Shown piece by piece: positions 1-64,000 of a stretch of 64,000 nucleotides of DNA. The stretch spans positions 1 to 64,000 of the IMG/VR virus record IMGVR_UViG_3300028654_000014; one strand, 5' to 3'. The translations under genes and the position numbers were made by a program. The stretch comes from a virus. Below the pieces are notes generated by a model. It saw nothing but the letters and a program-made list of their open reading frames with translations. It was not told the origin of the DNA and did not search any database. Each line of letters begins with the position of its first letter. Positions within the stretch are counted from its first letter, which is position 1.

Positions 1-2
1 GC

Positions 3-35
3 AAAAATTGTAAAGTTGTATTAAAATATGAATAA
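3..35 (+). CDS. C-terminal end of a YE-tail mini-protein (partial)
   Basis: Only the last ten codons lie in the window; they read KNCKVVLKYE and then TAA. The ending VLKYE matches the shared C-terminal pattern of the small-protein family found throughout the plus strand. The stop overlaps the start of the next gene (ATGAATAA), as at most junctions of this family. Function unknown. Confidence 0.6.
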   Translation, partial: KNCKVVLKYE

Positions 36-219
36 TATAGTAATGGTTATAAATTCAGATTATCCTAGCCCTAAAACTACTATGTTTAATTTATTATCTA
101 ATAAAGGAATAGGGTTTTTAGAAAAAGAGAGATTTATAGGAATGAAAAAATTTGATATTGAAAAAGAAAAACAATATCATTTAAATCAAAATTGGAAGAT
201 ATTAATTGAGTACGAATAA
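28..219 (+). CDS. YE-tail mini-protein
   Basis: 63 residues beginning MNNIVMVI and ending WKILIEYE. The start codon lies inside the Tyr-Glu-stop codons of the preceding gene. Charged and aromatic, with no signal peptide or membrane segment. Here Tyr is TAC, so no overlapping ATG is formed and the next gene starts 20 bases later; the residue is nevertheless kept. Belongs to the ILEYE-type family; function unknown. Confidence 0.65.
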   Translation: MNNIVMVINSDYPSPKTTMFNLLSNKGIGFLEKERFIGMKKFDIEKEKQYHLNQNWKILIEYE

Positions 220-238
220 CAACTAAAAATAGGTAACA

Positions 239-442
239 ATGAATACATTATTTATAAGAAATTGGTTTCAAAATAGTATACAATTGAATCTTGTAAGAAG
301 GAATGAAGATTATACCTATAGTATTAGATATTTAGAAAGTAGGGCAGCGTTTAAAAATTATCAACCAAATAACATAACATTTGAAGTGATAATAAACGAT
401 CATTTACGAAATAATTGGAAGATATTAATGATTTATGATTGA
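239..442 (+). CDS. YE-tail mini-protein
   Basis: 67 residues, MNTLFIRNW at the start and NNWKILMIYD at the end. The tail NNWKILMIYD closely resembles QNWKILIEYE of the gene before it, so the two are probably tandem duplicates that have diverged in the middle. The tail codons TATGATTGA hold the start of the following gene. Function unknown. Confidence 0.65.
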   Translation: MNTLFIRNWFQNSIQLNLVRRNEDYTYSIRYLESRAAFKNYQPNNITFEVIINDHLRNNWKILMIYD

Positions 443-578
443 ATATTATATAGAAATATGGAATGATTATAATTATTTTTGTACTAAAGATAAATATTAT
501 TCTATTTTTCATAAAGAATTTAGACATAATTTTATAAGTGCAGTGAAAAAAGTCCCTCTGTTTACAATAGAGGATTAA
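435..578 (+). CDS. Small protein, last gene of the first mini-protein run
   Basis: 47 residues, MIEYYIEIW to PLFTIED. It starts inside the tail codons of its neighbour (ATGATTGA), which fixes the MIE N-terminus also seen at 10351, 17753, 17955 and 18142. The end (FTIED) lacks the Tyr of the family tail. Its 3' end holds a 5-bp hairpin (CCTCT/AGAGG, 555-573). After it comes a 400-base gap. Confidence 0.5.
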   Translation: MIEYYIEIWNDYNYFCTKDKYYSIFHKEFRHNFISAVKKVPLFTIED

Positions 579-981
579 AGTTAGGTGTGAAGCTAAATAT
601 TAAAACACCAGTCATAATAGGATGTTATGATTAATAAACATATAAAATAGCGCATACTAGTTTGAAAACTGTCTCAAGGTGCCCTATTAGTTTCAAAGAT
701 AAATGCTAATTCTTGGCTGTTAACATCTTTTAAACCCTTTATTATACTATGGAAAAGTATAACTATTTTTAAATCCCCGCCCTAATATTAATAAAAGTTG
801 TGTATTCAAAATCAGATGACAATCGAAGCATAAAGCGAAGATTGTCAATCTATTAAACACTGTCAAACTTATTCCAATATAAATCAATCAGTTAGTAATT
901 ATTGTATTTAAGTTAGTCATTTGTGTATCTTGTAAGTGATTGAAATCATTGTTGGCCCAAGGTTTGCATTAATAATCAAGT
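579..981. other. 400-base gap with several hairpins; possible structured RNA or regulatory region
   Basis: No credible gene on either strand. On the plus strand I can pair TCATAA/TTATGA (612-630); AATAG-GCA/TGC-CTATT with one C-C mismatch enclosing an AGTT/AACT tetraloop hairpin (646-688); TTATACT/AGTATAA (742-762); TGACAATC/GATTGTCA (817-847); and AGTGAT/ATCATT with one G-T pair (935-950). ATTAG (686-690) can also pair with CTAAT (706-710), which would compete with the second structure. The gap may be a noncoding RNA, leader or origin; which one cannot be decided from sequence alone. Confidence 0.45.
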
Positions 982-1194
982 ATGAAACATTCAATAACAG
1001 TCCAAATATTCAAACAAGCTAATACTAATGATGAGTTCATTATTGAAACAGATCTTTGTATTGAATTTAAATTAGATGGTAATACAACAGAGTTAATAAC
1101 TAATATAGATGAATACAAAGAATTGAATCCTAGTATTGAAAAATCAATAGATTATGAAATTAGTAGATTTGTATTAAATGGTGGAATATTTTAG
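982..1194 (+). CDS. Hypothetical protein
   Basis: 70 residues (MKHSITVQIF to FVLNGGIF), soluble, acidic, no recognised domain. It follows the structured gap at 579-981 and is followed by a promoter-like site that begins one base after its stop. There is no good Shine-Dalgarno sequence; ATG at 982 is the only ATG near the 5' end. Confidence 0.5.
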   Translation: MKHSITVQIFKQANTNDEFIIETDLCIEFKLDGNTTELITNIDEYKELNPSIEKSIDYEISRFVLNGGIF

Positions 1195-1223
1195 TTGCGA
1201 AAAATATAAGAAATAGATATAAT
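1195..1223 (+). promoter_or_regulatory. Sigma-70-type promoter
   Basis: TTGCGA (1195-1200), 17-base spacer, TATAAT (1218-1223). It lies 19 bases before the gene at 1242 and would drive the operon running from there to the reductase region. Confidence 0.6.
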
Positions 1224-1241
1224 ATTAAAGTGAGGTATTAA

Positions 1242-1682
1242 ATGTTTTGTATGAAGTGTAAATTACTACCACCATTAAAATATAAAGAAGTAAAATATAA
1301 AGATCATCGAAATAGAAATTATACTCAAGTTATAATGAAAGATAAAACTGTTCTCAATTTTGAAACAGATGATCATATTATTGAATATGAACGTACTTTA
1401 AATTCAAATCCTTATAATACTTATACAAGTATTAAAGATACTGAAAAATTTAAATTATTTGAAAAAAATAATAAAGTTGAAATCATAGTGAATTTTAAAG
1501 AAATAGTAAGAAGGACAAATAATCATAATCTCCATAATAATGATATTACTTTTTCATCATTTGTCGATAATGATAAATCAGAAACTTTAATTAGAAAAAA
1601 TGAAATACAAACTATTAAATTTTCTAAAACTTCATTGGAAGAAGTTGAATGTATTAGATTTGAATTGGAGGAAAGAAAATGA
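1242..1682 (+). CDS. Hypothetical protein, first gene of a long operon
   Basis: 146 residues, basic and polar, starting MFCMKCKLLPP and ending FELEERK. Start chosen for GTGAGG seven bases upstream; a second Met four codons in is less well placed. The last codons (GGAGGAAAG) double as Shine-Dalgarno for the next gene and the genes overlap by ATGA. No recognised domain; one CxxC near the N-terminus (C3, C6) without a partner pair. Confidence 0.6.
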   Translation: MFCMKCKLLPPLKYKEVKYKDHRNRNYTQVIMKDKTVLNFETDDHIIEYERTLNSNPYNTYTSIKDTEKFKLFEKNNKVEIIVNFKEIVRRTNNHNLHNNDITFSSFVDNDKSETLIRKNEIQTIKFSKTSLEEVECIRFELEERK

Positions 1683-1873
1683 TTGTAAAAGGATTTAAAC
1701 AAGGTAATACTGAAATAATGGTAACAGCAACAGAAAAGCATAAATATAGTGCTATTAAGCTAATAGAAGGTGCAGAGCCACAATTTATGTTCAATATGGA
1801 TTATGAAGATTCAACAGATATATTTGATTATTGGTTAGATGATTTACAAGGAATAGAAAGGAATATTGAATGA
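1679..1873 (+). CDS. Hypothetical small acidic protein
   Basis: 64 residues, MIVKGFKQGN to GIERNIE, acidic in the second half (DYEDSTDIFDYWLDD). Overlaps both neighbours by four bases (ATGA), with GGAGG upstream in the preceding gene. No recognised family. Confidence 0.55.
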   Translation: MIVKGFKQGNTEIMVTATEKHKYSAIKLIEGAEPQFMFNMDYEDSTDIFDYWLDDLQGIERNIE

Positions 1874-2079
1874 ATAAGTTAGAACCAAAACAAATTACAT
1901 TGGATAAAGCAGCGGAAATTTTAAAGCTTGCGACACAAACTATTACACTTTTAAGTACACAACTTGGAATACTAAAACAAGCAGCTTTACAAGAAATTGA
2001 TAATTCATCGGATCAAAAGACACGACAAAAATTAACAGAAGCTTTTGAAGATTGTGAAAGAATGGAGATTAAACAATGA
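1870..2079 (+). CDS. Hypothetical helical protein
   Basis: 69 residues with a heptad-like run from about residue 10 to 55 (leucines and isoleucines spaced 3-4), suggesting a short coiled coil. Overlaps the genes on either side by ATGA. No recognised domain. Confidence 0.55.
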   Translation: MNKLEPKQITLDKAAEILKLATQTITLLSTQLGILKQAALQEIDNSSDQKTRQKLTEAFEDCERMEIKQ

Positions 2080-2354
2080 AAGAAACAATAACAATTCATT
2101 GTTCTATAAATAATATTACTTTTACCGTTTTAAAAGAATTTGAAATTCAATGTCCAAATTATAAAGATTTTGCAACAAATAAATGGATTGAAAAATACAA
2201 TATTTTAAAATTTCTTCATAATGAAAATGGACCGGCAGTAATTGATCACAAATCAGATATAAGAACATATTTTTTAGATGGTAGATTTATAGGAAATACA
2301 GTTGATAATGATGAAAAACTTAAACAATTTCTAAAGGAAAGGGAAAACAAATGA
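2076..2354 (+). CDS. Protein with an NGPA-type motif, paralog of the gene at 28880
   Basis: 92 residues. The region NILKFLHNENGPAVIDHK followed by TYFLDG matches the protein encoded at 28880 (FHNPNGPSVTDHK ... TYFLNG) almost position by position. Short repeats of this 'NGPA...G' kind occur in phage and giant-virus proteins, but no function is assigned to them to my knowledge. Unlike its paralog it lacks the KMDK-type C-terminus and ends FLKERENK. ATGA overlaps at both ends. Confidence 0.65.
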   Translation: MKETITIHCSINNITFTVLKEFEIQCPNYKDFATNKWIEKYNILKFLHNENGPAVIDHKSDIRTYFLDGRFIGNTVDNDEKLKQFLKERENK

Positions 2355-2536
2355 AAAAAGTTAAACATATTCAAGAAGTTGGCGAATGGAATGTTAAAAC
2401 TGATTTTAATAACGAATATGATACAATAGTTAATGAATTATCTTTAAAAAGATATTTAGAAGATGCTCCAGAAGTTATCAAAGCAATACAAAATAATATG
2501 AAGTTTTGTAAACAAAAATTGAAGGAGTTAAAATGA
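2351..2536 (+). CDS. Hypothetical small protein
   Basis: 61 residues, MKKVKHIQEV to KQKLKELK, mixed charge, probably helical. AAGGAG in the gene's last codons serves the following gene. No recognised domain. Confidence 0.55.
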   Translation: MKKVKHIQEVGEWNVKTDFNNEYDTIVNELSLKRYLEDAPEVIKAIQNNMKFCKQKLKELK

Positions 2537-2760
2537 AAAAATACACATATACTTGTGATTGTAAATCAAAAAGAAGTGCTCCCGTTATGAAACAAACAGA
2601 AGTTAATGATAATAAACAATGTATAAAGTGTGGACATTTTGCATTTTTAACAGAAATTAGAAATGGAAGGGTTTGGACTCATGAAATGAAAGAATCAATG
2701 AGAAATCAAAAACCCACTTCAAGTTTTGATGAAAGATTTCTTTATATGGGTGAAAAATGA
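2533..2760 (+). CDS. Zinc-ribbon protein
   Basis: 75 residues. CDC near residue 8-10 and CIKCGH near residue 30 form two cysteine pairs about 20 residues apart, a typical zinc-ribbon layout. The rest is polar. Small zinc ribbons of this kind are common in phage early operons and may bind nucleic acid or protein; partner unknown. Confidence 0.6.
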   Translation: MKKYTYTCDCKSKRSAPVMKQTEVNDNKQCIKCGHFAFLTEIRNGRVWTHEMKESMRNQKPTSSFDERFLYMGEK

Positions 2761-3023
2761 TTAGGATACGATATAATCATTCTAATGGGAAATTAGTAAG
2801 TAAAGACAGTTTTCTATCGACAAATAATTTAGTATATGTTATACTAATTCCAAGTACATTAGAAGGCTTTATAAACCATAAGGAAGAGGTTTTAACAAGT
2901 TTTAAGGCAAAGACACTTCCAGCGTTAAAAAAGCTTGCTAAAAGGCAATTACAAGCGTTAGGAGTGGTTTTTAAGAATGAACTTAGAGCAAGAGTAAAGG
3001 ATTTTGGACAAAATGAAAAATAA
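2757..3023 (+). CDS. Hypothetical basic protein
   Basis: 88 residues, MIRIRYNHSN to VKDFGQNEK. The second half is strongly basic and helical (KTLPALKKLAKRQLQALG), which would suit nucleic-acid binding. Overlaps the upstream gene by ATGA and the downstream one by 11 bases. Confidence 0.55.
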   Translation: MIRIRYNHSNGKLVSKDSFLSTNNLVYVILIPSTLEGFINHKEEVLTSFKAKTLPALKKLAKRQLQALGVVFKNELRARVKDFGQNEK

Positions 3024-3291
3024 TTATGAATTGGAATGGAAAAGAGCCAAAGAAATTCAAGACGAATTGATATTAAACAAAGCAATTTATCAAGAATTAG
3101 TAAAACCTTTTACTGATAAATTACCAGATTTATTAAAAGATAATTTTCGTTTTGAAGATGAAATTGAAAAGAATTTTGATAGTGTTGTAAAATGGGCAAT
3201 AGCAGCGGAATTGCATAAAAGGATTAATGTTAATATTGATGATGCTTTTATAGAAATTGAATCTCAAGACATAAAGGAATATTTGAAATGA
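3013..3291 (+). CDS. Hypothetical protein
   Basis: 92 residues from the ATG at 3013 (MKNNYELEWK). A TTG at 3004 could add three codons, but the ATG overlapping the end of the previous gene fits the local pattern better. Acidic and helical, no recognised domain. Confidence 0.5.
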   Translation: MKNNYELEWKRAKEIQDELILNKAIYQELVKPFTDKLPDLLKDNFRFEDEIEKNFDSVVKWAIAAELHKRINVNIDDAFIEIESQDIKEYLK

Positions 3292-3488
3292 TGATTTTAT
3301 TAGGTATTTTATGGTATGTAATTGGTTCAACAGGATTTATTTATTGGTGGACAAATGAATTTGATTTAAAATCAAGTGAAATTCCTTTATTATTAATTAC
3401 AGGATTTTTAGGACCTTTATCATTTATAATAGGTTATTTACTTCATGGAGAAAAATGTTCTAAAGTTATTATGAGGAAAAGAAAATGA
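3288..3488 (+). CDS. Small membrane protein, two transmembrane segments
   Basis: 66 residues with hydrophobic stretches at about 2-20 and 34-52, and a basic tail (MRKRK). Could insert in the host inner membrane. Overlaps both neighbours by four bases. No family recognised. Confidence 0.6.
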   Translation: MMILLGILWYVIGSTGFIYWWTNEFDLKSSEIPLLLITGFLGPLSFIIGYLLHGEKCSKVIMRKRK

Positions 3489-3634
3489 TTATTTTAGGAA
3501 TTGGACTTATTTTTCTTGCTTTAATTTCTAATTTGTTGTATTATGAAATGAGAGTTTTTAAGGGATTAAATGCCGAGCCTAAAAATATTGATAAAGCTTA
3601 TACAAATTATTTATTGAATAAGAGATACAAATAA
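3485..3634 (+). CDS. Small membrane protein, one transmembrane segment
   Basis: 49 residues: a hydrophobic N-terminus (MIILGIGLIFLALISNLL) followed by a polar tail. Start overlaps the previous stop (ATGA) and the stop overlaps the next start (TAATG). Confidence 0.55.
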   Translation: MIILGIGLIFLALISNLLYYEMRVFKGLNAEPKNIDKAYTNYLLNKRYK

Positions 3635-3807
3635 TGGCTAAGAAATATACTTTATATTTAGATAATGAAAAACATGAAGATACTAGATATATGGAATTTA
3701 TATCCATGTCTTACAACGATATTATCTATATTTCTAATGATATATTAATTTATCCAAAACAACAAACAATACACGATAGTTTTGTTAAAATATTGGAATA
3801 CAAATGA
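3634..3807 (+). CDS. YE-tail mini-protein
   Basis: 57 residues, MAKKYTLYLDNE to DSFVKILEYK. The tail KILEYK is identical to those of the genes at 20988 and 21155. Tyr is TAC here. Overlaps neighbours by TAATG and ATGA. Function unknown. Confidence 0.65.
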   Translation: MAKKYTLYLDNEKHEDTRYMEFISMSYNDIIYISNDILIYPKQQTIHDSFVKILEYK

Positions 3808-4001
3808 CATTCGCACAAAAACAAGAACTTAAATTAATAATCCAAAGACTATCCAAAATGGATTATAATAGGAATAGAATCAAACAAATATTAGTTAGCA
3901 AGAATTTATATTTTAATTTTACAAGTCCAATGATATTTGTAAAGAAGAATTTAGGATATAAGGTTTTGGAATATGTTGATTGGTTGGAGGAAACAAAATG
4001 A
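3804..4001 (+). CDS. Hypothetical basic protein with an internal VLEY sequence
   Basis: 65 residues. The N-terminal half (KQELKLIIQRLSKMDYNRNR) looks helical and could be a helix-turn-helix, but this is weak. YKVLEYVDWLEETK near the end resembles the family tail with eight extra residues whose codons contain GGAGG, the ribosome-binding site of the next gene. It may be a YE-tail protein with an extended end. Confidence 0.5.
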   Translation: MTFAQKQELKLIIQRLSKMDYNRNRIKQILVSKNLYFNFTSPMIFVKKNLGYKVLEYVDWLEETK

Positions 4002-4351
4002 AACATTTTTATGCATCAATGATTGCATTATCATTTGTTGGAATATTATTTTTATTATTCAATCCAAATAATTCAATTCTCAAACATAAACCACAACATA
4101 AAGTTGATGAATTTTTTGAACATTGGACTTTAGGAAATGAATTTGAGAATCCAAAATTATTAAATACTGGAAAAATATTAAAAGTTGGTAAAGATAATTA
4201 TTTTTTACATGAAATTGATTGTCTTGTAATTAAATATAATTTAAATCCAAGAAATACAACAGAAAGTATTAGTTATTTTGATGAAAGATATAAAATAGTT
4301 ACATTAGAACAAATGTTAAATGATCTTCAAAAAGAATGTAATTTGAAATGA
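3998..4351 (+). CDS. Membrane-anchored hypothetical protein
   Basis: 117 residues with an N-terminal hydrophobic segment (MKHFYASMIALSFVGILFLL) followed by a polar domain of about 95 residues, so probably an inner-membrane anchor with a periplasmic domain. Start chosen for GGAGG seven bases upstream. No recognised domain. Confidence 0.6.
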   Translation: MKHFYASMIALSFVGILFLLFNPNNSILKHKPQHKVDEFFEHWTLGNEFENPKLLNTGKILKVGKDNYFLHEIDCLVIKYNLNPRNTTESISYFDERYKIVTLEQMLNDLQKECNLK

Positions 4352-4575
4352 CCTGTAATTGTAAAGCAAATCATATTTATCATGATGGATCTTATGTTTG
4401 TTCGGGATGCGGGAGAAATAAAACCCTTGAACATTTAAATCAATTAGGATATGATTTTAATACAGATTTAAAAGATTATGTAAATAAGGATGGATGTTTG
4501 ATTCATAAATGGAAATCTTATGAAGGTTTCAAAGAAAAATATAACTATTGTGAAGTTTGTGGACAAAAAGAATAA
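4348..4575 (+). CDS. Small protein with two zinc-binding sites
   Basis: 75 residues. N-terminal site: CNCKANH and CSGCG; C-terminal site: C-x-x-H-KW ... YNYCEVCGQK. The C-terminal module (C/H, aromatic, Tyr, C-x-x-C-G-x-K) recurs at the end of the protein at 7297. Such modules are frequent in small phage proteins; probably a binding module. Confidence 0.6.
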   Translation: MTCNCKANHIYHDGSYVCSGCGRNKTLEHLNQLGYDFNTDLKDYVNKDGCLIHKWKSYEGFKEKYNYCEVCGQKE

Positions 4576-4732
4576 ATTATATTATGATATATTTTTTACT
4601 AAAGAAATCCCACAGTTTTGGGTTGTCACAAAAGATAATATATTAATTGATATGAGTTCTAAATTCTCTCTTAGAGATACAAAATTAAATAACAAATTAA
4701 ATGATCCATTAATATTAGAATACGAGGATTAG
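4559..4732 (+). CDS. YE-tail mini-protein with a damaged start
   Basis: Ends DPLILEYED. The N-terminus reads NKLYYDIFF, as in family members that begin MNKLYY or MNNKLYY, but where ATG is expected (inside the stop of the previous gene) the sequence is AAG. GTG at 4559, four codons earlier, is the likeliest start, giving 57 residues. The final codons GAGGAT supply GAGG for the reductase gene. Confidence 0.5.
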   Translation: MDKKNKLYYDIFFTKEIPQFWVVTKDNILIDMSSKFSLRDTKLNNKLNDPLILEYED

Positions 4733-4734
4733 AA

Positions 4735-6375
4735 ATGCAACAAATGTCTGAATTTTCCAAAACAATCATGCTTCAAAAATACTCCCAAACTTTAAAAGAT
4801 GGTTCAAAAGAAACTTGGGATAATATTTCTTATAGAGTAACCAAAAATGTTATGAAAAGTGTTGGACTTTCAATGAAAGATCAACTTTCAAAAGATATAT
4901 TTGAAGCTATTAAAGATAGAAAATTTATCCCAGGTGGAAGATATCTTTATAGTGCCGGAAGAAATTATCATCAAACACAAAACTGTTTACTATTAAGAGC
5001 AGAAGATTCAAGAGAAGGATGGGCAGATTTATTACAAAAATCAACTCTAGCTTTAATGACTGGAGCTGGAATTGGAATAGTTTATAGTGATATTAGAGGT
5101 GAGGGAAAATTAATAAGAAGTACAGGTGGAAGTTCCACGGGACCAATTTGTTTAATGCAAATGATAAATGAAGCAGGACGAGGAATAATGCAAGGAGGGT
5201 CAAGAAGATCTGCAATATGGGCTGGACTTCATTGGAATCATCCAGACATTCAAAAATTCATTCATATAAAAGATTGGTCAAATGATATAAAGATTTTAAA
5301 AGAAAAAGATTTTAATTTCCCAGCAACATTAGATGGTACAAATATTTCTGTAATATTAGATGATGAATTCTTTGAAGCTTATAAAGATGAGAAACATGAA
5401 TTACATTCAATGGCTCAAAATGTTTATTGGGAAACAATGAGACAAATGTTGAAAACTGCCGAGCCTGGCTTTTCAATTGATGTAGGAGAAAATAAGAATG
5501 AAAATCTTAGGAATGCATGTACAGAAATTACTTCTAGAGATGATTCAGACATTTGTAATCTTGGTTCTATCAATTTATCTCGCATTAATAATCACAGTGA
5601 AATGGAACATATCGTCAATTGCTCCACATCATTTCTCCTTGCTGGAACTGTTTATAGCGATGTTCCTTACGCTCAAGTGGATAAAGTTCGAACTAAAAAT
5701 CGAAGATTAGGTCTAGGATTAATGGGAATTCATGAATGGCTTTTAAAAAATGGTAAAAGTTATGGTAAAGATGATGAATTACAAAAATATCTAGAAATAT
5801 ATCAAACATCTACAAAGATTGCTCATAAATATGCAAAAGAGTGGGAATTATCAAAACCTATTAAAACTCGTGCAATAGCCCCAACAGGTTCAATTGGAAT
5901 TTTAGGAGAAACAACTACAGGCTGTGAACCAATTTTCTGTATTGCATACAAAAGAAGATATTTAAAACATTCAACATGGAACTATCAATATGTAATAGAT
6001 CCAACAGCAAAACGATTAATTGAATCAGGAATCAATCCTGATATTATTGAAGATGCTTATTCAATTGATTTTGAACGAAGAGTTGAAATGCAAAGTTGGT
6101 TACAAAAATATGTAGATCATTCAATAAGTAGTACAATTAATATGCCCAAATGGGGAACAGAAACCAATAATGAAAATACTGTAAGAAAATATGGTGATAT
6201 TTTAATGAAATATTTACCAACTTTAAGAGGTATGACAATTTATCCAAATGAAGCAAGAGGTGGACAACCATTAGTAAGAGTAGATTATAATACAGCTGTT
6301 AGTAATGTTGGACAAGTTTTTGTAGAACAAGCTGATTTATGTGATATTACTGGAAAAGGAAGTTGTGGATCGTAA
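4735..6375 (+). CDS. nrdJ: Ribonucleotide reductase, probably class II (adenosylcobalamin-dependent)
   Basis: 546 residues; reduces ribonucleotides to deoxyribonucleotides for phage DNA synthesis. Visible family features: PGGRYLYSAGR and QNCLLL near residues 70-90 (first redox Cys), GTNIS, the active-site N-x-C-x-E as NACTE with CNLGSINL near 260-280, GLGLMGIHEW, and GSIGILGETTTGCEPIF. A C-terminal Cys pair (CDITGKGSC) could re-reduce the active site. No small-subunit gene is next to it, and the sequence style is that of phage class II enzymes, hence the cobalamin assignment; class I is less likely. No cobalamin riboswitch is visible upstream. GAGG eight bases upstream supports the start. Confidence 0.8.
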   Translation: MQQMSEFSKTIMLQKYSQTLKDGSKETWDNISYRVTKNVMKSVGLSMKDQLSKDIFEAIKDRKFIPGGRYLYSAGRNYHQTQNCLLLRAEDSREGWADLLQKSTLALMTGAGIGIVYSDIRGEGKLIRSTGGSSTGPICLMQMINEAGRGIMQGGSRRSAIWAGLHWNHPDIQKFIHIKDWSNDIKILKEKDFNFPATLDGTNISVILDDEFFEAYKDEKHELHSMAQNVYWETMRQMLKTAEPGFSIDVGENKNENLRNACTEITSRDDSDICNLGSINLSRINNHSEMEHIVNCSTSFLLAGTVYSDVPYAQVDKVRTKNRRLGLGLMGIHEWLLKNGKSYGKDDELQKYLEIYQTSTKIAHKYAKEWELSKPIKTRAIAPTGSIGILGETTTGCEPIFCIAYKRRYLKHSTWNYQYVIDPTAKRLIESGINPDIIEDAYSIDFERRVEMQSWLQKYVDHSISSTINMPKWGTETNNENTVRKYGDILMKYLPTLRGMTIYPNEARGGQPLVRVDYNTAVSNVGQVFVEQADLCDITGKGSCGS

Positions 6376-6589
6376 TGCTTTAATATGTATTCATGATAAT
6401 GAATCCGAACCATCTTTTATAACCAAAAAATCATTAGATGATTATCCTATAGATTCTTGGAAAGAAAAGTTATTGGTAACTTTTATGAAAACTTTTTATC
6501 CCTTTTCACTTAAATTACTAATAAAAGTTGTAAATATAATTGATAAAGATATTACAGCTAAATCTACTATAATTTTAAGGTACGAATGA
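6365..6589 (+). CDS. YE-tail mini-protein, larger member
   Basis: About 74 residues from a GTG start (VDRNALICI) to STIILRYE. There is no ATG near the 5' end; GTG at 6365 follows AAGGA in the last codons of the reductase gene, and an earlier GTG at 6341 is less likely. Tyr is TAC. Function unknown. Confidence 0.5.
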   Translation: MDRNALICIHDNESEPSFITKKSLDDYPIDSWKEKLLVTFMKTFYPFSLKLLIKVVNIIDKDITAKSTIILRYE

Positions 6590-6795
6590 AAATCGGTGAT
6601 AAAGTTAAACTCTCAGATATTTGCCGCAAAAGATTCCATTTATTAGATGGAAATTTAGCCTTTACAAATTGCACTTTATTTTTTGATAAAGAATACGAAA
6701 TATCTGAAGTTCTTCCAAATGGTTATAAACTCAAAGGTATGAATTTAAAATATCCCTTATGGGAAGAATTAATTACCAGTTCCATTTCCAAATAA
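6586..6795 (+). CDS. Hypothetical small protein, SH3-like pattern
   Basis: 69 residues. IGDKVKLSDICRKR ... EYEISEVLPNGYKLKG followed by WEELI has the strand pattern of small phage beta-barrel proteins of the KOW/SH3 kind, but this is only a resemblance. ATGA overlap with the previous gene; its 3' end overlaps the convergent minus-strand gene by 23 bases. Confidence 0.5.
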   Translation: MKIGDKVKLSDICRKRFHLLDGNLAFTNCTLFFDKEYEISEVLPNGYKLKGMNLKYPLWEELITSSISK

Positions 6796-7105
6796 CATTG
6801 TATTGCTGAGAAGAATTTGTCAAATCAAATGATAAATTATCACAAAATGGTTTTAAAGGAGCAGAGAGTTTAATCTCTTGTTTTTTATAAGCATCAAAAG
6901 CCCCGCCAATAATTGCCCCGCCAACAATAAATCTTCTATCAATTGTATTATAAAAGTCTTTTTCTTCAATCTTTTGAACTTCATCAACTTCCTTTTTAGT
7001 TCCAGATTGAGCATAGGAAGCTTTTAAAGAGCTTTTACAAGCATCTCCATTGAAATTAAAGTTCAATTGCATATAAACACACATTTGGGCAAATAATTCT
7101 TCCAT
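6773..7105 (-). CDS. Lone minus-strand gene with a glycine-zipper segment
   Basis: 110 residues from ATG at 7105 (MEELFAQMCVY); the frame could be extended to a TTG at 7141, but that overlaps the promoter. Features: Cys at 9 and 26, an acidic helix, FIVGGAIIGGAF as a possible membrane or glycine-zipper segment, and an aromatic C-terminus (VIWKWNW) typical of a last beta strand. It is the only convincing minus-strand gene among 40 kb of plus-strand genes and has its own promoter, like a moron. Only seven bases separate the -10 box from the ATG, so the message may be leaderless. Confidence 0.55.
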   Translation of the reverse strand: MEELFAQMCVYMQLNFNFNGDACKSSLKASYAQSGTKKEVDEVQKIEEKDFYNTIDRRFIVGGAIIGGAFDAYKKQEIKLSAPLKPFCDNLSFDLTNSSQQYNVIWKWNW

Positions 7106-7112
7106 TATCAAT

Positions 7113-7148
7113 ATTATACTTGTAATAGATAAAAAATTCAAGTATAAT
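7113..7148. promoter_or_regulatory. Overlapping divergent promoters in a 10-bp inverted repeat
   Basis: ATTATACTTG (7113-7122) and CAAGTATAAT (7139-7148) are perfect inverted copies. Plus strand: TTGTAA, 17 bases, TATAAT (7143-7148). Minus strand: TTGAAT, 17 bases, TATAAT (7118-7113). Each -10 abuts the other's -35, so only one promoter could be occupied at a time. The inverted repeat could also be an operator. Confidence 0.55.
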
Positions 7149-7154
7149 CTTTAA

Positions 7155-7274
7155 ATGAAGTTTAAAATCATTAAATCTCAAAATAGATCAATAATATCAT
7201 ATGGATACATAAAATCTATTAAATTCTTATGGATTAATATTTTTACATTGACTTTTATGATAGATTTAAAGTAA
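7155..7274 (+). CDS. Possible small basic membrane peptide
   Basis: 39 residues, MKFKIIKSQN with a hydrophobic stretch FLWINIFTLTFMI. It lies directly behind the plus-strand promoter of the divergent pair, seven bases from the -10 box, without a Shine-Dalgarno sequence. It might be a leaderless gene or just open sequence. Confidence 0.3.
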   Translation: MKFKIIKSQNRSIISYGYIKSIKFLWINIFTLTFMIDLK

Positions 7275-7277
7275 TAT
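7248..7277 (+). promoter_or_regulatory. Promoter-like site
   Basis: TTGACT (7248-7253), 18-base spacer, TAATAT (7272-7277), with GGAAAGGAG and the start of the next gene about 20 bases downstream. Confidence 0.45.
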
Positions 7278-7296
7278 AGAGGAAAGGAGTTAAAAA

Positions 7297-7497
7297 ATGA
7301 ATGATATAAAGAATCTATTATCAGAGGAAGAAATTGATAAGTTAATAAATGAATTGGACTTTGAAGAAAGTCAAACCCAATTTGATTTTGATGATATTAG
7401 GGATCATAATGAAACATTGTGTGATCATCAATTTATAAATTATACAGGATTAAATGAACAATATCAATTCTGTACAGTTTGCGGGGAAAAAAGGTGA
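7297..7497 (+). CDS. Small acidic protein with C-terminal zinc module
   Basis: 66 residues: acidic helical N-terminus, then LCDHQF ... YQFCTVCGEKR, the same C-x-x-C-G module as the end of the protein at 4348. Strong Shine-Dalgarno (GGAAAGGAG) eight bases from the ATG. First gene behind the promoter at 7248. Confidence 0.6.
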   Translation: MNDIKNLLSEEEIDKLINELDFEESQTQFDFDDIRDHNETLCDHQFINYTGLNEQYQFCTVCGEKR

Positions 7498-7673
7498 CAA
7501 CATTATTTATTTCATCTCATAAAGAACATTCAATAAGATGGAGAATCTTTAAAGAAGGAGATTATAATTTATATATGTTTCTAGATGATGGAAAATTAAA
7601 CGTATCTCAATTCAATGTAAATGATATTGGTGTAACACCTAATACTTTAAGGTATATTCTTAAATATGAATAA
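7494..7673 (+). CDS. YE-tail mini-protein
   Basis: 59 residues from GTG at 7494 (GTGA overlap with the previous stop, GGGG upstream), ending TLRYILKYE. It is the first of four consecutive family members up to 8168. Function unknown. Confidence 0.6.
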   Translation: MTTLFISSHKEHSIRWRIFKEGDYNLYMFLDDGKLNVSQFNVNDIGVTPNTLRYILKYE

Positions 7674-7836
7674 ATTCATTTACAATCAATTTTCAGATTT
7701 TACTTATGAATTAGAAAGAGATGAAAAACTTTATATACTTCTTTCTGATAAAAATTTTCATGAATTTAATTATACAGATTTAAGTAAACAATCTACATGG
7801 TATAAGGAAAGAAAGATAGTAATGGTTTATGAATAA
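7666..7836 (+). CDS. YE-tail mini-protein
   Basis: 56 residues, MNKFIYNQF to RKIVMVYE. ATGAATAA junctions at both ends make the N-terminus MNK, as in the next two genes. Function unknown. Confidence 0.65.
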   Translation: MNKFIYNQFSDFTYELERDEKLYILLSDKNFHEFNYTDLSKQSTWYKERKIVMVYE

Positions 7837-7996
7837 ATTTTATTACACGATTCATCCAAAAGGAGATAGTAGTTGGTTAATTTATAGAATTTTGATTAAT
7901 AATAAATTATATTTTCATGATATTGATGACGAACTTCGTAAATCACATTTTGAATTAGATGATTCTAGATTAAAGGAAATACTTCAATATGAATAA
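7829..7996 (+). CDS. YE-tail mini-protein
   Basis: 55 residues, MNKFYYTIHP to LKEILQYE. Resembles its upstream neighbour at the N-terminus (MNKF-Y) and the tail but not between. Function unknown. Confidence 0.65.
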   Translation: MNKFYYTIHPKGDSSWLIYRILINNKLYFHDIDDELRKSHFELDDSRLKEILQYE

Positions 7997-8168
7997 ATTA
8001 GGATATTATAATAAATATTCAGATAAAAGTTCTTTATTTATTGTAAAAGGTGAAATTAATATGTTGTATATTGAAGGTTCTCAATTTGATTCCCCGCATA
8101 TAATTAAGAATTATGATCTATGGCATCCAGAAATGAATTATAGCATATGGATATGTGAATATGAATAA
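7989..8168 (+). CDS. YE-tail mini-protein
   Basis: 59 residues, MNKLGYYNKY to IWICEYE. Its tail codons carry the start of the nuclease gene. CEYE endings recur at 9265 (CEYC) and 21346. Function unknown. Confidence 0.65.
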   Translation: MNKLGYYNKYSDKSSLFIVKGEINMLYIEGSQFDSPHIIKNYDLWHPEMNYSIWICEYE

Positions 8169-9153
8169 ACTTTCATTTTCCTCAGTAAATCTTTATAATC
8201 AATGTAGTTATTGTTATTATTTAAAATATATTGAAAAGATTTATCCAAAAAGAATTAAATCATCATTATTATTTGGTACAGCAATTGATAAAGCTTTAAA
8301 TCATTTATTGCTCGAAAAGAATTTAGAAGCAGCAAAACAAGTCTTTATAGATAATTGGACAACAGGTAAAATTAATTACAAACCAGTACAATTAGAAGGA
8401 AGTGATTTAATAATCTATTCAAAATCTGATTTAGATTTAGAATTCTTAAAACATTCTACAAAAACTAAACCAAAAGATTTAAACTGGTCAAGTTTGTATT
8501 TTAAAGGTTTATTATTTATAAAAGCTTATTATGAAAAAGTCCTTCCGCGAATCAAAAATGTAATTAGTATTCAAGAATCAATTTCCATTAAAAATCACGA
8601 AGGTGATCAAATTGCTGGAAATATGGATATTATAGTTGAATGGGAAGATGGAAAAAGATATTTGTTAGATAATAAAACAACCACTTATAAATATGAAGCA
8701 AAAGATGCCCAAGAAAGTCCACAATTAAACCTTTATGATTATATTATTCATGATAAATATAAATTAGATGGTATAGGATTTATTGTTTTAAATAAGAAGA
8801 TTAATAAGAATAAGGTGAAAAAATGTAAAAGTTGCGAGGCAATAAATAATAGTAGTCATAAAACTTGTAATCAAGAATTACCTATTATTGGACCACTTAA
8901 AAGATGTAATGGTGAATTTGAAATAACAATCAATCCTTCAGTAGATATTGATTTCATATTTGATAAAATAGATCCAAACATTCAAAACAAAGTGATTGAA
9001 AATTTTGATGAAACTAATAATAAAATAGCTAATAAAGAGTTTAATATGGAACATAATCCAATAAGAGGTAAATATGGATTTTGCGATTATAAAGAATATT
9101 ATGAAGGGAATGAAGAATTTATTAGGATGGCGAAAAAAGAATCAAAGGATTGA
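8161..9153 (+). CDS. PD-(D/E)XK nuclease of the RecB/Cas4 kind
   Basis: 330 residues. The N-terminus (LSFSSVNLYNQC) is the Ser/Cys-containing opening of RecB-like nucleases. GNMDI near residue 155 and LLDNKT near 170 give the D-(x)n-D-x-K metal site, followed by QLNLYDY, the usual helix after it. A Cys cluster (CKSC ... C ... C) near 220-245 may bind zinc. Probably degrades or trims DNA ends in recombination, with the ERF protein encoded 2.4 kb away. Start at 8161 overlaps the previous stop. Confidence 0.75.
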   Translation: MNKLSFSSVNLYNQCSYCYYLKYIEKIYPKRIKSSLLFGTAIDKALNHLLLEKNLEAAKQVFIDNWTTGKINYKPVQLEGSDLIIYSKSDLDLEFLKHSTKTKPKDLNWSSLYFKGLLFIKAYYEKVLPRIKNVISIQESISIKNHEGDQIAGNMDIIVEWEDGKRYLLDNKTTTYKYEAKDAQESPQLNLYDYIIHDKYKLDGIGFIVLNKKINKNKVKKCKSCEAINNSSHKTCNQELPIIGPLKRCNGEFEITINPSVDIDFIFDKIDPNIQNKVIENFDETNNKIANKEFNMEHNPIRGKYGFCDYKEYYEGNEEFIRMAKKESKD

Positions 9154-9265
9154 TGAAATATTCAATAAACCCATGCCTTTAGGAACTGGAGACTATTATA
9201 GAGGTTATAAGGATTGTTTTGAACAATTAAAACAACAGATTTATATTGACAATAGGGAAGAATAA
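9074..9265 (+). CDS. Small hypothetical protein, start uncertain
   Basis: The C-terminal half (GTGDYYRGYKDCFEQLKQQI) looks like the short helical phage proteins with a YxxGYKDA-type motif. The 5' part overlaps the nuclease gene; starts at 9074, 9101, 9113 or a minimal one at 9172 are possible and none has a good Shine-Dalgarno sequence. Function unknown. Confidence 0.4.
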   Translation: MDFAIIKNIMKGMKNLLGWRKKNQRIDEIFNKPMPLGTGDYYRGYKDCFEQLKQQIYIDNREE

Positions 9266-9393
9266 TGGTATTGTATATATACAGAGATTTAACTTTCAGT
9301 GTAGAATGGACTATAACACCTACTCCAATCCAAAGGGAATTCATAAAAAGTGATTACTTAACAAAAAGGATTATAATTTGCGAATATTGTTAA
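9265..9393 (+). CDS. YE-tail mini-protein
   Basis: 42 residues, MVLYIYRDLTF to RIIICEYC. The last residue is Cys instead of Glu. TAATG overlap with the gene before; its end overlaps the protease gene. Confidence 0.55.
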   Translation: MVLYIYRDLTFSVEWTITPTPIQREFIKSDYLTKRIIICEYC

Positions 9394-10064
9394 TGATTTT
9401 AATAAGTTTGAATTTACAGGCAAAAACTCTCAGAGTATTAGAAATTGATACTGGAATTTCACTTTCCCATCAAGAAATTACAGATCATATTGATTTTAGT
9501 AACTTTAATAGAGCAGATTATATAGATGATCATCCAATTTCCCACGGAACTCATATAGCAGGTTTAATAGTTAAAGATACATGTAAACAAGTAGAATTGA
9601 TAAGCTGTAAATACTTCTTTCAAAATACATCACAAGATGTTATAAGAAATGAGATTAATTGTTTTAAAAGAGCTTTAACTTTAAATATTGATGTTATAAA
9701 CTATTCATCTTATGGATATTCTTATGTTAAAGAAGAATATGAACTTTTAAAGCAATTGAGGGATAAAAATATAATAATTATTACATCTGCCGGAAATGAA
9801 GGAAATGATATTTCATTAAAAAGAAACAGAAGATACTTATCAGGATATGATTTATCAAATATTATAGTAGTTGGGAATTTAGAAGCTAATGGAATAAAGA
9901 ATCCTACTAGTAATTATGGATTTCCAGGGATGAAATGGGAGTTGGGAACTGATATTTATTCAACATTAGCCAATGGAAAATTTGGATATTTAACTGGAAG
10001 TTCACAAGCAACTGCAATTCACACAAACAAATGGTTAAAGAAAAAATGTCTAGAGCTAAATTAG
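9378..10064 (+). CDS. Subtilisin-like serine protease (S8), probably exported
   Basis: 228 residues, compact for the family. All catalytic motifs are present: Asp in EIDTGIS (about 24), His in HGTHIAG (about 57), oxyanion Asn in SAGNEGN (about 139), Ser in GSSQA (about 210, usually GTSMA). The N-terminus (MRILLMILISLNLQA) reads as a short signal peptide if TTG at 9378 (AAAGG eight bases upstream) is used; ATG at 9393 would shorten it. No propeptide is evident. Role unknown: processing of envelope proteins, host killing or virion maturation are possible. Confidence 0.75.
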   Translation: MRILLMILISLNLQAKTLRVLEIDTGISLSHQEITDHIDFSNFNRADYIDDHPISHGTHIAGLIVKDTCKQVELISCKYFFQNTSQDVIRNEINCFKRALTLNIDVINYSSYGYSYVKEEYELLKQLRDKNIIIITSAGNEGNDISLKRNRRYLSGYDLSNIIVVGNLEANGIKNPTSNYGFPGMKWELGTDIYSTLANGKFGYLTGSSQATAIHTNKWLKKKCLELN

Positions 10065-10216
10065 TAGCAGATCAAGGATTTAAATACATAGGTATCCAAA
10101 GATTTTGGTTATTTAAAGATAATATTGTATATAATTTAAATGAAAAAGTTATAGCTAAACATTTAAGTCAACCAGTAATGAATCAAGATGAAATATTAGT
10201 ACTTGAATATGAATGA
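10046..10216 (+). CDS. YE-tail mini-protein
   Basis: About 56 residues from ATG at 10046 (MSRAKLVADQ), or 61 from 10031; both starts lie in the protease gene. Ends DEILVLEYE. Function unknown. Confidence 0.55.
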   Translation: MSRAKLVADQGFKYIGIQRFWLFKDNIVYNLNEKVIAKHLSQPVMNQDEILVLEYE

Positions 10217-10358
10217 ACTATTTTATAAAGATGATATGTTTATAAAATCAAATGAAGAAGAAATATGTTTTTATGGTTATAAATATACAATGATAGGAAA
10301 TTCATATCTTAATTCACATATAATTCAATCTGGAACTTTCATATTAACTTATGATTGA
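10209..10358 (+). CDS. YE-tail mini-protein
   Basis: 49 residues, MNELFYKDDMF to TFILTYD. The N-terminus (M-N/I-E-L-aromatic-x-x-DD-x-F) matches the next gene (MIELYCRDDIF), so the two are tandem duplicates. Confidence 0.65.
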   Translation: MNELFYKDDMFIKSNEEEICFYGYKYTMIGNSYLNSHIIQSGTFILTYD

Positions 10359-10470
10359 ACTATATTGTAGAGATGATATATTTTTTATTCATGTTGGTAA
10401 TGAATTTAAACAATTTGATTTTGATCAACATTTAGATGGAATACATTCACTTATATTAACTTATGAATAG
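10351..10470 (+). CDS. YE-tail mini-protein
   Basis: 39 residues, MIELYCRDDIF to SLILTYE. Close relative of the gene before it. The junction TATGAATAG gives the MNR start of the next gene. Confidence 0.6.
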   Translation: MIELYCRDDIFFIHVGNEFKQFDFDQHLDGIHSLILTYE

Positions 10471-10591
10471 AATACTAACAATTGTAATATTTGAAAGTGG
10501 CGAAAAAATCTTTTGGTTTGGAAAATATTCAGTATATAAACAAGTTCCAGTGGCAGATGGAAAAGAAATAATAATTTTGAGGTATGAATGA
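10463..10591 (+). CDS. YE-tail mini-protein
   Basis: 42 residues, MNRILTIVIF to EIIILRYE. The ending is close to that of the gene at 6365 (IILRYE). ATGA overlap with the next gene, with TTGAGG upstream of that start. Confidence 0.6.
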   Translation: MNRILTIVIFESGEKIFWFGKYSVYKQVPVADGKEIIILRYE

Positions 10592-11073
10592 AATTTTTAA
10601 AATTAACTAACGTTTCAATAGATTATAATTATCAAGTGCATCTTACAAATGGAAGTTCACAGATAACAAATCAAGGATTATTAGCAGGAGGAATTAATTC
10701 AGCATTTGGTGGAATTTATTCAGGGCCAGGCACTCAACAATATCAAAATGCACAACAATCTCAACAAGGATCAAATTATAACCAACAGCAACAACTCGGT
10801 ATCAACCAATCTATTTATAATCAATTACACCAATCACCAATGCAATCTTATATTAAAAAATCAGTAATGATTCCAATAGATAACATAAATTACTTCATAG
10901 AAGAGAAAATGAATGGTAATAATACAATAATACACTTTAAAACTCCATTTCCAAATGGTGATCAATTTCTTGGACCAACATATACCTTACATGTTGAAGA
11001 AACTATTGATATGATTGAGAAACAAATACATACCCAACAATTCAACAATAAAATGGATGAGTTATTAAAATAA
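10588..11073 (+). CDS. Gln/Asn/Gly-rich protein with a KMDE-type C-terminus
   Basis: 161 residues: an N-terminal ordered stretch, a low-complexity segment rich in Q, N, G and S (about 35-85), a second ordered part, and the C-terminus QIHTQQFNNKMDELLK. That C-terminus is nearly the same as in the otherwise different proteins at 28305 and 28880, and related to those at 17341 and 34598. Last gene before a strong promoter. Function unknown. Confidence 0.6.
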   Translation: MKFLKLTNVSIDYNYQVHLTNGSSQITNQGLLAGGINSAFGGIYSGPGTQQYQNAQQSQQGSNYNQQQQLGINQSIYNQLHQSPMQSYIKKSVMIPIDNINYFIEEKMNGNNTIIHFKTPFPNGDQFLGPTYTLHVEETIDMIEKQIHTQQFNNKMDELLK

Positions 11074-11076
11074 ACA

Positions 11077-11105
11077 TTGACAATGAAGATAATTAATAGT
11101 ATAAT
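11077..11105 (+). promoter_or_regulatory. Consensus sigma-70 promoter
   Basis: TTGACA (11077-11082), 17 bases, TATAAT (11100-11105): a perfect match. It starts four bases after the previous stop and drives the annealing-protein operon. Confidence 0.8.
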
Positions 11106-11136
11106 ACAATATATAAGTAATTTAAGGAGCAAATTA

Positions 11137-11421
11137 ATGGCTAAGATGAAAAAACATGTAGATGAAGAGAAAGCAGTTGAAATGGAACAAGAAGTAGTTC
11201 AAAAAGAACAACCAGAAGCTCCTGTAGAAATATTGGATAGTTTTGCATTGGGAGTTGCAAAAGACAATGAATCAGGTCGATGGTTTGTTATTAAAATTCC
11301 TTTTAATATTAAAACAGGTCAAACAGGATCTCCTATAAAATTAGGTGAAGGAGATGATAGAAGTATTTGTCTCGAAAGATTTAGAATTGAAGCAGCTAAT
11401 ACTTTAATGGGAGAAGTTTAA
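11137..11421 (+). CDS. Hypothetical protein, first gene of the ERF operon
   Basis: 94 residues from ATG at 11137, chosen for AAGGAG seven bases upstream; an earlier in-frame methionine lies inside the promoter. N-terminal 40 residues are charged and helical; the rest (FALGVAKDNESGRWFVIKIPF ... GEGDDRS) looks like a small folded domain. No family recognised. Confidence 0.6.
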   Translation: MAKMKKHVDEEKAVEMEQEVVQKEQPEAPVEILDSFALGVAKDNESGRWFVIKIPFNIKTGQTGSPIKLGEGDDRSICLERFRIEAANTLMGEV

Positions 11422-11422
11422 A

Positions 11423-11611
11423 ATGAAACTATTTTTACCATCAATTTTATCACTATTAACTTCTGGAGCAATTGGATATTTTCTATGCGATTTAGCTTTA
11501 AAAGTTGATAAAAGAGAAACAACAATCATTGTATTACTAATAGTAATGAATATGATTTTAAAAAGTATTATATTTTCAAATGTAAAAGGAGATTCAAATG
11601 TCGCAAAATAG
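11423..11611 (+). CDS. Small membrane protein, two transmembrane segments
   Basis: 62 residues, hydrophobic at about 3-24 and 33-50. The last codons contain AAAGGAG, the Shine-Dalgarno of the ERF gene, which overlaps by 14 bases. Confidence 0.6.
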   Translation: MKLFLPSILSLLTSGAIGYFLCDLALKVDKRETTIIVLLIVMNMILKSIIFSNVKGDSNVAK

Positions 11612-12125
11612 TTTAATTGTAACAAGTGCAGAAAATGCTGAACTTTTTCAAGCGTTAGCAGCTGCGAAAAGAATAATTCAACCTGTTGTAAAGAAAGGTG
11701 AAAATCCTCATTTTAAATCAGCATTTGCAACTTTAGCAGATACTTTAGATGCAGTAGAAGGTCCACTTTTGGATCAAGGAATTCTACTAATACAACCAAA
11801 TTGTACAGATGGAGTTTCAAATTTTGTAACTACAAGACTTATTCATTTAAAAACTGGACAATTTATTGAAAGTTCTGTAAAATTGGAACTTGCTAAAACA
11901 AATATGCAAGAGATAGGAAGCGCAACAACTTATGCCAAGCGTCAAACTATTACATCACTCTTAGGTCTAAGAACAATAGATGATGATGCTGAAGCTTCAA
12001 TGAATCGTTCATCTTCAAATGGTAAAACCAATGTTACAAGAGGATCTTTTAAAAAAGAAGCTGATCGTAGTTCTGTAGCAGAGAAACAGATTAATGCAGC
12101 AGCAAGTGATGATTGGGATAATTAA
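11598..12125 (+). CDS. erf: ERF-family single-strand DNA annealing protein
   Basis: 175 residues. Pairs complementary single strands in phage recombination. Family signatures: NPHFKSAFATLADTL near 38-52 and GSATTYAKRQTITSLLGL near 117-134, followed by the acidic DDDAE. The C-terminal 40 residues are polar and probably flexible, ending in acidic DDWDN, a feature shared by many single-strand binding and annealing proteins. Works with the nuclease at 8161 by analogy with other phage recombination pairs. Confidence 0.8.
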   Translation: MSQNSLIVTSAENAELFQALAAAKRIIQPVVKKGENPHFKSAFATLADTLDAVEGPLLDQGILLIQPNCTDGVSNFVTTRLIHLKTGQFIESSVKLELAKTNMQEIGSATTYAKRQTITSLLGLRTIDDDAEASMNRSSSNGKTNVTRGSFKKEADRSSVAEKQINAAASDDWDN

Positions 12126-12256
12126 TGATAGTAATTCTAATATCAATACTAATCATATCATTACCAATGATTATAATTAATCAATTAGAACCAGTTCCAG
12201 TAAAAGAAGATAAAGTAGCTAAAGATAATTGTAAAAATTGTAAATGCGATAAATGA
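12125..12256 (+). CDS. Small membrane protein with a Cys-rich tail
   Basis: 43 residues: hydrophobic MIVILISILIISLPMIII, then a charged segment ending CKNCKCDK. The C-x-x-C-x-C tail could bind metal or form disulfides. Overlaps neighbours by TAATG and ATGA. Confidence 0.5.
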   Translation: MIVILISILIISLPMIIINQLEPVPVKEDKVAKDNCKNCKCDK

Positions 12257-12375
12257 CCAAACCGTTGATTATTTATTTGACAGTTTCAATATTATTTGGT
12301 ATAATATCTTTAATAGGTTTGAATTATTTAAGAAAGATTGTTAAATTATTAGAAAGGAAAGATAATGAAAAATAA
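12253..12375 (+). CDS. Small membrane protein overlapping a promoter
   Basis: 40 residues, MTKPLIIYLTVSILFGIISLIGL then a basic tail. The codons for LTVSILFGII contain a complete consensus promoter. Overlaps the next gene by 11 bases. Confidence 0.5.
   Translation: MTKPLIIYLTVSILFGIISLIGLNYLRKIVKLLERKDNEK
12277..12305 (+). promoter_or_regulatory. Consensus sigma-70 promoter inside a gene
   Basis: TTGACA (12277-12282), 17 bases, TATAAT (12300-12305). A perfect match within the gene at 12253; would drive the genes from 12365 onward. Confidence 0.7.
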
Positions 12376-12595
12376 ATTACTAATTGGATCATTAGTATTA
12401 TTTGTAATTGCAACTGTTTTAGGAATTGTTTCAACAGCAGGTATTGATAATCAAAGAGAATTACTTAGAAGTTTCCATTTAGGAAGTACTTCTTTATTTC
12501 TAGGATTATTAGGAGTTGGAACATTAGTTATTGCAAAATTATGGAATGAAGATACTCAAATTTCAACATCTGATAAAAAGAAAATTGCAAAATGA
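12365..12595 (+). CDS. Membrane protein, two transmembrane segments
   Basis: 76 residues, hydrophobic at about 5-25 and 42-60. AGAAAGGA lies eight bases before the ATG. Ends with a basic tail (KKKIAK). No family recognised. Confidence 0.6.
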   Translation: MKNKLLIGSLVLFVIATVLGIVSTAGIDNQRELLRSFHLGSTSLFLGLLGVGTLVIAKLWNEDTQISTSDKKKIAK

Positions 12596-12927
12596 AAAGA
12601 GTCGATAGAATTCAATTAAACACTTTAAGTAAACTTTTATTTGGTACTTCATCAAAATGGCAAAAATTGATGAAAGGTCAAACAAAAACAATGAAAGAAA
12701 CTTTAGAAGATGGATCTGAACGAAAGTTTCAAGGAACTCATTATTCTTCTCTTGAAGAGATCAAAAAACAAATGGATGATCTTTTCAAAGAGAAAGTTTT
12801 AAAGGAAGAGAAACAAAAAGAAGAAGCTAATAAAGTTACTGTTACAAGTGAAAATAAAGCAGTAGGAACAAGATTTGAAGAAGTAGTGAAAGAGGAAGAA
12901 AATGACGAATTTATCAGAACAAATTGA
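12592..12927 (+). CDS. Hypothetical protein, charged helical C-terminal half
   Basis: 111 residues. N-terminal 50 residues basic; from about 60 on, a Glu/Lys-rich region that may form a coiled coil (EKVLKEEKQKEEANK). Its 3' end overlaps the next gene by 26 bases. Confidence 0.55.
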   Translation: MKRVDRIQLNTLSKLLFGTSSKWQKLMKGQTKTMKETLEDGSERKFQGTHYSSLEEIKKQMDDLFKEKVLKEEKQKEEANKVTVTSENKAVGTRFEEVVKEEENDEFIRTN

Positions 12928-13321
12928 ACCAGCACTTCCAACAGGTGAAGAAGTTGAAAAAGAACTTTTAAGACGAGAACAAGAAAATCCTCATATATTA
13001 GATAATCATGCAACATTTTTTGCATTGTATATTCCAAAACTCATGCAAATGTTAGATGGTATGAATAAAAAAGCTCTTTTAAGAGTCATTGAATTAGCAG
13101 TAAAACATCCAATTGAAGAAAGTGATAAAAAACTTCTAAGTGTATCAGAAAATAACGCTTTTAATACTTTAAATCAATTAATGACTTCAAAATATTCCAT
13201 GATTATTTATACAGGAATGGAAGAAATGGAACGTCAAGAAGCAGAAAAAGCAAAAGAAGTTAATATAGAATCAGTGATAGAAACAAGTTTTAACGGAGAT
13301 GAAAATGAGTCAAAATCTTAA
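12902..13321 (+). CDS. Hypothetical acidic helical protein
   Basis: 139 residues. GAGGAAGAAA precedes the ATG. Contains NNAFNTLNQLMTSKYSMII, a pattern seen in small phage proteins of unknown function. Acidic ends, no membrane segment. The last codons (GGAG) serve the next gene. Confidence 0.55.
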   Translation: MTNLSEQIEPALPTGEEVEKELLRREQENPHILDNHATFFALYIPKLMQMLDGMNKKALLRVIELAVKHPIEESDKKLLSVSENNAFNTLNQLMTSKYSMIIYTGMEEMERQEAEKAKEVNIESVIETSFNGDENESKS

Positions 13322-13661
13322 AGCAATAGATGATACAGGATTGATTAGTAATTTAAATACATTAACAACAGGATCAGTACTTTTATCAAATAGTGTAAAT
13401 GGTGGAACTGGTGGTAATGGAATTAATTCTATAACCGGAGGTTTAGATTTAAATACTAATACGGGCAGTGGAATTGCAACAAATTCATGGTATGTTCCAA
13501 CAACTACATTAGCTTATAGTTATTGGTATCCAACATTACCAGTCCCAACAGTTTCAATTGATAAAGTTGAAAATGGATTTATAATTACAAAAGATAATAA
13601 AAGATTTGTAGCTAAAAAAGCTGAAGAAATTCTTAAATATTTAAAAGGAGAAGAAAAATGA
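13305..13661 (+). CDS. Hypothetical Gly/Asn-rich phage protein
   Basis: 118 residues from ATG at 13305 (GGAG seven bases upstream; the ATG at 13299 overlaps the ribosome site). Low-complexity G/N/T/S region at 25-65, then VSIDKVENGFIITKDNKRFVAKKAEEILKYL, split here only by punctuation of strands: an 'IDKVENGxII' beta element followed by a helix, frequent at the C-terminus of small phage proteins. The layout resembles the gene at 10588. Confidence 0.55.
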   Translation: MSQNLKAIDDTGLISNLNTLTTGSVLLSNSVNGGTGGNGINSITGGLDLNTNTGSGIATNSWYVPTTTLAYSYWYPTLPVPTVSIDKVENGFIITKDNKRFVAKKAEEILKYLKGEEK

Positions 13662-13951
13662 GTGAAGTAAAAGCAAAAACTGTAAGATTGGGGACAATTC
13701 TTCAAACAGATGCAGAAAAAGGTCCCTTTATGATTTTGGGCAATAATAAAAACAAAGACCCAAAATATGATTATACAGTTCAAATTAGAGTTTTGCAAGG
13801 AAGTCCAAAAACTCCAGAAGAATTTAAAAAGGCTACAGTTTTGTATAGTGGAACTAATCCATTGGTTTATATGAATAAGCCACGAGGAGAAAATGTTCCA
13901 AAAATTGTAAAACATGAATTGGCTGTGCCTTTAAAATTAGTAGAAGATTAA
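13658..13951 (+). CDS. Hypothetical protein
   Basis: 97 residues. AAAGGAG precedes the start; ATGA overlap. Beta-rich pattern (VRLGTILQTD ... YTVQIRVLQG ... LAVPLKLVED) with conserved-looking KGPFMILGN. No family recognised. Last gene before the hairpin-rich gap. Confidence 0.55.
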   Translation: MSEVKAKTVRLGTILQTDAEKGPFMILGNNKNKDPKYDYTVQIRVLQGSPKTPEEFKKATVLYSGTNPLVYMNKPRGENVPKIVKHELAVPLKLVED

Positions 13952-14228
13952 TTTATATACGTAGTAAAACTACTTATAAAGTCCATTGAAAAGTGGAAGT
14001 TGTTTCTGAAAAGAACATAAACGTTAGCGAATGAAATAACTAACGTTAGGGTCTGTGAGTGCAAATCTCACATAAATCAGGAATGGGTAAATCGTTCGAG
14101 TCGATGGTCCTGATGTATATAATTTATCCCAGTAATTATTCAGTCACATGGAGTAATTACAAATACCTTATTCCTCCCCTCTAAGGTATTTCCTTTCAAA
14201 GTTGTGAACAAGCCGGAGGTAATCCGGC
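13952..14228 (+). ncRNA. Run of eight hairpins upstream of primase; candidate structured RNA
   Basis: Nearly the whole intergenic gap can be folded on the plus strand: TTTATA+GTAGT/ACTAC+TATAAA (13952-13980); TCCAT/GTGGA (13982-13997); AACGTTAG/CTAACGTT, 8 bp (14020-14047); TGTGAG/CTCACA (14054-14072); TCAGGA/TCCTGA enclosing ATCG/CGAT (14077-14113); GTAATTA/TAATTAC (14132-14160); AAATACCTTA/TAAGGTATTT, 10 bp (14161-14191); GCCGGA/TCCGGC (14212-14228). A weaker GTTT/GAAC pair sits at 14002-14016. No U-run follows, so these are not standard terminators, and no tRNA cloverleaf fits. Could be a leader, a noncoding RNA or an origin. Confidence 0.5.
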
Positions 14229-14250
14229 ATTAAACTAAGGGAGTGATTGA

Positions 14251-16170
14251 ATGATGTCTCAAAAATATGTTAGATTAACAAAACATTTTCAAGATAAGGG
14301 AATTTTAGTAAAACAAGAAGAAGTTTCCAGTCAAATTAAAGATAAGAACAAAGAACACTATCAAAGTACCTATTATTACAATGAAGAACATTTTAAAGAG
14401 TTTCAAAAAGTTGGTTCGATAAAAGGAATCAAAGATGTTACTACTAATCAAATTTGGTGGGATTTTGATTCTTCAGATTTAAAATTAGCCCGAAAAGATA
14501 CAATTGAACTTGTAAAGCGTTTAAATGATTATAAAATTACATCTGATCAATTAGAAATTTATTTCTCAGGAAATAAAGGATTTCATGTAATTATTAATGT
14601 TGATAAAGAAATCAATAGAAAACAAGTTGAAAACTTCTCAAGACGAGTGGCGAAAGATTTAAAAACATTTGATACAAGTCTTTATGATGAATCACAAGTT
14701 TTAAGAATTCCTGGCACAAAGCATCATAAAACTGAATACTTTAAAACTTCATTAACTCATGATGAATTATTAAATCTTAAAACCGCTGCCCTTTTAGAAA
14801 AAGCCAAAATTCCCCAACAAATAAAATCCTCACAAAAACTAACCCTCCCTGAAAAACTATTTGAAGTTGAAGAAGTAAAAGTTCAACCAGTTACTACAAC
14901 ATTTGACATAAGCGCAAAACCAAAAGGATGGAAGGGTTCAAAATTTGCCCTATTACAAGGATTCTATGGAGCGGGTGAAAGAAGTCAAGCAATGATGATA
15001 ATAGCTTCGACTTGTAGGGCTTTAGGATATGATGAATCCACAACTTACCATATGTGTCTAAGTTCTTTAGAAAAATCATGGGAAAAGAATGGAAAAGGTT
15101 CATTTGATGAAAATGAATTACAAACCAATATTATTAATCAAGTATTTGGAGAACATTGGAATGGAGGACAATATTCGGAAAAAAATGATATGTTCCTTCA
15201 GAAAAAGGCCGATGAGTTGGGAATCAGAGAAATAGCACCAACTTCAACCGTTAATATAAAGGGAGCTTTAAAACTCTTTAAAGGATACGCAAAAAATATT
15301 GATGAATTAACATTAAAAACTGGAATTCAAGAATTAGATGCAAAACAAAGAATAACAGTTGGTATGTCATGGGGAATAATTGCAGCCCCAGGAGTTGGAA
15401 AAACATCTTGTGCATTACAAATGTTACACGCAATGTCAAAAGCTGGGGAATTATGCGTTTATCTTTCATATGATATGTTTGCCCCACACGTTGTTCAAAA
15501 GATCATTCAAAAGCACTGGAAAGGTAATAATATTGAAGAAGTCTTTGAAAAATACAAAGCAGGAGATGAAAAATTTACAAAGGAAGTAGAAGAATTAATT
15601 GAAGTTGAATATCCTAATGTTGAATTTTGTTTTGAAAGTGGCCAATCAATTGATGATATAAAACAAACAATCAGAGATGCTGAACAAAAATGCGGTAAGA
15701 AATGTAAATTTGTAGTAGTAGATTATAATGAATTAGTTATTACAGATGTTTCAGATCCAACACAAAGTTCTAATAAAGTTGCTCAACAAATTAGAGCTTT
15801 GGCATCAAATGAACAAATTTGTATTCTATCACTATTTCAACCTAATAAACTCACCGGAGATCCTTCAGTTGAAATTAAATCATACCGAGCAGCAAAAGGT
15901 GGTTCAGGAATTGAACAATCTGTAAGTTTAATGCTTGGAATGTCCAGACCTGGATTTGACCCCCGCAGACCTGATGATGATAAATATGTATCATTAAATT
16001 GCGTTAAGAATCGAATGGGATCAATCTTTTATGTAGATTTATACTGGAATGGTTATGAAGGAATGGTCCGATCTTTAACAAATGTTGAGAAAGTTGAATT
16101 AAAAGAACTTAGAGCTGCAAGAGAAGCTGAAAAAAATGGAACAAAGTTAGGATTAAATGATGACTGGTGA
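14251..16170 (+). CDS. Primase-helicase fusion (archaeo-eukaryotic primase-like plus DnaB/RecA-type helicase)
   Basis: 639 residues. N-terminal primase-like domain: acidic WWDFDSSD near 70, YFSGNKGFHVI near 105 and LRIPGTKHHKTEYFK near 155, matching the DxD, SGxKGxH and R-x-PGSxHxK elements of archaeo-eukaryotic primases. Then a linker, and a RecA-type helicase core with Walker A (APGVGKTS, about 380), Walker B (FVVVDYNEL, about 487), a SLFQPNKL motif and a C-terminal KNRMGS arginine element. Should prime and unwind at the phage fork. GGGAG lies eight bases before the first ATG; the second ATG is also possible. Confidence 0.75.
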   Translation: MMSQKYVRLTKHFQDKGILVKQEEVSSQIKDKNKEHYQSTYYYNEEHFKEFQKVGSIKGIKDVTTNQIWWDFDSSDLKLARKDTIELVKRLNDYKITSDQLEIYFSGNKGFHVIINVDKEINRKQVENFSRRVAKDLKTFDTSLYDESQVLRIPGTKHHKTEYFKTSLTHDELLNLKTAALLEKAKIPQQIKSSQKLTLPEKLFEVEEVKVQPVTTTFDISAKPKGWKGSKFALLQGFYGAGERSQAMMIIASTCRALGYDESTTYHMCLSSLEKSWEKNGKGSFDENELQTNIINQVFGEHWNGGQYSEKNDMFLQKKADELGIREIAPTSTVNIKGALKLFKGYAKNIDELTLKTGIQELDAKQRITVGMSWGIIAAPGVGKTSCALQMLHAMSKAGELCVYLSYDMFAPHVVQKIIQKHWKGNNIEEVFEKYKAGDEKFTKEVEELIEVEYPNVEFCFESGQSIDDIKQTIRDAEQKCGKKCKFVVVDYNELVITDVSDPTQSSNKVAQQIRALASNEQICILSLFQPNKLTGDPSVEIKSYRAAKGGSGIEQSVSLMLGMSRPGFDPRRPDDDKYVSLNCVKNRMGSIFYVDLYWNGYEGMVRSLTNVEKVELKELRAAREAEKNGTKLGLNDDW

Positions 16171-16483
16171 TAAAAATGAGAAAGATTTTGATACATTCTT
16201 TTTAGCTTTTAGTGGTCAACAAGTTACAATAACCACTTCTATAAATGCTAATATAAGCGTCCAAGATAATCATAGTCAAACGATTAATAACTTACCCTTG
16301 TATTATGAAGGTGTTTTAATGGATTATGATAATGAATATTATTATTTAGGTGATGGAAAAGAAGTTAATCAAGCTGTTAGAAAATCTTTAACCGCTCATA
16401 TTGTAGTTAGTCAACCGTCAACAATCTTCGATGATTTATTAAATAAAATACCATTCCCTAATAAAGAGGAAGATATTAATTGA
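16157..16483 (+). CDS. Hypothetical protein
   Basis: 108 residues. Contains FFLAFSGQQVTITTSINAN ... YYEGVLMDYDNEYYYLGDG, a beta-rich pattern like small phage proteins with an 'F-G-x-x-V-x-I ... G-x-L-x-D' layout; function unknown. Starts within the helicase gene (14-base overlap), AGGA upstream. Confidence 0.55.
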   Translation: MMTGDKNEKDFDTFFLAFSGQQVTITTSINANISVQDNHSQTINNLPLYYEGVLMDYDNEYYYLGDGKEVNQAVRKSLTAHIVVSQPSTIFDDLLNKIPFPNKEEDIN

Positions 16484-16773
16484 TGAATAAAGACATTAAC
16501 AATCTTTTAACACTTTTAGAAGTGACAATGATTAATGAAGAAAAGTCTGAATATTTGGAAGTTTCTTATCAAAATGGATTTGTTTATATTTTAAGTTCAA
16601 AAGAAGATTATAAGAATTATACAATAACTGAAAGGATAAAAGGGATATTTGAATTGTTAAAGTTTGAACATAATGACATTCTTTTACAGCATCCAGTAAT
16701 CGTCGAATGTTTTGATTCTTCAGAATTAGATGGGTTATTTTTAATGTATTCTAAAAAGGAATATATAAAATGA
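16483..16773 (+). CDS. Hypothetical acidic protein
   Basis: 96 residues from ATG at 16483 (MNKDINNLLTL); a TTG one codon earlier is possible. Mixed alpha/beta look, no family recognised. ATGA overlap with the next gene. Confidence 0.5.
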   Translation: MNKDINNLLTLLEVTMINEEKSEYLEVSYQNGFVYILSSKEDYKNYTITERIKGIFELLKFEHNDILLQHPVIVECFDSSELDGLFLMYSKKEYIK

Positions 16774-17357
16774 GCAGACCAATTATAATATATAAAACAA
16801 AAATATGTAATATTTGTAAAAAGAGGAAGAATGTTGATAAATTTTACTCCAAATATAAATATGGAAAATATAAACATCAAAAAAGTTCACATTGTAGAAA
16901 ATGCGAAAAGTTTAGATTAACGGAAAAAGATAAAATATGGCTAAAAGAATATAGAAAAAAATATTATCCAAAATATTACAAAGAAAATATAAAAGAAATT
17001 CGAAAAAATAATCGCAAATATTATCATTTAAATAAAAAAGAAATTAGTAGAAAAAATAAAGAAAAATACAATAATGACCCAGAATTTAAGATTAGAATAA
17101 AATGTGTAAAATATAAAATTACTGTTGATGAATATAAAAAAAGATTAAAAAAACAAAATAATAAATGTGCAATATGTAAATTACCATCTAATTTATTTAA
17201 TAAAGAATTATTTATTGATCATTGTCACCTAACTGGTAAGTTTAGAGGATTTTTATGTGGAAATTGTAATTTAGGTATAGGTTATTTTAAGGATCGTAAA
17301 AAATTAATGTTATCTGCTATAAAATATTTAGAGAATAATAATGCTAAAACTTATTAA
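16770..17357 (+). CDS. Endonuclease VII-like HNH nuclease
   Basis: 195 residues. N-terminal zinc site (CNICKKRK ... HCRKC), a very basic middle (about 60-110, many K/Y), then CAICK and the diagnostic DHCHLTGKFRGFLCGNC near 150-167 followed by NLGIGYFKD and a final helix, as in the recombination endonuclease VII family. It could resolve branched DNA like T4 gp49 or be a freestanding homing-type enzyme; the Lys/Tyr-rich linker and lower GC fit the latter slightly better. Confidence 0.7.
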   Translation: MSRPIIIYKTKICNICKKRKNVDKFYSKYKYGKYKHQKSSHCRKCEKFRLTEKDKIWLKEYRKKYYPKYYKENIKEIRKNNRKYYHLNKKEISRKNKEKYNNDPEFKIRIKCVKYKITVDEYKKRLKKQNNKCAICKLPSNLFNKELFIDHCHLTGKFRGFLCGNCNLGIGYFKDRKKLMLSAIKYLENNNAKTY

Positions 17358-17760
17358 AGCTTATTTTAAAAAACGAAGGGATGATAATTATTATAATGCT
17401 ATGAAAAATAGTATTATAAGAAATATAATAGATGGTACTAATATTTTCCAAATTCCAGTAGATTTTAATGATCGGCTAAATAATGAACTTTCCTTAATAA
17501 AAACATATTACTTTAAAGAAGAAGGATTTAAGAATTTAAAGATATTATTAGTATTAAAAGATAAAGAACATAAACAATTTAATATCATTGACTTTTATTA
17601 CGGAAAAGAATATAATAAAGATTATATATTGATTTATAAAAGGAAATATAGTAGTAAAATATTTAATACTATACAAATACCAAAGACTTATTTAATTAGT
17701 AAAAAACAGCTGTTACAAATTGATTTTGATAGAAAAATGGATGAAGTGATAGATGATTGA
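17341..17760 (+). CDS. Hypothetical basic protein with a KMDE-type C-terminus
   Basis: 139 residues, basic at the N-terminus (KAYFKKRRDD). Ends QLLQIDFDRKMDEVIDD, the second shared C-terminal signature of this genome. Overlaps the nuclease gene by 17 bases and the next gene by 8. Function unknown. Confidence 0.55.
   Translation: MLKLIKAYFKKRRDDNYYNAMKNSIIRNIIDGTNIFQIPVDFNDRLNNELSLIKTYYFKEEGFKNLKILLVLKDKEHKQFNIIDFYYGKEYNKDYILIYKRKYSSKIFNTIQIPKTYLISKKQLLQIDFDRKMDEVIDD
17588..17616 (+). promoter_or_regulatory. Promoter-like site inside a gene
   Basis: TTGACT (17588-17593), 17 bases, TATAAT (17611-17616). One mismatch to consensus. It lies inside the gene at 17341 and could drive the mini-proteins and polymerase downstream; AT-rich coding sequence can produce such matches by chance. 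Confidence 0.4.
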
Positions 17761-17962
17761 AGCTTTTTATTGTAATAGAGATGTTAGTAATAAAGGAAGT
17801 AGTGTTTTTATAAAAAAAGAATTAGAAGGATATTACTTTAGTTGGCGGCCTAAAGATTATTGGGATAAAGGAACAGGAACACAATATCATGATAGTACTT
17901 ATGAATCATTAATAGATTGGTATAAAAATAATAATTTCATCAAAGTTCTTGAATATGATTGA
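17753..17962 (+). CDS. YE-tail mini-protein
   Basis: 69 residues, MIEAFYCNRD to FIKVLEYD, rich in Tyr and Trp. First of three consecutive members upstream of the polymerase; junctions are ATGATTGA, giving MIE starts to all three. Confidence 0.65.
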   Translation: MIEAFYCNRDVSNKGSSVFIKKELEGYYFSWRPKDYWDKGTGTQYHDSTYESLIDWYKNNNFIKVLEYD

Positions 17963-18149
17963 ATTAAAATATTACATACAAAATGATCATAGAAAAGATT
18001 TTCCAAGAATATGGAATACGTTAATTGTAAAAGGAGAAGTAACACATAGTTGTTATAATAGAGAAGATTGTTTTATTGGTCATTCTGCTGGATCTGTAAA
18101 TAAATGGAAAGAATATGGAAAATTTATTGATATATTAACTTATGATTGA
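17955..18149 (+). CDS. YE-tail mini-protein
   Basis: 64 residues from ATG at 17955, MIELKYYIQND to KFIDILTYD. Clear tandem paralog of the next gene (MIELKYYTED ... KIIDILTYE), with W-containing centre (NKWKEYG). Confidence 0.65.
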   Translation: MIELKYYIQNDHRKDFPRIWNTLIVKGEVTHSCYNREDCFIGHSAGSVNKWKEYGKFIDILTYD

Positions 18150-18324
18150 ATTAAAATATTACACAGAAGATACAAATAAAAATTGGATATTCAGAATAAA
18201 AAATGATAGGGTTCTTAATTATATGTATATTGAAAAGGAAGAATCATATTGGCATGTATGTGGTAATAATATAGATAATCATAAAGAAAATGGGAAAATA
18301 ATTGATATATTAACTTATGAATGA
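18142..18324 (+). CDS. YE-tail mini-protein
   Basis: 60 residues, MIELKYYTED to KIIDILTYE. Paralog of the preceding gene. The tail TATGAATGA holds the polymerase start codon, so the polymerase begins MNE. Confidence 0.65.
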   Translation: MIELKYYTEDTNKNWIFRIKNDRVLNYMYIEKEESYWHVCGNNIDNHKENGKIIDILTYE

Positions 18325-19804
18325 AATATTATATGGTAAACAAGAATTACAAAAAATAGTATCAATAGAACCTTCAAATAGTTCTGTTGAAATTTTCATT
18401 CAAGATAATCAAGGAAATGTTAAATCAGAATTTGTTGAAAACCGTTCATGGATTTTAAGCCATTTTCCTCTAAAAGACTTTAAAAAACTCCAAGGTAATC
18501 TTTATTATCAATATGGTAAACAATTTAGAGAAAGAAACGAATTTCAAAAAGCTCGAAGCTATTTAAAAAACTCAGACATATTTTCAATTTATGACCCAAA
18601 AGAATCTTTCATGGTTCTAAAGGGTTATACTTATTTTAAAGGATTAAAACACCAAGATGTTACAATTCTTTCATTTGACATTGAAACTACAACAAAAGAT
18701 TTAAATGATCAATCTAAACTTCTACTAATATCCAATACATTTAGAAAAAACGGCATAATTACTAAAAAGCTATTCTCCTATGATGATTATAATGATGAAG
18801 GAGAAATGATTGAAGAATGGTGCAAATGGGTTAGAAAAATGGACCCAAGCATTATAACAGGTCATTATATTTTAGTATTTGATTTGGATTATATTCAATT
18901 CATAGCTAATAAATATAATGTTGCTTTAAAATTAGGCCGAGATGGTTCTAATATGAAAGTTAACAATTATGAATCACAATTTAGAAAAGATGGTTCACAA
19001 TCTTATTCATATTACAAACATTACATTTATGGCCGAGAAATTATTGATGGATACTTTTTAGCTTTAAAATATGATATTGGTAGAAAATATGATAATTATA
19101 AGTTAAAGAATATAATCAAACAAGAAGGATTAGAAAAACAAGGAAGAGTATTTTATGATGCTTCAAAAATCAGAGAGAATTATAAGAATCCTACCGAATG
19201 GGCTAAAATAAAAGAATATTGTATAGATGATTCTGATGATTCATTAGCAATATTTGATTTAATGAGTCCAGCATTATTTTATTCGGCGCAAATGATTCCC
19301 AAACCCTTTCAATTAATATCAGAATGCGCAACAGGTTCACAAATTAATTCAATTATGATGAGAAGTTATTTACAAAATGGTCATAGTTTACCAAGAGCTT
19401 CTGATCCTTTTCCTTTTAAAGGTGCAATATCAATAGGAAATTTTGGAATCTATAGAAATGTATTTAAAGTAGACGTTTCAAGTCTATATCCTTCAATAAT
19501 GATCCAATATGAAGTTTACGATAAAGATAAAGATCCTAATGGAAATTTCTTATATTTGGTAAAAAATCTAACGGAACAAAGACTTATAAATAAAAAATTA
19601 GCAAAAGAAACTGGAGATAATTATTATAAAGGATTAGAACAGAGCCAGAAAATTTTAGTGAATTCTGCTTACGGATTTTTAGCTGCGGCAGGTTTGATAT
19701 TTAATTCTCCTATTAAAGCTGATTTTATTACAGAAACTGGAAGAGATATATTAAAAAAATCTATTTTATGGGCAACAGGAAAAGAATATGACGAAAACAG
19801 TTGA
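18317..19804 (+). CDS. Family B DNA polymerase, N-terminal part (exonuclease, motifs A and B)
   Basis: 495 residues. 3'-5' exonuclease motifs: FDIETTT near 120 (Exo I), GHYILVFDLDYI near 182 (Exo II), YCIDDSDD near 301 (Exo III). Polymerase motif A: KVDVSSLYPS near 385; motif B: KILVNSAYG near 445. The chain ends at ATGKEYDENS, a few residues before motif C should appear; the last five codons already overlap the HNH gene. Motif C is encoded in the gene at 20323, so the enzyme must form from two chains if it is active. Confidence 0.85.
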   Translation: MNEILYGKQELQKIVSIEPSNSSVEIFIQDNQGNVKSEFVENRSWILSHFPLKDFKKLQGNLYYQYGKQFRERNEFQKARSYLKNSDIFSIYDPKESFMVLKGYTYFKGLKHQDVTILSFDIETTTKDLNDQSKLLLISNTFRKNGIITKKLFSYDDYNDEGEMIEEWCKWVRKMDPSIITGHYILVFDLDYIQFIANKYNVALKLGRDGSNMKVNNYESQFRKDGSQSYSYYKHYIYGREIIDGYFLALKYDIGRKYDNYKLKNIIKQEGLEKQGRVFYDASKIRENYKNPTEWAKIKEYCIDDSDDSLAIFDLMSPALFYSAQMIPKPFQLISECATGSQINSIMMRSYLQNGHSLPRASDPFPFKGAISIGNFGIYRNVFKVDVSSLYPSIMIQYEVYDKDKDPNGNFLYLVKNLTEQRLINKKLAKETGDNYYKGLEQSQKILVNSAYGFLAAAGLIFNSPIKADFITETGRDILKKSILWATGKEYDENS

Positions 19805-20330
19805 TTTAATTGGTAAAAGATTTGGAAGATGGTTAGTTTTAGAAATTTCAAACATGGGAAAAAATCCTAGAGTAAAAGTAATATGTGATTGTGGTACAGA
19901 AAAAATTATATTAAGTAAAACTTTAGTAGCTAAAAAAGCTAAAAGTACATCATGTGGATGTTATCAAAGAGAAAGAGTAAAAGAATGTTTAGGAAAACCA
20001 AATGATGTATCAGCTTTAAATCAATATTATTCAATTTATAAAACTTCAGCAAAACAAAGAAATCATAATTTTAATCTTACTAAATATGAATTCAAACAAT
20101 TTATTTTTGAAAAATGTTATTATTGTGAAAAAAATCCAGAACCTAGACTTATACATTCTAGAGGATTACTTTTAAATGTAAATGGAATAGATAGAGTTGA
20201 TAATTCTAAAGGTTATTCTATTGAAAATTGTGTAACTTGTTGTAAAGATTGTAATAATAAAAAATCAGATATAACTAAAAATATTATAATAAAAGCTTAT
20301 AATTTTCTAATGGGGGATAATAATGCATAA
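19788..20330 (+). CDS. HNH homing-type endonuclease splitting the DNA polymerase gene
   Basis: 180 residues. N-terminal DNA-binding-type module (DLIGKRFGRWLVLE, then CDCG ... SCGC, a presumed zinc site seen in phage homing endonucleases), then the HNH core CYYCEK ... GIDRVDNSKGYSIENC and CCKDCNNKKSD. It sits between the two polymerase parts, overlapping each by 8-17 bases. No intron core or intein splice motif is visible, so it looks like a freestanding endonuclease gene that split its target, as described for MobE in the Aeh1 nrdA gene. Confidence 0.8.
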   Translation: MTKTVDLIGKRFGRWLVLEISNMGKNPRVKVICDCGTEKIILSKTLVAKKAKSTSCGCYQRERVKECLGKPNDVSALNQYYSIYKTSAKQRNHNFNLTKYEFKQFIFEKCYYCEKNPEPRLIHSRGLLLNVNGIDRVDNSKGYSIENCVTCCKDCNNKKSDITKNIIIKAYNFLMGDNNA

Positions 20331-20991
20331 TTTTAAGCTTGTAAACGCTGATACAGACAGTATTTCCTTTTCCAAGGGTGATGAGTCATTTATTGAAAAA
20401 AGTGAGCGTATAAGCCTTTTAAACGAGATTAATGACCTATTTCCTGAGAAGATCAAGTTCGAAGATGATGGATTCTATAAAACGATTATATGCCTGATGG
20501 CAAAGAATTATGTAATGGAAAAGGAAGATGGTACAGTAATTTATAAAGGTTCTGCTTTAAAAGATGCTAAAAAGGAACCAGCCCTTTATCAATTTATGAA
20601 AGATATAATAGGTTCAATTTTAAACAATAAAAACAACTATTTAGAGATTTATAATCAATATGTTAAAGAAATTAAGGATGTGAAGGATATAAAACGCTGG
20701 GCATCAAAAAAGACCATTACCAAAGCTGTTTTAAAAGCTGAAAGAACCAATGAAAAGAATATACTTGCAGCAATTTCTGAAATCGAGTATAATGAAGGTG
20801 ATAAAATTTCATTGTATTATGATGAGGAAGATGTTTTGAAATTAGCTGATAATTTTGATGGAAAATATTCAAAGACAAGACTTCTGCAAAAATTGTACAA
20901 AACAAGTGAAACTTTTGAATCGATTATTCCAAAGGAAACTTTTATGAACTATTCTTTGAAGAGAAATCAAAAGATATTGGAAGTTTTATGA
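20323..20991 (+). CDS. Family B DNA polymerase, C-terminal part (motif C)
   Basis: 222 residues. Motif C (VNADTDS) is at residues 7-13, directly after the start; KGSALKDAKK near 85 is the region after the palm. GGGGGAT lies seven bases before the ATG, so the piece has its own ribosome site. Together with the gene at 18317 it makes about 715 residues, a normal length for a phage family B enzyme, with little or nothing missing at the split. Confidence 0.8.
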   Translation: MHNFKLVNADTDSISFSKGDESFIEKSERISLLNEINDLFPEKIKFEDDGFYKTIICLMAKNYVMEKEDGTVIYKGSALKDAKKEPALYQFMKDIIGSILNNKNNYLEIYNQYVKEIKDVKDIKRWASKKTITKAVLKAERTNEKNILAAISEIEYNEGDKISLYYDEEDVLKLADNFDGKYSKTRLLQKLYKTSETFESIIPKETFMNYSLKRNQKILEVL

Positions 20992-21158
20992 TAAAAAAGA
21001 AACACACATTATACTATATGGTAGAATCATTCTTATATAATAGTGATTTTTTTGTAAATTATGATGATGGTGGATTTTTCTTACCCATTTCTGAAGATGA
21101 TGATCTTATTAAAATTGATCTAGATGAAAATGATGTAAAAATATTGGAATATAAATGA
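20988..21158 (+). CDS. YE-tail mini-protein
   Basis: 56 residues, MIKKKHTLYY to NDVKILEYK. Tandem paralog of the next gene: K-rich start, FF-DDG centre and VKILEYK end are shared. Confidence 0.65.
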   Translation: MIKKKHTLYYMVESFLYNSDFFVNYDDGGFFLPISEDDDLIKIDLDENDVKILEYK

Positions 21159-21349
21159 AAAAGAAGAAATGGACTTTAATTTATGATAATAGACCTTCGG
21201 AATTATTAGTAGCTGTTGGAATTAAACCTTCTGCTGATAGTTTATTTATTTCATATAGTTATAATGAAACAATATTTTTTGATGATGGATTATTAAAAAT
21301 GAAACTTGGTAAATTAAAATCTGATGTTAAAATATTGGAATATAAATGA
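21155..21349 (+). CDS. YE-tail mini-protein
   Basis: 64 residues, MKKKKWTLIYDN to SDVKILEYK. Paralog of the gene before it. Confidence 0.65.
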   Translation: MKKKKWTLIYDNRPSELLVAVGIKPSADSLFISYSYNETIFFDDGLLKMKLGKLKSDVKILEYK

Positions 21350-21474
21350 TGGTATTATTTTATTATCCAAGATTATGGTTTGGAGATTTTCCAGTAGTTA
21401 ATTATTGGCCAAAAGATTTATATTTAAAAACTGAAATATTAGCAGGTGAATTTATTATTTGTGAGTATGAATGA
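21346..21474 (+). CDS. YE-tail mini-protein
   Basis: 42 residues, MMVLFYYPRLWF to EFIICEYE; aromatic-rich. ATGA overlap upstream. Function unknown. Confidence 0.6.
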   Translation: MMVLFYYPRLWFGDFPVVNYWPKDLYLKTEILAGEFIICEYE

Positions 21475-21611
21475 TTTTATATAGTTGGTATTCAAAATCT
21501 TTTAATAAATGGTTCATACAAGATCCAATGATGAAATTATATTTCTATAAATATATAATTGAAAAAGAAACAGATTGGATAGATAGAAAAATAATATTGG
21601 AATATGAATGA
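21471..21611 (+). CDS. YE-tail mini-protein
   Basis: 46 residues, MILYSWYSKSF to RKIILEYE. The tail codons hold the start of the glycosyltransferase gene (ATGA). Confidence 0.6.
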   Translation: MILYSWYSKSFNKWFIQDPMMKLYFYKYIIEKETDWIDRKIILEYE

Positions 21612-22537
21612 TTAAAGAAATAGTTAATATTTTAATAGCAGAGGGAGGCATGGGAGATTTAATTTGTTCATTAGTATCAGTAAATTACAATATAACTCAT
21701 TTCCCAGACATTCAATTTCTTGTATGGGTTCCAAATTATTTATTAGATTTTGCAAAACATGTATTACCAAGAGGAACTTCTATTAGAAATTTTACAGAAG
21801 CTCAAGATAAATATAATCCAAATTTACCAGGAGTTTCAACAAAATGGTCATCATTCCATACTCCAATGAGAACTCATCCTGTAGATTATTCATTTCATAT
21901 GTTAAGCGATAAACATATTTATAATATGAATGAAAAGAACTATTTACAAATAAATCCTGAAAAGATTAATATAAAGAGATTTTCATTGCCAGAAAAATAT
22001 GTAGTAATTTGTTCAGCAGCGGCAGAAAAAGTTAAAGAAATGCCCATAAGTACAATGAATGATTTAATTGAATATATTATTAATAAAGAATATACACCAG
22101 TATTTTTAGGTAAAACTCTTGTAGAAACAGGAGTTAAAGGAATAGATATTAAAGCTAATCCTTTAAATATTGATTATAGTAAAGGGATTAATTTATTAGA
22201 TAAAACAAGTTTATTAGAAGCGGCAAAAATAATGAGTGAAGCAAAATGTGTAATAGGAATGGATGGAGGATTAATTCATTTAGCAGGATGTACAGATGTT
22301 ACAATAATTGCAGCTTATACTTTAGCCAGCCCCGAACATTTAGCTCCAATAAGAAATGGATCACAATCTTATAAATTCTTTCCAATAGAACCAGATCTAA
22401 ACATTCCAAATAGATATTATCAAACCAATAATAATTTTAATTATAATGTTGATTATAGAACATTTCCAGGATGGGAAAAAGTTGTAGAAAATATTACAAG
22501 TGATAAATTTGTAAAAGTATTGGAAGAGATTTTATGA
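21608..22537 (+). CDS. GT9 (heptosyltransferase-like) glycosyltransferase
   Basis: 309 residues. N-terminal GGMGDLI (residues 13-19) and the C-terminal D-G-G-x-I-H-L-A-G element near 220 are the two characteristic sites of the GT9 fold, which in bacteria adds heptose to lipopolysaccharide from ADP-sugar. In a phage it might modify host surface sugar or DNA. Lies among mini-proteins and close to a second glycosyltransferase and a nucleotidyltransferase. Confidence 0.7.
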   Translation: MIKEIVNILIAEGGMGDLICSLVSVNYNITHFPDIQFLVWVPNYLLDFAKHVLPRGTSIRNFTEAQDKYNPNLPGVSTKWSSFHTPMRTHPVDYSFHMLSDKHIYNMNEKNYLQINPEKINIKRFSLPEKYVVICSAAAEKVKEMPISTMNDLIEYIINKEYTPVFLGKTLVETGVKGIDIKANPLNIDYSKGINLLDKTSLLEAAKIMSEAKCVIGMDGGLIHLAGCTDVTIIAAYTLASPEHLAPIRNGSQSYKFFPIEPDLNIPNRYYQTNNNFNYNVDYRTFPGWEKVVENITSDKFVKVLEEIL

Positions 22538-22656
22538 CCTTTTTATATTATATAAATGATGAATTATCTGAAAATCTAACTTCTAATGAGAATTTTTTTA
22601 TTAATGATATAATTTATAAAGATAATAAGATTATTAAAATATTGGAATACACATGA
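22534..22656 (+). CDS. YE-tail mini-protein
   Basis: 40 residues, MTFLYYINDEL to IIKILEYT. Last residue Thr instead of Glu/Lys. ATGA overlaps at both ends. Confidence 0.6.
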   Translation: MTFLYYINDELSENLTSNENFFINDIIYKDNKIIKILEYT

Positions 22657-22790
22657 ATTATTTATATATTGTTAAAGTTGATAATAAAAGAAATTCATTA
22701 AAAGATGCAATTTTTCAATATTTTACTAAAGAACAATATAAATTTTGTAAATTTTATCCTGAAGATACTTTCATATTGGAATATGAATGA
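22653..22790 (+). CDS. YE-tail mini-protein
   Basis: 45 residues, MNYLYIVKVDN to DTFILEYE. ATGA overlaps at both ends. Function unknown. Confidence 0.6.
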   Translation: MNYLYIVKVDNKRNSLKDAIFQYFTKEQYKFCKFYPEDTFILEYE

Positions 22791-22990
22791 TATTTTATTG
22801 GATTACAATTGTAATATTAATTTTAATAGGAATAAGTGCAATAATACTTATAATAGATAATTTTGTAATTAATAGAAAAACTTATCTTGTATGGAATCAT
22901 AAAAAGATGTCTTTAAGATATACACCTCCAGTAGAATGTGGCAAATATCAAATAAAAAGAGAAGAACAAATAATAATGAGTTACAAATGA
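22787..22990 (+). CDS. Small membrane protein
   Basis: 67 residues with one long hydrophobic segment (about 2-28) and a basic cytoplasmic-type tail. Its last codons overlap the next gene by ATGA. Confidence 0.6.
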   Translation: MIFYWITIVILILIGISAIILIIDNFVINRKTYLVWNHKKMSLRYTPPVECGKYQIKREEQIIMSYK

Positions 22991-23616
22991 AAACAGCAAT
23001 ATTTACAACTACTTATCTAGTCCCCCAAGAAAGATTTGATAAAACTGTCAAATTTCTTGATTATTATTCAAGAAAAACTAATTATGATATATACGTTTTA
23101 GATAATAATTCTCCATTAGAAAAAGCAATTGAATTACAACTATTATTTCCTCAAATCAAAATTATAAGATATGATGAACATTTTGATAGACCAAGCCATT
23201 TAGATTATAAATATCTTTGGAGAGCAGTTTTTGATCTTCAAAACTATTTTAATGAATATGAAAAGATAATTTATATGGATAATGACTTTTATATACTTTC
23301 TGATAAAATGTTCAATTATATCAATGATTTAAAAGATTCATGGACCACTTTTTGGTGTAAAATGCATCAATTTCCAGAAACAGGATGCCATATAATTCTT
23401 AAAAATGATCCTAACTATACTAACTTTATTAAAGATTTAACTTTACAAAATTTTATAAACCTGTATAATAATAGTTGTATGGAAAATACTTTGCCCGTTT
23501 CAAAAATTGAGAAATCATTCAATGGTGATAGATTTGGGGAATTAAAAGATCCTCCAAAATTAGATGGATTGGATTTTTGGGCGCAAGCGAAATTGGAGGA
23601 TAGGATTGAACTTTAA
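22987..23616 (+). CDS. GT-A-type glycosyltransferase
   Basis: 209 residues from ATG at 22987. Opening MKTAIFTTTY ... YDIYVLDNNS is the nucleotide-binding start of a GT-A fold, and YMDNDFYI near 97-104 supplies the DxD metal site. Likely transfers a sugar from a nucleotide donor; acceptor unknown. The GGAGG in its last codons serves the next gene. Confidence 0.6.
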   Translation: MKTAIFTTTYLVPQERFDKTVKFLDYYSRKTNYDIYVLDNNSPLEKAIELQLLFPQIKIIRYDEHFDRPSHLDYKYLWRAVFDLQNYFNEYEKIIYMDNDFYILSDKMFNYINDLKDSWTTFWCKMHQFPETGCHIILKNDPNYTNFIKDLTLQNFINLYNNSCMENTLPVSKIEKSFNGDRFGELKDPPKLDGLDFWAQAKLEDRIEL

Positions 23617-23746
23617 TATTCTAGCTTATAGATTAAATCAACCTATTCATGGTAATATTCATGATCCTTTTTATTGGATTCCAACAGTTTATTCAGGATA
23701 TGTAGAAATATTTAGATTAGTTGAATTTAGAGAATATAATGACTAA
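23606..23746 (+). CDS. Small protein, possible YE-tail relative
   Basis: 46 residues from TTG at 23606, which has GGAGG six bases upstream; no ATG is available. Ends VEFREYND, so Tyr is near the end but the pattern is altered. Aromatic-rich (FYWIPTVYSGY). Confidence 0.45.
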   Translation: MNFNILAYRLNQPIHGNIHDPFYWIPTVYSGYVEIFRLVEFREYND

Positions 23747-23897
23747 ATTATGGTATAATACAAGAAAAGTATGGAAACATATGCCATTCTCTTCAACAAG
23801 GAAAAATTATACTATACATTTCACAGGTAAGAAAAATATTATATCTGATAGAGAAATAATATATGAAGATGATATTTTAATAATGGAATATAAATGA
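23739..23897 (+). CDS. YE-tail mini-protein
   Basis: 52 residues, MTKLWYNTRKVW to DDILIMEYK. ATGA overlap with the next gene. Function unknown. Confidence 0.6.
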   Translation: MTKLWYNTRKVWKHMPFSSTRKNYTIHFTGKKNIISDREIIYEDDILIMEYK

Positions 23898-24010
23898 TAT
23901 TAGTTTATTGGAGCGAAATATATGCAGATCCATTTAAATTATATCCAATAGAATATTATTGTAATATACCAGTTAGTAAAGTTCATATAAAAGTAATGGA
24001 GTATAAATGA
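23894..24010 (+). CDS. YE-tail mini-protein
   Basis: 38 residues, MILVYWSEIYAD to HIKVMEYK. The stop overlaps the nucleotidyltransferase start (ATGA). Confidence 0.6.
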   Translation: MILVYWSEIYADPFKLYPIEYYCNIPVSKVHIKVMEYK

Positions 24011-24621
24011 TTTGTATCATACCTTGTGCCGGATTTGGAAAACGAATGGGAATGAAAAAGAACCAATCCAAAGAAATGCTCCCAGATACTGATTTTAAAA
24101 ATGATCATATAATTGATTATAGTATAAATATTTGTAGAACATTAGAAATTGAACCAATAGTAGTTACAAGAAAAGAGAAGAAAGATTTAATTAATTATTT
24201 AAAAGAAAAGAAAGTTAAATACATCATTTTTAATCCAAATGAACATAATGAATGGTATGATTCAGTTTTAGCTTCACAAGCTCATTGGGATGAAGATAAT
24301 TTATTAATTCTACCAGATACAAGATTCTTACCAATATTTCCAACTATTTCTGATATTAAAAAAGGATTGGAATTGGGAAATGAAGCAGTATTTGCAGTTC
24401 ACAAAGTTAATGACCCACAAAATTGGGGAATAATTAAAGATTATTCTTTATTTGAAAAACCTGAAAATATGGAAGGTCCTCAAAGAGCTTGGGGATTAAT
24501 AGGTTTTAAAAAATCTTATGGATTTAATTTATTTAGTCGAATGAAGATGAAAAATCAAGAATTAGAACATGCAGGATTTGTATATTTAAATAGCTTTTTG
24601 GATATTACAAGAGGTAAATAA
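24007..24621 (+). CDS. Sugar nucleotidyltransferase-like protein
   Basis: 204 residues. PCAGFGKRMG at residues 5-14 followed by SKEMLP is the nucleotide-binding start of the NTP-transferase family that makes NDP-sugars; LLILPDTRF near 100 corresponds to the metal-binding Asp region. It may supply the donor for the two glycosyltransferases upstream. Sugar specificity cannot be told. Confidence 0.65.
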   Translation: MICIIPCAGFGKRMGMKKNQSKEMLPDTDFKNDHIIDYSINICRTLEIEPIVVTRKEKKDLINYLKEKKVKYIIFNPNEHNEWYDSVLASQAHWDEDNLLILPDTRFLPIFPTISDIKKGLELGNEAVFAVHKVNDPQNWGIIKDYSLFEKPENMEGPQRAWGLIGFKKSYGFNLFSRMKMKNQELEHAGFVYLNSFLDITRGK

Positions 24622-25592
24622 TGGGAGTTTTTAAAGTAAAAAAGATTACCAATATTAATGATGTAAAAGTCAATGATGAACTTCCTGAATCAGATTTCGC
24701 ATCAATGACCAGTGAAGGAAATTTCGTACAACTTGAATATATTGATGATGAACATACAAAAGAACCTTATAAAGTCAAGCCAGGAATTTGGGCAGTACAA
24801 AAAGTAGGTATGAGTTTAAAATTAGAAGCTACAAGCTTTGTAAGTGATAAAATATTAGATTCATTTGTAAGTACAAAGAATATTACTGATAAAATTGATT
24901 GCTTTTTCAATAAAATTCCAGTTTATAAGGAATTGGGATTTGAAGTGGCGAAAAGAGCAGCTTTATTATATGGTCCCGCAGGATGTGGAAAATCGACCAG
25001 CCTTGCATTAGTAGCAAACAAATATACAGCAGATAATAAAACAGCAGTCATAATATGGCATACAGATAAATTTGAGTCATACCAAATTAAGGATTTTATC
25101 AAATCTTTTGAATATGATGGAGTTGAAAAGCTCATTTTGATTATAGAGGATGTTGGAGGAGCAGAAATTGAAGGTGCTCGAATGAAATCTGACAGTTCCC
25201 TACTTTCATTATTAGATAATCAAGAAAAAACCTTTAAGATTCCAGTATTTATACTCGCAACAACAAATTATCCTGAAAATTTCATGGGCAATCTTACAAA
25301 CCGTCCTAATCGATTTGACGATAAAATAGAAGTATCCTATCCAGAAGCAAAACAAAGAGAAGAATTATTATCATTCTTTTTAAAAGAAAGTCCTTCACAA
25401 GAAGCAAAAGATCTGATATTATCTAATAAGACAAAGGAATTTTCAGCGGCTCATATAAGAGAGATAGTGATAAGGTCAAAAATATATGATAAATCAATTG
25501 AAGCTGTCATTACAGAAATGCACAAAGAGATTGAGAAGTATAAGAAAGCCTTTGCAGAAGAACGAAAAATGGGATTCGAAATTGATGATTAA
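24621..25592 (+). CDS. AAA+ ATPase
   Basis: 323 residues. An N-terminal domain of about 100 residues, then Walker A GPAGCGKST (about 119), Walker B LILIIEDVGG (about 172), sensor 1 ATTNYPE, and NRPNRFD (about 227) with the arginine finger. Classical AAA layout, closest in style to ATPases that remodel protein complexes. Partner unknown; the MoxR and VWA genes follow. Confidence 0.7.
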   Translation: MGVFKVKKITNINDVKVNDELPESDFASMTSEGNFVQLEYIDDEHTKEPYKVKPGIWAVQKVGMSLKLEATSFVSDKILDSFVSTKNITDKIDCFFNKIPVYKELGFEVAKRAALLYGPAGCGKSTSLALVANKYTADNKTAVIIWHTDKFESYQIKDFIKSFEYDGVEKLILIIEDVGGAEIEGARMKSDSSLLSLLDNQEKTFKIPVFILATTNYPENFMGNLTNRPNRFDDKIEVSYPEAKQREELLSFFLKESPSQEAKDLILSNKTKEFSAAHIREIVIRSKIYDKSIEAVITEMHKEIEKYKKAFAEERKMGFEIDD

Positions 25593-25689
25593 TGGATATT
25601 ATTGTTTTGATAGTGAACAATTTCATTATTTTCAATCACATTCTTCTTGCAAATCTTGTAATTTTGTATTAGAATATATAAATGATTAA
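25585..25689 (+). CDS. YE-tail mini-protein with a three-residue extension
   Basis: 34 residues, MINGYYCFDSEQ to NFVLEYIND. The tail VLEY is followed by IND before the stop, as at 23606 (EYND). Contains CKSC. Overlaps the AAA+ gene by 8 bases. Confidence 0.5.
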   Translation: MINGYYCFDSEQFHYFQSHSSCKSCNFVLEYIND

Positions 25690-25710
25690 CTAAACAAAAG
25701 GGAGAAATAG

Positions 25711-26775
25711 ATGAAGCCAGGAAATATTAAAGATGTAATGGATTTAGCAAAAAGAGCACGAGAAAGAGGTCATAGATTTAATCCATGTTTTGTAAGTCCT
25801 CCAGGAGTTGGAAAATCAGAAATCGTTCAACAATGGTGTAAAGAAAATGGTTACGATTTTATTGATATTAGATTAGCTTATAAAGAAGCTCCTGATATGA
25901 TCGGATTTCCACAACCAAGAGAAGTTACCGATAAAAATGGTACAGTAAGACAAGTTTGTTTATATTTTACCCCAGAAATTTGGCCAACAGAAGGTAAGGG
26001 AGTTATTTTCTTAGATGAAATTAACCGAGGTACAACTTCTGTTATGAATACTTGTATGCAACTTTTGACTGATAGAAAGATTGAAAAATACTCACTTCCT
26101 GAAGGATGGATAATTGCTGCCGCGATAAATCCTGAAAATGAACACAATGATGTAAATACAATGGATACAGCTTTAAAAGATCGTTTAGAAATCTTTGAAG
26201 TAAATTATGATAAGAAAACATTTGTATCCTTTATGAAAGATTCAAGCTGGGATAAAAATATCGTTATGTTTGTAGAATCAAATATGTGGTCATATTCCAA
26301 ACCAGAAGATGTTGGAGAAACAGCGGGAAATAAATATCTATCCCCAAGAACTTTAAGCAAATTAAATGCAGCTTTAAAATCTGATATTCCAAAAGATATG
26401 GAATTAGATTTCTATGAAGGAATTTTGGGTAAAAATGTCGGGAGAGCATTTTTCCAATTTATGAATGATGAACAACCAGTACTTTACAAAGATATTGTAA
26501 AGAATCCAGCTAAAGCATTTGAGAAGCTTAAAAGATTCAGTGATCCTGCAAAATACATGGCTGGACACATTTCTTTAACAATCAAAGATATTGTTGAAAA
26601 TCATGATATTGATGATGAATTGTTAGTAAAAGTAATTTTAAACATTCCAGCTGATAGTGGACCATCACTTGTAAGTGAATTGGAATTTAAAAGAAAAGAT
26701 CCAACTCTCTTAGATCGTTTGTTAAAAAATTATCCTGCTGTAAAGAAATACTTTAAGGATGTTTTGAATAAATAA
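25711..26775 (+). CDS. MoxR-type AAA+ ATPase
   Basis: 354 residues. Walker A SPPGVGKSE (about 29-37), Walker B VIFLDEINR (about 98-106), sensor 1 AAINPEN, and a C-terminal helical lid. MoxR ATPases act with VWA-domain proteins, often in protein activation or metal insertion; the next gene encodes such a partner. GGGAG six bases before the ATG. Confidence 0.75.
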   Translation: MKPGNIKDVMDLAKRARERGHRFNPCFVSPPGVGKSEIVQQWCKENGYDFIDIRLAYKEAPDMIGFPQPREVTDKNGTVRQVCLYFTPEIWPTEGKGVIFLDEINRGTTSVMNTCMQLLTDRKIEKYSLPEGWIIAAAINPENEHNDVNTMDTALKDRLEIFEVNYDKKTFVSFMKDSSWDKNIVMFVESNMWSYSKPEDVGETAGNKYLSPRTLSKLNAALKSDIPKDMELDFYEGILGKNVGRAFFQFMNDEQPVLYKDIVKNPAKAFEKLKRFSDPAKYMAGHISLTIKDIVENHDIDDELLVKVILNIPADSGPSLVSELEFKRKDPTLLDRLLKNYPAVKKYFKDVLNK

Positions 26776-26819
26776 TGATTTTCATAGTGTATTTAAATAC
26801 GAGAGGGAGATTTTAAGAT

Positions 26820-28121
26820 ATGACTAAAACAGAGGAACTTTTACAGTCATGTATTTATAAGATAGTAAGGGATAATGCTTTTATTGGTGGTTTGTTACAA
26901 GAATTAACTTTTAAATTTAGTAATGAAGTACCAACAGCTGCGATTGGTTTTGATAAAAAGACCCAAAAGTATGAATTATACTTCAATCTTGACTTTTTTC
27001 AGAAAATGGAGAAGGAACAAAGAATTGCAGTATTAATGCATGAAATCCTTCATTTTCTTCATAAACATCTATTTCGATGGATGCAAATGAAAGTTGATGA
27101 AAAGGACCGATTTTTATGGAACATTGCAGCAGACATGGCCATAAACCAATACATTGAAAACCTCCCAAAAGGCTCTATAAGCATAGATAATTACAAAGAT
27201 GCTAAAGGACAGCCTTTTCCAAAATTCCAGCCCATGGAAGCCTATTACGATCTAATACAACAGAATAGAGAAGGAGATAAGACCAAAGGACAGGATTTAA
27301 AAGATCCTAATGGTGAACCTTCAAAAGATAAGAACGGAAATTCTATTGTTGATCCTAATGGAAAGCCTTATGATTCCAAAGGAACGGGCAATGAGGGATC
27401 AAATAAGGAAGAATTGGACAAATATACAGCAATGGATGAGCATAAATGGGAAGATCTTTCAGATGAAGAAAAAGAAAGAATGGCTAGAGAAGCTGAAAAG
27501 CTTATTAAACGAACCATTGAAAAAACAGCTTATAGTCATTCAAATATTCCAGGATATGTTGAAGATTTCTTAAAAGATTTAAGTGCATATTTAAGGAAAT
27601 TGAATTATAAAGCTATTTTAAGAAATGCAATAAAGAAAACAGTAATGAGTCAAGATAGAGAAAATTCATGGAAGAAACCTAATAAAAGATTTGGAGAAGT
27701 AGCCCCTGGAACTTCTTTAAGTAGAACTCCAAGAATTAATATGTATGTTGATACTTCAGGATCAATTTCTTATCAAGAACTTACAGAATTTTTAAGTATT
27801 ATTGATGGATTTTTAAAAGCCGGAAATAAAGATTGTAGATTAGTTTTATGGCATACAAATCCTTATTATAATAAGAAATATAAACTTAATAGTAAATTAG
27901 ATTCAAAAGTAGTTCAAGCAGGAGGAACAGATCCTCAACCTACTTTAGAATTGATTCAAAAAACTAGCCCCGATCTTTCTATTATTCTAACAGATGGATT
28001 TTATGATAAATCTAATATTAAATTACATAGTGATGTAATATGGATTATTAGTAAAACTGGAAATAAAGATCATCCAAATTCTCATATTGGGAAAACGATT
28101 CTTTTAGAAGGAATTAAGTGA
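26820..28121 (+). CDS. VWA-like metallopeptidase-type protein, partner of MoxR
   Basis: 433 residues. N-terminal domain with zinc motif HEILHFLHKH near 75, an internal Asp/Gly/Lys-rich linker with repeated 'DPNG' units (about 155-195), and a C-terminal von Willebrand A-like domain with MIDAS D-T-S-G-S near 312 and TDGFY near 400. This layout (zincin-like plus VWA, next to MoxR) occurs in many bacteria and phages without firm function. GAGGGAG upstream. Confidence 0.7.
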   Translation: MTKTEELLQSCIYKIVRDNAFIGGLLQELTFKFSNEVPTAAIGFDKKTQKYELYFNLDFFQKMEKEQRIAVLMHEILHFLHKHLFRWMQMKVDEKDRFLWNIAADMAINQYIENLPKGSISIDNYKDAKGQPFPKFQPMEAYYDLIQQNREGDKTKGQDLKDPNGEPSKDKNGNSIVDPNGKPYDSKGTGNEGSNKEELDKYTAMDEHKWEDLSDEEKERMAREAEKLIKRTIEKTAYSHSNIPGYVEDFLKDLSAYLRKLNYKAILRNAIKKTVMSQDRENSWKKPNKRFGEVAPGTSLSRTPRINMYVDTSGSISYQELTEFLSIIDGFLKAGNKDCRLVLWHTNPYYNKKYKLNSKLDSKVVQAGGTDPQPTLELIQKTSPDLSIILTDGFYDKSNIKLHSDVIWIISKTGNKDHPNSHIGKTILLEGIK

Positions 28122-28216
28122 AAAAAAGTTTAATATGGATTCCTAAATTAGGAATTAGAAGATGTATAAGAGGTGATATGTTTAAATACGAAACTCTTAT
28201 ATTGGATTATGAATGA
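28118..28216 (+). CDS. YE-tail mini-protein, very short
   Basis: 32 residues from GTG (GTGA overlap with the previous stop), KKSLIWIPKLG to TLILDYE. Tandem paralog of the next gene (MKNLIWLNNL ... ILEYK). Confidence 0.5.
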   Translation: MKKSLIWIPKLGIRRCIRGDMFKYETLILDYE

Positions 28217-28308
28217 AAAATTTAATTTGGTTGAATAATTTAAAATGTTTTATTTGGATTAAAAGAATAGGTGGTACACATGAAACTTTTATATTGGAAT
28301 ATAAATGA
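28213..28308 (+). CDS. YE-tail mini-protein, very short
   Basis: 31 residues, MKNLIWLNNLK to ETFILEYK. About the smallest complete member. ATGA overlap with the next gene. Confidence 0.5.
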   Translation: MKNLIWLNNLKCFIWIKRIGGTHETFILEYK

Positions 28309-28631
28309 TAGTAATTTTAAAAGATGAAGTAGTAGGAAAATCTTTACGTATTCCCATAATGATTGGAATTTCGGTATCAGTAAAATTTACATTAACTTCA
28401 ATAGCTAACTCTCAAATTATTGATTGTGAATTTTTAAGAGGAAAAGAATATAAAGCAAAATTAAAAAAAGATCCATTAATAGGAGATGAATTTTATTTTA
28501 TAAAACCAGAAAATTCTTCTAAAATATTTAAATTTGATAAATATGTTATTGATAAACACTTTTATATTAAAACAGAAAAACAAATACATCAAGAGAAATT
28601 TGATAAGAAAATGGATAAGATACTGAAATGA
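28305..28631 (+). CDS. Hypothetical protein with a KMDK-type C-terminus
   Basis: 108 residues, beta-rich in the first part (VSVKFTLTSIAN), ending QIHQEKFDKKMDKILK. The tail is closest to that of the gene at 10588 (QIHTQQFNNKMDELLK) although the rest differs. Function unknown. Confidence 0.55.
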   Translation: MIVILKDEVVGKSLRIPIMIGISVSVKFTLTSIANSQIIDCEFLRGKEYKAKLKKDPLIGDEFYFIKPENSSKIFKFDKYVIDKHFYIKTEKQIHQEKFDKKMDKILK

Positions 28632-28825
28632 TTCAATTATATTATATAGATAATACATGGTATGAAAATACTTACGAATTCATTGATTTTTCTAATGGTA
28701 GGAATTTATTGAACAAAAGTAAAAAAGAGATGTCCAGATTTGTTTATAAAGATTATAACGATACTGTTAGAGTTAATAGTGATTATATGTATAAATTAAA
28801 GCTTATTTTTGAAATTAGTGCTTGA
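28628..28825 (+). CDS. Small protein related to the YE-tail family at its N-terminus
   Basis: 65 residues. Begins MIQLYYIDNTWY like family members, but ends YKLKLIFEISA without the tail. The 3' end overlaps the -35 box of the next promoter, which may explain the altered end. Confidence 0.5.
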   Translation: MIQLYYIDNTWYENTYEFIDFSNGRNLLNKSKKEMSRFVYKDYNDTVRVNSDYMYKLKLIFEISA

Positions 28826-28850
28826 TTTTTGATTAAAGATTTGATATAAT
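28822..28850 (+). promoter_or_regulatory. Sigma-70 promoter
   Basis: TTGATT (28822-28827), 17 bases, TATAAT (28845-28850). The stretch ATTTGATATAATG is identical to the one at the 36831 promoter. Drives the gene at 28880. Confidence 0.7.
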
Positions 28851-28879
28851 GAATATTATTAACTAATAAGGAGATAATA

Positions 28880-29179
28880 ATGGAAACAGTAACATTTCAC
28901 GATTCAAAGAATAATATCACTTTTACGATTAAGAGTGAATTTGTAGAAACTTGTCCCGAATTTAAAACCACTCCCACGAAAGAATTAGTAGAAAAGCACA
29001 ATATCTTTAAATTCTTTCACAATCCTAATGGTCCATCAGTAACTGACCATAAAACCAACACTATTACATATTTTTTAAATGGTCATTTGGTTGAAGGTGA
29101 AGAATTGGAAAAGATTAAACATCGTGAACAATTCAATGGTAAAATGGATAAAGTTTTAGCAGATGAATCAGCTTCATAA
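28880..29179 (+). CDS. NGPS-motif protein with a KMDK-type C-terminus
   Basis: 99 residues; paralog of the protein at 2076 (shared NNITFT, FHN-NGP-V-DHK and TYFL-G). Adds the second shared C-terminal signature (REQFNGKMDKVL) and then ADESAS, an ending close to that of the gene at 32635 (QESAS). AAGGAG upstream, strong promoter: probably well expressed. Function unknown. Confidence 0.65.
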   Translation: METVTFHDSKNNITFTIKSEFVETCPEFKTTPTKELVEKHNIFKFFHNPNGPSVTDHKTNTITYFLNGHLVEGEELEKIKHREQFNGKMDKVLADESAS

Positions 29180-29182
29180 AAT

Positions 29183-29338
29183 ATGAATAGATTATTTATT
29201 GTAAATGAACCATTAACTTATAAATGGCATTTAGAAAATAATCATGGAGTTCATTATTTCAGTAATGATAAAGTATTAGTTAAGTATGCTGTAGTTATTG
29301 ATTATAGTAAAGGAATATATATTTGTATTTATGATTGA
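29183..29338 (+). CDS. YE-tail mini-protein
   Basis: 51 residues, MNRLFIVNEP to IYICIYD. ATGATTGA overlap with the next gene. Function unknown. Confidence 0.6.
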   Translation: MNRLFIVNEPLTYKWHLENNHGVHYFSNDKVLVKYAVVIDYSKGIYICIYD

Positions 29339-29552
29339 TCTAGATGAGTATAAAAATAAGAAGAAGCTCAAAGATATTGTAAAAGATCTTGAAGATTGTA
29401 AAATTAAACTTACAGGATCTTTAAATCTTTTAGAAGTTCATAAGAAATATATTCCTATAATGGAATCGATAAGTGTTTTACATAATAGTCGAACTCTTAT
29501 AGAAATTCATTTAAACAAGTACAAGAATTTACTAGAGAAAGAATTAGAATGA
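29331..29552 (+). CDS. Hypothetical coiled-coil protein
   Basis: 73 residues, MIDLDEYKNK to LLEKELE, highly charged and helical, probably a coiled coil. Starts in the tail codons of the preceding mini-protein. Confidence 0.55.
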   Translation: MIDLDEYKNKKKLKDIVKDLEDCKIKLTGSLNLLEVHKKYIPIMESISVLHNSRTLIEIHLNKYKNLLEKELE

Positions 29553-29896
29553 ATTGGAAAAGCTTTTATAAAAGAATTCCTAAACAAGTTAAAGTAGGTC
29601 AAAATACCTATGAGGTTGTTTGGAACAAAGGTTTTTCCCGCGATAAAAAACAATTAGGGGAAACAAGATTCTTTAACGAGAATCCGCAAATTGTTATTAA
29701 TTTAAATCAACCGATAGAAGAAGCTGTTCATACTTATTTTCATGAACTTTTACACATATTTAGTGAAGAATATGGTGCAAGATTGACAGAAAATCAAGTA
29801 ATAGTTCTAGAGCAGGGACTAAAGGACATTCTAGCCCCTAATAATATATTTACCAAAGGAGTCAAAAGTGATACGACCAAACCAAGAAAACGGTGA
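29549..29896 (+). CDS. Zincin-like metallopeptidase domain protein
   Basis: 115 residues. HELLH within TYFHELLHIF near 70-79 is an HExxH zinc site; a C-terminal helix with Glu (VLEQGLKDIL) could hold the third ligand. Single-domain zincins of this size are common in phages. Substrate unknown; a peptidoglycan or protein substrate cannot be told apart. Confidence 0.6.
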   Translation: MNWKSFYKRIPKQVKVGQNTYEVVWNKGFSRDKKQLGETRFFNENPQIVINLNQPIEEAVHTYFHELLHIFSEEYGARLTENQVIVLEQGLKDILAPNNIFTKGVKSDTTKPRKR

Positions 29897-30860
29897 GATA
29901 TTAAAGGCTTACGTCCAACTAGTTCAAACAACAGGAAGGTTTCCAAATTGTAGGGAAGTAGAAAGATTAATCACAAGTGATAGGCAAGTTAGAAAACATT
30001 TTGGAGGATATACAGCTTTAAAAGAAACAGTAATTAAATTTCATCCAGAACTGTTAGAATTTGATCAAACACATGAAAATGAAGCTAAAGTATTAGTATT
30101 TGATATTGAAACTGCTCCTATAACAGCTCACGTTTGGGGATTATGGGAAAATAATGTATCATTGAATCAAATAGTTAAAGATTGGCATGTTTTAAGCTGG
30201 AGCGCAAAATGGTTAGGAAATCAAGAGATACTATACAAAGATCAAAGAAAAAATAAGAATGTAGAAGATGATACTGAAATATTAAAAGGTATCTGGAAAT
30301 TATTAGATGAAGCAGATGTTGTAATTACCCAAAATGGTAAGAGTTTTGATGTTAAGAAACTTAATGCTCGATTTGCTTTAAAAGGAATGAAACCGCCAAG
30401 TAGTTTTAGACACATTGATATTTGTCGCGTGGCTAAAAAACATTTTGGATTTTCAAGTCATAAATTAGAATATATGACCGATAAATTATGTAAGAAATAT
30501 AAGAAGTTAAAGCATAAGAAATTCCAAGGCCATGAATTATGGACCCAATGTTTAGCTGGTAATTTAAAAGCTTGGAAAGAGATGGAAAAGTATAATAAAT
30601 ATGATGTATTATCATTAGAAGAATTGTATTATATTTTAATTCCCTGGGACAATACCATTAACTTTGATATTTATACAAATAAAGAAGAAAATATTTGTAA
30701 ATGTGGAAGTAAGAAATTTGTTAAAAAAGGATTTTATTACACTGCTTCTTCAAAATATCAGAGATATCAATGTATTAAATGTTATGCAGAATCAAGGGAT
30801 AATATTAATTTATTACCAAGTCATAAGAAGGATTCTTTGAAACGTGGCATTACAAGGTAA
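29868..30860 (+). CDS. DEDD-type 3'-5' exonuclease (RNase H-like) with zinc ribbon
   Basis: 330 residues from GTG at 29868 (AGGAG six bases upstream). N-terminal 55 residues (GRFPNCREVERLI ... VRKHFGGYTALKE) resemble the repeats associated with HNH enzymes. Exonuclease motifs: FDIET (about 79), NGKSFD (about 156), and YNKYDVLSLEEL (about 242). C-terminal C-x-C ... C-x-x-C zinc ribbon. Probably a DNA exonuclease in repair or replication. Confidence 0.7.
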   Translation: MIRPNQENGEILKAYVQLVQTTGRFPNCREVERLITSDRQVRKHFGGYTALKETVIKFHPELLEFDQTHENEAKVLVFDIETAPITAHVWGLWENNVSLNQIVKDWHVLSWSAKWLGNQEILYKDQRKNKNVEDDTEILKGIWKLLDEADVVITQNGKSFDVKKLNARFALKGMKPPSSFRHIDICRVAKKHFGFSSHKLEYMTDKLCKKYKKLKHKKFQGHELWTQCLAGNLKAWKEMEKYNKYDVLSLEELYYILIPWDNTINFDIYTNKEENICKCGSKKFVKKGFYYTASSKYQRYQCIKCYAESRDNINLLPSHKKDSLKRGITR

Positions 30861-30861
30861 A

Positions 30862-30996
30862 ATGATATTAACTTATATAACTTCTGTATATTATATAGGT
30901 AATATTCATCATATTGAATTTTGGTACGGTCCAGTAAATAATTATTTATCCAATAATTATGGTGATGAAGAAAAGATAATATTGTATTATGAATAA
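30862..30996 (+). CDS. YE-tail mini-protein
   Basis: 44 residues, MILTYITSVYY to EKIILYYE. ATGAATAA overlap with the next gene. Confidence 0.6.
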   Translation: MILTYITSVYYIGNIHHIEFWYGPVNNYLSNNYGDEEKIILYYE

Positions 30997-31150
30997 AATG
31001 TACTATATTTTTGATACAGGAATGTATCATATTGGAATTCAAACTGCATATAGTATAAGGTATTTTGATTATTCTCATAATGATTGGACATCTATTATTA
31101 ATAGAAAGATACATTACAAAGATATTAGATATGTATTAAATTATGAATAA
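30989..31150 (+). CDS. YE-tail mini-protein
   Basis: 53 residues, MNKMYYIFDTG to IRYVLNYE. Very Tyr-rich. ATGAATAA overlap with the next gene. Confidence 0.6.
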   Translation: MNKMYYIFDTGMYHIGIQTAYSIRYFDYSHNDWTSIINRKIHYKDIRYVLNYE

Positions 31151-31208
31151 ATTAATATTAGTACTTTCATTTTTATTATTACTTGTAACTATTTTGTATA
31201 GAAGATGA
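31143..31208 (+). CDS. Very small membrane peptide
   Basis: 21 residues, MNKLILVLSFLLLLVTILYRR: a single transmembrane segment. Overlaps both neighbours in the usual way (ATGAATAA, ATGA), which supports it as a translated unit despite its size. Confidence 0.45.
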   Translation: MNKLILVLSFLLLLVTILYRR

Positions 31209-31369
31209 ATAAACTTTTATTAGATGGTACTGGTATTTTTGGTAAAACTAAATATTGGATTATGAAAGATGATAGATTATATGAATCAATAAGTATGCGT
31301 TTATTGGAAAACACAGTTAATGATTTAAATATTAAAAATGATAAAGTTATATTAGAATATGAGGATTAA
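31205..31369 (+). CDS. YE-tail mini-protein with an EYED end
   Basis: 54 residues, MNKLLLDGTGIF to KVILEYED. The final codons GAGGAT provide GAGG seven bases before the RecA-like start, the same arrangement as at 4732 before the reductase. Confidence 0.65.
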   Translation: MNKLLLDGTGIFGKTKYWIMKDDRLYESISMRLLENTVNDLNIKNDKVILEYED

Positions 31370-32266
31370 GTGAAAGAATTTGATTTAGAAGATTATGAAG
31401 AAGCTTCGGAACCAACAGAAGAAATTGTATATAAACCAATGCAATATATTACAATGCCTAAATGTTTTCAAGATTCTATAGGATTGCCAGGAATTCCATT
31501 AGGACATTCAACAATGCTTTATGGACTTTCAGATTCTGGAAAAACTGATGTCTTGTTAAAGATAGCAAGAGAAGCTACAAAACAAGAAATTCTACCAATA
31601 ATTGTAATTACTGAAAATAAACTTGATAAAGATAGATTAGATTCCATGGGTTTGGAACATAAAAAGAATTGTATCATAAAAGAAGATCTTACAACATTAG
31701 AAGATGTTTATGATTATATTTCAATGAAAGTAACTGATATAAAGAATAATAAGCTTAAAATGAATACATTGATTCTATGGGATTCAGTTGCCGGAACTCC
31801 TTCAAAAGATTCCTTTGAAATTGCAAAAGATGGTAAAATAACTAAAAAGTATGGTCCACAAAAGAATGCTCAAACAATTGGATATTTTAATCCTATTATT
31901 ATGAAACTTGTTACAAGTACAAGACAAATGGATTGTGATTATTCTTTAGGACTTTTTATGTTAAATCAAGCTTATAAGAATATGCCCGAATTTCCAGGAG
32001 CACCAGTAACAACGGTTCCAAATGGCGGGGAAAAGATTTGGTTTCCAATTTCTTTAGCCATTGAGATTAAAGAAGGAAAACGCATTAAAATCACTAAGGA
32101 TGGAAGAGATTTAGAAGTTGGACTTGTGAGTAAACTTAAAGTTAAAAAGAATCATATAACGGGTATAAACTCATCTGGAGAGATTGTACTGGCAGGTTCT
32201 GAAATGTTTGAAAATGATGATAAGCTTATAAAGGATTTTAAAGAGAGGATTAAAAATGAAAGCTAA
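31370..32266 (+). CDS. RecA/UvsX-like recombinase
   Basis: 298 residues from GTG at 31370. Walker A GLSDSGKT (about 50), Walker B LILWDSV (about 135), then FMLNQAYKNMPEF and a PNGGEKIWF element of RecA-type cores. Shorter than bacterial RecA, as phage versions usually are. Should promote strand exchange with the ERF and nuclease proteins. An adjacent mini-protein carries its ribosome site. Confidence 0.7.
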   Translation: MKEFDLEDYEEASEPTEEIVYKPMQYITMPKCFQDSIGLPGIPLGHSTMLYGLSDSGKTDVLLKIAREATKQEILPIIVITENKLDKDRLDSMGLEHKKNCIIKEDLTTLEDVYDYISMKVTDIKNNKLKMNTLILWDSVAGTPSKDSFEIAKDGKITKKYGPQKNAQTIGYFNPIIMKLVTSTRQMDCDYSLGLFMLNQAYKNMPEFPGAPVTTVPNGGEKIWFPISLAIEIKEGKRIKITKDGRDLEVGLVSKLKVKKNHITGINSSGEIVLAGSEMFENDDKLIKDFKERIKNES

Positions 32267-32492
32267 GTATTTAATACCATTTTTATTACTAATTTCAATA
32301 GGTTGTATAAATAAACATGAACAATCTAGACCTAAATATCATATTGGACAAATTGTAGGTAATGGATATTGTAAAGGAATGATAGCATCTGTTATATATT
32401 TAATGGATTACTATGAATATTATATATTAGATGCAGAATGTGGAAATAGAATATATAATCATGTTATTTTAAGAGAAGATGAGATAAAATGA
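32256..32492 (+). CDS. Small lipoprotein
   Basis: 78 residues with a signal peptide and lipobox (LLISIGC, Cys at 17). The mature part (YHIGQIVGNGYCKGMIA ... YYILDAEC) is a beta-rich domain with two more Cys. A lipid-anchored protein made early in infection could act in exclusion of other phages or envelope change; this is inference. Confidence 0.65.
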   Translation: MKAKYLIPFLLLISIGCINKHEQSRPKYHIGQIVGNGYCKGMIASVIYLMDYYEYYILDAECGNRIYNHVILREDEIK

Positions 32493-32638
32493 AGCTTAAA
32501 TTATATATTTTAGTTGACAAAGATAAAAGAATTTGTTATACTAGTGATAATAGAAAACAAGTTCAATATTTTAAAAAATCTATTGAAGCAAATAATAAAA
32601 ACCTTAAAATTGTAAAACTAACAGGAGAAATAAAATGA
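32489..32638 (+). CDS. Small hypothetical protein overlapping a promoter
   Basis: 49 residues, MKLKLYILVDKDKR to KLTGEIK. ATGA overlaps at both ends. Contains the promoter-like site at 32514 within its coding sequence. Confidence 0.5.
   Translation: MKLKLYILVDKDKRICYTSDNRKQVQYFKKSIEANNKNLKIVKLTGEIK
32514..32542 (+). promoter_or_regulatory. Sigma-70 promoter inside a gene
   Basis: TTGACA (32514-32519), 17 bases, TATACT (32537-32542). Would drive the genes from 32635 on. Confidence 0.6.
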
Positions 32639-32826
32639 CCAAATACGCCGTATCAGAAGAGTCCCTCAATTCTATTCTAAACTATCTAGCATCAAGACCT
32701 TTTGCTGAAGTTTATAAAATTGTACCACTTCTTCAAGTTCCAAATGTAGAACTATTGGCACAAGAAGCTCAAGCAGAAGCATCTGAAGTATCTGAAGTAT
32801 TGGATAGTCAAGAATCAGCATCATAA
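32635..32826 (+). CDS. Hypothetical small protein
   Basis: 63 residues. SEESLNSILNYLASRPFAEVYKIVPLL is a helical motif (here split as SEESLNSILNYL and ASRPFAEVYKI) found in small phage proteins of unknown function; the Glu/Ala-rich tail ends SQESAS, like the protein at 28880. AGGAG upstream. Confidence 0.6.
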   Translation: MTKYAVSEESLNSILNYLASRPFAEVYKIVPLLQVPNVELLAQEAQAEASEVSEVLDSQESAS

Positions 32827-32842
32827 TGATCGGAGGGGATAA

Positions 32843-33178
32843 ATGTCGGGAATTAAGCATGATTCTGAAAAAGAACCATTAGATCTTTTACCACCAGAAG
32901 CTTTATTTGAGATAGGAAGAGTTTTAGCTGCCGGAAAGAAAAAATATGGCACAGCAAATTGGGCCAAGGGAATTACAATTTCCAGACTTCTGGCAGCTTC
33001 TTTAAGACATATCTTTCAATTTTTAAAAGGTGAAGATTATGATAAAGAAACTAAAACACTTCATATTGCAAATGCTGCTTGTAATTTAATGTTTGCGATT
33101 TGGATGATGAAAAATAGACCTGACCTAGATGATCGTTGGATCAAAGGAGTTAAAAATGGCAAGAAAAAAGGCAAATAA
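32843..33178 (+). CDS. dATP/dGTP pyrophosphohydrolase-like (MazG-related) protein
   Basis: 111 residues. KHDSEKEPLDLLPPEAL, AAGKKKYG, NWAKG and the helix SLRHIFQFLKGE followed by HIANAACNLMFAIWM match phage proteins annotated as dATP/dGTP diphosphohydrolases of all-alpha NTP-PPase type. It would adjust the dNTP pool. No purZ-like gene is present here, so there is no reason to link it to modified adenine. GGAGG upstream. Confidence 0.65.
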   Translation: MSGIKHDSEKEPLDLLPPEALFEIGRVLAAGKKKYGTANWAKGITISRLLAASLRHIFQFLKGEDYDKETKTLHIANAACNLMFAIWMMKNRPDLDDRWIKGVKNGKKKGK

Positions 33179-33344
33179 ATATGGATGGAGTGATAATCCT
33201 TTAATTCTAATTAAACAGTTAGAAAAAGAAATGATTCCTGATATTAAAGCTGGATTAAAATTAAATCCTAAAACAATCAAGAATCTACAAAAAATAGATG
33301 AGATCTTTAAAAAAGGATTAAAAAATGGTAAGAAAAAAAGATAA
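33156..33344 (+). CDS. Small basic protein, tandem paralog of the next gene
   Basis: 62 residues from ATG at 33156 (GGAG six bases upstream). LNPKTIKNLQKIDEIF is matched by LNPSTLKNFKKIDSLF in the next protein. The Lys-rich ends (NGKKKR) come from the ribosome site and start codon of the following gene read in another frame. Confidence 0.55.
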   Translation: MARKKANKYGWSDNPLILIKQLEKEMIPDIKAGLKLNPKTIKNLQKIDEIFKKGLKNGKKKR

Positions 33345-33501
33345 TACATTAAAACTTATGAAAAAAGTTGGTAAAGATTTAGATATAGTATTAAAAAATA
33401 AACATAAATTAAATCCTAGTACATTAAAGAATTTTAAAAAGATTGATTCTTTATTTGAAGATTTATTTAAAGATATTGATTCACTTGGAAAAAAGAAATG
33501 A
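33325..33501 (+). CDS. Small basic protein, tandem paralog
   Basis: 58 residues, MVRKKDNTLKL to DSLGKKK; paralog of the gene before it. Overlaps it by 20 bases with AAAGGA as ribosome site. Function unknown. Confidence 0.55.
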   Translation: MVRKKDNTLKLMKKVGKDLDIVLKNKHKLNPSTLKNFKKIDSLFEDLFKDIDSLGKKK

Positions 33502-33689
33502 TAACAAACGAGTATCTAAAAGGATACATAAACGCTCTAGATAATATTAAATCTATTGTAAATACTTACAAAATTGATTCAAATAATAATCATTCACTAG
33601 AAGCTTTTAATGATGTTTTAAATTATATTGAACAAGTAAGAAATAATTACAAACAATTAGTAAAGGAATTAAACGAGAAGAATGATTAA
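33498..33689 (+). CDS. Hypothetical helical protein
   Basis: 63 residues. EYLKGYINALDNIKSIVNTY at the start is a common helical opening of small phage proteins. ATGA and 8-base overlaps with the neighbours. Confidence 0.55.
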   Translation: MITNEYLKGYINALDNIKSIVNTYKIDSNNNHSLEAFNDVLNYIEQVRNNYKQLVKELNEKND

Positions 33690-33804
33690 TTTGAATGAAG
33701 CTCTTATGTATTTTTTTAAACTTTCAATATTATTTTTCATAAGTTCAATTGTTTTATCAGTAATATTTCACAAATTAACAAAGAGGATTAAACGATGCAA
33801 CTAA
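33682..33804 (+). CDS. Small membrane peptide
   Basis: 40 residues with one hydrophobic segment (YFFKLSILFFISSIVLSVIF) and a basic tail (KLTKRIKRCN). The tail codons AAGAGGATTAAACG contain the ribosome site of the dUTPase gene, which overlaps by ten bases. Confidence 0.5.
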   Translation: MINLNEALMYFFKLSILFFISSIVLSVIFHKLTKRIKRCN

Positions 33805-34232
33805 AAGTTAAGAAAACAGATTCAACTGCTTACCCTTTGGAATATAAAACAGAAGGATCAGCAGCTTTTGATTTAACAAGCATTGAAGAAGTTACTATTA
33901 CATCAGGAGAAACAAAAGCAGTCAGAACAGGGTGGTCTTTCGAAGTTCCTCCAGGTTTTGAACTAGAAATTAGACCAAGATCAGGACTTTCTTTAAGTTC
34001 TAATATTAGAATCAGTAATTCTCCTGGTACTATTGATTCTGATTTTAGAGGAGAGGTTAAAATTATTGTAGATCTTCTAATGAAAAGATTTCCTGAAACA
34101 TATACAATAGTCAAAGGACAAAGAATTGCCCAAGCTCTTTTAAAGAAGGTTGAACAAGCAGAAATTGTAGAGATAGAAGAACTTTCTGAAACTGAAAGAG
34201 GAACTGGTGGATTTGGAAGTACAGGAAAATGA
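33795..34232 (+). CDS. dut: dUTPase
   Basis: 145 residues; converts dUTP to dUMP and so keeps uracil out of DNA and feeds thymidylate synthesis. All five motifs of the trimeric family are visible: AAFDLTS (about 24), RPRSGLS (about 63), GTIDSDFRGEV (about 78), KGQRIAQ (about 107) and RGTGGFGSTG at the C-terminus. Normal length for the family. Confidence 0.9.
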   Translation: MQLKVKKTDSTAYPLEYKTEGSAAFDLTSIEEVTITSGETKAVRTGWSFEVPPGFELEIRPRSGLSLSSNIRISNSPGTIDSDFRGEVKIIVDLLMKRFPETYTIVKGQRIAQALLKKVEQAEIVEIEELSETERGTGGFGSTGK

Positions 34233-34438
34233 TCCAATCTTTTGGTCAAGTCTTATTTCTATTCCTAGCATTTTTAATGATTATATTCATTCCCGATTCA
34301 TTTAAAAGGACAACAGATGGCAAAGACACGTCATGCAAAACCAGACGAGTTCCAAAAGGAACAAATAAGAAATCTAAGAAAACAATTAAAACAAAGAGAT
34401 CAAAAAATAAGACAGTTAGAAAAACTTCTAGGTTATAA
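34229..34438 (+). CDS. Small membrane protein overlapping the next gene in another frame
   Basis: 69 residues: hydrophobic N-terminus (QVLFLFLAFLMIIFI), then a Lys/Arg/Thr-rich tail. The last 122 bases overlap the gene at 34317 in another frame, and the odd composition of the tail probably results from that. The N-terminal part is credible because ATGA overlaps the dUTPase stop and because it carries the ribosome site of the next gene. Confidence 0.45.
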   Translation: MIQSFGQVLFLFLAFLMIIFIPDSFKRTTDGKDTSCKTRRVPKGTNKKSKKTIKTKRSKNKTVRKTSRL

Positions 34439-34601
34439 TCAAAATAGAGATGAATCTAAAAAGGATTCAGTAATAGAAGAATTAAATGTATGTGAGCATT
34501 GTGGAAAAGGGTTTGTAGTTGAAACTGTTTTTGAAGGAATTAAAAGGAAGTTTATAAGCTGTACAGTGTGCGATTATAAATCTAGGGCAATCAAAATATG
34601 A
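34317..34601 (+). CDS. Coiled-coil zinc-finger protein
   Basis: 94 residues: a basic helical part (FQKEQIRNLRKQLKQRDQ), then CEHCG and CTVCDYK as two C-x-x-C pairs about 24 residues apart. Probably a DNA- or RNA-binding or adaptor protein. AAAGGA seven bases upstream. Confidence 0.6.
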   Translation: MAKTRHAKPDEFQKEQIRNLRKQLKQRDQKIRQLEKLLGYNQNRDESKKDSVIEELNVCEHCGKGFVVETVFEGIKRKFISCTVCDYKSRAIKI

Positions 34602-34894
34602 ACGATTTAAAGAATCTTAAAACTCTAGAATATCTATTAAAAGATAAAAACTACTTTGGATATAAATTTTATACTGTTTTTAGACATATTGAATATGATA
34701 GTTATGAAATAACTTTTCTTAATGATGAAAATAAATATTTTAGAATTCAATTATGTCATGGATTAATTTTAGGTATGGAATACAATAATTTAATAGGATA
34801 TATTGATAATATGGTCCATAGTTCCTCAGATTTTAAAAAACTCGCTCATAATCAACAATTTATGAACAAATTTGATAAGATGTTACATGAGTAA
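34598..34894 (+). CDS. Hypothetical protein with a KFDK-type C-terminus
   Basis: 98 residues, beta-rich centre, ending AHNQQFMNKFDKMLHE. This is the most divergent of the five proteins with the second shared C-terminal signature (KFDK instead of KMDK). ATGA overlap upstream. Confidence 0.55.
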   Translation: MNDLKNLKTLEYLLKDKNYFGYKFYTVFRHIEYDSYEITFLNDENKYFRIQLCHGLILGMEYNNLIGYIDNMVHSSSDFKKLAHNQQFMNKFDKMLHE

Positions 34895-35057
34895 TATATC
34901 ATATAGATTTAATTCAGTAATAGGATTATTAGAAGCTGGTATTATAACACATAAAGAAGCTATAGAACTTTTAGATTTTAGTAATGTATATTATATTAAT
35001 AATAAATTAATGTGTTTTAGAAAATTTGATATAATAGAAGTATTAAGATATGAGTAA
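34887..35057 (+). CDS. YE-tail mini-protein
   Basis: 56 residues from ATG at 34887 (ATGAGTAA overlap), MSNISYRFNSV to IIEVLRYE. Contains EAGIITHKEAIELLDF, similar to short helical regulators, so this member may differ in fold. Confidence 0.55.
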   Translation: MSNISYRFNSVIGLLEAGIITHKEAIELLDFSNVYYINNKLMCFRKFDIIEVLRYE

Positions 35058-35454
35058 AAAGAAAAAAGATTATAGTTCAATAGAAAAGGATAATGAAGCA
35101 TTTGAAAAGCATAAATTCAATTTTGTTAAGAATGCTTTAAGAATCGCAACTTACAAGTGGCCATATTTTTCTAAAGCTCTTGCGCGACAAAGACTTGAAA
35201 GAGGATTATATCAATGTGAATCTTGTAAAGGAGCTTTCGGTCCAAAACAAATTAATCGGGATCATATTGAACCTGTAGTAGCAGTAACAGGATGGTCAGG
35301 ATGGACAGATTATATTAATAGATTATTCGTTAAGAGTGATGGAATTCAAATATTATGTATATCATGCCACGAAAACAAGAGTTTAGTTGAAAATCAAATG
35401 AGGAAAAAATATAATCAACCTATTATTAAAATTCGAAAAAAGAAGAATAAATGA
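35050..35454 (+). CDS. HNH endonuclease
   Basis: 134 residues. CESCKGAFGPKQ, NRDHIEPV (catalytic His) and ILCISCHENKS give a complete HNH/zinc core near 58-115, with a basic C-terminus (NQPIIKIRKKKNK). The GWSGWTDYINRLFV segment is typical of phage HNH proteins. Its 3' end seems to have been disturbed by the next gene: a similar C-terminal sequence occurs downstream of it at 36079. Confidence 0.75.
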   Translation: MSKKKKDYSSIEKDNEAFEKHKFNFVKNALRIATYKWPYFSKALARQRLERGLYQCESCKGAFGPKQINRDHIEPVVAVTGWSGWTDYINRLFVKSDGIQILCISCHENKSLVENQMRKKYNQPIIKIRKKKNK

Positions 35455-36095
35455 AAACTGGTGTGTATAAAATAACAAATATTATAAATAATAAAATTTA
35501 TGTAGGAAGTTCTTGGAAATGTATTATAAAAAGATGGAGATGTCATAAAAGTAATTTAAAAAAGAATAAACATACTAATAAACATCTTCAAAGATCATGG
35601 AATAAACATGGAGAAGAAAATTTTAAATTTGAAGTTTTAGAATATTGTGAGCCTTTAAAATGTATGGAAATAGAACAATATTATATAGATACATTAAATC
35701 CCGAATTTAATATATGTAAAAGAGTTGAAGGTAGGATAGGTTGTAAATTATCTAAAGAACAAATTGAGAGATTAAGGGTAATAAATACAGGTAGACCTGC
35801 GTGGAATAAAGGAAAACCATTTCCAAAAGAAACACGAAAAAGAATGTCTGAATCTAGAAAATTAGGATTAAAAAATGGAACTGTTAAATCTTGGAATAAA
35901 GGAAGATCATTCCCATCAAAAGGACCAGTTTATTGTTCAAATGGTAAAATTTATAAATCTGTAAGAGATGCAGCAAAAGATTTAAAAGTTAAACCAAATA
36001 CAATAGTTAAAGCTTGTACTGATAAAAAGCAAATAAGAAAGGTTAAAAAATTTATAGTATCTTATGATAATATTAATAATGCGAGTAAAGAATAA
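35451..36095 (+). CDS. GIY-YIG homing endonuclease
   Basis: 214 residues. GVYKI (3-7) and YVGSS (about 19) form the GIY-YIG core, with the catalytic Arg in RWRCHK and Glu-containing NFKFEVLE after it. Then NUMOD-type DNA-binding modules (NKGKPFPKETRKRMSESRK near 120; NGKIYKSVRDAAKDLKV near 165). Likely mobile; inserted at the end of the HNH gene. Confidence 0.8.
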   Translation: MKTGVYKITNIINNKIYVGSSWKCIIKRWRCHKSNLKKNKHTNKHLQRSWNKHGEENFKFEVLEYCEPLKCMEIEQYYIDTLNPEFNICKRVEGRIGCKLSKEQIERLRVINTGRPAWNKGKPFPKETRKRMSESRKLGLKNGTVKSWNKGRSFPSKGPVYCSNGKIYKSVRDAAKDLKVKPNTIVKACTDKKQIRKVKKFIVSYDNINNASKE

Positions 36096-36132
36096 TCAAA
36101 AACCAATTAAGATGAAGAAAAGAAAGAAATGA
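36079..36132 (+). pseudogene. Displaced C-terminal fragment of an HNH gene
   Basis: 17 codons reading MRVKNNQKPIKMKKRKK and stop. This resembles the C-terminus of the HNH protein at 35050 (KKYNQPIIKIRKKKNK) in residues and DNA, including the ATGAAA junction that follows both. It looks like the old 3' end of the HNH gene, cut off when the GIY-YIG gene entered. Confidence 0.5.
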
Positions 36133-36275
36133 AAGATCCTTTAAAATTATTTAAAAGACTTGGAATAAAGTATTATGATATAATGGATTTTTTCAAAGAA
36201 CCTTTCACATATAAACCATATTATAATTCAAATATATTAAAATATTATAAAAAGAAAATATTGGTATATAAATGA
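36129..36275 (+). CDS. YE-tail mini-protein
   Basis: 48 residues, MKDPLKLFKRLG to KKKILVYK. First of four consecutive members. ATGA overlaps. Confidence 0.6.
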   Translation: MKDPLKLFKRLGIKYYDIMDFFKEPFTYKPYYNSNILKYYKKKILVYK

Positions 36276-36403
36276 AAGGTGCTTTCATAGAAGCTGCTAA
36301 ATATTTAATGGGATTTTATAATTTTTATCCATGGGAAATTAAAAGATTTAGTAAATTAAATTGGCTAATATATGGTGATATAAAAATATTGAGGTATAAA
36401 TAA
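36272..36403 (+). CDS. YE-tail mini-protein
   Basis: 43 residues, MKGAFIEAAKYL to DIKILRYK. The junction TAATG leads to the next gene. Function unknown. Confidence 0.6.
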   Translation: MKGAFIEAAKYLMGFYNFYPWEIKRFSKLNWLIYGDIKILRYK

Positions 36404-36582
36404 TGGCTGCAACATTTATGGGAATTTCAGATATGAGTAAAATTTTTAAAGAATTATATGCAGATTATTTTTCACCATGGAGATATGATGGAAAGAAATT
36501 AACTTATAATGAAGGTCATCTTTGGACTTCACCCAAAGTTGCTCCTCCTAAAAAAGATTTGATAGTATTGGAATATAAATAA
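36403..36582 (+). CDS. YE-tail mini-protein
   Basis: 59 residues, MAATFMGISDM to DLIVLEYK. TAATG overlaps at both ends. Confidence 0.6.
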   Translation: MAATFMGISDMSKIFKELYADYFSPWRYDGKKLTYNEGHLWTSPKVAPPKKDLIVLEYK

Positions 36583-36707
36583 TGGGAAACTCAAATTATT
36601 ATGTATATGATTCACCACACTGGGTTTCAGAAAATAATATACTCACTTATATAAGCTTTTATATTCCTTATGAAACTAAACAAACGGAAATATTAAGATA
36701 TGAATGA
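36582..36707 (+). CDS. YE-tail mini-protein
   Basis: 41 residues, MGNSNYYVYDS to TEILRYE. The tail codons hold the start of the next small gene. Confidence 0.6.
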   Translation: MGNSNYYVYDSPHWVSENNILTYISFYIPYETKQTEILRYE

Positions 36708-36822
36708 ATATCAACAAGAAACTGATTGGATCTATGAAAAATGTATATGGTTAAGTAATGGATTTTATTGGTATAATTCAAAATATGAAATAATTCAAAT
36801 ATTTCAATTGACAAATGAATAA
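36700..36822 (+). CDS. Small protein ending in a promoter
   Basis: 40 residues, MNEYQQETDWIYE to IFQLTNE. Starts in the tail of the preceding mini-protein but lacks the tail itself; its last codons encode the -35 box (TTGACA) of the next promoter instead. Confidence 0.5.
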   Translation: MNEYQQETDWIYEKCIWLSNGFYWYNSKYEIIQIFQLTNE

Positions 36823-36836
36823 CTATTTGATATAAT
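36808..36836 (+). promoter_or_regulatory. Consensus sigma-70 promoter for the lysis cassette
   Basis: TTGACA (36808-36813), 17 bases, TATAAT (36831-36836), a perfect match. The message would begin just before the gene at 36846, so its leader is very short. Confidence 0.8.
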
Positions 36837-36845
36837 GGGTAATAT

Positions 36846-37127
36846 ATGATTCAAAAACTACAAGACTTATTAAAGACAATTTTAACTAAATTGAACTTTC
36901 TAGACTATCAACAACAGTTATCTATAAGCAATATAACAGTTGCTGTATTTGTATTTATAGCCGCGATAAGAATGGCTTTTGGAGGTTCGGATTTAAATCT
37001 TGGATTCTTCATATGGAAAATACAAGTTATAGATATAGGTGGAACATTACCAGTTTTCTACTCGCTTTTAAATTATGCACATAAAAGACATATTAACAAT
37101 CAAAATAATGGAGATAATAGTAAATGA
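36846..37127 (+). CDS. Holin-like membrane protein
   Basis: 93 residues with hydrophobic segments near 29-45 and 55-75 and a charged C-terminus (HKRHINNQNNGDNSK). Size, topology and position (first gene of a cassette with a protease and spanin-like genes) suggest a holin; no family motif is recognised. Confidence 0.5.
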   Translation: MIQKLQDLLKTILTKLNFLDYQQQLSISNITVAVFVFIAAIRMAFGGSDLNLGFFIWKIQVIDIGGTLPVFYSLLNYAHKRHINNQNNGDNSK

Positions 37128-38035
37128 ATAAACTTAAAGACCTTCTAGTTAAATTAAAGAGTAACTTATCTATTCCTTTAAAAGTTGGAATAGTAGGATT
37201 CGCTCTTTTGAGCGGATTTGTAATAATTAAACATTTAAAACACGAAACAAATCTCGGAGATTCAAGTGTAATGATTGTAAATCATGAAGTAACTCATGGT
37301 GGTACAGGAATTATTCTACGATCAACAAGCGGTGAATCTAGTATTCTTACAAATGATCACGTTTGTCGAGCAATTAATACAGGTGGAATAGTAATTTCTC
37401 CAACTGGAACATATCAAATTACAAAGATGCTTGAATCAGAATTAAGTGATTTATGTTTAATATCAGTAGCAGCAGATTTGGGAGTTAATACAAAAATTGC
37501 TCAAAAAGCTCCAGAATTTTATGAAGAAGCACAAGTTTCTGGACATCCAGCTTTGATGCCCAATGTTATTTCTACAGGTCATTTCTCAGGAAGATCAATT
37601 ATTCAAGTTATGACAGGAGTTAGAAAGTGTACTGATGAAGAATTATCTGGTCAACTTGGAATTATTTGTGCATTTTTTGGTGGAATTCCAGTAGTTAAGA
37701 ACTTTGAATCTATTCTTGTAACAGCAACAATTATGCCAGGAAGTAGTGGATCTGGAGTTTATAATAAAGATAAAGAACTAAGTGGTGTAGTATTTGCAGG
37801 GAAAAGCGATTTTGGTTATGCATGGACAGTTCCTTACGAACAAGTTGTAAACTTTCTATTTAAAGAACATAAACATCTTAAAACTAAAGTTGTTTCTCAA
37901 GAAATTAATATTCTTAAAGAAGTCGGTCAAGAAAATAAAACAAAAGAAGTATTACAAAAATGTGCTCAAGAAACGAATGAAGAGATTTTAAACTTTTGTG
38001 AGATACTTAAACAAGATATGACATGGGTAAAATAA
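37124..38035 (+). CDS. Membrane-anchored trypsin-like serine protease
   Basis: 303 residues. A basic N-terminus and one transmembrane segment (VGIVGFALLSGFVII), then a trypsin-fold domain with His in TNDHVC (about 77), Asp in SDLCLI (about 110) and Ser in GSSGSG (about 208). Cys-containing C-terminal extension. The protease domain would face the periplasm, as expected for a role in lysis or envelope change. Confidence 0.7.
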   Translation: MNKLKDLLVKLKSNLSIPLKVGIVGFALLSGFVIIKHLKHETNLGDSSVMIVNHEVTHGGTGIILRSTSGESSILTNDHVCRAINTGGIVISPTGTYQITKMLESELSDLCLISVAADLGVNTKIAQKAPEFYEEAQVSGHPALMPNVISTGHFSGRSIIQVMTGVRKCTDEELSGQLGIICAFFGGIPVVKNFESILVTATIMPGSSGSGVYNKDKELSGVVFAGKSDFGYAWTVPYEQVVNFLFKEHKHLKTKVVSQEINILKEVGQENKTKEVLQKCAQETNEEILNFCEILKQDMTWVK

Positions 38036-38301
38036 TGTTAGATTTATGGAATAAGATTAAAACATGGGCTTTAGGAATTGTTTCTGTAATAGGAGCAATT
38101 TTAGCTGCTCTTTTTTGGTACGAAAAAACAAAGAATGCAGATTTAAAAGCTAAAGATGATAATATTGAAACAAAGAGTAAAGTAGCTCAAATTAATCAAC
38201 AAATTGATGATTTAGAAAAAGAAACAAAGGATAAAGAAAATGAACCACAAACTAAAGAAAGCTTGCTTGATTTCGTTAATAATGTTAACAAGCCTAAATA
38301 G
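38035..38301 (+). CDS. Spanin-like inner-membrane protein with coiled coil
   Basis: 88 residues from ATG at 38035 (TAATG); ATG at 38023 is also possible. N-terminal transmembrane segment (ALGIVSVIGAILAALFW) then a charged coiled coil (about 35-75). Overlaps the next, secreted protein gene by 62 bases in another frame, as Rz/Rz1-type pairs do. Assignment is from layout only. Confidence 0.5.
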   Translation: MLDLWNKIKTWALGIVSVIGAILAALFWYEKTKNADLKAKDDNIETKSKVAQINQQIDDLEKETKDKENEPQTKESLLDFVNNVNKPK

Positions 38302-38602
38302 TTTTGCTCAACAAGAATCTGTATATTTAGATAAAGGAACTCCAGCTCCATTCTTTGGATACCTTTTACCAGAAGATACTGTAATTACATTAAGAAATAA
38401 CACTCTCGAAAGAGATATGTATAAAACTGAATCTACTTTAAAAGATCAGCAAATACAACTTCTATCTACTCAAAATGATAATCTTTCCAAGACATTAGAA
38501 AGTACATCAAGTTTAAATGCTTGGGAAAAGATTGGATTTTTTGTAGGTGGAGTTTTAATTACAGGGTTAGCGATTTCAGGTGCCCATGCAATCTACCATT
38601 AA
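38240..38602 (+). CDS. Secreted protein, overlapping partner in the lysis cassette
   Basis: 120 residues with a signal peptide (KACLISLIMLTSLNSFA). Mature part: KGTPAPFFGYLLPEDT, a motif frequent in phage lysis-region proteins, a helical stretch, and a C-terminal hydrophobic segment (IGFFVGGVLITGLAI). Could be a unimolecular-spanin or Rz-type protein. Confidence 0.55.
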   Translation: MNHKLKKACLISLIMLTSLNSFAQQESVYLDKGTPAPFFGYLLPEDTVITLRNNTLERDMYKTESTLKDQQIQLLSTQNDNLSKTLESTSSLNAWEKIGFFVGGVLITGLAISGAHAIYH

Positions 38603-38711
38603 ATTAGTAATTGGTACTAATCCTTTTGTTAGAAGTTATTGTTTTATAATAGAAGATGAATATAGTTTTAGAAATTTATTACCTTCTCGATTAGTTTTGG
38701 AATATGAATAA
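38586..38711 (+). CDS. YE-tail mini-protein
   Basis: 41 residues, MQSTIKLVIGT to RLVLEYE. Overlaps the secreted protein gene by 17 bases and the next by ATGAATAA. Confidence 0.6.
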   Translation: MQSTIKLVIGTNPFVRSYCFIIEDEYSFRNLLPSRLVLEYE

Positions 38712-38889
38712 CAAATTATACTACGATAATCAAAAAAATGATCCAGATAAATTTGTAATATTCTTTCAAGAATCGAATTTAAAATATTATAATACTAGAG
38801 TTGACGATTGGGTTTATTCTGGAATTCATGTAATAAAAGATATAAATAAATTAGTTAGAATAATGGAATATGAACAAACTATATTATAA
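38704..38889 (+). CDS. YE-tail mini-protein with lost stop codon
   Basis: 61 residues, MNNKLYYDNQKN to RIMEYEQTIL. The usual stop TAA after GAA is CAA, so the frame runs four more codons into the next gene. This shows that the tail can be followed by other residues, perhaps as a decayed copy. Confidence 0.55.
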   Translation: MNNKLYYDNQKNDPDKFVIFFQESNLKYYNTRVDDWVYSGIHVIKDINKLVRIMEYEQTIL

Positions 38890-39046
38890 TACAAATCCTG
38901 ATTTTGGATGGTTTATTAAATTTAACAATACAGATGGTTTACATTTTAATAAATTAGAAATCTTTCAAGAAGTTGAAAATGGACAAAAATCTACAGATAT
39001 ACTGATAATGGAATATGAAGAAGATAATAACAGAACTAACGGATGA
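38870..39046 (+). CDS. YE-tail mini-protein with extended end
   Basis: 58 residues, MNKLYYNTNPDF to LIMEYEEDNNRTNG. The tail IMEYE is intact but no stop follows; eight residues are added in overlap with the gene at 39015. Paralog of the gene before it (MN-KLYYxN, IMEYE). Confidence 0.55.
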   Translation: MNKLYYNTNPDFGWFIKFNNTDGLHFNKLEIFQEVENGQKSTDILIMEYEEDNNRTNG

Positions 39047-39710
39047 AGAACTCCTAGAGATAATAAAGAATAAGCCCGAAGGTGAAGAATTATATTTTAA
39101 AAATGATGTAACAGATTTTATCTCTTTTTATAATATAAAATCAGGCAGATTTAAAGTACCTCCAAAACTATTATATAAGTTATATGTAAGATGGTCAGAA
39201 ATTCCAGTTCAACATCAAACATTTACTACAACTTTAACTGATCTTTTTCCTCATATTAAAAAGGGACAATATTATACCCTTTTATTAAATAGAGATACTT
39301 TTAATTTAAAAAGCACATTAGATTTATTAGGTAAAAAGAACAATAAGATTAAGCAGAAAAGATTCAAACAACACTTTGATAAATTCTTAGAAAAGTATGA
39401 GATTAAAAGGGGAAAGAAATACATTAAAAATGAGATTTTATACAATTTATATGATAAATGGACTTATAAAAACAATAACAAGAATCCCCTCGGAGTTGCA
39501 CAATTTAATAACTTTTGTAAACTCTACTTTAATCACAAGGTAGTGAATCAAGAATTTTGTTTTGCAATAAATGAATCTCTATACAAACATTTAACAGAGG
39601 AGATAGTAACATTAATAAAGGAAAAACATGCCAAGCAAAAAGAAAAATCGAAGATCAAACGCGAAATATCCCGCTTTAGAGAAAAATTTAAATCTCAAAA
39701 CAAGAACTGA
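39015..39710 (+). CDS. Protein with an internal tandem duplication
   Basis: 231 residues, basic. Two copies of a unit of about 65 residues: FISFYNIKSGRFKVPPKLLY then KLYVRW (about 35-62), and FLEKYEIKRGKKYIKNEILY then NLYDKW (about 122-150), each followed by an F-rich helical part. The pattern suggests a winged-helix DNA-binding unit used twice, which would suit a terminase small subunit or regulator. C-terminal 35 residues are Lys-rich. Confidence 0.55.
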   Translation: MKKIITELTDEELLEIIKNKPEGEELYFKNDVTDFISFYNIKSGRFKVPPKLLYKLYVRWSEIPVQHQTFTTTLTDLFPHIKKGQYYTLLLNRDTFNLKSTLDLLGKKNNKIKQKRFKQHFDKFLEKYEIKRGKKYIKNEILYNLYDKWTYKNNNKNPLGVAQFNNFCKLYFNHKVVNQEFCFAINESLYKHLTEEIVTLIKEKHAKQKEKSKIKREISRFREKFKSQNKN

Positions 39711-40269
39711 ACAAATAGATTTTGATTATATTGATCAGTTACCAGAAAAATGGACTGATCCTAAAACAGGTAAAACTTGTAATCCCAAACAATACTTGAA
39801 TGATTTCGTAAATGAATCAATTCATGCTGATTTCAAATCAAATAAAAGACTTCATAAGAAGAAAAAGATTGAAGATCCTAAAAATGAAGATCTCCGCAAA
39901 CTATTAGATCTCATTTATATTAAAGTTAAAGAACTAGTAGGATTAATAGATAATTCAAAAACCAACAATAAATTAAAGATTAAGCTTAAAAAATCTATTA
40001 GTAAACTTAAAGTTCAAATTAGAAAACAAATTAAAGGTGATTTTTCATTTATTGAAGATTACTTCCAAAAAGAAGCATATGATAAGAATAACTCAAGGAA
40101 TAGATGTATTTTAACTCGCGCAAAGGCCCAAGGAAAGGCTATAAGTATAGATGATATGCCAGTAGGAGCTTATGTTACAAAGAATGTAGAGGATGAGGTA
40201 ATAGATCTTATAGATGGTTTAAAACTTGCCCAGAACCTTAAGGATGAGAGTGACCAATCCGCTGATTGA
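39628..40269 (+). CDS. Hypothetical basic protein, last plus-strand gene
   Basis: 213 residues. FDYIDQLPEKWTDPKTGKTCNP ... YLNDFVNES (split here) and a Lys-rich helical middle. AAAGGA precedes the start, within the gene at 39015. Its 3' end overlaps the convergent minus-strand gene by 51 bases. Packaging or DNA-binding role is possible; not recognised. Confidence 0.55.
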   Translation: MPSKKKNRRSNAKYPALEKNLNLKTRTEQIDFDYIDQLPEKWTDPKTGKTCNPKQYLNDFVNESIHADFKSNKRLHKKKKIEDPKNEDLRKLLDLIYIKVKELVGLIDNSKTNNKLKIKLKKSISKLKVQIRKQIKGDFSFIEDYFQKEAYDKNNSRNRCILTRAKAQGKAISIDDMPVGAYVTKNVEDEVIDLIDGLKLAQNLKDESDQSAD

Positions 40270-40473
40270 AGCTAAAAACGCGACAAATACTAAAACACCT
40301 TTAGTTTTATCCATATAAGATTCAATAGGTTCTAATCTTCCTTCGATGATTTCTGTACGTCTAATATGTTCAGAGAGAGAAACTTCTTGTTTAGCTAATG
40401 TAACATCTACAGAATCAAGACGAGTATCTAAAACATCAATTTTACCTTCGATTCTTTTTAATATATCGTCCAT
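40219..40473 (-). CDS. Coiled-coil protein with C-terminal membrane anchor
   Basis: 84 residues: a heptad-rich helix (LKRIEGKIDVLDTRLDSVDV) followed by a transmembrane segment (GVLVFVAFLASISGLVTLIL) and KVLGKF. Layout of XhlA-type lysis or small virion membrane proteins. Last gene of the minus-strand block. Confidence 0.6.
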   Translation of the reverse strand: MDDILKRIEGKIDVLDTRLDSVDVTLAKQEVSLSEHIRRTEIIEGRLEPIESYMDKTKGVLVFVAFLASISGLVTLILKVLGKF

Positions 40474-40474
40474 A

Positions 40475-42238
40475 TTATTCCTTATCTGGTGTGATTAGTT
40501 TGCGTGTTAAAGGGTTTTGCATTATGAGAAAGATGGCTCTATTCTTTTCACCTTCATCATCATTATCAATCGCTTTATTCAAATGATCAGCATAAAATTG
40601 TAAACCTGGTTGTTGTTTAATTTTAGCTGCCACTTCTTTTAAAGAATCATCTGTAGCATTATAAAGATTCTTAGCTATCTTTGAAGATGGATTATCACCA
40701 CTTCCAAATTTACTTTGAATTTTTGCTTGTCCAAAAGGATTCGTAATAACAGAAGCAGGTGTAGCTGGAAGAGTTTTTTGAACTAATTGACCAGCTGGAG
40801 TATCAACAGCTTTTGAAGCAATATTTAAACCTTTAGCTGCTAACATTCTAGCTTCGCGGCCAATTGGATTTCCAGTCAATAATGTCGAAGGTAGATTTAA
40901 AGTACTAGCAACAGCACTACCAGTACCTTTATCCATTAATTTCTTAGCAGCAGTATTATAAGTATAAAGATTACTTAATGTTTGATTTGTACTTTTAATA
41001 GCTTCAGAAGCTTGAGGATCAACAGTTTCAGCCAAATCTTCAATATGTTGTCTTACAATACCACTTAATCTTTTTACAAATTCAGCTTCGGGTTTTAAAT
41101 CTGAAGCAGGTTGATCAAAAGCAGCTGAGGCTAAATCCGTTGCTTTACTTTGTAAACCTTGTTTATAAGATATTAATTGTTGTAAATCACCATCAGAAGC
41201 AGATAATTTTTCAATATAAGGAATATATTTCTTTTCAATTTTATCCATTATAGCATTTTGATCAGGATCAGTTCCTAAACCTTCTCTAAAATCATATAAG
41301 AATTTAGCAGTTTTATCTCCAATATGACCAGCTTCTTCTAAATTATCTGGCATATTTTGTTCTAATTTCGATTGAACATCGGGTATAATTTTATTTAATT
41401 TTTGATAGTTATTATCAATAGCTTCTAATGATTTATCATAGATTGCATTTGCCCCGCCGGTTAAAGACATTGCACCCTCATCCATAGCAGTTTTACCAAT
41501 ACCTTTTATAATATCAGATCCTTGAGCAACTTTACCAGTTTCTTGATTATAAACTCTAGCAAGCTCTTTAGAAGGTTTAATTCCAACAGCTTTTGAAGCC
41601 ATTTTAGAACTAGCAACTTCTAACGCTTCAGGAGATAAAGCTTCGACACCTTTAGCAATTCCAGCTCCTAAAGCACCCCCAGCAGCTCCTAATCCAGCTC
41701 CTAACGCAGTATCTTTAGCCATACCACCCAAGTCCTCAGAATCAGAGGTTCCAAGCCCTGTAGCAGCTCCTAAAGCAGCTCCACCGCCAATTGTACCTAA
41801 TTTAGCAGCAATAGCTTCTGGAGCTAAGGCAATAGATCCAACACCACCAGCAACATTACCAAGACCATAAGTCCAAGGGTTTTGTTCTTGAGCTGCTGAA
41901 TTCTTAGATCTTTGAATATCTCTGTATTGTTTATAAAGATCTTCCATTGAAGCTTTTTCTTCACCTTTTTCAGGTAAAGCTTTATGTTTTAAAGCTTGTA
42001 AAGCACCCATCATTTCATCAGAATAACCTAAAGTAGCACCTTGAGCGGCACCCCTTAAACCTGATTCTAATTGACTAACGGGTTCTTGTTGAGATTCTAA
42101 AGCAGATTGTTTTACAGGATCATTATCATGAGCTTGTTGGAAAATAGCCTTTAGATCTTGATCATCATTTTTTGATTGATCAATAGGATCATTTCCAGCA
42201 GCGGCATTAAAAATGTCTTTAATATCTTGATCAGCCAT
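40475..42238 (-). CDS. Large internal/ejection-type virion protein
   Basis: 587 residues. Acidic N-terminus (two copies of DLKAIFQQA-like DIF/IF motifs with NDP), then LRGAAQGATLGYSDEMMGAL and an Ala/Gly-rich membrane-active stretch (about 125-200), followed by a long helical part. The GxTLGYSDE motif recurs in phage proteins thought to be ejected with DNA. Exact role inferred from position and composition. Confidence 0.55.
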   Translation of the reverse strand: MADQDIKDIFNAAAGNDPIDQSKNDDQDLKAIFQQAHDNDPVKQSALESQQEPVSQLESGLRGAAQGATLGYSDEMMGALQALKHKALPEKGEEKASMEDLYKQYRDIQRSKNSAAQEQNPWTYGLGNVAGGVGSIALAPEAIAAKLGTIGGGAALGAATGLGTSDSEDLGGMAKDTALGAGLGAAGGALGAGIAKGVEALSPEALEVASSKMASKAVGIKPSKELARVYNQETGKVAQGSDIIKGIGKTAMDEGAMSLTGGANAIYDKSLEAIDNNYQKLNKIIPDVQSKLEQNMPDNLEEAGHIGDKTAKFLYDFREGLGTDPDQNAIMDKIEKKYIPYIEKLSASDGDLQQLISYKQGLQSKATDLASAAFDQPASDLKPEAEFVKRLSGIVRQHIEDLAETVDPQASEAIKSTNQTLSNLYTYNTAAKKLMDKGTGSAVASTLNLPSTLLTGNPIGREARMLAAKGLNIASKAVDTPAGQLVQKTLPATPASVITNPFGQAKIQSKFGSGDNPSSKIAKNLYNATDDSLKEVAAKIKQQPGLQFYADHLNKAIDNDDEGEKNRAIFLIMQNPLTRKLITPDKE

Positions 42239-42239
42239 T

Positions 42240-44150
42240 TTAGTAATTAGTATCCTTTAAAGCTTTTTGTTGAATGAGAGATTTTATAGCATCTTGTCTT
42301 GATAATCCTTTTGCTTGCATAACTGCATTTATTCCACGTTCTTGAGCAGGAGTATATAATCCTAACATATCAGAATGTCTATAAATAGCATTTTTATATT
42401 GTTCAGGAGTTAATTTATCTTGACCAGCTTTAACAACATTACCCATATTATCTTTAATAACTTGATTACTTACATCAGCAAGTCCATTTAAATATTTTTG
42501 ATTTAATTTAATAAATTCACCTTGTTGAGCACCAACAGGAACATTTGCAATTTTTTGCATATATCCGGCCATACCAGAAGCAGCTGTAGGATTACTTAAA
42601 TCTTTTATCATTCCTTCAGTAGGAGCGTTATTACTAGCAACTTTTGCCATTTCTATATTATACAATTTAACTTGTTGAGGAGTCCATTTATCAGGATCTG
42701 GAAATTCTTGAAACATTTTTAAAGCATTTTTAATAGCTAATGAATTTCTATAAGCTTGTTGAATTGCAGGTTTACTTCTAGCATTTGTTATATCATTTTC
42801 CATTTTAACTTCAGCATCTCTAGATTCTTTGGCCATTTTAAATTCTTGACCAGCTTTAGCTGCTTGAATTCTAGCAGCATTTTGAGATTTAGTTCTTTCC
42901 ATAGAAGCTGTACGATTTTTCTCACCTTCAGATTGTTTTACATTTTGTTGAAGGATAACTTTTTGCATAGCAGTTTGTAATGCTGAATCTTTTTGTAAGA
43001 AAGGAGCAATTTTAAATAAATCAGAAGCTGAAGCATTATCAGGTACTTTCATTCCTTTTTTATTTAAATAATCCCTTATAACTTGTGACATAGGACTAGA
43101 AGCATCATTTTGTTGATTAGCAACAATTTCATTATATTTTTGAACTGGTAAACCAGATTCAGTTCTTTGTTGTTGTAAAAGAGCTAATTCTTGAGCAGGA
43201 GAAGCTTTTGCCATTCCAGCACCCATTAAAGCAAATCCTTGTTGAGCATTATTTAAAGCTAAATTTTGATCTCTTTGTCTTTGAGCTTCAGCAAGATCAG
43301 AAGATTGAGGTTTTAAAGCACCCAATAATTTACTAAAAGAAGATTGATCTGGTTCTTCTAATAATTTCTTATCTTCATCTGATACTTCGGATTCATCTTT
43401 TGAAGGTTCAGAAGCTAATTTTCTATCAGATTCTTCTGAAGGTTTTTCATCAGATTTTTCTTTAGCTACAAAATCTTCATTAGCCATTTCATTTTTTAAT
43501 TCTTTATCTTCAGGAGATTCTCCAGAAACATCTAATTCAGAAGCAGGTTTTGCAATTGGTTTAGTAGGAGAAGCTTCAATATCTTGTTCTTCACCTTTTA
43601 TATCTTCAGGTTGATTCATTTTTTGAGCTTCAGGATATTCAGCATTAGCAATTAAAGCCAAACCTTCTGGACTATTAGGATCAATAGAACCAGTAACAGG
43701 ATCAGATGAAACTTGTCCACCATCATCGTAACCTTTTATTTGACCACCTTCAGAATCATTATCAGGAAATAATTTATTCCATAATTGTTTTACAGTCATT
43801 TGAGAATCTTGGGGATGGGCAGCAGCTTTTTTTAAAGCATCAGTAACATCAGGTCTAGCAGCTGGAACGGAGGGAGAAGGAGAAGGAGATGGTTCAACAT
43901 CACCACCACTAAAATAACCAACATTTACAACAGGTTCTTTATAATTCTTTTGAGCATCATTATATTTTTGTATTCTTTCTTGTTCGGTTGGAAGGCTCAT
44001 TAATTCTCGGTAATTCTTTTCAACAGGTGTTTCTTCAGGAGATTCATCAACTTGTCCACCATCATCATAATGTTCAATATGAATATGAGGAGGATTATTT
44101 ATCTTTTGATATTGTTTATAAACTTTTTTCATTTTTTTAATGTCTGACAT
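42240..44150 (-). CDS. Virion protein with DDGGQV motifs
   Basis: 636 residues. The N-terminal 260 residues are acidic, Pro/Ser/Glu-rich and contain HYDDGGQV, YFSGGDV and GYDDGGQV; the rest is helical and Gln/Ala-rich. Probably an internal or tail-associated protein. Similar GG-x-V motifs occur in the proteins at 44159 and 54158. Confidence 0.5.
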   Translation of the reverse strand: MSDIKKMKKVYKQYQKINNPPHIHIEHYDDGGQVDESPEETPVEKNYRELMSLPTEQERIQKYNDAQKNYKEPVVNVGYFSGGDVEPSPSPSPSVPAARPDVTDALKKAAAHPQDSQMTVKQLWNKLFPDNDSEGGQIKGYDDGGQVSSDPVTGSIDPNSPEGLALIANAEYPEAQKMNQPEDIKGEEQDIEASPTKPIAKPASELDVSGESPEDKELKNEMANEDFVAKEKSDEKPSEESDRKLASEPSKDESEVSDEDKKLLEEPDQSSFSKLLGALKPQSSDLAEAQRQRDQNLALNNAQQGFALMGAGMAKASPAQELALLQQQRTESGLPVQKYNEIVANQQNDASSPMSQVIRDYLNKKGMKVPDNASASDLFKIAPFLQKDSALQTAMQKVILQQNVKQSEGEKNRTASMERTKSQNAARIQAAKAGQEFKMAKESRDAEVKMENDITNARSKPAIQQAYRNSLAIKNALKMFQEFPDPDKWTPQQVKLYNIEMAKVASNNAPTEGMIKDLSNPTAASGMAGYMQKIANVPVGAQQGEFIKLNQKYLNGLADVSNQVIKDNMGNVVKAGQDKLTPEQYKNAIYRHSDMLGLYTPAQERGINAVMQAKGLSRQDAIKSLIQQKALKDTNY

Positions 44151-44158
44151 ATCTTACC

Positions 44159-45454
44159 TTAATCTTTTTCGTTAAGTCTATTCTTTACAGAGTTATGAGC
44201 ATGAATTAATTTTAACAATTCTTTACCAAGTTTAGATTCAGCTAATGAACGAGGAACTACAATTTCCATTGGAGATAACATTGCATGAACAGTATCATTT
44301 TTAGGACTATCACCAGGAACATTAGCTTGTCCTGGAACTTCTCCACCTTGTTTGAAATTTACAGGACCACCTTGATTCATTCCAGCAGCAGCGTTCATTC
44401 CACCACCTTGCCACTTTTGTTGTAAATTAGAAATTTTACCACCTTCATAAGCCATAACTTGAGGATTAGCATTTTTAGTACCTGATGTATTATAAGCACT
44501 CTCTAATCCACCAAGACCTTGACCAGCTCCAGCCCACATATTATAAGCACCTTGAGCTGCTTGATTTCCTAAATTACCTAAAGCACCAGCACTATTTAAA
44601 GCTGCACCAGATTGAGCACCAGCTCTTGATAAATTTAAACCATATTGTTGAGCTGTTCTTGCTTGTTGAGCTGCCAATTCTTGATTTTGAGCACTAATAT
44701 TCATATTACCAACATTTTGAAGATTGGCAAGATTTCCAGCTTGAGCCTGATTTTGTGCTCCAACATTTCTTTGTTGTTGAGCAATTTGATTTTGAGTATT
44801 AAATCTTTGCATTTGATCAGCAGCTTGAGCTTTTTGAGCAGCTTGAGAAAATTGTTGTTGATTAATTTGACCACCTATTTGACCAGATTGAGCTGTTGCT
44901 TGTAAAGCTTGTTGTGCAGCTTGTTGAGCAACTTGATTAGCATTACTAAATTCTTGATTAGCTCCTGATTGAGCATTTTGTAATTGAGCAGCTAAAGTTC
45001 TACCAGTTGATCCAGCTCCACCCATTTGCATTTGAGCATTTTGCAAAATCTGAGCATTTTTAGATTGAATATCACCTTGAGCGGATTGTTGAGCTTGAGC
45101 CAAAGCAGCACGATCAGCAGCAGTTAATCCTTGAGTTGATCTTTGTTGCATTTGTTGTAAAGCTTGTCTTTGAGCATCTAAAGATTGTTGATCAGTACCA
45201 ACTCCAGCCATAGCTGAAGGACCAGCAGACATATAAGCTTCTAATTGAGGAGTTAAAATTCCAGCTTGACGATACTTTTCTAATATAAGAGGTTTAGAAA
45301 TATCAGGAGCATTTCCAACTTCTTGCATTATTTGATAAGCGATATTATCTAAATTTGAAGCTTGACCTCTATCGCCACTACCAGCAGCTTGTCCTGCGAA
45401 ACCACCAGCAATACTACCTATTGCACCTAATGCCGAGCTAAATGGATCAGCCAT
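44159..45454 (-). CDS. Gln/Ala-rich virion protein with a tail-type C-terminus
   Basis: 431 residues. Residues 60-320 are extremely rich in Gln and Ala. The C-terminus holds NQGGPVNFKQGGEVPGQANV, GDSPKNDTVHAMLSP and MEIVVPRS, a signature found in many phage tail and internal proteins (GG-x-V-P-G ... NDTV ... LSPGEiVvPrS). Function within the particle unknown. Confidence 0.55.
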   Translation of the reverse strand: MADPFSSALGAIGSIAGGFAGQAAGSGDRGQASNLDNIAYQIMQEVGNAPDISKPLILEKYRQAGILTPQLEAYMSAGPSAMAGVGTDQQSLDAQRQALQQMQQRSTQGLTAADRAALAQAQQSAQGDIQSKNAQILQNAQMQMGGAGSTGRTLAAQLQNAQSGANQEFSNANQVAQQAAQQALQATAQSGQIGGQINQQQFSQAAQKAQAADQMQRFNTQNQIAQQQRNVGAQNQAQAGNLANLQNVGNMNISAQNQELAAQQARTAQQYGLNLSRAGAQSGAALNSAGALGNLGNQAAQGAYNMWAGAGQGLGGLESAYNTSGTKNANPQVMAYEGGKISNLQQKWQGGGMNAAAGMNQGGPVNFKQGGEVPGQANVPGDSPKNDTVHAMLSPMEIVVPRSLAESKLGKELLKLIHAHNSVKNRLNEKD

Positions 45455-45472
45455 TTTATGATACCTCTTTCA

Positions 45473-47059
45473 TTATGAACTTCCTACAGTATTTGCTATT
45501 GAAGGATAAGCTGATTGTTGAGCAGCTTGTTCTGGAGTTATATTTAAATTTTGTAAACCACCAACAGCAGCATTTGCTGATGCTAATGCATTATTATATG
45601 CAGCTTGATCAGTTGCTAAATTTGCATTTGCCCAAGCTATTTCGTTATCAGAATTTGCACTACCTAATGCACCTGGAGCAAATTGTCTAATTGCTGCTTC
45701 TTTGGCACCTTGAGTATATAATGCAGGATCTGTACTATACCAAATATCATGAATTTTTTGAGCTTGTTGATAAGAAGCTAATGGTGAAGCAATTTGACTT
45801 TGATAATTACCTAATGAATTTTGTAATGCATTATTAAATCCTGTTGTATCAGCATTAATAGTTGGAGCGGCAGCAAATTGACCAACTTGTCCTTGATTAT
45901 ATTGTCCTAGTATATTTTGAGCTGATGTTGGAGCATTTTGTCCACCTAATTGTTGTAAAGCTGCTAATTGAGCATATTGTTGTTGATTAATATCATTTTG
46001 AGCTGTTGCTTGTAATGGATTTTGAGTTAAATAAGATCCAATACCTTGTAATACATTACCAGTAACTTGTTCACCAGGAGTAACTCCTAAAAGATTAGCT
46101 TCTTGTTGAGAAATATTACCTGATTGAAAATCCTTTATAGCTTGCTGATATTGTGCATTTGATGCGTTTTGAGCTTGAGTTGCTTGATTTTGAAATTGAT
46201 TATTTAAACCAGTAACAGTTTGACCAAATTGATTTTGAACTCCTTGACCAAATTGTTGAGCTTGAGAAGCTGCTTGTTGTCCTTGAGCTTGAGCACCAGT
46301 AATAGCATTTTGTATCTGAGGAGATAATCCAGCAGTAGCAGTTCGAGCTTGACCTAAAGCTTGTTGATTATTTTGTTGTCCTAAAAGTAAAGAATCCAAA
46401 CCTTGTTGACCTTGAGTGTATTGAGGATTTCCTACAAATCTTTGTAACAAACCAGTTCTTCCACCTTGAGAACCAATAGCTTGATTTAATTGATTAACAT
46501 CAGCAGCTTGAGATTGTAATTGTTGAGTATTATTTAATCCTTGAGGTCCTTGATATTGACCACTCATTAATTGTTGAAATTGACTAGCTTGAGGTCCAGA
46601 AAGAGATTGAGATCCTGGTTGACCTGAAACATACTGAGTAGGATTTTGTAATACATTTTGAACTAATTGTTGATTAGCTCCAGTGTTAAATTGATTTTGA
46701 GAAGTACCTTGTTGAAATTGTTGTTGCTGATTTTGTAAATTTTGAGAAGCTTGTTGACCAACTCCTTGAATTCCATTTCCAACTGCTTGACCTAATTGAT
46801 TACCTTGATTAGCTTGTAAAACCTTTTGAATATTTGTATAACCAGAACCTTTTTGTTGATTAGGATTTGTAGCAGGTGCAGCAGCACTTCCACCAGCAAC
46901 AGCTGTAGAACCACCAGAACTACCCGATCCTTGACCCCCCGTAGGAGATTGACCATTACCAGAAGTAGGAGAAAATATACCAACTTGTTGCTGTTGTTGA
47001 TTACCAGCTTGTTGAGTATTATCTTGACCTAAGTCATTTTGTTGAATAGTATTAGCCAT
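45473..47059 (-). CDS. Gln/Asn-rich low-complexity virion protein
   Basis: 528 residues, dominated by Gln, Asn, Gly and Ala, with many 'QNQ' and 'GQ' runs; almost no Cys, few charged residues. Together with the protein at 44159 it forms a Gln-rich pair. CAGGA precedes the ATG. A short leader frame (nine codons, 47081-47052) overlaps its start. Confidence 0.5.
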   Translation of the reverse strand: MANTIQQNDLGQDNTQQAGNQQQQQVGIFSPTSGNGQSPTGGQGSGSSGGSTAVAGGSAAAPATNPNQQKGSGYTNIQKVLQANQGNQLGQAVGNGIQGVGQQASQNLQNQQQQFQQGTSQNQFNTGANQQLVQNVLQNPTQYVSGQPGSQSLSGPQASQFQQLMSGQYQGPQGLNNTQQLQSQAADVNQLNQAIGSQGGRTGLLQRFVGNPQYTQGQQGLDSLLLGQQNNQQALGQARTATAGLSPQIQNAITGAQAQGQQAASQAQQFGQGVQNQFGQTVTGLNNQFQNQATQAQNASNAQYQQAIKDFQSGNISQQEANLLGVTPGEQVTGNVLQGIGSYLTQNPLQATAQNDINQQQYAQLAALQQLGGQNAPTSAQNILGQYNQGQVGQFAAAPTINADTTGFNNALQNSLGNYQSQIASPLASYQQAQKIHDIWYSTDPALYTQGAKEAAIRQFAPGALGSANSDNEIAWANANLATDQAAYNNALASANAAVGGLQNLNITPEQAAQQSAYPSIANTVGSS

Positions 47060-47084
47060 TTAAAATCCTGTTATCATGCATAAC

Positions 47085-47096
47085 TATAGTTGTTAA
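47085..47096 (-). promoter_or_regulatory. Late-region repeat TTAACAACTATA
   Basis: One of three copies of TTAACAACTATA on the minus strand (others at 55441 and 62760). Here it reads GTTAACAACTATAGTTATG, 25 bases before the gene starting at 47059. Candidate late promoter or other regulatory site. Confidence 0.45.
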
Positions 47097-47106
47097 CTTC
47101 ATAAAC

Positions 47107-47520
47107 TTACTGTTGCCAAGCAACTACTCTTATTATGTATGATTCATTAGCTTGTAACCCTGTGATATTATTGATGTTATAGACATTTGATGATTGAGCA
47201 CCACTTACAAACACCCCAGAAGTAGGAAAATGAGTTGTATTAGTTTGATTCAAAGCCGATATAACGGTTACACCATCAACCTTTGCTGTTGAATTTAAAG
47301 CAAAAGAAGATGTTTGTAATGGATTGCCCGAAGCGTCAACCGATACAGTAACATCCTTTACAGTACAACTAATATTGTCTCTTAAAGATAAATCACCATT
47401 TAAAGCTTCATAAATTACTTCAATACCATTATTTAATGATACAGAAAGAGTATCAACCAATTGTCTAAATTGACTTTGATAATCTGATGAAATTAATCTT
47501 CTAAATGATGGAAGTTTCAT
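47107..47520 (-). CDS. Virion-associated beta-rich protein
   Basis: 137 residues. N-terminus MKLPSFRRLISSDY, then a helical part (QFRQLVDTLSVSLNNGIEVIY is the core) and a beta-rich C-terminal half (TVSVDASGNPL ... YIIRVVAWQQ). This layout occurs in small tail proteins of phages with large tail fibres. Role inferred from position. Confidence 0.5.
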   Translation of the reverse strand: MKLPSFRRLISSDYQSQFRQLVDTLSVSLNNGIEVIYEALNGDLSLRDNISCTVKDVTVSVDASGNPLQTSSFALNSTAKVDGVTVISALNQTNTTHFPTSGVFVSGAQSSNVYNINNITGLQANESYIIRVVAWQQ

Positions 47521-47523
47521 TTT

Positions 47524-47616
47524 TTACCTTAATAAAAAACTTATGATTAAATAAACTATGAAATTAAAAATACCCATAGATATTAAAGCTAAACATATAG
47601 CATTCCAAAAACTCAT
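47524..47616 (-). CDS. Very small membrane peptide
   Basis: 30 residues, MSFWNAICLALISMGIFNFI and VYLIISFLLR: hydrophobic throughout. Starts right after the giant tail protein gene and ends with AAGG, the ribosome site for the gene at 47520. Too short for certainty. Confidence 0.4.
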   Translation of the reverse strand: MSFWNAICLALISMGIFNFIVYLIISFLLR

Positions 47617-47617
47617 A

Positions 47618-50600
47618 TTAACGATAAGCCCTTGAACTTTGACCAATTTCACCTGTCAAAGTAATTCCAAAAAGAGAATATTTTTCTCTAGCAATTGAAT
47701 GAGTAAATTGACAATTTAAATATCTACATCTTTGAACATCTCTAGGAATATAAGTTCTTGATGGAGCAGAATTTGATGCCCCACCAAAAAATCCATAACC
47801 AAATCCTGTTGGACCTGGAACTCCATGAACTGAAGCAGGAATTCCTGTATAACCAAATATACCATTACCTGTACCAAGTACTGGAACATCAATAAAAGAT
47901 GGTAATAGATCACTAGAAAAACTTAAAGTTGCAGAAGTAAAAGCTTTATTTTCAAACATTGTTGTTGCTTCACGAACATGTTTTAAATTTAATGGATCAC
48001 CAAAAGTTTGAGGTGCCCATTGAATATTTGATTTAATAGATTTAAAAATAGTCAAAGGACCAATAAGAAAATCTAATTTGTTGTTTAAAGTAACTCTTTT
48101 ATTTGAAATATTAACCTTTGTAATAATAGCTTCTTGTAAAGTATTATTTACTATTTGTTGATAATTATTAAAAGCAGTACCAGTATCATTATTTAAAGTT
48201 AAAATCATTCCATTGTAAGAAGATTCAATATCTGCAAAATCATTGTTATTTACAGTTAAACTTCCAGTAGTACCTGCAACTTGTACTGATACTGGAATAG
48301 TAAATGTATTAGAAGTAAGAACAGTTACAGGATAAGTTCCATCAATATTAGGAACAGAATCACTACCACTAATTGTAATTATTCTTCCACTTGTTAAGTT
48401 ATGAGCACCAAATGTTGTAATTACAGTAGGATCACTAGCAGAAATACCAGTAATAACTACTACAGAATTATTAGATTCATAAACAGTATAACTTGAACCA
48501 GGATCAGCTCCAGGTTGAGCTAATCTTCCAGCATCTGTAGCAATTTTAGCCAATAATAAATCTAATTGATTTCTAGCATTTCCACCAGGAAGTAATTGTA
48601 GAGTAGAAAAATAATTCCTATCAGTTAAAAATACATCACTATCTAATTTAGTTAATAAAGTATTAAATTGAAAGATAGAAATAGTTTGATCTTGAGTTAA
48701 AACATCACCTACTGCAAAATCAGCAATATTACTAAATAATATTTGATCACCAAAATAATCACCAGCAACTAAATTTTGTGTTAATTCACGATCAGCATAA
48801 TCATAACGATCAAAATCTTTTCTTTCTTGTTCTAAGAAATCAGTATCACCAGCTCCTAAATATTGTCTATCATTAAATGAATTAATAACACCACAAGTAT
48901 CAGTTTTATCAAAAGTTGTCCATGTATTAGTTAAAGTACTAAATCTATAACCAATAGTAGCTAAAAGATCAGTTGTCTCTTGAACTGTATAAACTGTATA
49001 TGAATTATCAGATTCATAACCAATTCCCCAAGTAGCTGATTTAAAATTTGTATATTGTTCTGTTGCAAGTTTTAAAATATCAATATCAATTGGACGAGAA
49101 ACAATATTAACACCAGATTCAGAAGTTGAAGTAATACCCTGAGTAGTCCATCCATAAATTAAATTATTAGATACATCTAAAGAATCAGGAGCCAATAAAA
49201 TACAGCTACTATCAAATAAAGCAAGATTAAAAGGAGCAGTTTCTCCACTGATTCTAAATAATCCATCTTCTTTATAAACAAATAGACTATCTCTTAAAGG
49301 AAATATTCTAAGAATTGCTTTATCTTTTGCACCAACATCAATTGTATTTACTAATGGTACAGCATCAGGTTGTAATATTTTAGAAAAATATATTCTATTA
49401 GGTAATACTTCATTATCAGAAGTTACAGCAGTTGTAATATTTATCAAAGCACCTCTAGTTCCAGCAACCGTTACATTTACAGGAATAGAGAAAGATGTAG
49501 GACTTATATATGAAATAGTCCAAACTCCATTAACTGAAGGAGTTGAATTAGAATTAGTGATCATTACTTGATTTTGATTAATAAGTCCATGAGGAGTTGA
49601 AGTTGTAATTACAGTAGGATTAGCAATTGAAATTGAACTTATTTGAATAGTAGGACTAATATCGGGATTAAAAGACAATCCTGTTTGAGAATTATTTCCA
49701 ACAATAAAAAAGGGACTATTAGTTAAAGATCTAGCTTCAAATAATATTTGACCAGGAACACCTGTAGGACCTGAAAGATAATAAGCATAAATAGGAGAAT
49801 TAGGATCTCTATTAATAATATCAATTAAGCTTCTAGCAGTTTGATCAACAGCTTGTGCAGGACTTATAACATTTGATAATAGTATTTGATTTAAAGAAGG
49901 ATCAGCTCCAACTCCAGGAGTTAAAACGCTTGAAGTAAATCCAGAAGTACCATTAGTAGGAGCAGCAGCACTTCCTTCATTGATATTAGTAACTGTAATA
50001 TGATTTGTAGAAAATACTGAAGTAAAATCTTGAACAATTGTATTAATAACATTACTTGTTTTTATAGCAACAGTATTAGCCGAATCATTTGTTACAAGAT
50101 CAACTAATACTCCAGTTTTATTAGCTACAAGAGGATCAGTTCCAACTCCATTAACTTTATACCAAATATAATAAGAAGTTGTATCATTAGCATCATTGAT
50201 TGTAAAATATTTCCCAGCTAAATTACCTGAAACATCTGCTACTGTATTAATTTGAACAATTTGTGCAACTCCAAGAACGAAAGTATATGTAGTTGTAGTA
50301 GTGCCATCAGACAATGTAATTGTTGGAATTGTACCTGCATTAATTTCAGCAATCATTTGTTCTACACCTAATAAACTAATATCTAATCTTTGACGAGTAC
50401 GAGTATTAGCATAAAACATGACATTCTTAAAATTGTTAATATCTAATGCAAATGGAGGTAAATCATTTGCTTGTAAAATACCTTCACCAGTTGTAGCATT
50501 TGTATATAGAAAAGCTCCAGCAAATGCTTGAGGAGTAACATCAAGAACTGTAATAAAACCATTTATTATATCTTGAGCTGTAGGAAATCCTTCAAATACT

Positions 50601-52570
50601 AATTTTAATTCATCACTAGGAGCTATATCTGTAGCTAAAACTTGAGTTTGAGAAGCAGTAACAATATCTGATCTATAAATTTGATAAAAATCATTAACAG
50701 TTACACCAGCTGGAATTGTAAAAGTTAATAAAACATTAGCACTATTAGTCAATTGAATTGTTGATAAGAAATTAGTTTGAGAGTTTGAACTAATAGTAGG
50801 AGGTGTACCAGTTGAAGTTTCTGATTGTAATCGAGTTATAATAGCTAATAAATAATTTTGTAAAGCTAATAATTGAGCATCAGTTGTTGGAATTGAAGGA
50901 ACAGCAGGTTGAGCAATAATTTCATATTCATAACTATGAATTGTAGCGTTACTAAATGAAACAGGACCACCAGCAGTTGTATTAAAATTAATTGCTGCGT
51001 CGAAATTTAAAGTAGCACCAGTTGTATTAGAAATAGCATTTTGACTAAGAGTTATTGTATTAATTCCTACAGCTGTTACATAAGTTCCAGCAGCAATATG
51101 TCCAGGACTAGTAACAATTACACCAACATTAATACCAGAAGTACTTGCAACACTTGTAATTATATTAGAATCAGTACCTTGAGTTATAGAAACAATACTA
51201 AACCCTGTAGTACCCATAGTAGCATCAGTAGTAGCACCAATAGATGTATTTGTAATAACAACATTATTAGTTGAACCTGAAGTTATAAAATCAGCATTAA
51301 ATCCATTTAAAGCTTGTCTAATATTAGCAGCAACGGTATTTGCTGAATCATTTGCAGAAATATTTACTCTAATACCTGTTTTACCAGAAACATTTGGATC
51401 AGTTCCAGTATTATCAGAATTTAACCAAACATAATATTGAGTTGCATCATTAGCACTATTAATTAAGAAATATGAACTATTAAGACTTGAATTAATATCA
51501 GCAATAGTAGTTAAAGAAGTACTTTCAGCAACACCTAATGTTGTATTACCAGTTGTTGTAAATGTAGGAACTAATGTTGAAACAACTTCATTAGCAACAC
51601 CAGTTGTAGGATTAATAAAACTACCAGTAGTAGGAGTAAAATTATTTAATAATATATTACTACCAGATACAAAGTAATTAGCTGGATTTCCAGAAGAGAA
51701 ACTAATTGTTCCAATTCCAGAATTAATTGAAGCTCCACCAATTTGTAAAGGAGCAACAGAAACTTGATCAGCATATAAAATAGATTGATCTAATTTTGCA
51801 GCTAAAGCGATTAGATTTGCTTGTAATTCTTGAGCAGAAGCCGAAGGTCCTAAATTTAAAGAAGAAAAGAAATTAAGAGCTGTTATAAGACTAGGATTAG
51901 AAACGTTAGCACTAATATTATTTAATTGATTTAGAATATTATTAAAATCCATTAATACCATTGTTGATAATGGATTAAATACAACAACTCTAGCAGTAGG
52001 AGATCCTAAAACTAAATTTCCATTAGCATCAGTATAACCCCAAACTTGTCTATAAGCTACAGCACTATCTGGAGGTAAAAATCCTGATTGTAATCCTAAA
52101 GAGAAATCCAACACAGCTGATAAATCTAAAGCTTTAATTCCACCAGCGGGAGTTATATAAGGACAAGCTGTTGTAAAATCAGCAGCAGTTTTAGCTGAAA
52201 TCTTTTCAATACCATTAGAAGTTGTAAAGTAAAAATTACCATTAGCTTCTTTAAATCTTATTCTACGACCAACTTCAGGTTCTAAATAAGTTCCACAAAA
52301 ACTTAAAAATTTACCAGCACCATCACTATCATATTGTAATTGATTTGAGAAGTGTCTTAAAATTCTATTTTTATATGTCATTAATTGTTTTGCACGATCA
52401 GAAGATGAACCCATAGCATTACCATATAAAGGATAACCTCTACGTGGCTCAATAACGCCATCACGCTTAATAATGACATTACTAGCTACTGCTAGACTTC
52501 CAGGAGGAAGATCTAATTGATTAGGCTGGACATTTAATCCAGCTGCTTTTAATGTGATTGATGCTGACAT
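47618..52570 (-). CDS. Giant tail protein with repeated beta domains
   Basis: 1650 residues, the largest gene. The N-terminus (LPPGSLAVASNVIIKRDGVI, then EPRRGY) is found in phage tail proteins of this type. Two copies of a domain of about 120 residues (with YYVWLN-D-TGTDPNVSGKTG near 380 and YYIWYKVNGVGTDPLVANKTG near 800, abbreviated) and two small beta domains with V-N-G-V-W and I-D-G-T-Y cores near 1016 and 1411. Probably a central tail or baseplate component. Confidence 0.6.
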   Translation of the reverse strand: MSASITLKAAGLNVQPNQLDLPPGSLAVASNVIIKRDGVIEPRRGYPLYGNAMGSSSDRAKQLMTYKNRILRHFSNQLQYDSDGAGKFLSFCGTYLEPEVGRRIRFKEANGNFYFTTSNGIEKISAKTAADFTTACPYITPAGGIKALDLSAVLDFSLGLQSGFLPPDSAVAYRQVWGYTDANGNLVLGSPTARVVVFNPLSTMVLMDFNNILNQLNNISANVSNPSLITALNFFSSLNLGPSASAQELQANLIALAAKLDQSILYADQVSVAPLQIGGASINSGIGTISFSSGNPANYFVSGSNILLNNFTPTTGSFINPTTGVANEVVSTLVPTFTTTGNTTLGVAESTSLTTIADINSSLNSSYFLINSANDATQYYVWLNSDNTGTDPNVSGKTGIRVNISANDSANTVAANIRQALNGFNADFITSGSTNNVVITNTSIGATTDATMGTTGFSIVSITQGTDSNIITSVASTSGINVGVIVTSPGHIAAGTYVTAVGINTITLSQNAISNTTGATLNFDAAINFNTTAGGPVSFSNATIHSYEYEIIAQPAVPSIPTTDAQLLALQNYLLAIITRLQSETSTGTPPTISSNSQTNFLSTIQLTNSANVLLTFTIPAGVTVNDFYQIYRSDIVTASQTQVLATDIAPSDELKLVFEGFPTAQDIINGFITVLDVTPQAFAGAFLYTNATTGEGILQANDLPPFALDINNFKNVMFYANTRTRQRLDISLLGVEQMIAEINAGTIPTITLSDGTTTTTYTFVLGVAQIVQINTVADVSGNLAGKYFTINDANDTTSYYIWYKVNGVGTDPLVANKTGVLVDLVTNDSANTVAIKTSNVINTIVQDFTSVFSTNHITVTNINEGSAAAPTNGTSGFTSSVLTPGVGADPSLNQILLSNVISPAQAVDQTARSLIDIINRDPNSPIYAYYLSGPTGVPGQILFEARSLTNSPFFIVGNNSQTGLSFNPDISPTIQISSISIANPTVITTSTPHGLINQNQVMITNSNSTPSVNGVWTISYISPTSFSIPVNVTVAGTRGALINITTAVTSDNEVLPNRIYFSKILQPDAVPLVNTIDVGAKDKAILRIFPLRDSLFVYKEDGLFRISGETAPFNLALFDSSCILLAPDSLDVSNNLIYGWTTQGITSTSESGVNIVSRPIDIDILKLATEQYTNFKSATWGIGYESDNSYTVYTVQETTDLLATIGYRFSTLTNTWTTFDKTDTCGVINSFNDRQYLGAGDTDFLEQERKDFDRYDYADRELTQNLVAGDYFGDQILFSNIADFAVGDVLTQDQTISIFQFNTLLTKLDSDVFLTDRNYFSTLQLLPGGNARNQLDLLLAKIATDAGRLAQPGADPGSSYTVYESNNSVVVITGISASDPTVITTFGAHNLTSGRIITISGSDSVPNIDGTYPVTVLTSNTFTIPVSVQVAGTTGSLTVNNNDFADIESSYNGMILTLNNDTGTAFNNYQQIVNNTLQEAIITKVNISNKRVTLNNKLDFLIGPLTIFKSIKSNIQWAPQTFGDPLNLKHVREATTMFENKAFTSATLSFSSDLLPSFIDVPVLGTGNGIFGYTGIPASVHGVPGPTGFGYGFFGGASNSAPSRTYIPRDVQRCRYLNCQFTHSIAREKYSLFGITLTGEIGQSSRAYR

Positions 52571-52576
52571 TATTTA

Positions 52577-54121
52577 TTATGTTCTCCTGGTAGTTCCGAG
52601 TTTTCCATACCTAAGTAAAGAATGTCGGTTATTAACTTTTTGAGGAGTTCCTTCTGAACGATTATCTAAAAGATTACCTTGACGTTGTTCAATTTCTGCA
52701 ATTTTTGCATTAGAAGTTGCCAAACCTGCTTGATCTCCAATTGCTGCCAATATTCTAGCAGCTGTTCTTTCAGCTAAACCATTATGTAAATCAGGAGGAA
52801 TTTGAGGAATGATAGCTTCATTTGCTAAACAAATATAATCATTAGGTTTAATATCTGCTAATATAAACTGTATAGGATTAGAATGAATATCTTTTGTTAT
52901 TCCATTATTAATAGTTCCAGTAGGAACAAGTAATTGTTTTTGTTGAAATGTAATAGTAGTTCCACTAATTCCAGTTGGACTTATTAAAACATCATATTTA
53001 TAAATTCTATGACCTGGTTCTGTTTGTAGAAAATCTATTAATGTATTAGGTTGAAATAAAGGTTCTGTAATATTAGTTTCATTATCAGTATAAACACTTG
53101 GTAATGAATCAAATACAATACCTATAGTATGTTGAGGAATCATAAATGCTATAGTATTACTAGTTATAATAGGCATTCTAATATTAAGAAAGAAAGGTAT
53201 TACTAAATTTAGAGAATTAGTTGAAGTTGTATAATCAATAGCAGTTGCATTAATAGATGCCGATAAATTTGCAGCAGTTAAAGCATCACTTACAGCAATT
53301 TGAAATTGATTAGTTGATGTAAATGTTCCAGTTGAACCTGATGTTGCTATTTGAAAAGGAATAGTAAAATTATTAGGATCAAGAACAGTTACACAATAAG
53401 TTCCATCAATAATTGGATTTGAGTTACTTCCGGTAATAGTTACAAATTGACCAGTAGATAATTGATGATTAGCTGAAGCAATTTGAGTTGCAGTAGATGA
53501 TAAAGCAGTAATCGAACTAATTGAACCACCTAAAGTATTAACAGCAGTATAAATTGTTTTTCCTAAAGTAATTGTATCTAAAGGAACAATTAAACTGTTA
53601 TTAATTCTAATAGGTTGATTAAAACCTTGAACAATCGCAGCACGATCATTTTTTACTAACTGATTAGGACGAAGATAAAATACAAATACTAAAGATCCTG
53701 TAGGAGAATCTACAACACCAGGAGTTAATACTACATCATTACCTTCAATATAAAATTTATGAATAGCTTGATTAGATCCGATATTTGCTTGAAAAAAAGC
53801 TTTATCATGTTCTTCAATTCGAGTCATTTCGAAAAGATTGCCGTTTTGATCCATCCAAAATAAATCACGAAGTTTCATTCCTGTTGCGCGTCCAGGAATT
53901 GGATACTTACTTAAATTAGTTTTTAATGGAGTAGTAACATAATTTACAAAATACTCTTCATGAAATTGAAGAATAGTAGGTACCTGCGAAATGAACATTT
54001 CTTCATTCGCAAAAGCTAAAATATCAAGATTGGTAAAAGTGTTTTGACTTATTGGAAACGCAATTTTACGTTTAACACTATCAATAATGTCATAACTCGT
54101 ATACCATGGTTTTATAGACAT
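52577..54121 (-). CDS. Connector/tail-tube-type protein
   Basis: 514 residues. The N-terminal 180 residues (SVKRKIAFPISQNTFTNLDI ... EEMF) resemble phage head-tail connector or stopper proteins. Near residue 230-260 there is a small beta domain (SNPIIDGTYCVTVLDPNNF) of the same type as in the 1650-residue protein. C-terminal helix (AERTAARILAAIGD) is usual for connectors. Assignment by resemblance. Confidence 0.5.
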   Translation of the reverse strand: MSIKPWYTSYDIIDSVKRKIAFPISQNTFTNLDILAFANEEMFISQVPTILQFHEEYFVNYVTTPLKTNLSKYPIPGRATGMKLRDLFWMDQNGNLFEMTRIEEHDKAFFQANIGSNQAIHKFYIEGNDVVLTPGVVDSPTGSLVFVFYLRPNQLVKNDRAAIVQGFNQPIRINNSLIVPLDTITLGKTIYTAVNTLGGSISSITALSSTATQIASANHQLSTGQFVTITGSNSNPIIDGTYCVTVLDPNNFTIPFQIATSGSTGTFTSTNQFQIAVSDALTAANLSASINATAIDYTTSTNSLNLVIPFFLNIRMPIITSNTIAFMIPQHTIGIVFDSLPSVYTDNETNITEPLFQPNTLIDFLQTEPGHRIYKYDVLISPTGISGTTITFQQKQLLVPTGTINNGITKDIHSNPIQFILADIKPNDYICLANEAIIPQIPPDLHNGLAERTAARILAAIGDQAGLATSNAKIAEIEQRQGNLLDNRSEGTPQKVNNRHSLLRYGKLGTTRRT

Positions 54122-54157
54122 CGAATCCTCCTAAAGTTATTAAAAAACGAAGTAACT

Positions 54158-54703
54158 TTATTTGGATGATAGCTTCTTATGAAGTTCCATTAGATGATCG
54201 ATTCTTTTTTGAATCTCATCAATGTCAAGTCCTTCTAAATTTTCATGATCTTCTTCTGATTCTTCTTCAGAAGATTCTTCGCCTTCATGTTCAGGAGATT
54301 CTTCATCTTCTTGAGCAGGAGAACCTTCATCAGCAGCTTCATAATCGCCTTGATCGGGAGATTCTTCAACTTCCCCACCTTCAGCCATACCCATTTCATT
54401 TCCACCATGCTCATGTTCGTGTTCTTGTTCAGCATGTTTGAAATCAGAATATGGAGCTTCAGCATCTTGTTGCATTTGCTGTTCTTCAGGATCATTTAAA
54501 ATTCCTTTAGCTTTATCAAGACCATGTTGCAGACCTTGTTTGCTATTGGACATAACGGATACTTTTCCAAGACCGTCTAATTTATCACCCATCATGCCTG
54601 AAACAGAATCTTTTAGATCCTTAACAACAGACATTTTAGCGTGTTTTTCATTTGGCGAAAGATCTCTCTTTTTAGCCAACATTTTCATCATTTTATCGCG
54701 CAT
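54158..54703 (-). CDS. Acidic helical protein with a GGEV motif
   Basis: 181 residues: basic N-terminus, then a very acidic region with Glu/Asp/His runs (about 80-160) containing MAEGGEVEESPDQGDYEA, and a C-terminal amphipathic helix (EIQKRIDHLMELHKKLSSK). Composition is like that of scaffolding or internal proteins. Function unknown. Confidence 0.5.
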   Translation of the reverse strand: MRDKMMKMLAKKRDLSPNEKHAKMSVVKDLKDSVSGMMGDKLDGLGKVSVMSNSKQGLQHGLDKAKGILNDPEEQQMQQDAEAPYSDFKHAEQEHEHEHGGNEMGMAEGGEVEESPDQGDYEAADEGSPAQEDEESPEHEGEESSEEESEEDHENLEGLDIDEIQKRIDHLMELHKKLSSK

Positions 54704-54722
54704 AAATTACCTTTCCTATCTC

Positions 54723-54956
54723 TTATAAATGATTGTAAGTTACTTGAGTTGAATCAGAACCACTTGTAGAAACAGATGGATCTGTATCACGAACAGTAAC
54801 TTGAACAATACCAGCTTTCAAACCACCTTCAATAGCTGTCAAAACATTAATATTCTTATTAATTGCTTCGTCAACTTTTGTAGGTACTTGAACTTCTGCA
54901 TTTAACTGATCAATGGAATCATTGGGACAGTTAATCACTAAAACTAAAAATGCCAT
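54723..54956 (-). CDS. Small virion-region protein
   Basis: 77 residues. N-terminus MAFLVLVINCPNDS, C-terminal beta pattern (VQVTVRDTDPSVSTSGSDST). AAAGGAG upstream. No family recognised. Confidence 0.5.
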   Translation of the reverse strand: MAFLVLVINCPNDSIDQLNAEVQVPTKVDEAINKNINVLTAIEGGLKAGIVQVTVRDTDPSVSTSGSDSTQVTYNHL

Positions 54957-54966
54957 ATTTTCTCCT

Positions 54967-55437
54967 TTACTTTTTCAGTAAGTTAATTATTAATAAAGCT
55001 ACAATGCTCACGGCTTGCAAAATAGCAGCAAATTTCAATATAAATGGATAATCTCTATCTTTTAAAACTTCTATTGTTTTTATTTCTTGAACAACAATAG
55101 GTTTTTCATATTCAATTATCTTTGGTACTTCGATATATTTTATTACTTCAATTGTTCTATATTCGATTTCTTTTACAATAACTTGTTTTTCAATTTCTCT
55201 AATTTCAATTTGAGGTATAAATACATTCTTTTCAATGATTTGTATATTAGATTCTTTTTGATCTATTTTAATATTCTTTAAACCATCTTTAATTGAATTA
55301 GTTATTTGATCTGTATCAACTGTAATTCTAATATTATCACCCCCAACTAATACTACCCTATCAGCATCTAAATTGTCATCAAACTTGCGTTTGTGAATTT
55401 GATCGGTATCGAGTTGAGTTAAATTATTGTTTTTCAT
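54967..55437 (-). CDS. Coiled-coil protein with C-terminal transmembrane segment
   Basis: 156 residues. Middle part (about 55-120) has a striking alternation of Ile/Val with Glu/Lys (IEIREIEKQVIVKEIEYRTI), either a long beta strand repeat or coiled coil; the C-terminus is a membrane segment (FAAILQAVSIVALLIINLL). A copy of the TTAACAACTATA repeat lies three bases before the start codon. Confidence 0.5.
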   Translation of the reverse strand: MKNNNLTQLDTDQIHKRKFDDNLDADRVVLVGGDNIRITVDTDQITNSIKDGLKNIKIDQKESNIQIIEKNVFIPQIEIREIEKQVIVKEIEYRTIEVIKYIEVPKIIEYEKPIVVQEIKTIEVLKDRDYPFILKFAAILQAVSIVALLIINLLKK

Positions 55438-55440
55438 AAG

Positions 55441-55452
55441 TATAGTTGTTAA
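55441..55452 (-). promoter_or_regulatory. Late-region repeat TTAACAACTATA
   Basis: Second copy of the 12-base repeat, reading TTAACAACTATACTTATG, with the ATG being the start of the gene at 55437. If it is a promoter, the message would be almost leaderless. Confidence 0.45.
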
Positions 55453-55458
55453 TATCCT

Positions 55459-58400
55459 TTATTTAAGTTGTTTTACTATCCAAGTTATACTTGGTGAATT
55501 TGATAGATTTTCTATACTTAAAGTTCCACCTGTAACTTGTCCTTGAATACTTATTGTAGCAGCTGAACCCGAACTAAATGCATATATTCCAGTAAGTGTA
55601 ATAGGAGAACTTTGACTAATTGCTCCAATAATTGCAGCAGAAGAAAAATTAATTGTTCCATCTGTTAAAAAGAAACTACCTTGTGCAGCACTTTGATCTC
55701 CAAAAAATATAGCTGTTATTTCATAAACAGAACTAGAAGATGCTGGAGTTATAGAAAGACCAGCAACATTACTAGATGCAGCACTTACTGTTATTCCATC
55801 ACTAAATATTGTAGTTAAAGTATTATTTCCAGAATTTGTTAAAGCTGCTTGAGATGTACTTGAAGTTGACCATGATGTTGTATTTAGCATACTACCACTA
55901 TAATAATTTACTGAAGCAACAGATGATGGTGTTCCCCAAGTTGGAGCAGAAGTACCATTTGAAATTGGAACTTGACCAGTAGTACCAGCTCCCATATTTA
56001 CAAATTTAGTACCATCAGAATAAAACATTCCACCGGCTGTAACAGAAAGTGAACCATTATTAGTACCACCATTTGCAATTGGTAATACGTTTGATACTTG
56101 AGAAGTTAAATTAACTGAAACACTTGTTAATTGAGAAAATGGTAAACTTAAAGCACTTAAAGTTGTTATAGTAGAATTAGATGAAGCTGTAATATTTGAA
56201 GCTGTACCAGTTGTAGATTGATTTAAAGTTGGAATATCACCAGCTACAATTGCTCCCCATGCTGGAGCAGCAGAAATAGATCCTGTTCCTGTTTGTGTTA
56301 AAAATTGTTTTGTTGAAGTAATATTACCAGCTAATCTTGCAGCAACAGGAGTTGCATTTTCATAAATTATATCACCCAATGTAGTCATTGGATTTGAAAA
56401 ACCAGCAGGAGGAGCAGCAAAAGTTCCATCGGCTCTTAAGAAATTACTTGTTCCACCACCAGAAGCTGGAACCAAACCTTGAAGAGTAGATGTAAATAAA
56501 TTTAAATCAGCAGTTAATTGAGTTGAAGTTACATCTATAGCATTTGCAGTAGAACCTGTATTATTACCTTTATATGTATGAGCTGCCATTTGGGAAAGAT
56601 TAGAATTGGTAACAACATTTGTTCCTGAAACAGTTCCAGCACTACCACTAGCATTTCCTGTTAAATTTGCAGTAACAGTTGTAGCTGATATAGAACCGTT
56701 GACTTGTAAAAAATCTGTTCCATTATCTGTAGTTGTATTTATTAAAACATGACCAGAAGTAGTAACTCTTACTCTTTCAGTACGAGTTGTAGATCCTGTT
56801 GGAGTTGAATTAAGTGTTAAATAAGCACCTTGAGCCGAATCAGTCCAATTTTCACCAGCAAGAAATCCAACACTTGCTTTTACATTTGAACCAAAAGCAG
56901 TAGCTCCATATCCAAGACCGCCAACAAAACCTAAACTATCATTTGATTGAACAGCAGTTGGACTTCCAGAAGTTCCTCTTGCACGTCTTATTTTAAGACC
57001 AGCATTACCAGCATTATCATAATTTGTTAATTGTAAATTTTGAGTTGTTGCAGAACTTTGAGCTTGTAAATCTAAAATAGAATTTGCTGCTGGAGCTACT
57101 CCAACACCTAAAGCTTTATTTGTTGCATCAACTATTAAAGCGTTTGTATTTACAGTAAAAGCTGTAGTAGAAGTAGAAGATACTGCTAAATCACCACTAA
57201 AAGTTTTAGCCCCAGCAATTGTTTGAGTTGTTGTAGAAATTCCACCAGGATGTGTTGAATCTGCTGGTTGAAGATTTAATACTTGTCCAGAAATACTTAA
57301 ACCATTAGCATTAGGAGTTGATCCAAAAGCTGCTAAAGTAACATCACCACTATTTGTACCAGAAGAAGATCCAGAAATATTAGTAGCTGAAATTGTTCCT
57401 GCTAAAGTAGCATTACCTTGATAAGTAACTGCAAAAGCATTAGATCTATGTGTATTATCAGTACCATTACCAATTATAAAAGCATTATCAGTATTAACTA
57501 AACTTCCTGATGTACCTTGAACTACGTTATAACTACCAATAGCAGTTTGTCCATAACCTTGAGCTGTAGTTCCAACATTTGCAGCATGAGCAGCTAAACC
57601 TGAAGTTAAAGTACCAGTACCTTCTGCATGAGAATAAGTAGATCCTGCTGTATTATTTTGACCTTCAACATGACTATAATCACCTGAAGCTGTATTTGTA
57701 GATCCTTCAGAATGTGATGCATAACCAGAAGCATTTGTACTTTCACCTTCTGCATGAGAAATATTTCCAGAAGCTATTGTTCCCGTACCTTCTGCATGAG
57801 AATTTGTATTAGTTGCTTGAGTTGAAGATCCTTCAGCATGAGCAGAAGCAGCAGAAGCTGTTACTGTATCACCAGTAGCTGTAGAATTATCACCAGATGC
57901 TGTTGAATTATTACCGGAAGCAAATGAATTTAAACCTGAAGTAACATTACCAGTTCCAACAGCAACAGTAATTGTAAATGTTTTAGCTCCTGCAAAAGAT
58001 TGTGTAGTAGTTGAAACTCCTCCTGGATTTGTAGCATCAGCAGGTTGAAGAGTTAAAACTTGAGTAGATAATGATGCTCCATTAGAATTAGGAGAACTTC
58101 CAAAAGTTGCTAAAGTTACAGGATTATGAGATCCTTGATTTATAGTAAATCCGCTAGATCCTGGAGTAACTGTTACGATACCAGCAGTATTAGGAGCTTT
58201 AAATATCCAACTATTACGATCAGAAGAAGTTTGAGCATAACCTGTTACTATATTATTTTCTTCAACATTAATACCAGAATTAGAACCACTTCCAACTCCA
58301 GCACCAACATTTAAATTTATAACAGGATTAGATACATTTAAAGTTGTAGTATTTTCAAATATTGTTGTACCTTGAATATTTACAGTCGCGCCAGAATTTC

Positions 58401-58692
58401 CAATATTAATTACTGTAGAATTAACACTTGTACCAATTGCTAATGTTCCAGAAGTTGATCTATCTAAAGAAGCTGTTAAAATTCCACCAGTAACACTTAA
58501 TTTTGTAGTTCCATTATCATATGAAAAATTTGCATTATCTTGATTTAATGAACCAGTAGGATTTACAAATAATACAGATTTATTAGTACCACCAACAACT
58601 GATCCACCAATAGTAGGAGATCCACCTCCACCACCACTGGTACCAGCATTATCAAAGCCACTAAATAATAAAGGATTAAATTTAATCGACAT
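55459..58692 (-). CDS. Tail fibre with YadA-like head repeats
   Basis: 1077 residues. Residues about 260-380 hold seven or more repeats of about 14 residues around SHAEG and ASG (HAEGSSTQATNTNSHAEG, HAEGTGTIASG, SHSEGSTNTASG), the trimeric beta-roll pattern of YadA-like adhesin heads. Ser/Thr/Asn/Gly-rich elsewhere, with repeated L-Q-P-A-D-x-T-x-P-G-G-[IV]-S-T-T-T-Q elements at about 210 and 470. Likely a trimeric receptor-binding fibre. Confidence 0.7.
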   Translation of the reverse strand: MSIKFNPLLFSGFDNAGTSGGGGGSPTIGGSVVGGTNKSVLFVNPTGSLNQDNANFSYDNGTTKLSVTGGILTASLDRSTSGTLAIGTSVNSTVINIGNSGATVNIQGTTIFENTTTLNVSNPVINLNVGAGVGSGSNSGINVEENNIVTGYAQTSSDRNSWIFKAPNTAGIVTVTPGSSGFTINQGSHNPVTLATFGSSPNSNGASLSTQVLTLQPADATNPGGVSTTTQSFAGAKTFTITVAVGTGNVTSGLNSFASGNNSTASGDNSTATGDTVTASAASAHAEGSSTQATNTNSHAEGTGTIASGNISHAEGESTNASGYASHSEGSTNTASGDYSHVEGQNNTAGSTYSHAEGTGTLTSGLAAHAANVGTTAQGYGQTAIGSYNVVQGTSGSLVNTDNAFIIGNGTDNTHRSNAFAVTYQGNATLAGTISATNISGSSSGTNSGDVTLAAFGSTPNANGLSISGQVLNLQPADSTHPGGISTTTQTIAGAKTFSGDLAVSSTSTTAFTVNTNALIVDATNKALGVGVAPAANSILDLQAQSSATTQNLQLTNYDNAGNAGLKIRRARGTSGSPTAVQSNDSLGFVGGLGYGATAFGSNVKASVGFLAGENWTDSAQGAYLTLNSTPTGSTTRTERVRVTTSGHVLINTTTDNGTDFLQVNGSISATTVTANLTGNASGSAGTVSGTNVVTNSNLSQMAAHTYKGNNTGSTANAIDVTSTQLTADLNLFTSTLQGLVPASGGGTSNFLRADGTFAAPPAGFSNPMTTLGDIIYENATPVAARLAGNITSTKQFLTQTGTGSISAAPAWGAIVAGDIPTLNQSTTGTASNITASSNSTITTLSALSLPFSQLTSVSVNLTSQVSNVLPIANGGTNNGSLSVTAGGMFYSDGTKFVNMGAGTTGQVPISNGTSAPTWGTPSSVASVNYYSGSMLNTTSWSTSSTSQAALTNSGNNTLTTIFSDGITVSAASSNVAGLSITPASSSSVYEITAIFFGDQSAAQGSFFLTDGTINFSSAAIIGAISQSSPITLTGIYAFSSGSAATISIQGQVTGGTLSIENLSNSPSITWIVKQLK

Positions 58693-58702
58693 TTGTTACC
58701 TT

Positions 58703-58972
58703 TTAATTTGTTCTTTCAGCAGAAATCATTGTATCTCTAGTTCCAGTTGTATATATAATTTTTATAACATACAAATTAGTTCCACTTTCAGAAAAAGTAT
58801 AAGTTTCAGTATCATTTGCAACAGAAGTTGTAGAAATTGCTAATTCAACTTTACGACCAACTTCTCCAGTTAAAAAACCATCAACACCTAAAGTAGCATT
58901 AACATCATTATAAGATCTTTGAATTGTTTGTAAAGGATCTGTATCTGAAAGCGGTTTATTAGTAAGTGACAT
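58703..58972 (-). CDS. Small virion protein
   Basis: 89 residues. MSLTNKPLSDTDPLQTIQRS then YNDVNATLGVDGFLTGEVG and a beta-rich C-terminus. The pattern is common in phage tail-fibre regions; probably a fibre-associated or head decoration protein. Function unknown. Confidence 0.5.
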   Translation of the reverse strand: MSLTNKPLSDTDPLQTIQRSYNDVNATLGVDGFLTGEVGRKVELAISTTSVANDTETYTFSESGTNLYVIKIIYTTGTRDTMISAERTN

Positions 58973-58980
58973 ATATTTCC

Positions 58981-59328
58981 TTATTCAAATTTTGTAGGTT
59001 TAAGCATTTTCTTAGTTTTACCAAATCTAGGACTTTTTGGTAGACCTGGTAAAGCTGGAACAGCAGCTGGTTGAGAAGCTGGCATTTTTGGAACAGGAGG
59101 AGCAGTTGGTAATTTTGAAGCTCCTAAACTTTGTAAAGCACCGATTTTAGGTCCCATTGGAGCAATAGGAGCTACTTTTGGAACCATTGGAGCCATTTTA
59201 GGAGCACCCATTCCACTTGAAGCCATAGGAGGCATAGGAGCAGCAGGAATTGCTTTTGGAGCAGGATTTAAACTTGCCTTTTGTTTATCTTGTTCAAATA
59301 GAAATTTTCTTAATTTAGCTTTATCCAT
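58981..59328 (-). CDS. Pro/Ala/Met-rich protein with PRFGKTKKML end
   Basis: 115 residues: a charged start (KLRKFLFEQDKQK), a low-complexity Pro/Ala/Met/Gly middle and the C-terminus SPRFGKTKKMLKPTKFE. The element PRF-x-KTKKML recurs at the end of the protein at 59991. Function unknown. Confidence 0.5.
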   Translation of the reverse strand: MDKAKLRKFLFEQDKQKASLNPAPKAIPAAPMPPMASSGMGAPKMAPMVPKVAPIAPMGPKIGALQSLGASKLPTAPPVPKMPASQPAAVPALPGLPKSPRFGKTKKMLKPTKFE

Positions 59329-59331
59329 GAT

Positions 59332-59991
59332 TTATCTCATATGTTTCTTTAATTGTTTTTTTATTTCATCAGGAGATAATTTATCTTTACCACCAGGTTG
59401 ACTATAATTATTTGGTTCATCAGGAGCAGCACCACCGCCTCCTCCACCAGAACCTTTACCACTACCACCAGCACCTAAAGCACCAGGACCATCACCACTT
59501 GCAACATTACCAGCATCAGTTCTTCCACCAACATTACTAATATTTAAAGTTATTGGACCTGCGGGTTTACTATCTTTACCTTTTCCTTTTTTTGCACCAG
59601 CACCACTACTTGTTTCAGTGCTACTGCTACCAGAAATTGTTACAGTTACTGTACCAGCACCACCAGTAGATGCTCCACCTGTTGCGGCACCACCAGTTCC
59701 TGCTCCACCAATTCCACTACCAACACCACCCGTTGAAGCTCCACCAGGACTAGATCCACCAGTTTCTGTATTAGTATGAGTTGGAGAATTTCCACTATCT
59801 GAACCTGCTGAATTTGCTGCTGGAGGTTTGGCACTAGCAATTTTAGGTTTTGCAGCTATTGGTGCTGCGGCTGTTGCTTCTGGAGTTTTTGCTGGTGCTA
59901 TTTCTGGTTCTATTGATGGATCTTTTGTTGGATCTTTTACTTCTTCACCATCAAACATTTTTTTCATTCTTTTAAATCTATTATGATTCAT
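59332..59991 (-). CDS. Gly/Ser/Thr-rich low-complexity protein
   Basis: 219 residues. Basic start (MNHNRFKRMKKMFDGEE), Pro/Ala-rich linker, then runs of GGAGTGGA-type residues, and a charged end (SPDEIKKQLKKHMR). Overlaps the next upstream gene by one base (TAATG). Possibly a fibre or decoration protein. Confidence 0.45.
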   Translation of the reverse strand: MNHNRFKRMKKMFDGEEVKDPTKDPSIEPEIAPAKTPEATAAAPIAAKPKIASAKPPAANSAGSDSGNSPTHTNTETGGSSPGGASTGGVGSGIGGAGTGGAATGGASTGGAGTVTVTISGSSSTETSSGAGAKKGKGKDSKPAGPITLNISNVGGRTDAGNVASGDGPGALGAGGSGKGSGGGGGGAAPDEPNNYSQPGGKDKLSPDEIKKQLKKHMR

Positions 59992-60149
59992 TATTTCTTC
60001 TCCAACATCTTTTTTGTTTTTTTAAATCTTGGTAATTTCATTCCTTTTGAAGCTTGATCAAATTCTTTTACAGTAGAAGGTTTAATACCTTCTTTTTTCG
60101 CGGTATCAGTATGAAAAAATCTACGTTGAGCATCTGAAACATACGGCAT
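59991..60149 (-). CDS. Small conserved phage protein (MPxVSDAQRRF type)
   Basis: 52 residues. MPYVSDAQRRFFHTDTAKK, EFDQASKGMKLP and the end PRFKKTKKMLEKK. The opening and the EFDxASKG element are widespread in small phage proteins near structural genes; function unknown. Shares its PRF-x-KTKKML end with the protein at 58981. Confidence 0.6.
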   Translation of the reverse strand: MPYVSDAQRRFFHTDTAKKEGIKPSTVKEFDQASKGMKLPRFKKTKKMLEKK

Positions 60150-60163
60150 TTATATTATTCCTT

Positions 60164-61702
60164 TTAAAATGCAAAATTAAAAACAGGATATTCAAAATAA
60201 AAGCTAACAGGTTCACTAGATTGAGCAAAACCATTAGCCGCAACTTTTGTCATTGCTCCACTATTAGTTACTTGTGTAAAATAAATATTAGCATTATCAA
60301 AACCATCATAAAATACTCTAGCTTCACGACCTGAAGTATTAATTACTAATGATGCAGAAGAAATACCAATTGCATTACCTATTTGTGTTCCGCATGTATT
60401 TGTTGACATTTTAGTTCGATCTAATTCATATCCGTTTGGTATGGCAATAGAAGCGATACCACCACCTGTTGTTCCTGCAACAAAAGTACCTCTAACTTGC
60501 ATTGAATCACCAACTCTTCTAGAAAATATTTCAGAACTTGTAATTGTTCCAAAACCAATACTAGGAGTAAATGTTAAACTACTTGACCAATTTGATCCAG
60601 GCATTCCACCAGCTGAACCAATTACTCTCCAACGATTAGTAACAGTATCATATAACAATTGAACTGAAGAATTATTAGGAACTGATAAATTATTTCCAGT
60701 TCCTGTTAAAATTCTATTAGCAGCTGTAAGTCCTGTATCTTCATTATTAATATTTATTGTGGCACCAGTAACATTAGTTAATGTAACAGATTGACCTTCT
60801 AGACCAATTACTAAACCACCAATTGAAGTCAATGAAGCATTTGTTAATCTAGTAAACGCTTGTGTAATGCTACTAATAAAAGCACTAGCACCAGTAGTGC
60901 TAGAATTTGTTATCAAATCATATTGAATATTAGAACTTACTCTAAGACGATTTGAAACTGTTACTTGACCAGTTCCATTTGCAGTTAATATTAAATTTCT
61001 ATTATTTTGAGTTGTAATTGTTAAATCAGATGAAGTAGAACCAGTGATAGTATCATTTGCTACTGTAATATTTTTAATTAATACATTACCAGTTGCGCCA
61101 GAAAAATCAATATTAGTAGCACCAAAAATATCATTTAAAGTTCTATTAATAACACTTACTGCTAAAGTTCCACTAGGACCATTATTATCATTTAAAGATT
61201 CTGTATAAAGAGTTGCCCATCTTTTAGAAATATTACCTAAATTTATAGTATTATCAGATGCTGGTAATAATGAAGTATTAATTGCAACAGATGCTAAGTT
61301 ACTTAAATTAACATTTGCTCCACCAGCAACTACAATAGCATTTATTTGAGTTTGAATATTTGAAGTAGCACCAGAAAGATAACTAAGTTCTGTATTAGTA
61401 ACATTAGATGATTCTAAACTACCAGTTGAAGAATTAAATTGAGGAATTCTATTTGCTGTAGAAGATATTGTATTAGAAGATACTGATATAGTACTTGAAG
61501 AAATTGTTCCACCACTAATAACTTTATTAGTTAAAGTAGATCCACCAGCTTCAGTAACAACAGGAGATGATATTGTACCATTATGAAGATTTAATTTATG
61601 ATTAGTGGTATCAAAATCTAATTCCCCAGCAGTATCAACATTTGATGTTACTTTTGGAATTATTTGAATACCAGTATTGATGCGTCTAAAATTCAGGGCC
61701 AT
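60164..61702 (-). CDS. Tail fibre protein
   Basis: 512 residues. ELDFDTTNHKLNLHNGT near the N-terminus, repeated Ser/Thr/Ile beta-helix-like stretches, TELSYLSGATSNIQTQINAI near 125 (a motif of many tail fibres), and a C-terminal domain with SIAIPNGYELDRTKM and VSFYFEYPVFNFAF. Receptor-binding or fibre shaft role is likely. Confidence 0.6.
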   Translation of the reverse strand: MALNFRRINTGIQIIPKVTSNVDTAGELDFDTTNHKLNLHNGTISSPVVTEAGGSTLTNKVISGGTISSSTISVSSNTISSTANRIPQFNSSTGSLESSNVTNTELSYLSGATSNIQTQINAIVVAGGANVNLSNLASVAINTSLLPASDNTINLGNISKRWATLYTESLNDNNGPSGTLAVSVINRTLNDIFGATNIDFSGATGNVLIKNITVANDTITGSTSSDLTITTQNNRNLILTANGTGQVTVSNRLRVSSNIQYDLITNSSTTGASAFISSITQAFTRLTNASLTSIGGLVIGLEGQSVTLTNVTGATININNEDTGLTAANRILTGTGNNLSVPNNSSVQLLYDTVTNRWRVIGSAGGMPGSNWSSSLTFTPSIGFGTITSSEIFSRRVGDSMQVRGTFVAGTTGGGIASIAIPNGYELDRTKMSTNTCGTQIGNAIGISSASLVINTSGREARVFYDGFDNANIYFTQVTNSGAMTKVAANGFAQSSEPVSFYFEYPVFNFAF

Positions 61703-61710
61703 GAAAATCC

Positions 61711-62193
61711 TTAACTATTTGTAATAGATTTAGCTTGATATGAAATAATACCGTTATGAGCAGTTCCAGCTAATAAAACAGATGAAAATTGAACTTGACC
61801 AATATCGGTAATATTAAAACTAACTTGAGCATCACCAACTAATTCTTGACTTATTTCCCATTTACTATTTGTAGGATTTGTAGCATTATAATTAATAAAT
61901 ATTTGACCTGTTTCAGTTGCAGTAACAGATGATGTATTTCTATAAACAGAATAGGTGATGATAGCACCTTGGACATTACTACTTGGAAAAGTAAGATTCG
62001 GCAAACTAACATTTGTATTAGCATTGGAAGTCATTACGAAGATTTGAGATGGTACATCATAAGGTCCAGCGAAGGAATTTAATGTATTTTGAATGGCTTG
62101 GAATGCTTCGATTATTGCTGGTGCCCAGTTGGGACTTTCCCCAGATGAGGGAATATTAATCGTAGTTCCACCGATTATTATTGGAATTGACAT
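61711..62193 (-). CDS. Fibre-associated virion protein
   Basis: 160 residues. MSIPIIIGGTTINIPSSGES, WAPAIIEAFQAI, then a beta-rich C-terminal domain. The opening is found in phage tail-fibre assembly-region proteins. Its start overlaps the stop of the HNH gene (TAATG). Confidence 0.5.
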   Translation of the reverse strand: MSIPIIIGGTTINIPSSGESPNWAPAIIEAFQAIQNTLNSFAGPYDVPSQIFVMTSNANTNVSLPNLTFPSSNVQGAIITYSVYRNTSSVTATETGQIFINYNATNPTNSKWEISQELVGDAQVSFNITDIGQVQFSSVLLAGTAHNGIISYQAKSITNS

Positions 62194-62753
62194 TACTTTT
62201 TAACCTCTAAAATACTACAATATTTATTTGACTTTTTAATATTATGAATCTTCCATAAAGGTTGTAAATTCTTGTAATTATTAACTTTTAAGAATTCTTC
62301 CCTAATAGTTAAATCAACTTTACTTAAAGGGATAATATGATCTAATTCCCACTTACCATAATTATCCCACGACATACCTTCTGTGAATTGTTTTTCTAAA
62401 TGAATCTTTAATTCATCTATAGAACATCCCAAATCCTTTACAGCTGATCCTGCCTTTTGATTTTGTTTTAAAGCATGATAAAGCCGACTTCTTAAATTAT
62501 GAGCTAATCTGAAGTTTGTATTAATCTTACGATGTTCTTTAACATATATTTTTCTATAATTTTTGACTTTTTCTTTATTATTTTTTATATATTTTTTAAC
62601 ATATGTATATTTATTATTATTTTGTTTCTGATATTCAGCTTTTTTTAACTTAAAACATGATTTACAATCATATCTAAAACCATCTTTAGATTGCTTATAA
62701 CGATAATATTCTTTATAATCTTTTAAATTATTACATGTTTTACAGATTTTCAT
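62193..62753 (-). CDS. HNH endonuclease downstream of the capsid gene
   Basis: 186 residues. Zinc site CKTC ... DCKSC at the N-terminus, Lys-rich middle, then ELDHIIPLSKVDL and NLQPLWKIHNIKKS, the HNH core. AGGA overlaps the start region. It stands between capsid and tail genes without a structural role, so probably a freestanding homing-type endonuclease. Confidence 0.75.
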   Translation of the reverse strand: MKICKTCNNLKDYKEYYRYKQSKDGFRYDCKSCFKLKKAEYQKQNNNKYTYVKKYIKNNKEKVKNYRKIYVKEHRKINTNFRLAHNLRSRLYHALKQNQKAGSAVKDLGCSIDELKIHLEKQFTEGMSWDNYGKWELDHIIPLSKVDLTIREEFLKVNNYKNLQPLWKIHNIKKSNKYCSILEVKK

Positions 62754-62759
62754 CCTACT

Positions 62760-62771
62760 TATAGTTGTTAA
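62760..62771 (-). promoter_or_regulatory. Late-region repeat TTAACAACTATA
   Basis: Third copy, reading GTTAACAACTATAAGTAGGATG, ending six bases before the HNH start codon and lying after the capsid terminator. Its position behind a terminator favours a promoter role. Confidence 0.45.
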
Positions 62772-62841
62772 CTGTATATTTGATAAAAAATAAAGAATTT
62801 TTTGTATATTAAGTAGTTGATTTTATTAAAGAATTTAGATA

Positions 62842-62873
62842 AAAAAATAGGGACCTTTTTTAAGGGTCCCTAC
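62842..62873 (-). terminator. Rho-independent terminator of the capsid gene
   Basis: On the minus strand AGGGACC/GGTCCCT (7 bp, extended by TT/AA after one bulged C), loop of A, followed by a run of seven T within nine bases. It starts 22 bases after the capsid stop codon. Strong and correctly oriented. Confidence 0.85.
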
Positions 62874-62895
62874 TTCAAACTATTACCAGTTTAAA

Positions 62896-64000
62896 TTAGT
62901 TAGAATTCACTACGTTGATTATAATCGTATTTCGTCCTGGAGCCATACAAAAAACAGCCTGGTCAGAATACAATCGTAATTCATAAGCAGCAGCATTCTC
63001 TAGATCTCTAAAGAATTCTTCACCTTGTCCAGGACGTTTAAAGGTCATGTCAGTTGAACCAACACGGAACCATTCGTCAAGACTTAGTACATAAGAATAG
63101 CCTTCTTTTACATAAATAGAAGGTTCGATCTCGATTTCACCATTTTGAGAGTGAAACAAGATTGAACTTGATCCATTTTCAGCTTTTGAAGAACTATAGC
63201 TGGAATCATACTTACGGAGAGCAGCTTGATCAGAAAGCATATTAGCCCATGCACGAGGATTGCAAAGAGATAATACACGACCGTCCAAACCTTTCTCAAC
63301 TGCTCTAGCTACTGCTTGATTCAACTTTGTGAAGCTGAGCGCACCAGATTGAGCATCATATTGATTGCCACGGAAGAGATTATAATTCCCTACATCGATA
63401 TTAAACAAAATACCTGAACTGATTGTCAAGATTTTGTGAATACCAGGGAATTCATTACCGAAAGCACCTTTATGCCAAATAATATCTGTAGCGATAACAC
63501 TTGGAATAGCAGATGTAAGGGTAATTGTTCTAAGAGTCATATCAACAGATTGAACTACAGAAGAACCACGACTTGTAGCACCTGTAGAATCTCTGATTTC
63601 AATTGGCATACCTTCAGCACCGGCCCAGATACCTGGTGCCCATTCTGGGGTAGAGATTGTAATAACAGCTCCAGCAACGGAACCTACTACACCATAACCA
63701 ATTTGACCATAAAGCATTTCGATTTCAAGCTTTTTAGCCATTGATCGAAGCATGTTTGCAACAAGAAACTTTGTAGCATCCATGAAAGCTTTTTGTCCAC
63801 CAAGAGCTGCACGAGAAGCAGCAGCATAACCGAGTAAAGATCTCAAAACAACGGGATTACCGCGAATTTGAGCATCTTTTACTTGACCAGCTACAGGAGC
63901 ATTCAAATTGAATGCATCTTCATCTGAAGCAGCAAATGTAACACCATGCTCTAATCCGAGGATTACAGGTTGATGATACAAATTACCTGGTTGTTTTTCT
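62896..64000 (-). CDS. Major capsid protein (5' end outside the window)
   Basis: 367 residues visible, frame open to the window edge (first full codons read EKQPGNLYHQP). FAASDEDAFNLNAPVAGQV, LRSMAKKLEIEMLYGQIGYG near the first third, WAGAEGMPIEIRD and EIEPSIYVKEGYSYVLSLDEW near the end are typical of phage major capsid proteins of the HK97-fold type. Gene order (capsid, then fibres, on the late strand), a strong terminator and more varied codon use than its neighbours fit a highly expressed capsid gene. Confidence 0.65.
   Translation of the reverse strand, partial: EKQPGNLYHQPVILGLEHGVTFAASDEDAFNLNAPVAGQVKDAQIRGNPVVLRSLLGYAAASRAALGGQKAFMDATKFLVANMLRSMAKKLEIEMLYGQIGYGVVGSVAGAVITISTPEWAPGIWAGAEGMPIEIRDSTGATSRGSSVVQSVDMTLRTITLTSAIPSVIATDIIWHKGAFGNEFPGIHKILTISSGILFNIDVGNYNLFRGNQYDAQSGALSFTKLNQAVARAVEKGLDGRVLSLCNPRAWANMLSDQAALRKYDSSYSSSKAENGSSSILFHSQNGEIEIEPSIYVKEGYSYVLSLDEWFRVGSTDMTFKRPGQGEEFFRDLENAAAYELRLYSDQAVFCMAPGRNTIIINVVNSN

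Follow-up and report, generated by a model that had tools for sequence, protein, structure and literature searches.

A densely folded intergenic element at a putative conserved transcript end ahead of the primase-helicase gene of an uncultivated phage

In a 64,000-nt stretch of viral DNA (positions 1 to 64,000 of IMG/VR record IMGVR_UViG_3300028654_000014, hereafter the window), the 299-nt gap at 13952-14250, between the stop of a 97-aa ORF (13951) and the start of a primase-helicase gene (14251), carries structure that is not random. Comparison with relatives indicates a conserved transcript end here, belonging to the upstream 97-aa gene. We put at about even the chance that the gap is an enlarged terminator or 3'-UTR element, specific to this lineage, by which read-through into the primase gene is kept down.

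The gap has a GC content of 0.36 versus about 0.28 in its surroundings, which bears out the higher local GC reported for it, relative to the neighbouring genes, by a first-pass annotation made from the sequence. The minimum free energy (MFE) of 13952-14228 is -71.6 kcal/mol (z -3.98), and none of 200 dinucleotide shuffles was equally stable, so the structure stands against the shuffle comparison that the annotation had named as a way to refute it. When 13952-14126 and 14127-14228 are folded separately, each gives a z of about -4, and the transcribed strand has a slight advantage over the other strand (z -4.1 versus -3.4). Leaving energies aside, we also scored the gap, and 277-nt windows across the whole 82-kb record, by the best chain of perfect hairpins that do not overlap and whose stems have at least 6 bp. 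The best chain in the gap comprises 36 bp in five hairpins, whereas shuffles average 4 bp and none of 1,000 does as well; this density is equalled at only one other region of the record, near 62641. In 150-nt windows the gap reaches a z of -3.0 at best, which is not extreme genome-wide, and several coding windows are lower. With these 150-nt z-scores being unexceptional, the unusual feature of the gap is the packing of perfect stems more than their energy.

Two other structured places in the record stand out. The genome's lowest 150-nt folding z (-7.9, from 24 shuffles) lies within a coding region at 58201-58350 on the minus strand. The sole other region matching the gap in perfect-hairpin density is a hairpin cluster in an intergenic gap around 62841-62872, where a canonical intrinsic terminator (TAGGGACC / GGTCCCTA, then TTTTTTT) is found on the minus strand.

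The predicted fold of the gap has two parts, a multibranched module at 13953-14122 and three hairpins at 14132-14228, with all coordinates here referring to the plus strand. The first-pass annotation had described eight consecutive hairpins of 5-10 bp; eight perfect Watson-Crick stems are indeed present where it placed them, but the first stem closes the multibranch domain and is not one hairpin in a row. This closing helix, P1 (TATATAC / GTATATA, 13954-13960/14115-14121), is a long-range 7-bp helix and inverted repeat (I1) with pair probabilities of 0.94-1.0. Within it are found the hairpins P2 (GTAGT-AAA-ACTAC, 13961-13973, 5-bp stem), P5 (AACGTTAG / CTAACGTT, 14020-14047, 8-bp stem with a 12-nt loop) and P6 (TGTGAG-TGCAAAT-CTCACA, 14054-14072, 6 bp with a T-loop-like 7-nt loop, pair probabilities 0.78-1.0). 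These are followed by the 7-bp helix P7 (ATCAGGA / TCCTGAT, 14076-14114, probability 0.86-0.96), which encloses the T-arm-like hairpin P7a (ATCG-TTCGAGT-CGAT, 14091-14105, 4-bp stem, probability about 0.6). The MFE structure contains two small GAAA-loop hairpins in addition to the eight perfect stems, namely P3 (TCCATT-GAAA-AGTGGA, 13982-13997, pair probabilities 0.93-1.0), whose loop is a GNRA tetraloop, and the weak P4 (TTCT-GAAA-AGAA, 14004-14015, pair probabilities 0.4-0.8). An alternative 11-bp helix with four G-U pairs (14043-14053/14106-14116) is predicted 2.7 kcal/mol above the MFE and cannot coexist with P5, with P7 or with part of P1. The fold containing it is the predicted MFE of a nascent RNA ending at 14117, and completion of P1 is predicted to shift the preference to the first fold. 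A small ORF at 14059-14184 (41 codons, GTG start), for which no Shine-Dalgarno sequence was seen, was judged to be due to chance.

Downstream of the module, hairpin H8 (GTAATTATTC / GAGTAATTAC, 14132-14160) has 7 bp followed by one G-U pair and two more pairs, H9 (AAATACCTTA / TAAGGTATTT, 14161-14191) has 10 perfect bp around the pyrimidine loop TTCCTCCCCTC, and H10 (GCCGGA-GGTAA-TCCGGC, 14212-14228) has a 6-bp stem. A C-rich, G-poor patch at 14160-14199 is centred on H9. It falls in the top 0.1% of plus-strand 40-nt windows for C minus G and ranks highest by this measure among the 16 intergenic gaps tested.

The 97-aa ORF (13658-13951, plus strand) matched no PHROG or Pfam entry, although its position is kept in relatives by synteny. 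The AlphaFold2 model of its product is of low confidence (pLDDT 41.7) and an OB-fold prediction failed; that it is a single-stranded-DNA-binding protein is only a guess. The gene after the gap (14251-16170, plus strand) encodes a 639-aa AEP primase/DnaB-like helicase, per Pfam and PHROGs, with Pfam matches to DnaB_C (5.9e-16) and to AEP-TOTE (8.4e-5, below Pfam's cut-off). It is preceded by the Shine-Dalgarno-like AAGGGAG at 14237-14243, with H10 ending 8 nt ahead of this ribosome-binding site (RBS). A sigma-70-like promoter match, by consensus only (TTGATA-16-TATAAT, 13558-13585, plus strand, 11 of 12 consensus positions), precedes the 97-aa ORF by 73 nt, and a sigma-70 consensus scan found no promoter-like site on the plus strand of the gap. 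Because a transcript from the 13558 match would start just before the 97-aa gene, the gap would be read as the 3'-UTR or intercistronic part of that transcript.

Several further features of the window were observed. Perfect 12/12 sigma-70 matches with 17-nt spacers lie upstream of replication-region genes at 11077-11105 and 12277-12305, the latter also with an extended -10. Among replication-region genes, a Subtilase-family (Peptidase_S8) protein is encoded at 9378-10064. A family B DNA polymerase ORF at 18317-20330 stops early, at 19804 (495 aa), and its end is overlapped by a 180-aa ORF (19788-20330) that is HNH-type endonuclease-like by eye, so that the polymerase gene is possibly interrupted or split.

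Relatives were collected by profile searches with the primase-helicase. These retrieved viral loci with identities as low as about 23-30%, along with a locus on a bacterial MAG contig. A recurring gene order around the site runs from an Erf-like annealing protein through small proteins and the 97-aa-like protein to the primase-helicase. The spacer ahead of the primase-helicase is 299 nt in the window, 237 nt in L007, 87 nt in L008, 95 nt in L009, 113 nt in L010, 88 nt in L011, 58 nt in L013, 82 nt in L014, 76 nt in L019 and 99 nt in L021; L024, a relative from the genome-contig search, has no gap. A strict scan for intrinsic terminators (five paired outer positions, at least three G-C in the outer 7, energy of -9 or lower, and a T-run) found six in the 1,234 nt of these ten spacers versus five in 91,676 nt outside them. 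Of 14 loci with a spacer behind the 97-aa-like gene, 8 have a canonical intrinsic terminator there, while the remaining sequence of these loci, about 127 kb, yields seven. Two of them, L012 and L015, have the terminator directly behind the small gene, then an extra small ORF and then the primase. Since terminators stay with the small gene despite the intervening ORF, the site is, on this comparison, the transcript end of the upstream gene.

The strict scan found no terminator in the spacers of the window, L008, L009, L011, L016 and L017. A U-run directly after the stem is present in eight relatives and absent from the window's gap, confirming the earlier remark that none of its hairpins is followed by a T-run; without one, the window's copy is not itself an intrinsic terminator. 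In a tree, the window groups with L007 and L008, with L009 next. L007, among the closest relatives at 57% amino acid identity, has a terminator and further structure in its 237-nt gap. C/U-rich tracts on the coding strand recur at the terminator site, often in a hairpin loop, in the spacers of L007, L009, L010, L012, L014, L015, L019 and L021, with the tract of the window at 14171-14182. These tracts number 9 in 1,601 nt of spacers versus 41 in 128,560 nt elsewhere in the loci, a roughly 18-fold difference for a motif picked post hoc, after inspection of the data, and between spacers and coding sequence that differ in composition. In the minus-strand structural half of another phage, L025:1207-2484 encodes a protein with an ice-binding-like domain (Pfam Ice_binding, 5.3e-22).

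The reading of the gap as an expanded terminator or 3'-UTR element draws on the non-random fold and its slight advantage on the transcribed strand, the terminator-rich site in relatives (with the examples of L007, L012 and L015), the promoter match upstream of the 97-aa gene and the lack of one in the gap, and the C/U tracts and C-rich patch, a motif picked post hoc. Against it, the window's copy lacks a T-run, L008 and L009, two of the three nearest relatives by tree, have short spacers with no canonical terminator, and a two-part structure of about 280 nt exceeds what a terminator needs. We infer that the window's copy terminates or attenuates transcription, with possible Rho involvement and protection of mRNA. 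The gap would form the 3'-end region of the 97-aa gene transcript at the conserved boundary before the primase-helicase, the canonical terminator having been replaced in the window's lineage by a multi-helix RNA of about 280 nt with no U-run. Acting in cis, the nascent RNA would fold and slow or stop RNA polymerase. Stable stem-loops are present, per the fold and shuffle statistics, at what is a putative transcript end; with no U-run, termination would need a pause and Rho, which may load on the patch at 14160-14199. This patch has the C-rich, G-poor, untranslated character of a Rho-dependent terminator, though it lies partly within a hairpin, and rut sites are unstructured (PMC2988021). The helices would also shield the upstream message at its 3' end, and the 97-aa protein would thus be made in excess over the primase-helicase.

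Known phage elements offer partial parallels. Intrinsic terminators of T4 consist of a GC-rich stem, a 4-nt loop and a poly(U) tract (PMC2988022). The gap resembles such terminators in having hairpins at an intercistronic boundary, where relatives carry textbook examples, and differs from them in its lack of poly(U), its length of about 280 nt and its multibranched form. A second parallel is with intercistronic elements of RNA processing and stability such as T4 segG-gene 32, with its RNase E processing (PMC2988022). There, too, a small gene is separated from a replication gene by RNA that is structured or processed and so sets relative mRNA amounts, as the gap may do, but the genes and the phage group are different. 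Hairpins limit translation of mobE, segB and I-TevI in T4-like phages, and seg43(25) has a stable hairpin just upstream of its RBS (PMC2988022). The gap hairpins are similarly close upstream of an RBS but do not pair with it above chance. Two 7-nt loops of the gap fit the T-loop pattern of tRNA, RNase P and T-box RNAs (PMC4919913), yet the gap matches none of these families. The gap would belong with the terminators and 3'-end elements known from between the genes of phage operons, in the unusual and apparently lineage-specific form of a large multibranched RNA with no U-run.

Searches for homologues left the gap element apparently an orphan in everything searched. No family reached the gathering threshold in an Rfam 15 scan of the gap, which covered riboswitches, group I introns, T-boxes and ribozymes; the best sub-threshold ribozyme match, twister-P3 (15.3 versus 39.9 bits), and snoRNA matches were judged to be chance. 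BLAST against phage and plasmid records found no similar DNA, and a covariance model of the module (R1), built from the single sequence, matched nothing but its own source among 18 loci and 11 virus records, in searches that may omit records very close to the window's own. This lack of homologues is an absence of data and does not count against the structure. A mobile element was also considered and set aside, as the module occurs only once in the record and no target-site duplication was seen at 13949-13960/14115-14126, its outer inverted repeat.

The first-pass annotation had offered a phage noncoding RNA, a structured leader controlling the primase, or an origin. For the first of these, a structured noncoding element holds up, and an RNA that acts in cis fits, while a discrete RNA finds no support in a gap with no plus-strand promoter and no homologue. 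We consider it rather unlikely that processing of the operon mRNA releases a trans-acting RNA whose tertiary fold relies on GAAA tetraloops and a pair of T-loop-like hairpins. P1 does close a compact 170-nt module, the loops TGCAAAT and TTCGAGT match the T-loop pattern, UNNRAN, and two GAAA tetraloops are present, but the RNA would be an orphan by covariance model and by BLAST against phages and plasmids, with neither promoter nor terminator of its own. A leader of the primase-helicase, riboswitch-like or protein-binding and switching between two folds to gate translation or read-through, is similarly a minority reading. The position directly before the primase start would fit it, as would the two mutually exclusive folds within 2.7 kcal/mol of each other, with the predicted MFE of the growing RNA changing as P1 is completed. 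Near-isoenergetic fold pairs are, however, common in any RNA, Rfam returned no riboswitch match, and structure in the relatives tracks the upstream gene, as part of the 3' end of that 97-aa gene and not of the primase. Anti-Shine-Dalgarno pairing of C-rich loops with the primase RBS was attractive by eye but did not exceed shuffles, and pairing between gap and RBS was no better than shuffles in any of 10 phages (P 0.1-1.0).

Descent from one or two tRNA genes is improbable. Several observations point to it: the 19 nt of P6 recur exactly in L027, an unrelated viral contig, as the T-arm of a weak tRNA match; P7a has a canonical T-loop sequence; ARAGORN at lowered thresholds draws a poor tRNA-Leu at 14046-14114; and in the relatives L010 and L014 tRNA genes lie no more than a few kb from the primase gene. 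At normal thresholds neither ARAGORN nor Rfam gives a match, in agreement with the first-pass view that TTCGAGT sits in a T-arm-like stem with no fitting cloverleaf. The forced cloverleaf has no good anticodon stem, needs three G-U pairs in its acceptor and would form at the expense of P7, a perfect 7-bp helix. By our own estimate, on an assumed collection size, about 0.4 exact 19-mer matches are expected by chance. The exact T-arm pattern AAATCGTTCGAGTCGATGG gave no hit in IMG/VR, and TGTGAGTGCAAATCTCACA gave one, within the weak tRNA-like element of L027. A whole-module model does not match L027, and the other words common to both (11 and 10 nt) are in different order and of lengths also reached by shuffles. 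The L027 element itself lies in a noncoding stretch of about 500 nt (L027:8721-9251) and is a degenerate tRNA-like element whose T-arm is identical to window 14054-14072; it scores 30.9 bits against Rfam tRNA in a lax search, goes unreported by ARAGORN or a default search, and shares its stretch with a permuted tmRNA drawn by ARAGORN at lowered thresholds. Least probable is a replication origin or primosome-assembly site with DNA hairpins, despite the adjoining primase-helicase gene and mostly perfect stems that could form in DNA too. Cumulative GC skew, the check suggested for an origin, has no turn at the gap, its turn near 40 kb following gene orientation; there are no iterons, the gap is GC-richer than its surroundings, with no AT-rich element, and in relatives it is absent or terminator-like, leaving the origin proposal with no support.

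The comparison points to a putative transcript-end site that the replication operon of an uncultivated phage group has retained over large divergence while the sequence there fully turned over, with terminators in most relatives and a large folded RNA in one lineage. There is a small chance, on a reading that rests on one sequence, that this RNA represents an unrecognised phage noncoding class, a multibranched RNA of about 170 nt bearing GAAA tetraloops and a pair of T-loop hairpins, which took over the terminator site and serves as a switch or trans-acting RNA during phage DNA replication. If the folded RNA does exceed a terminator's role, it would be a candidate for a new phage RNA, and one clearly accessible to experiment.
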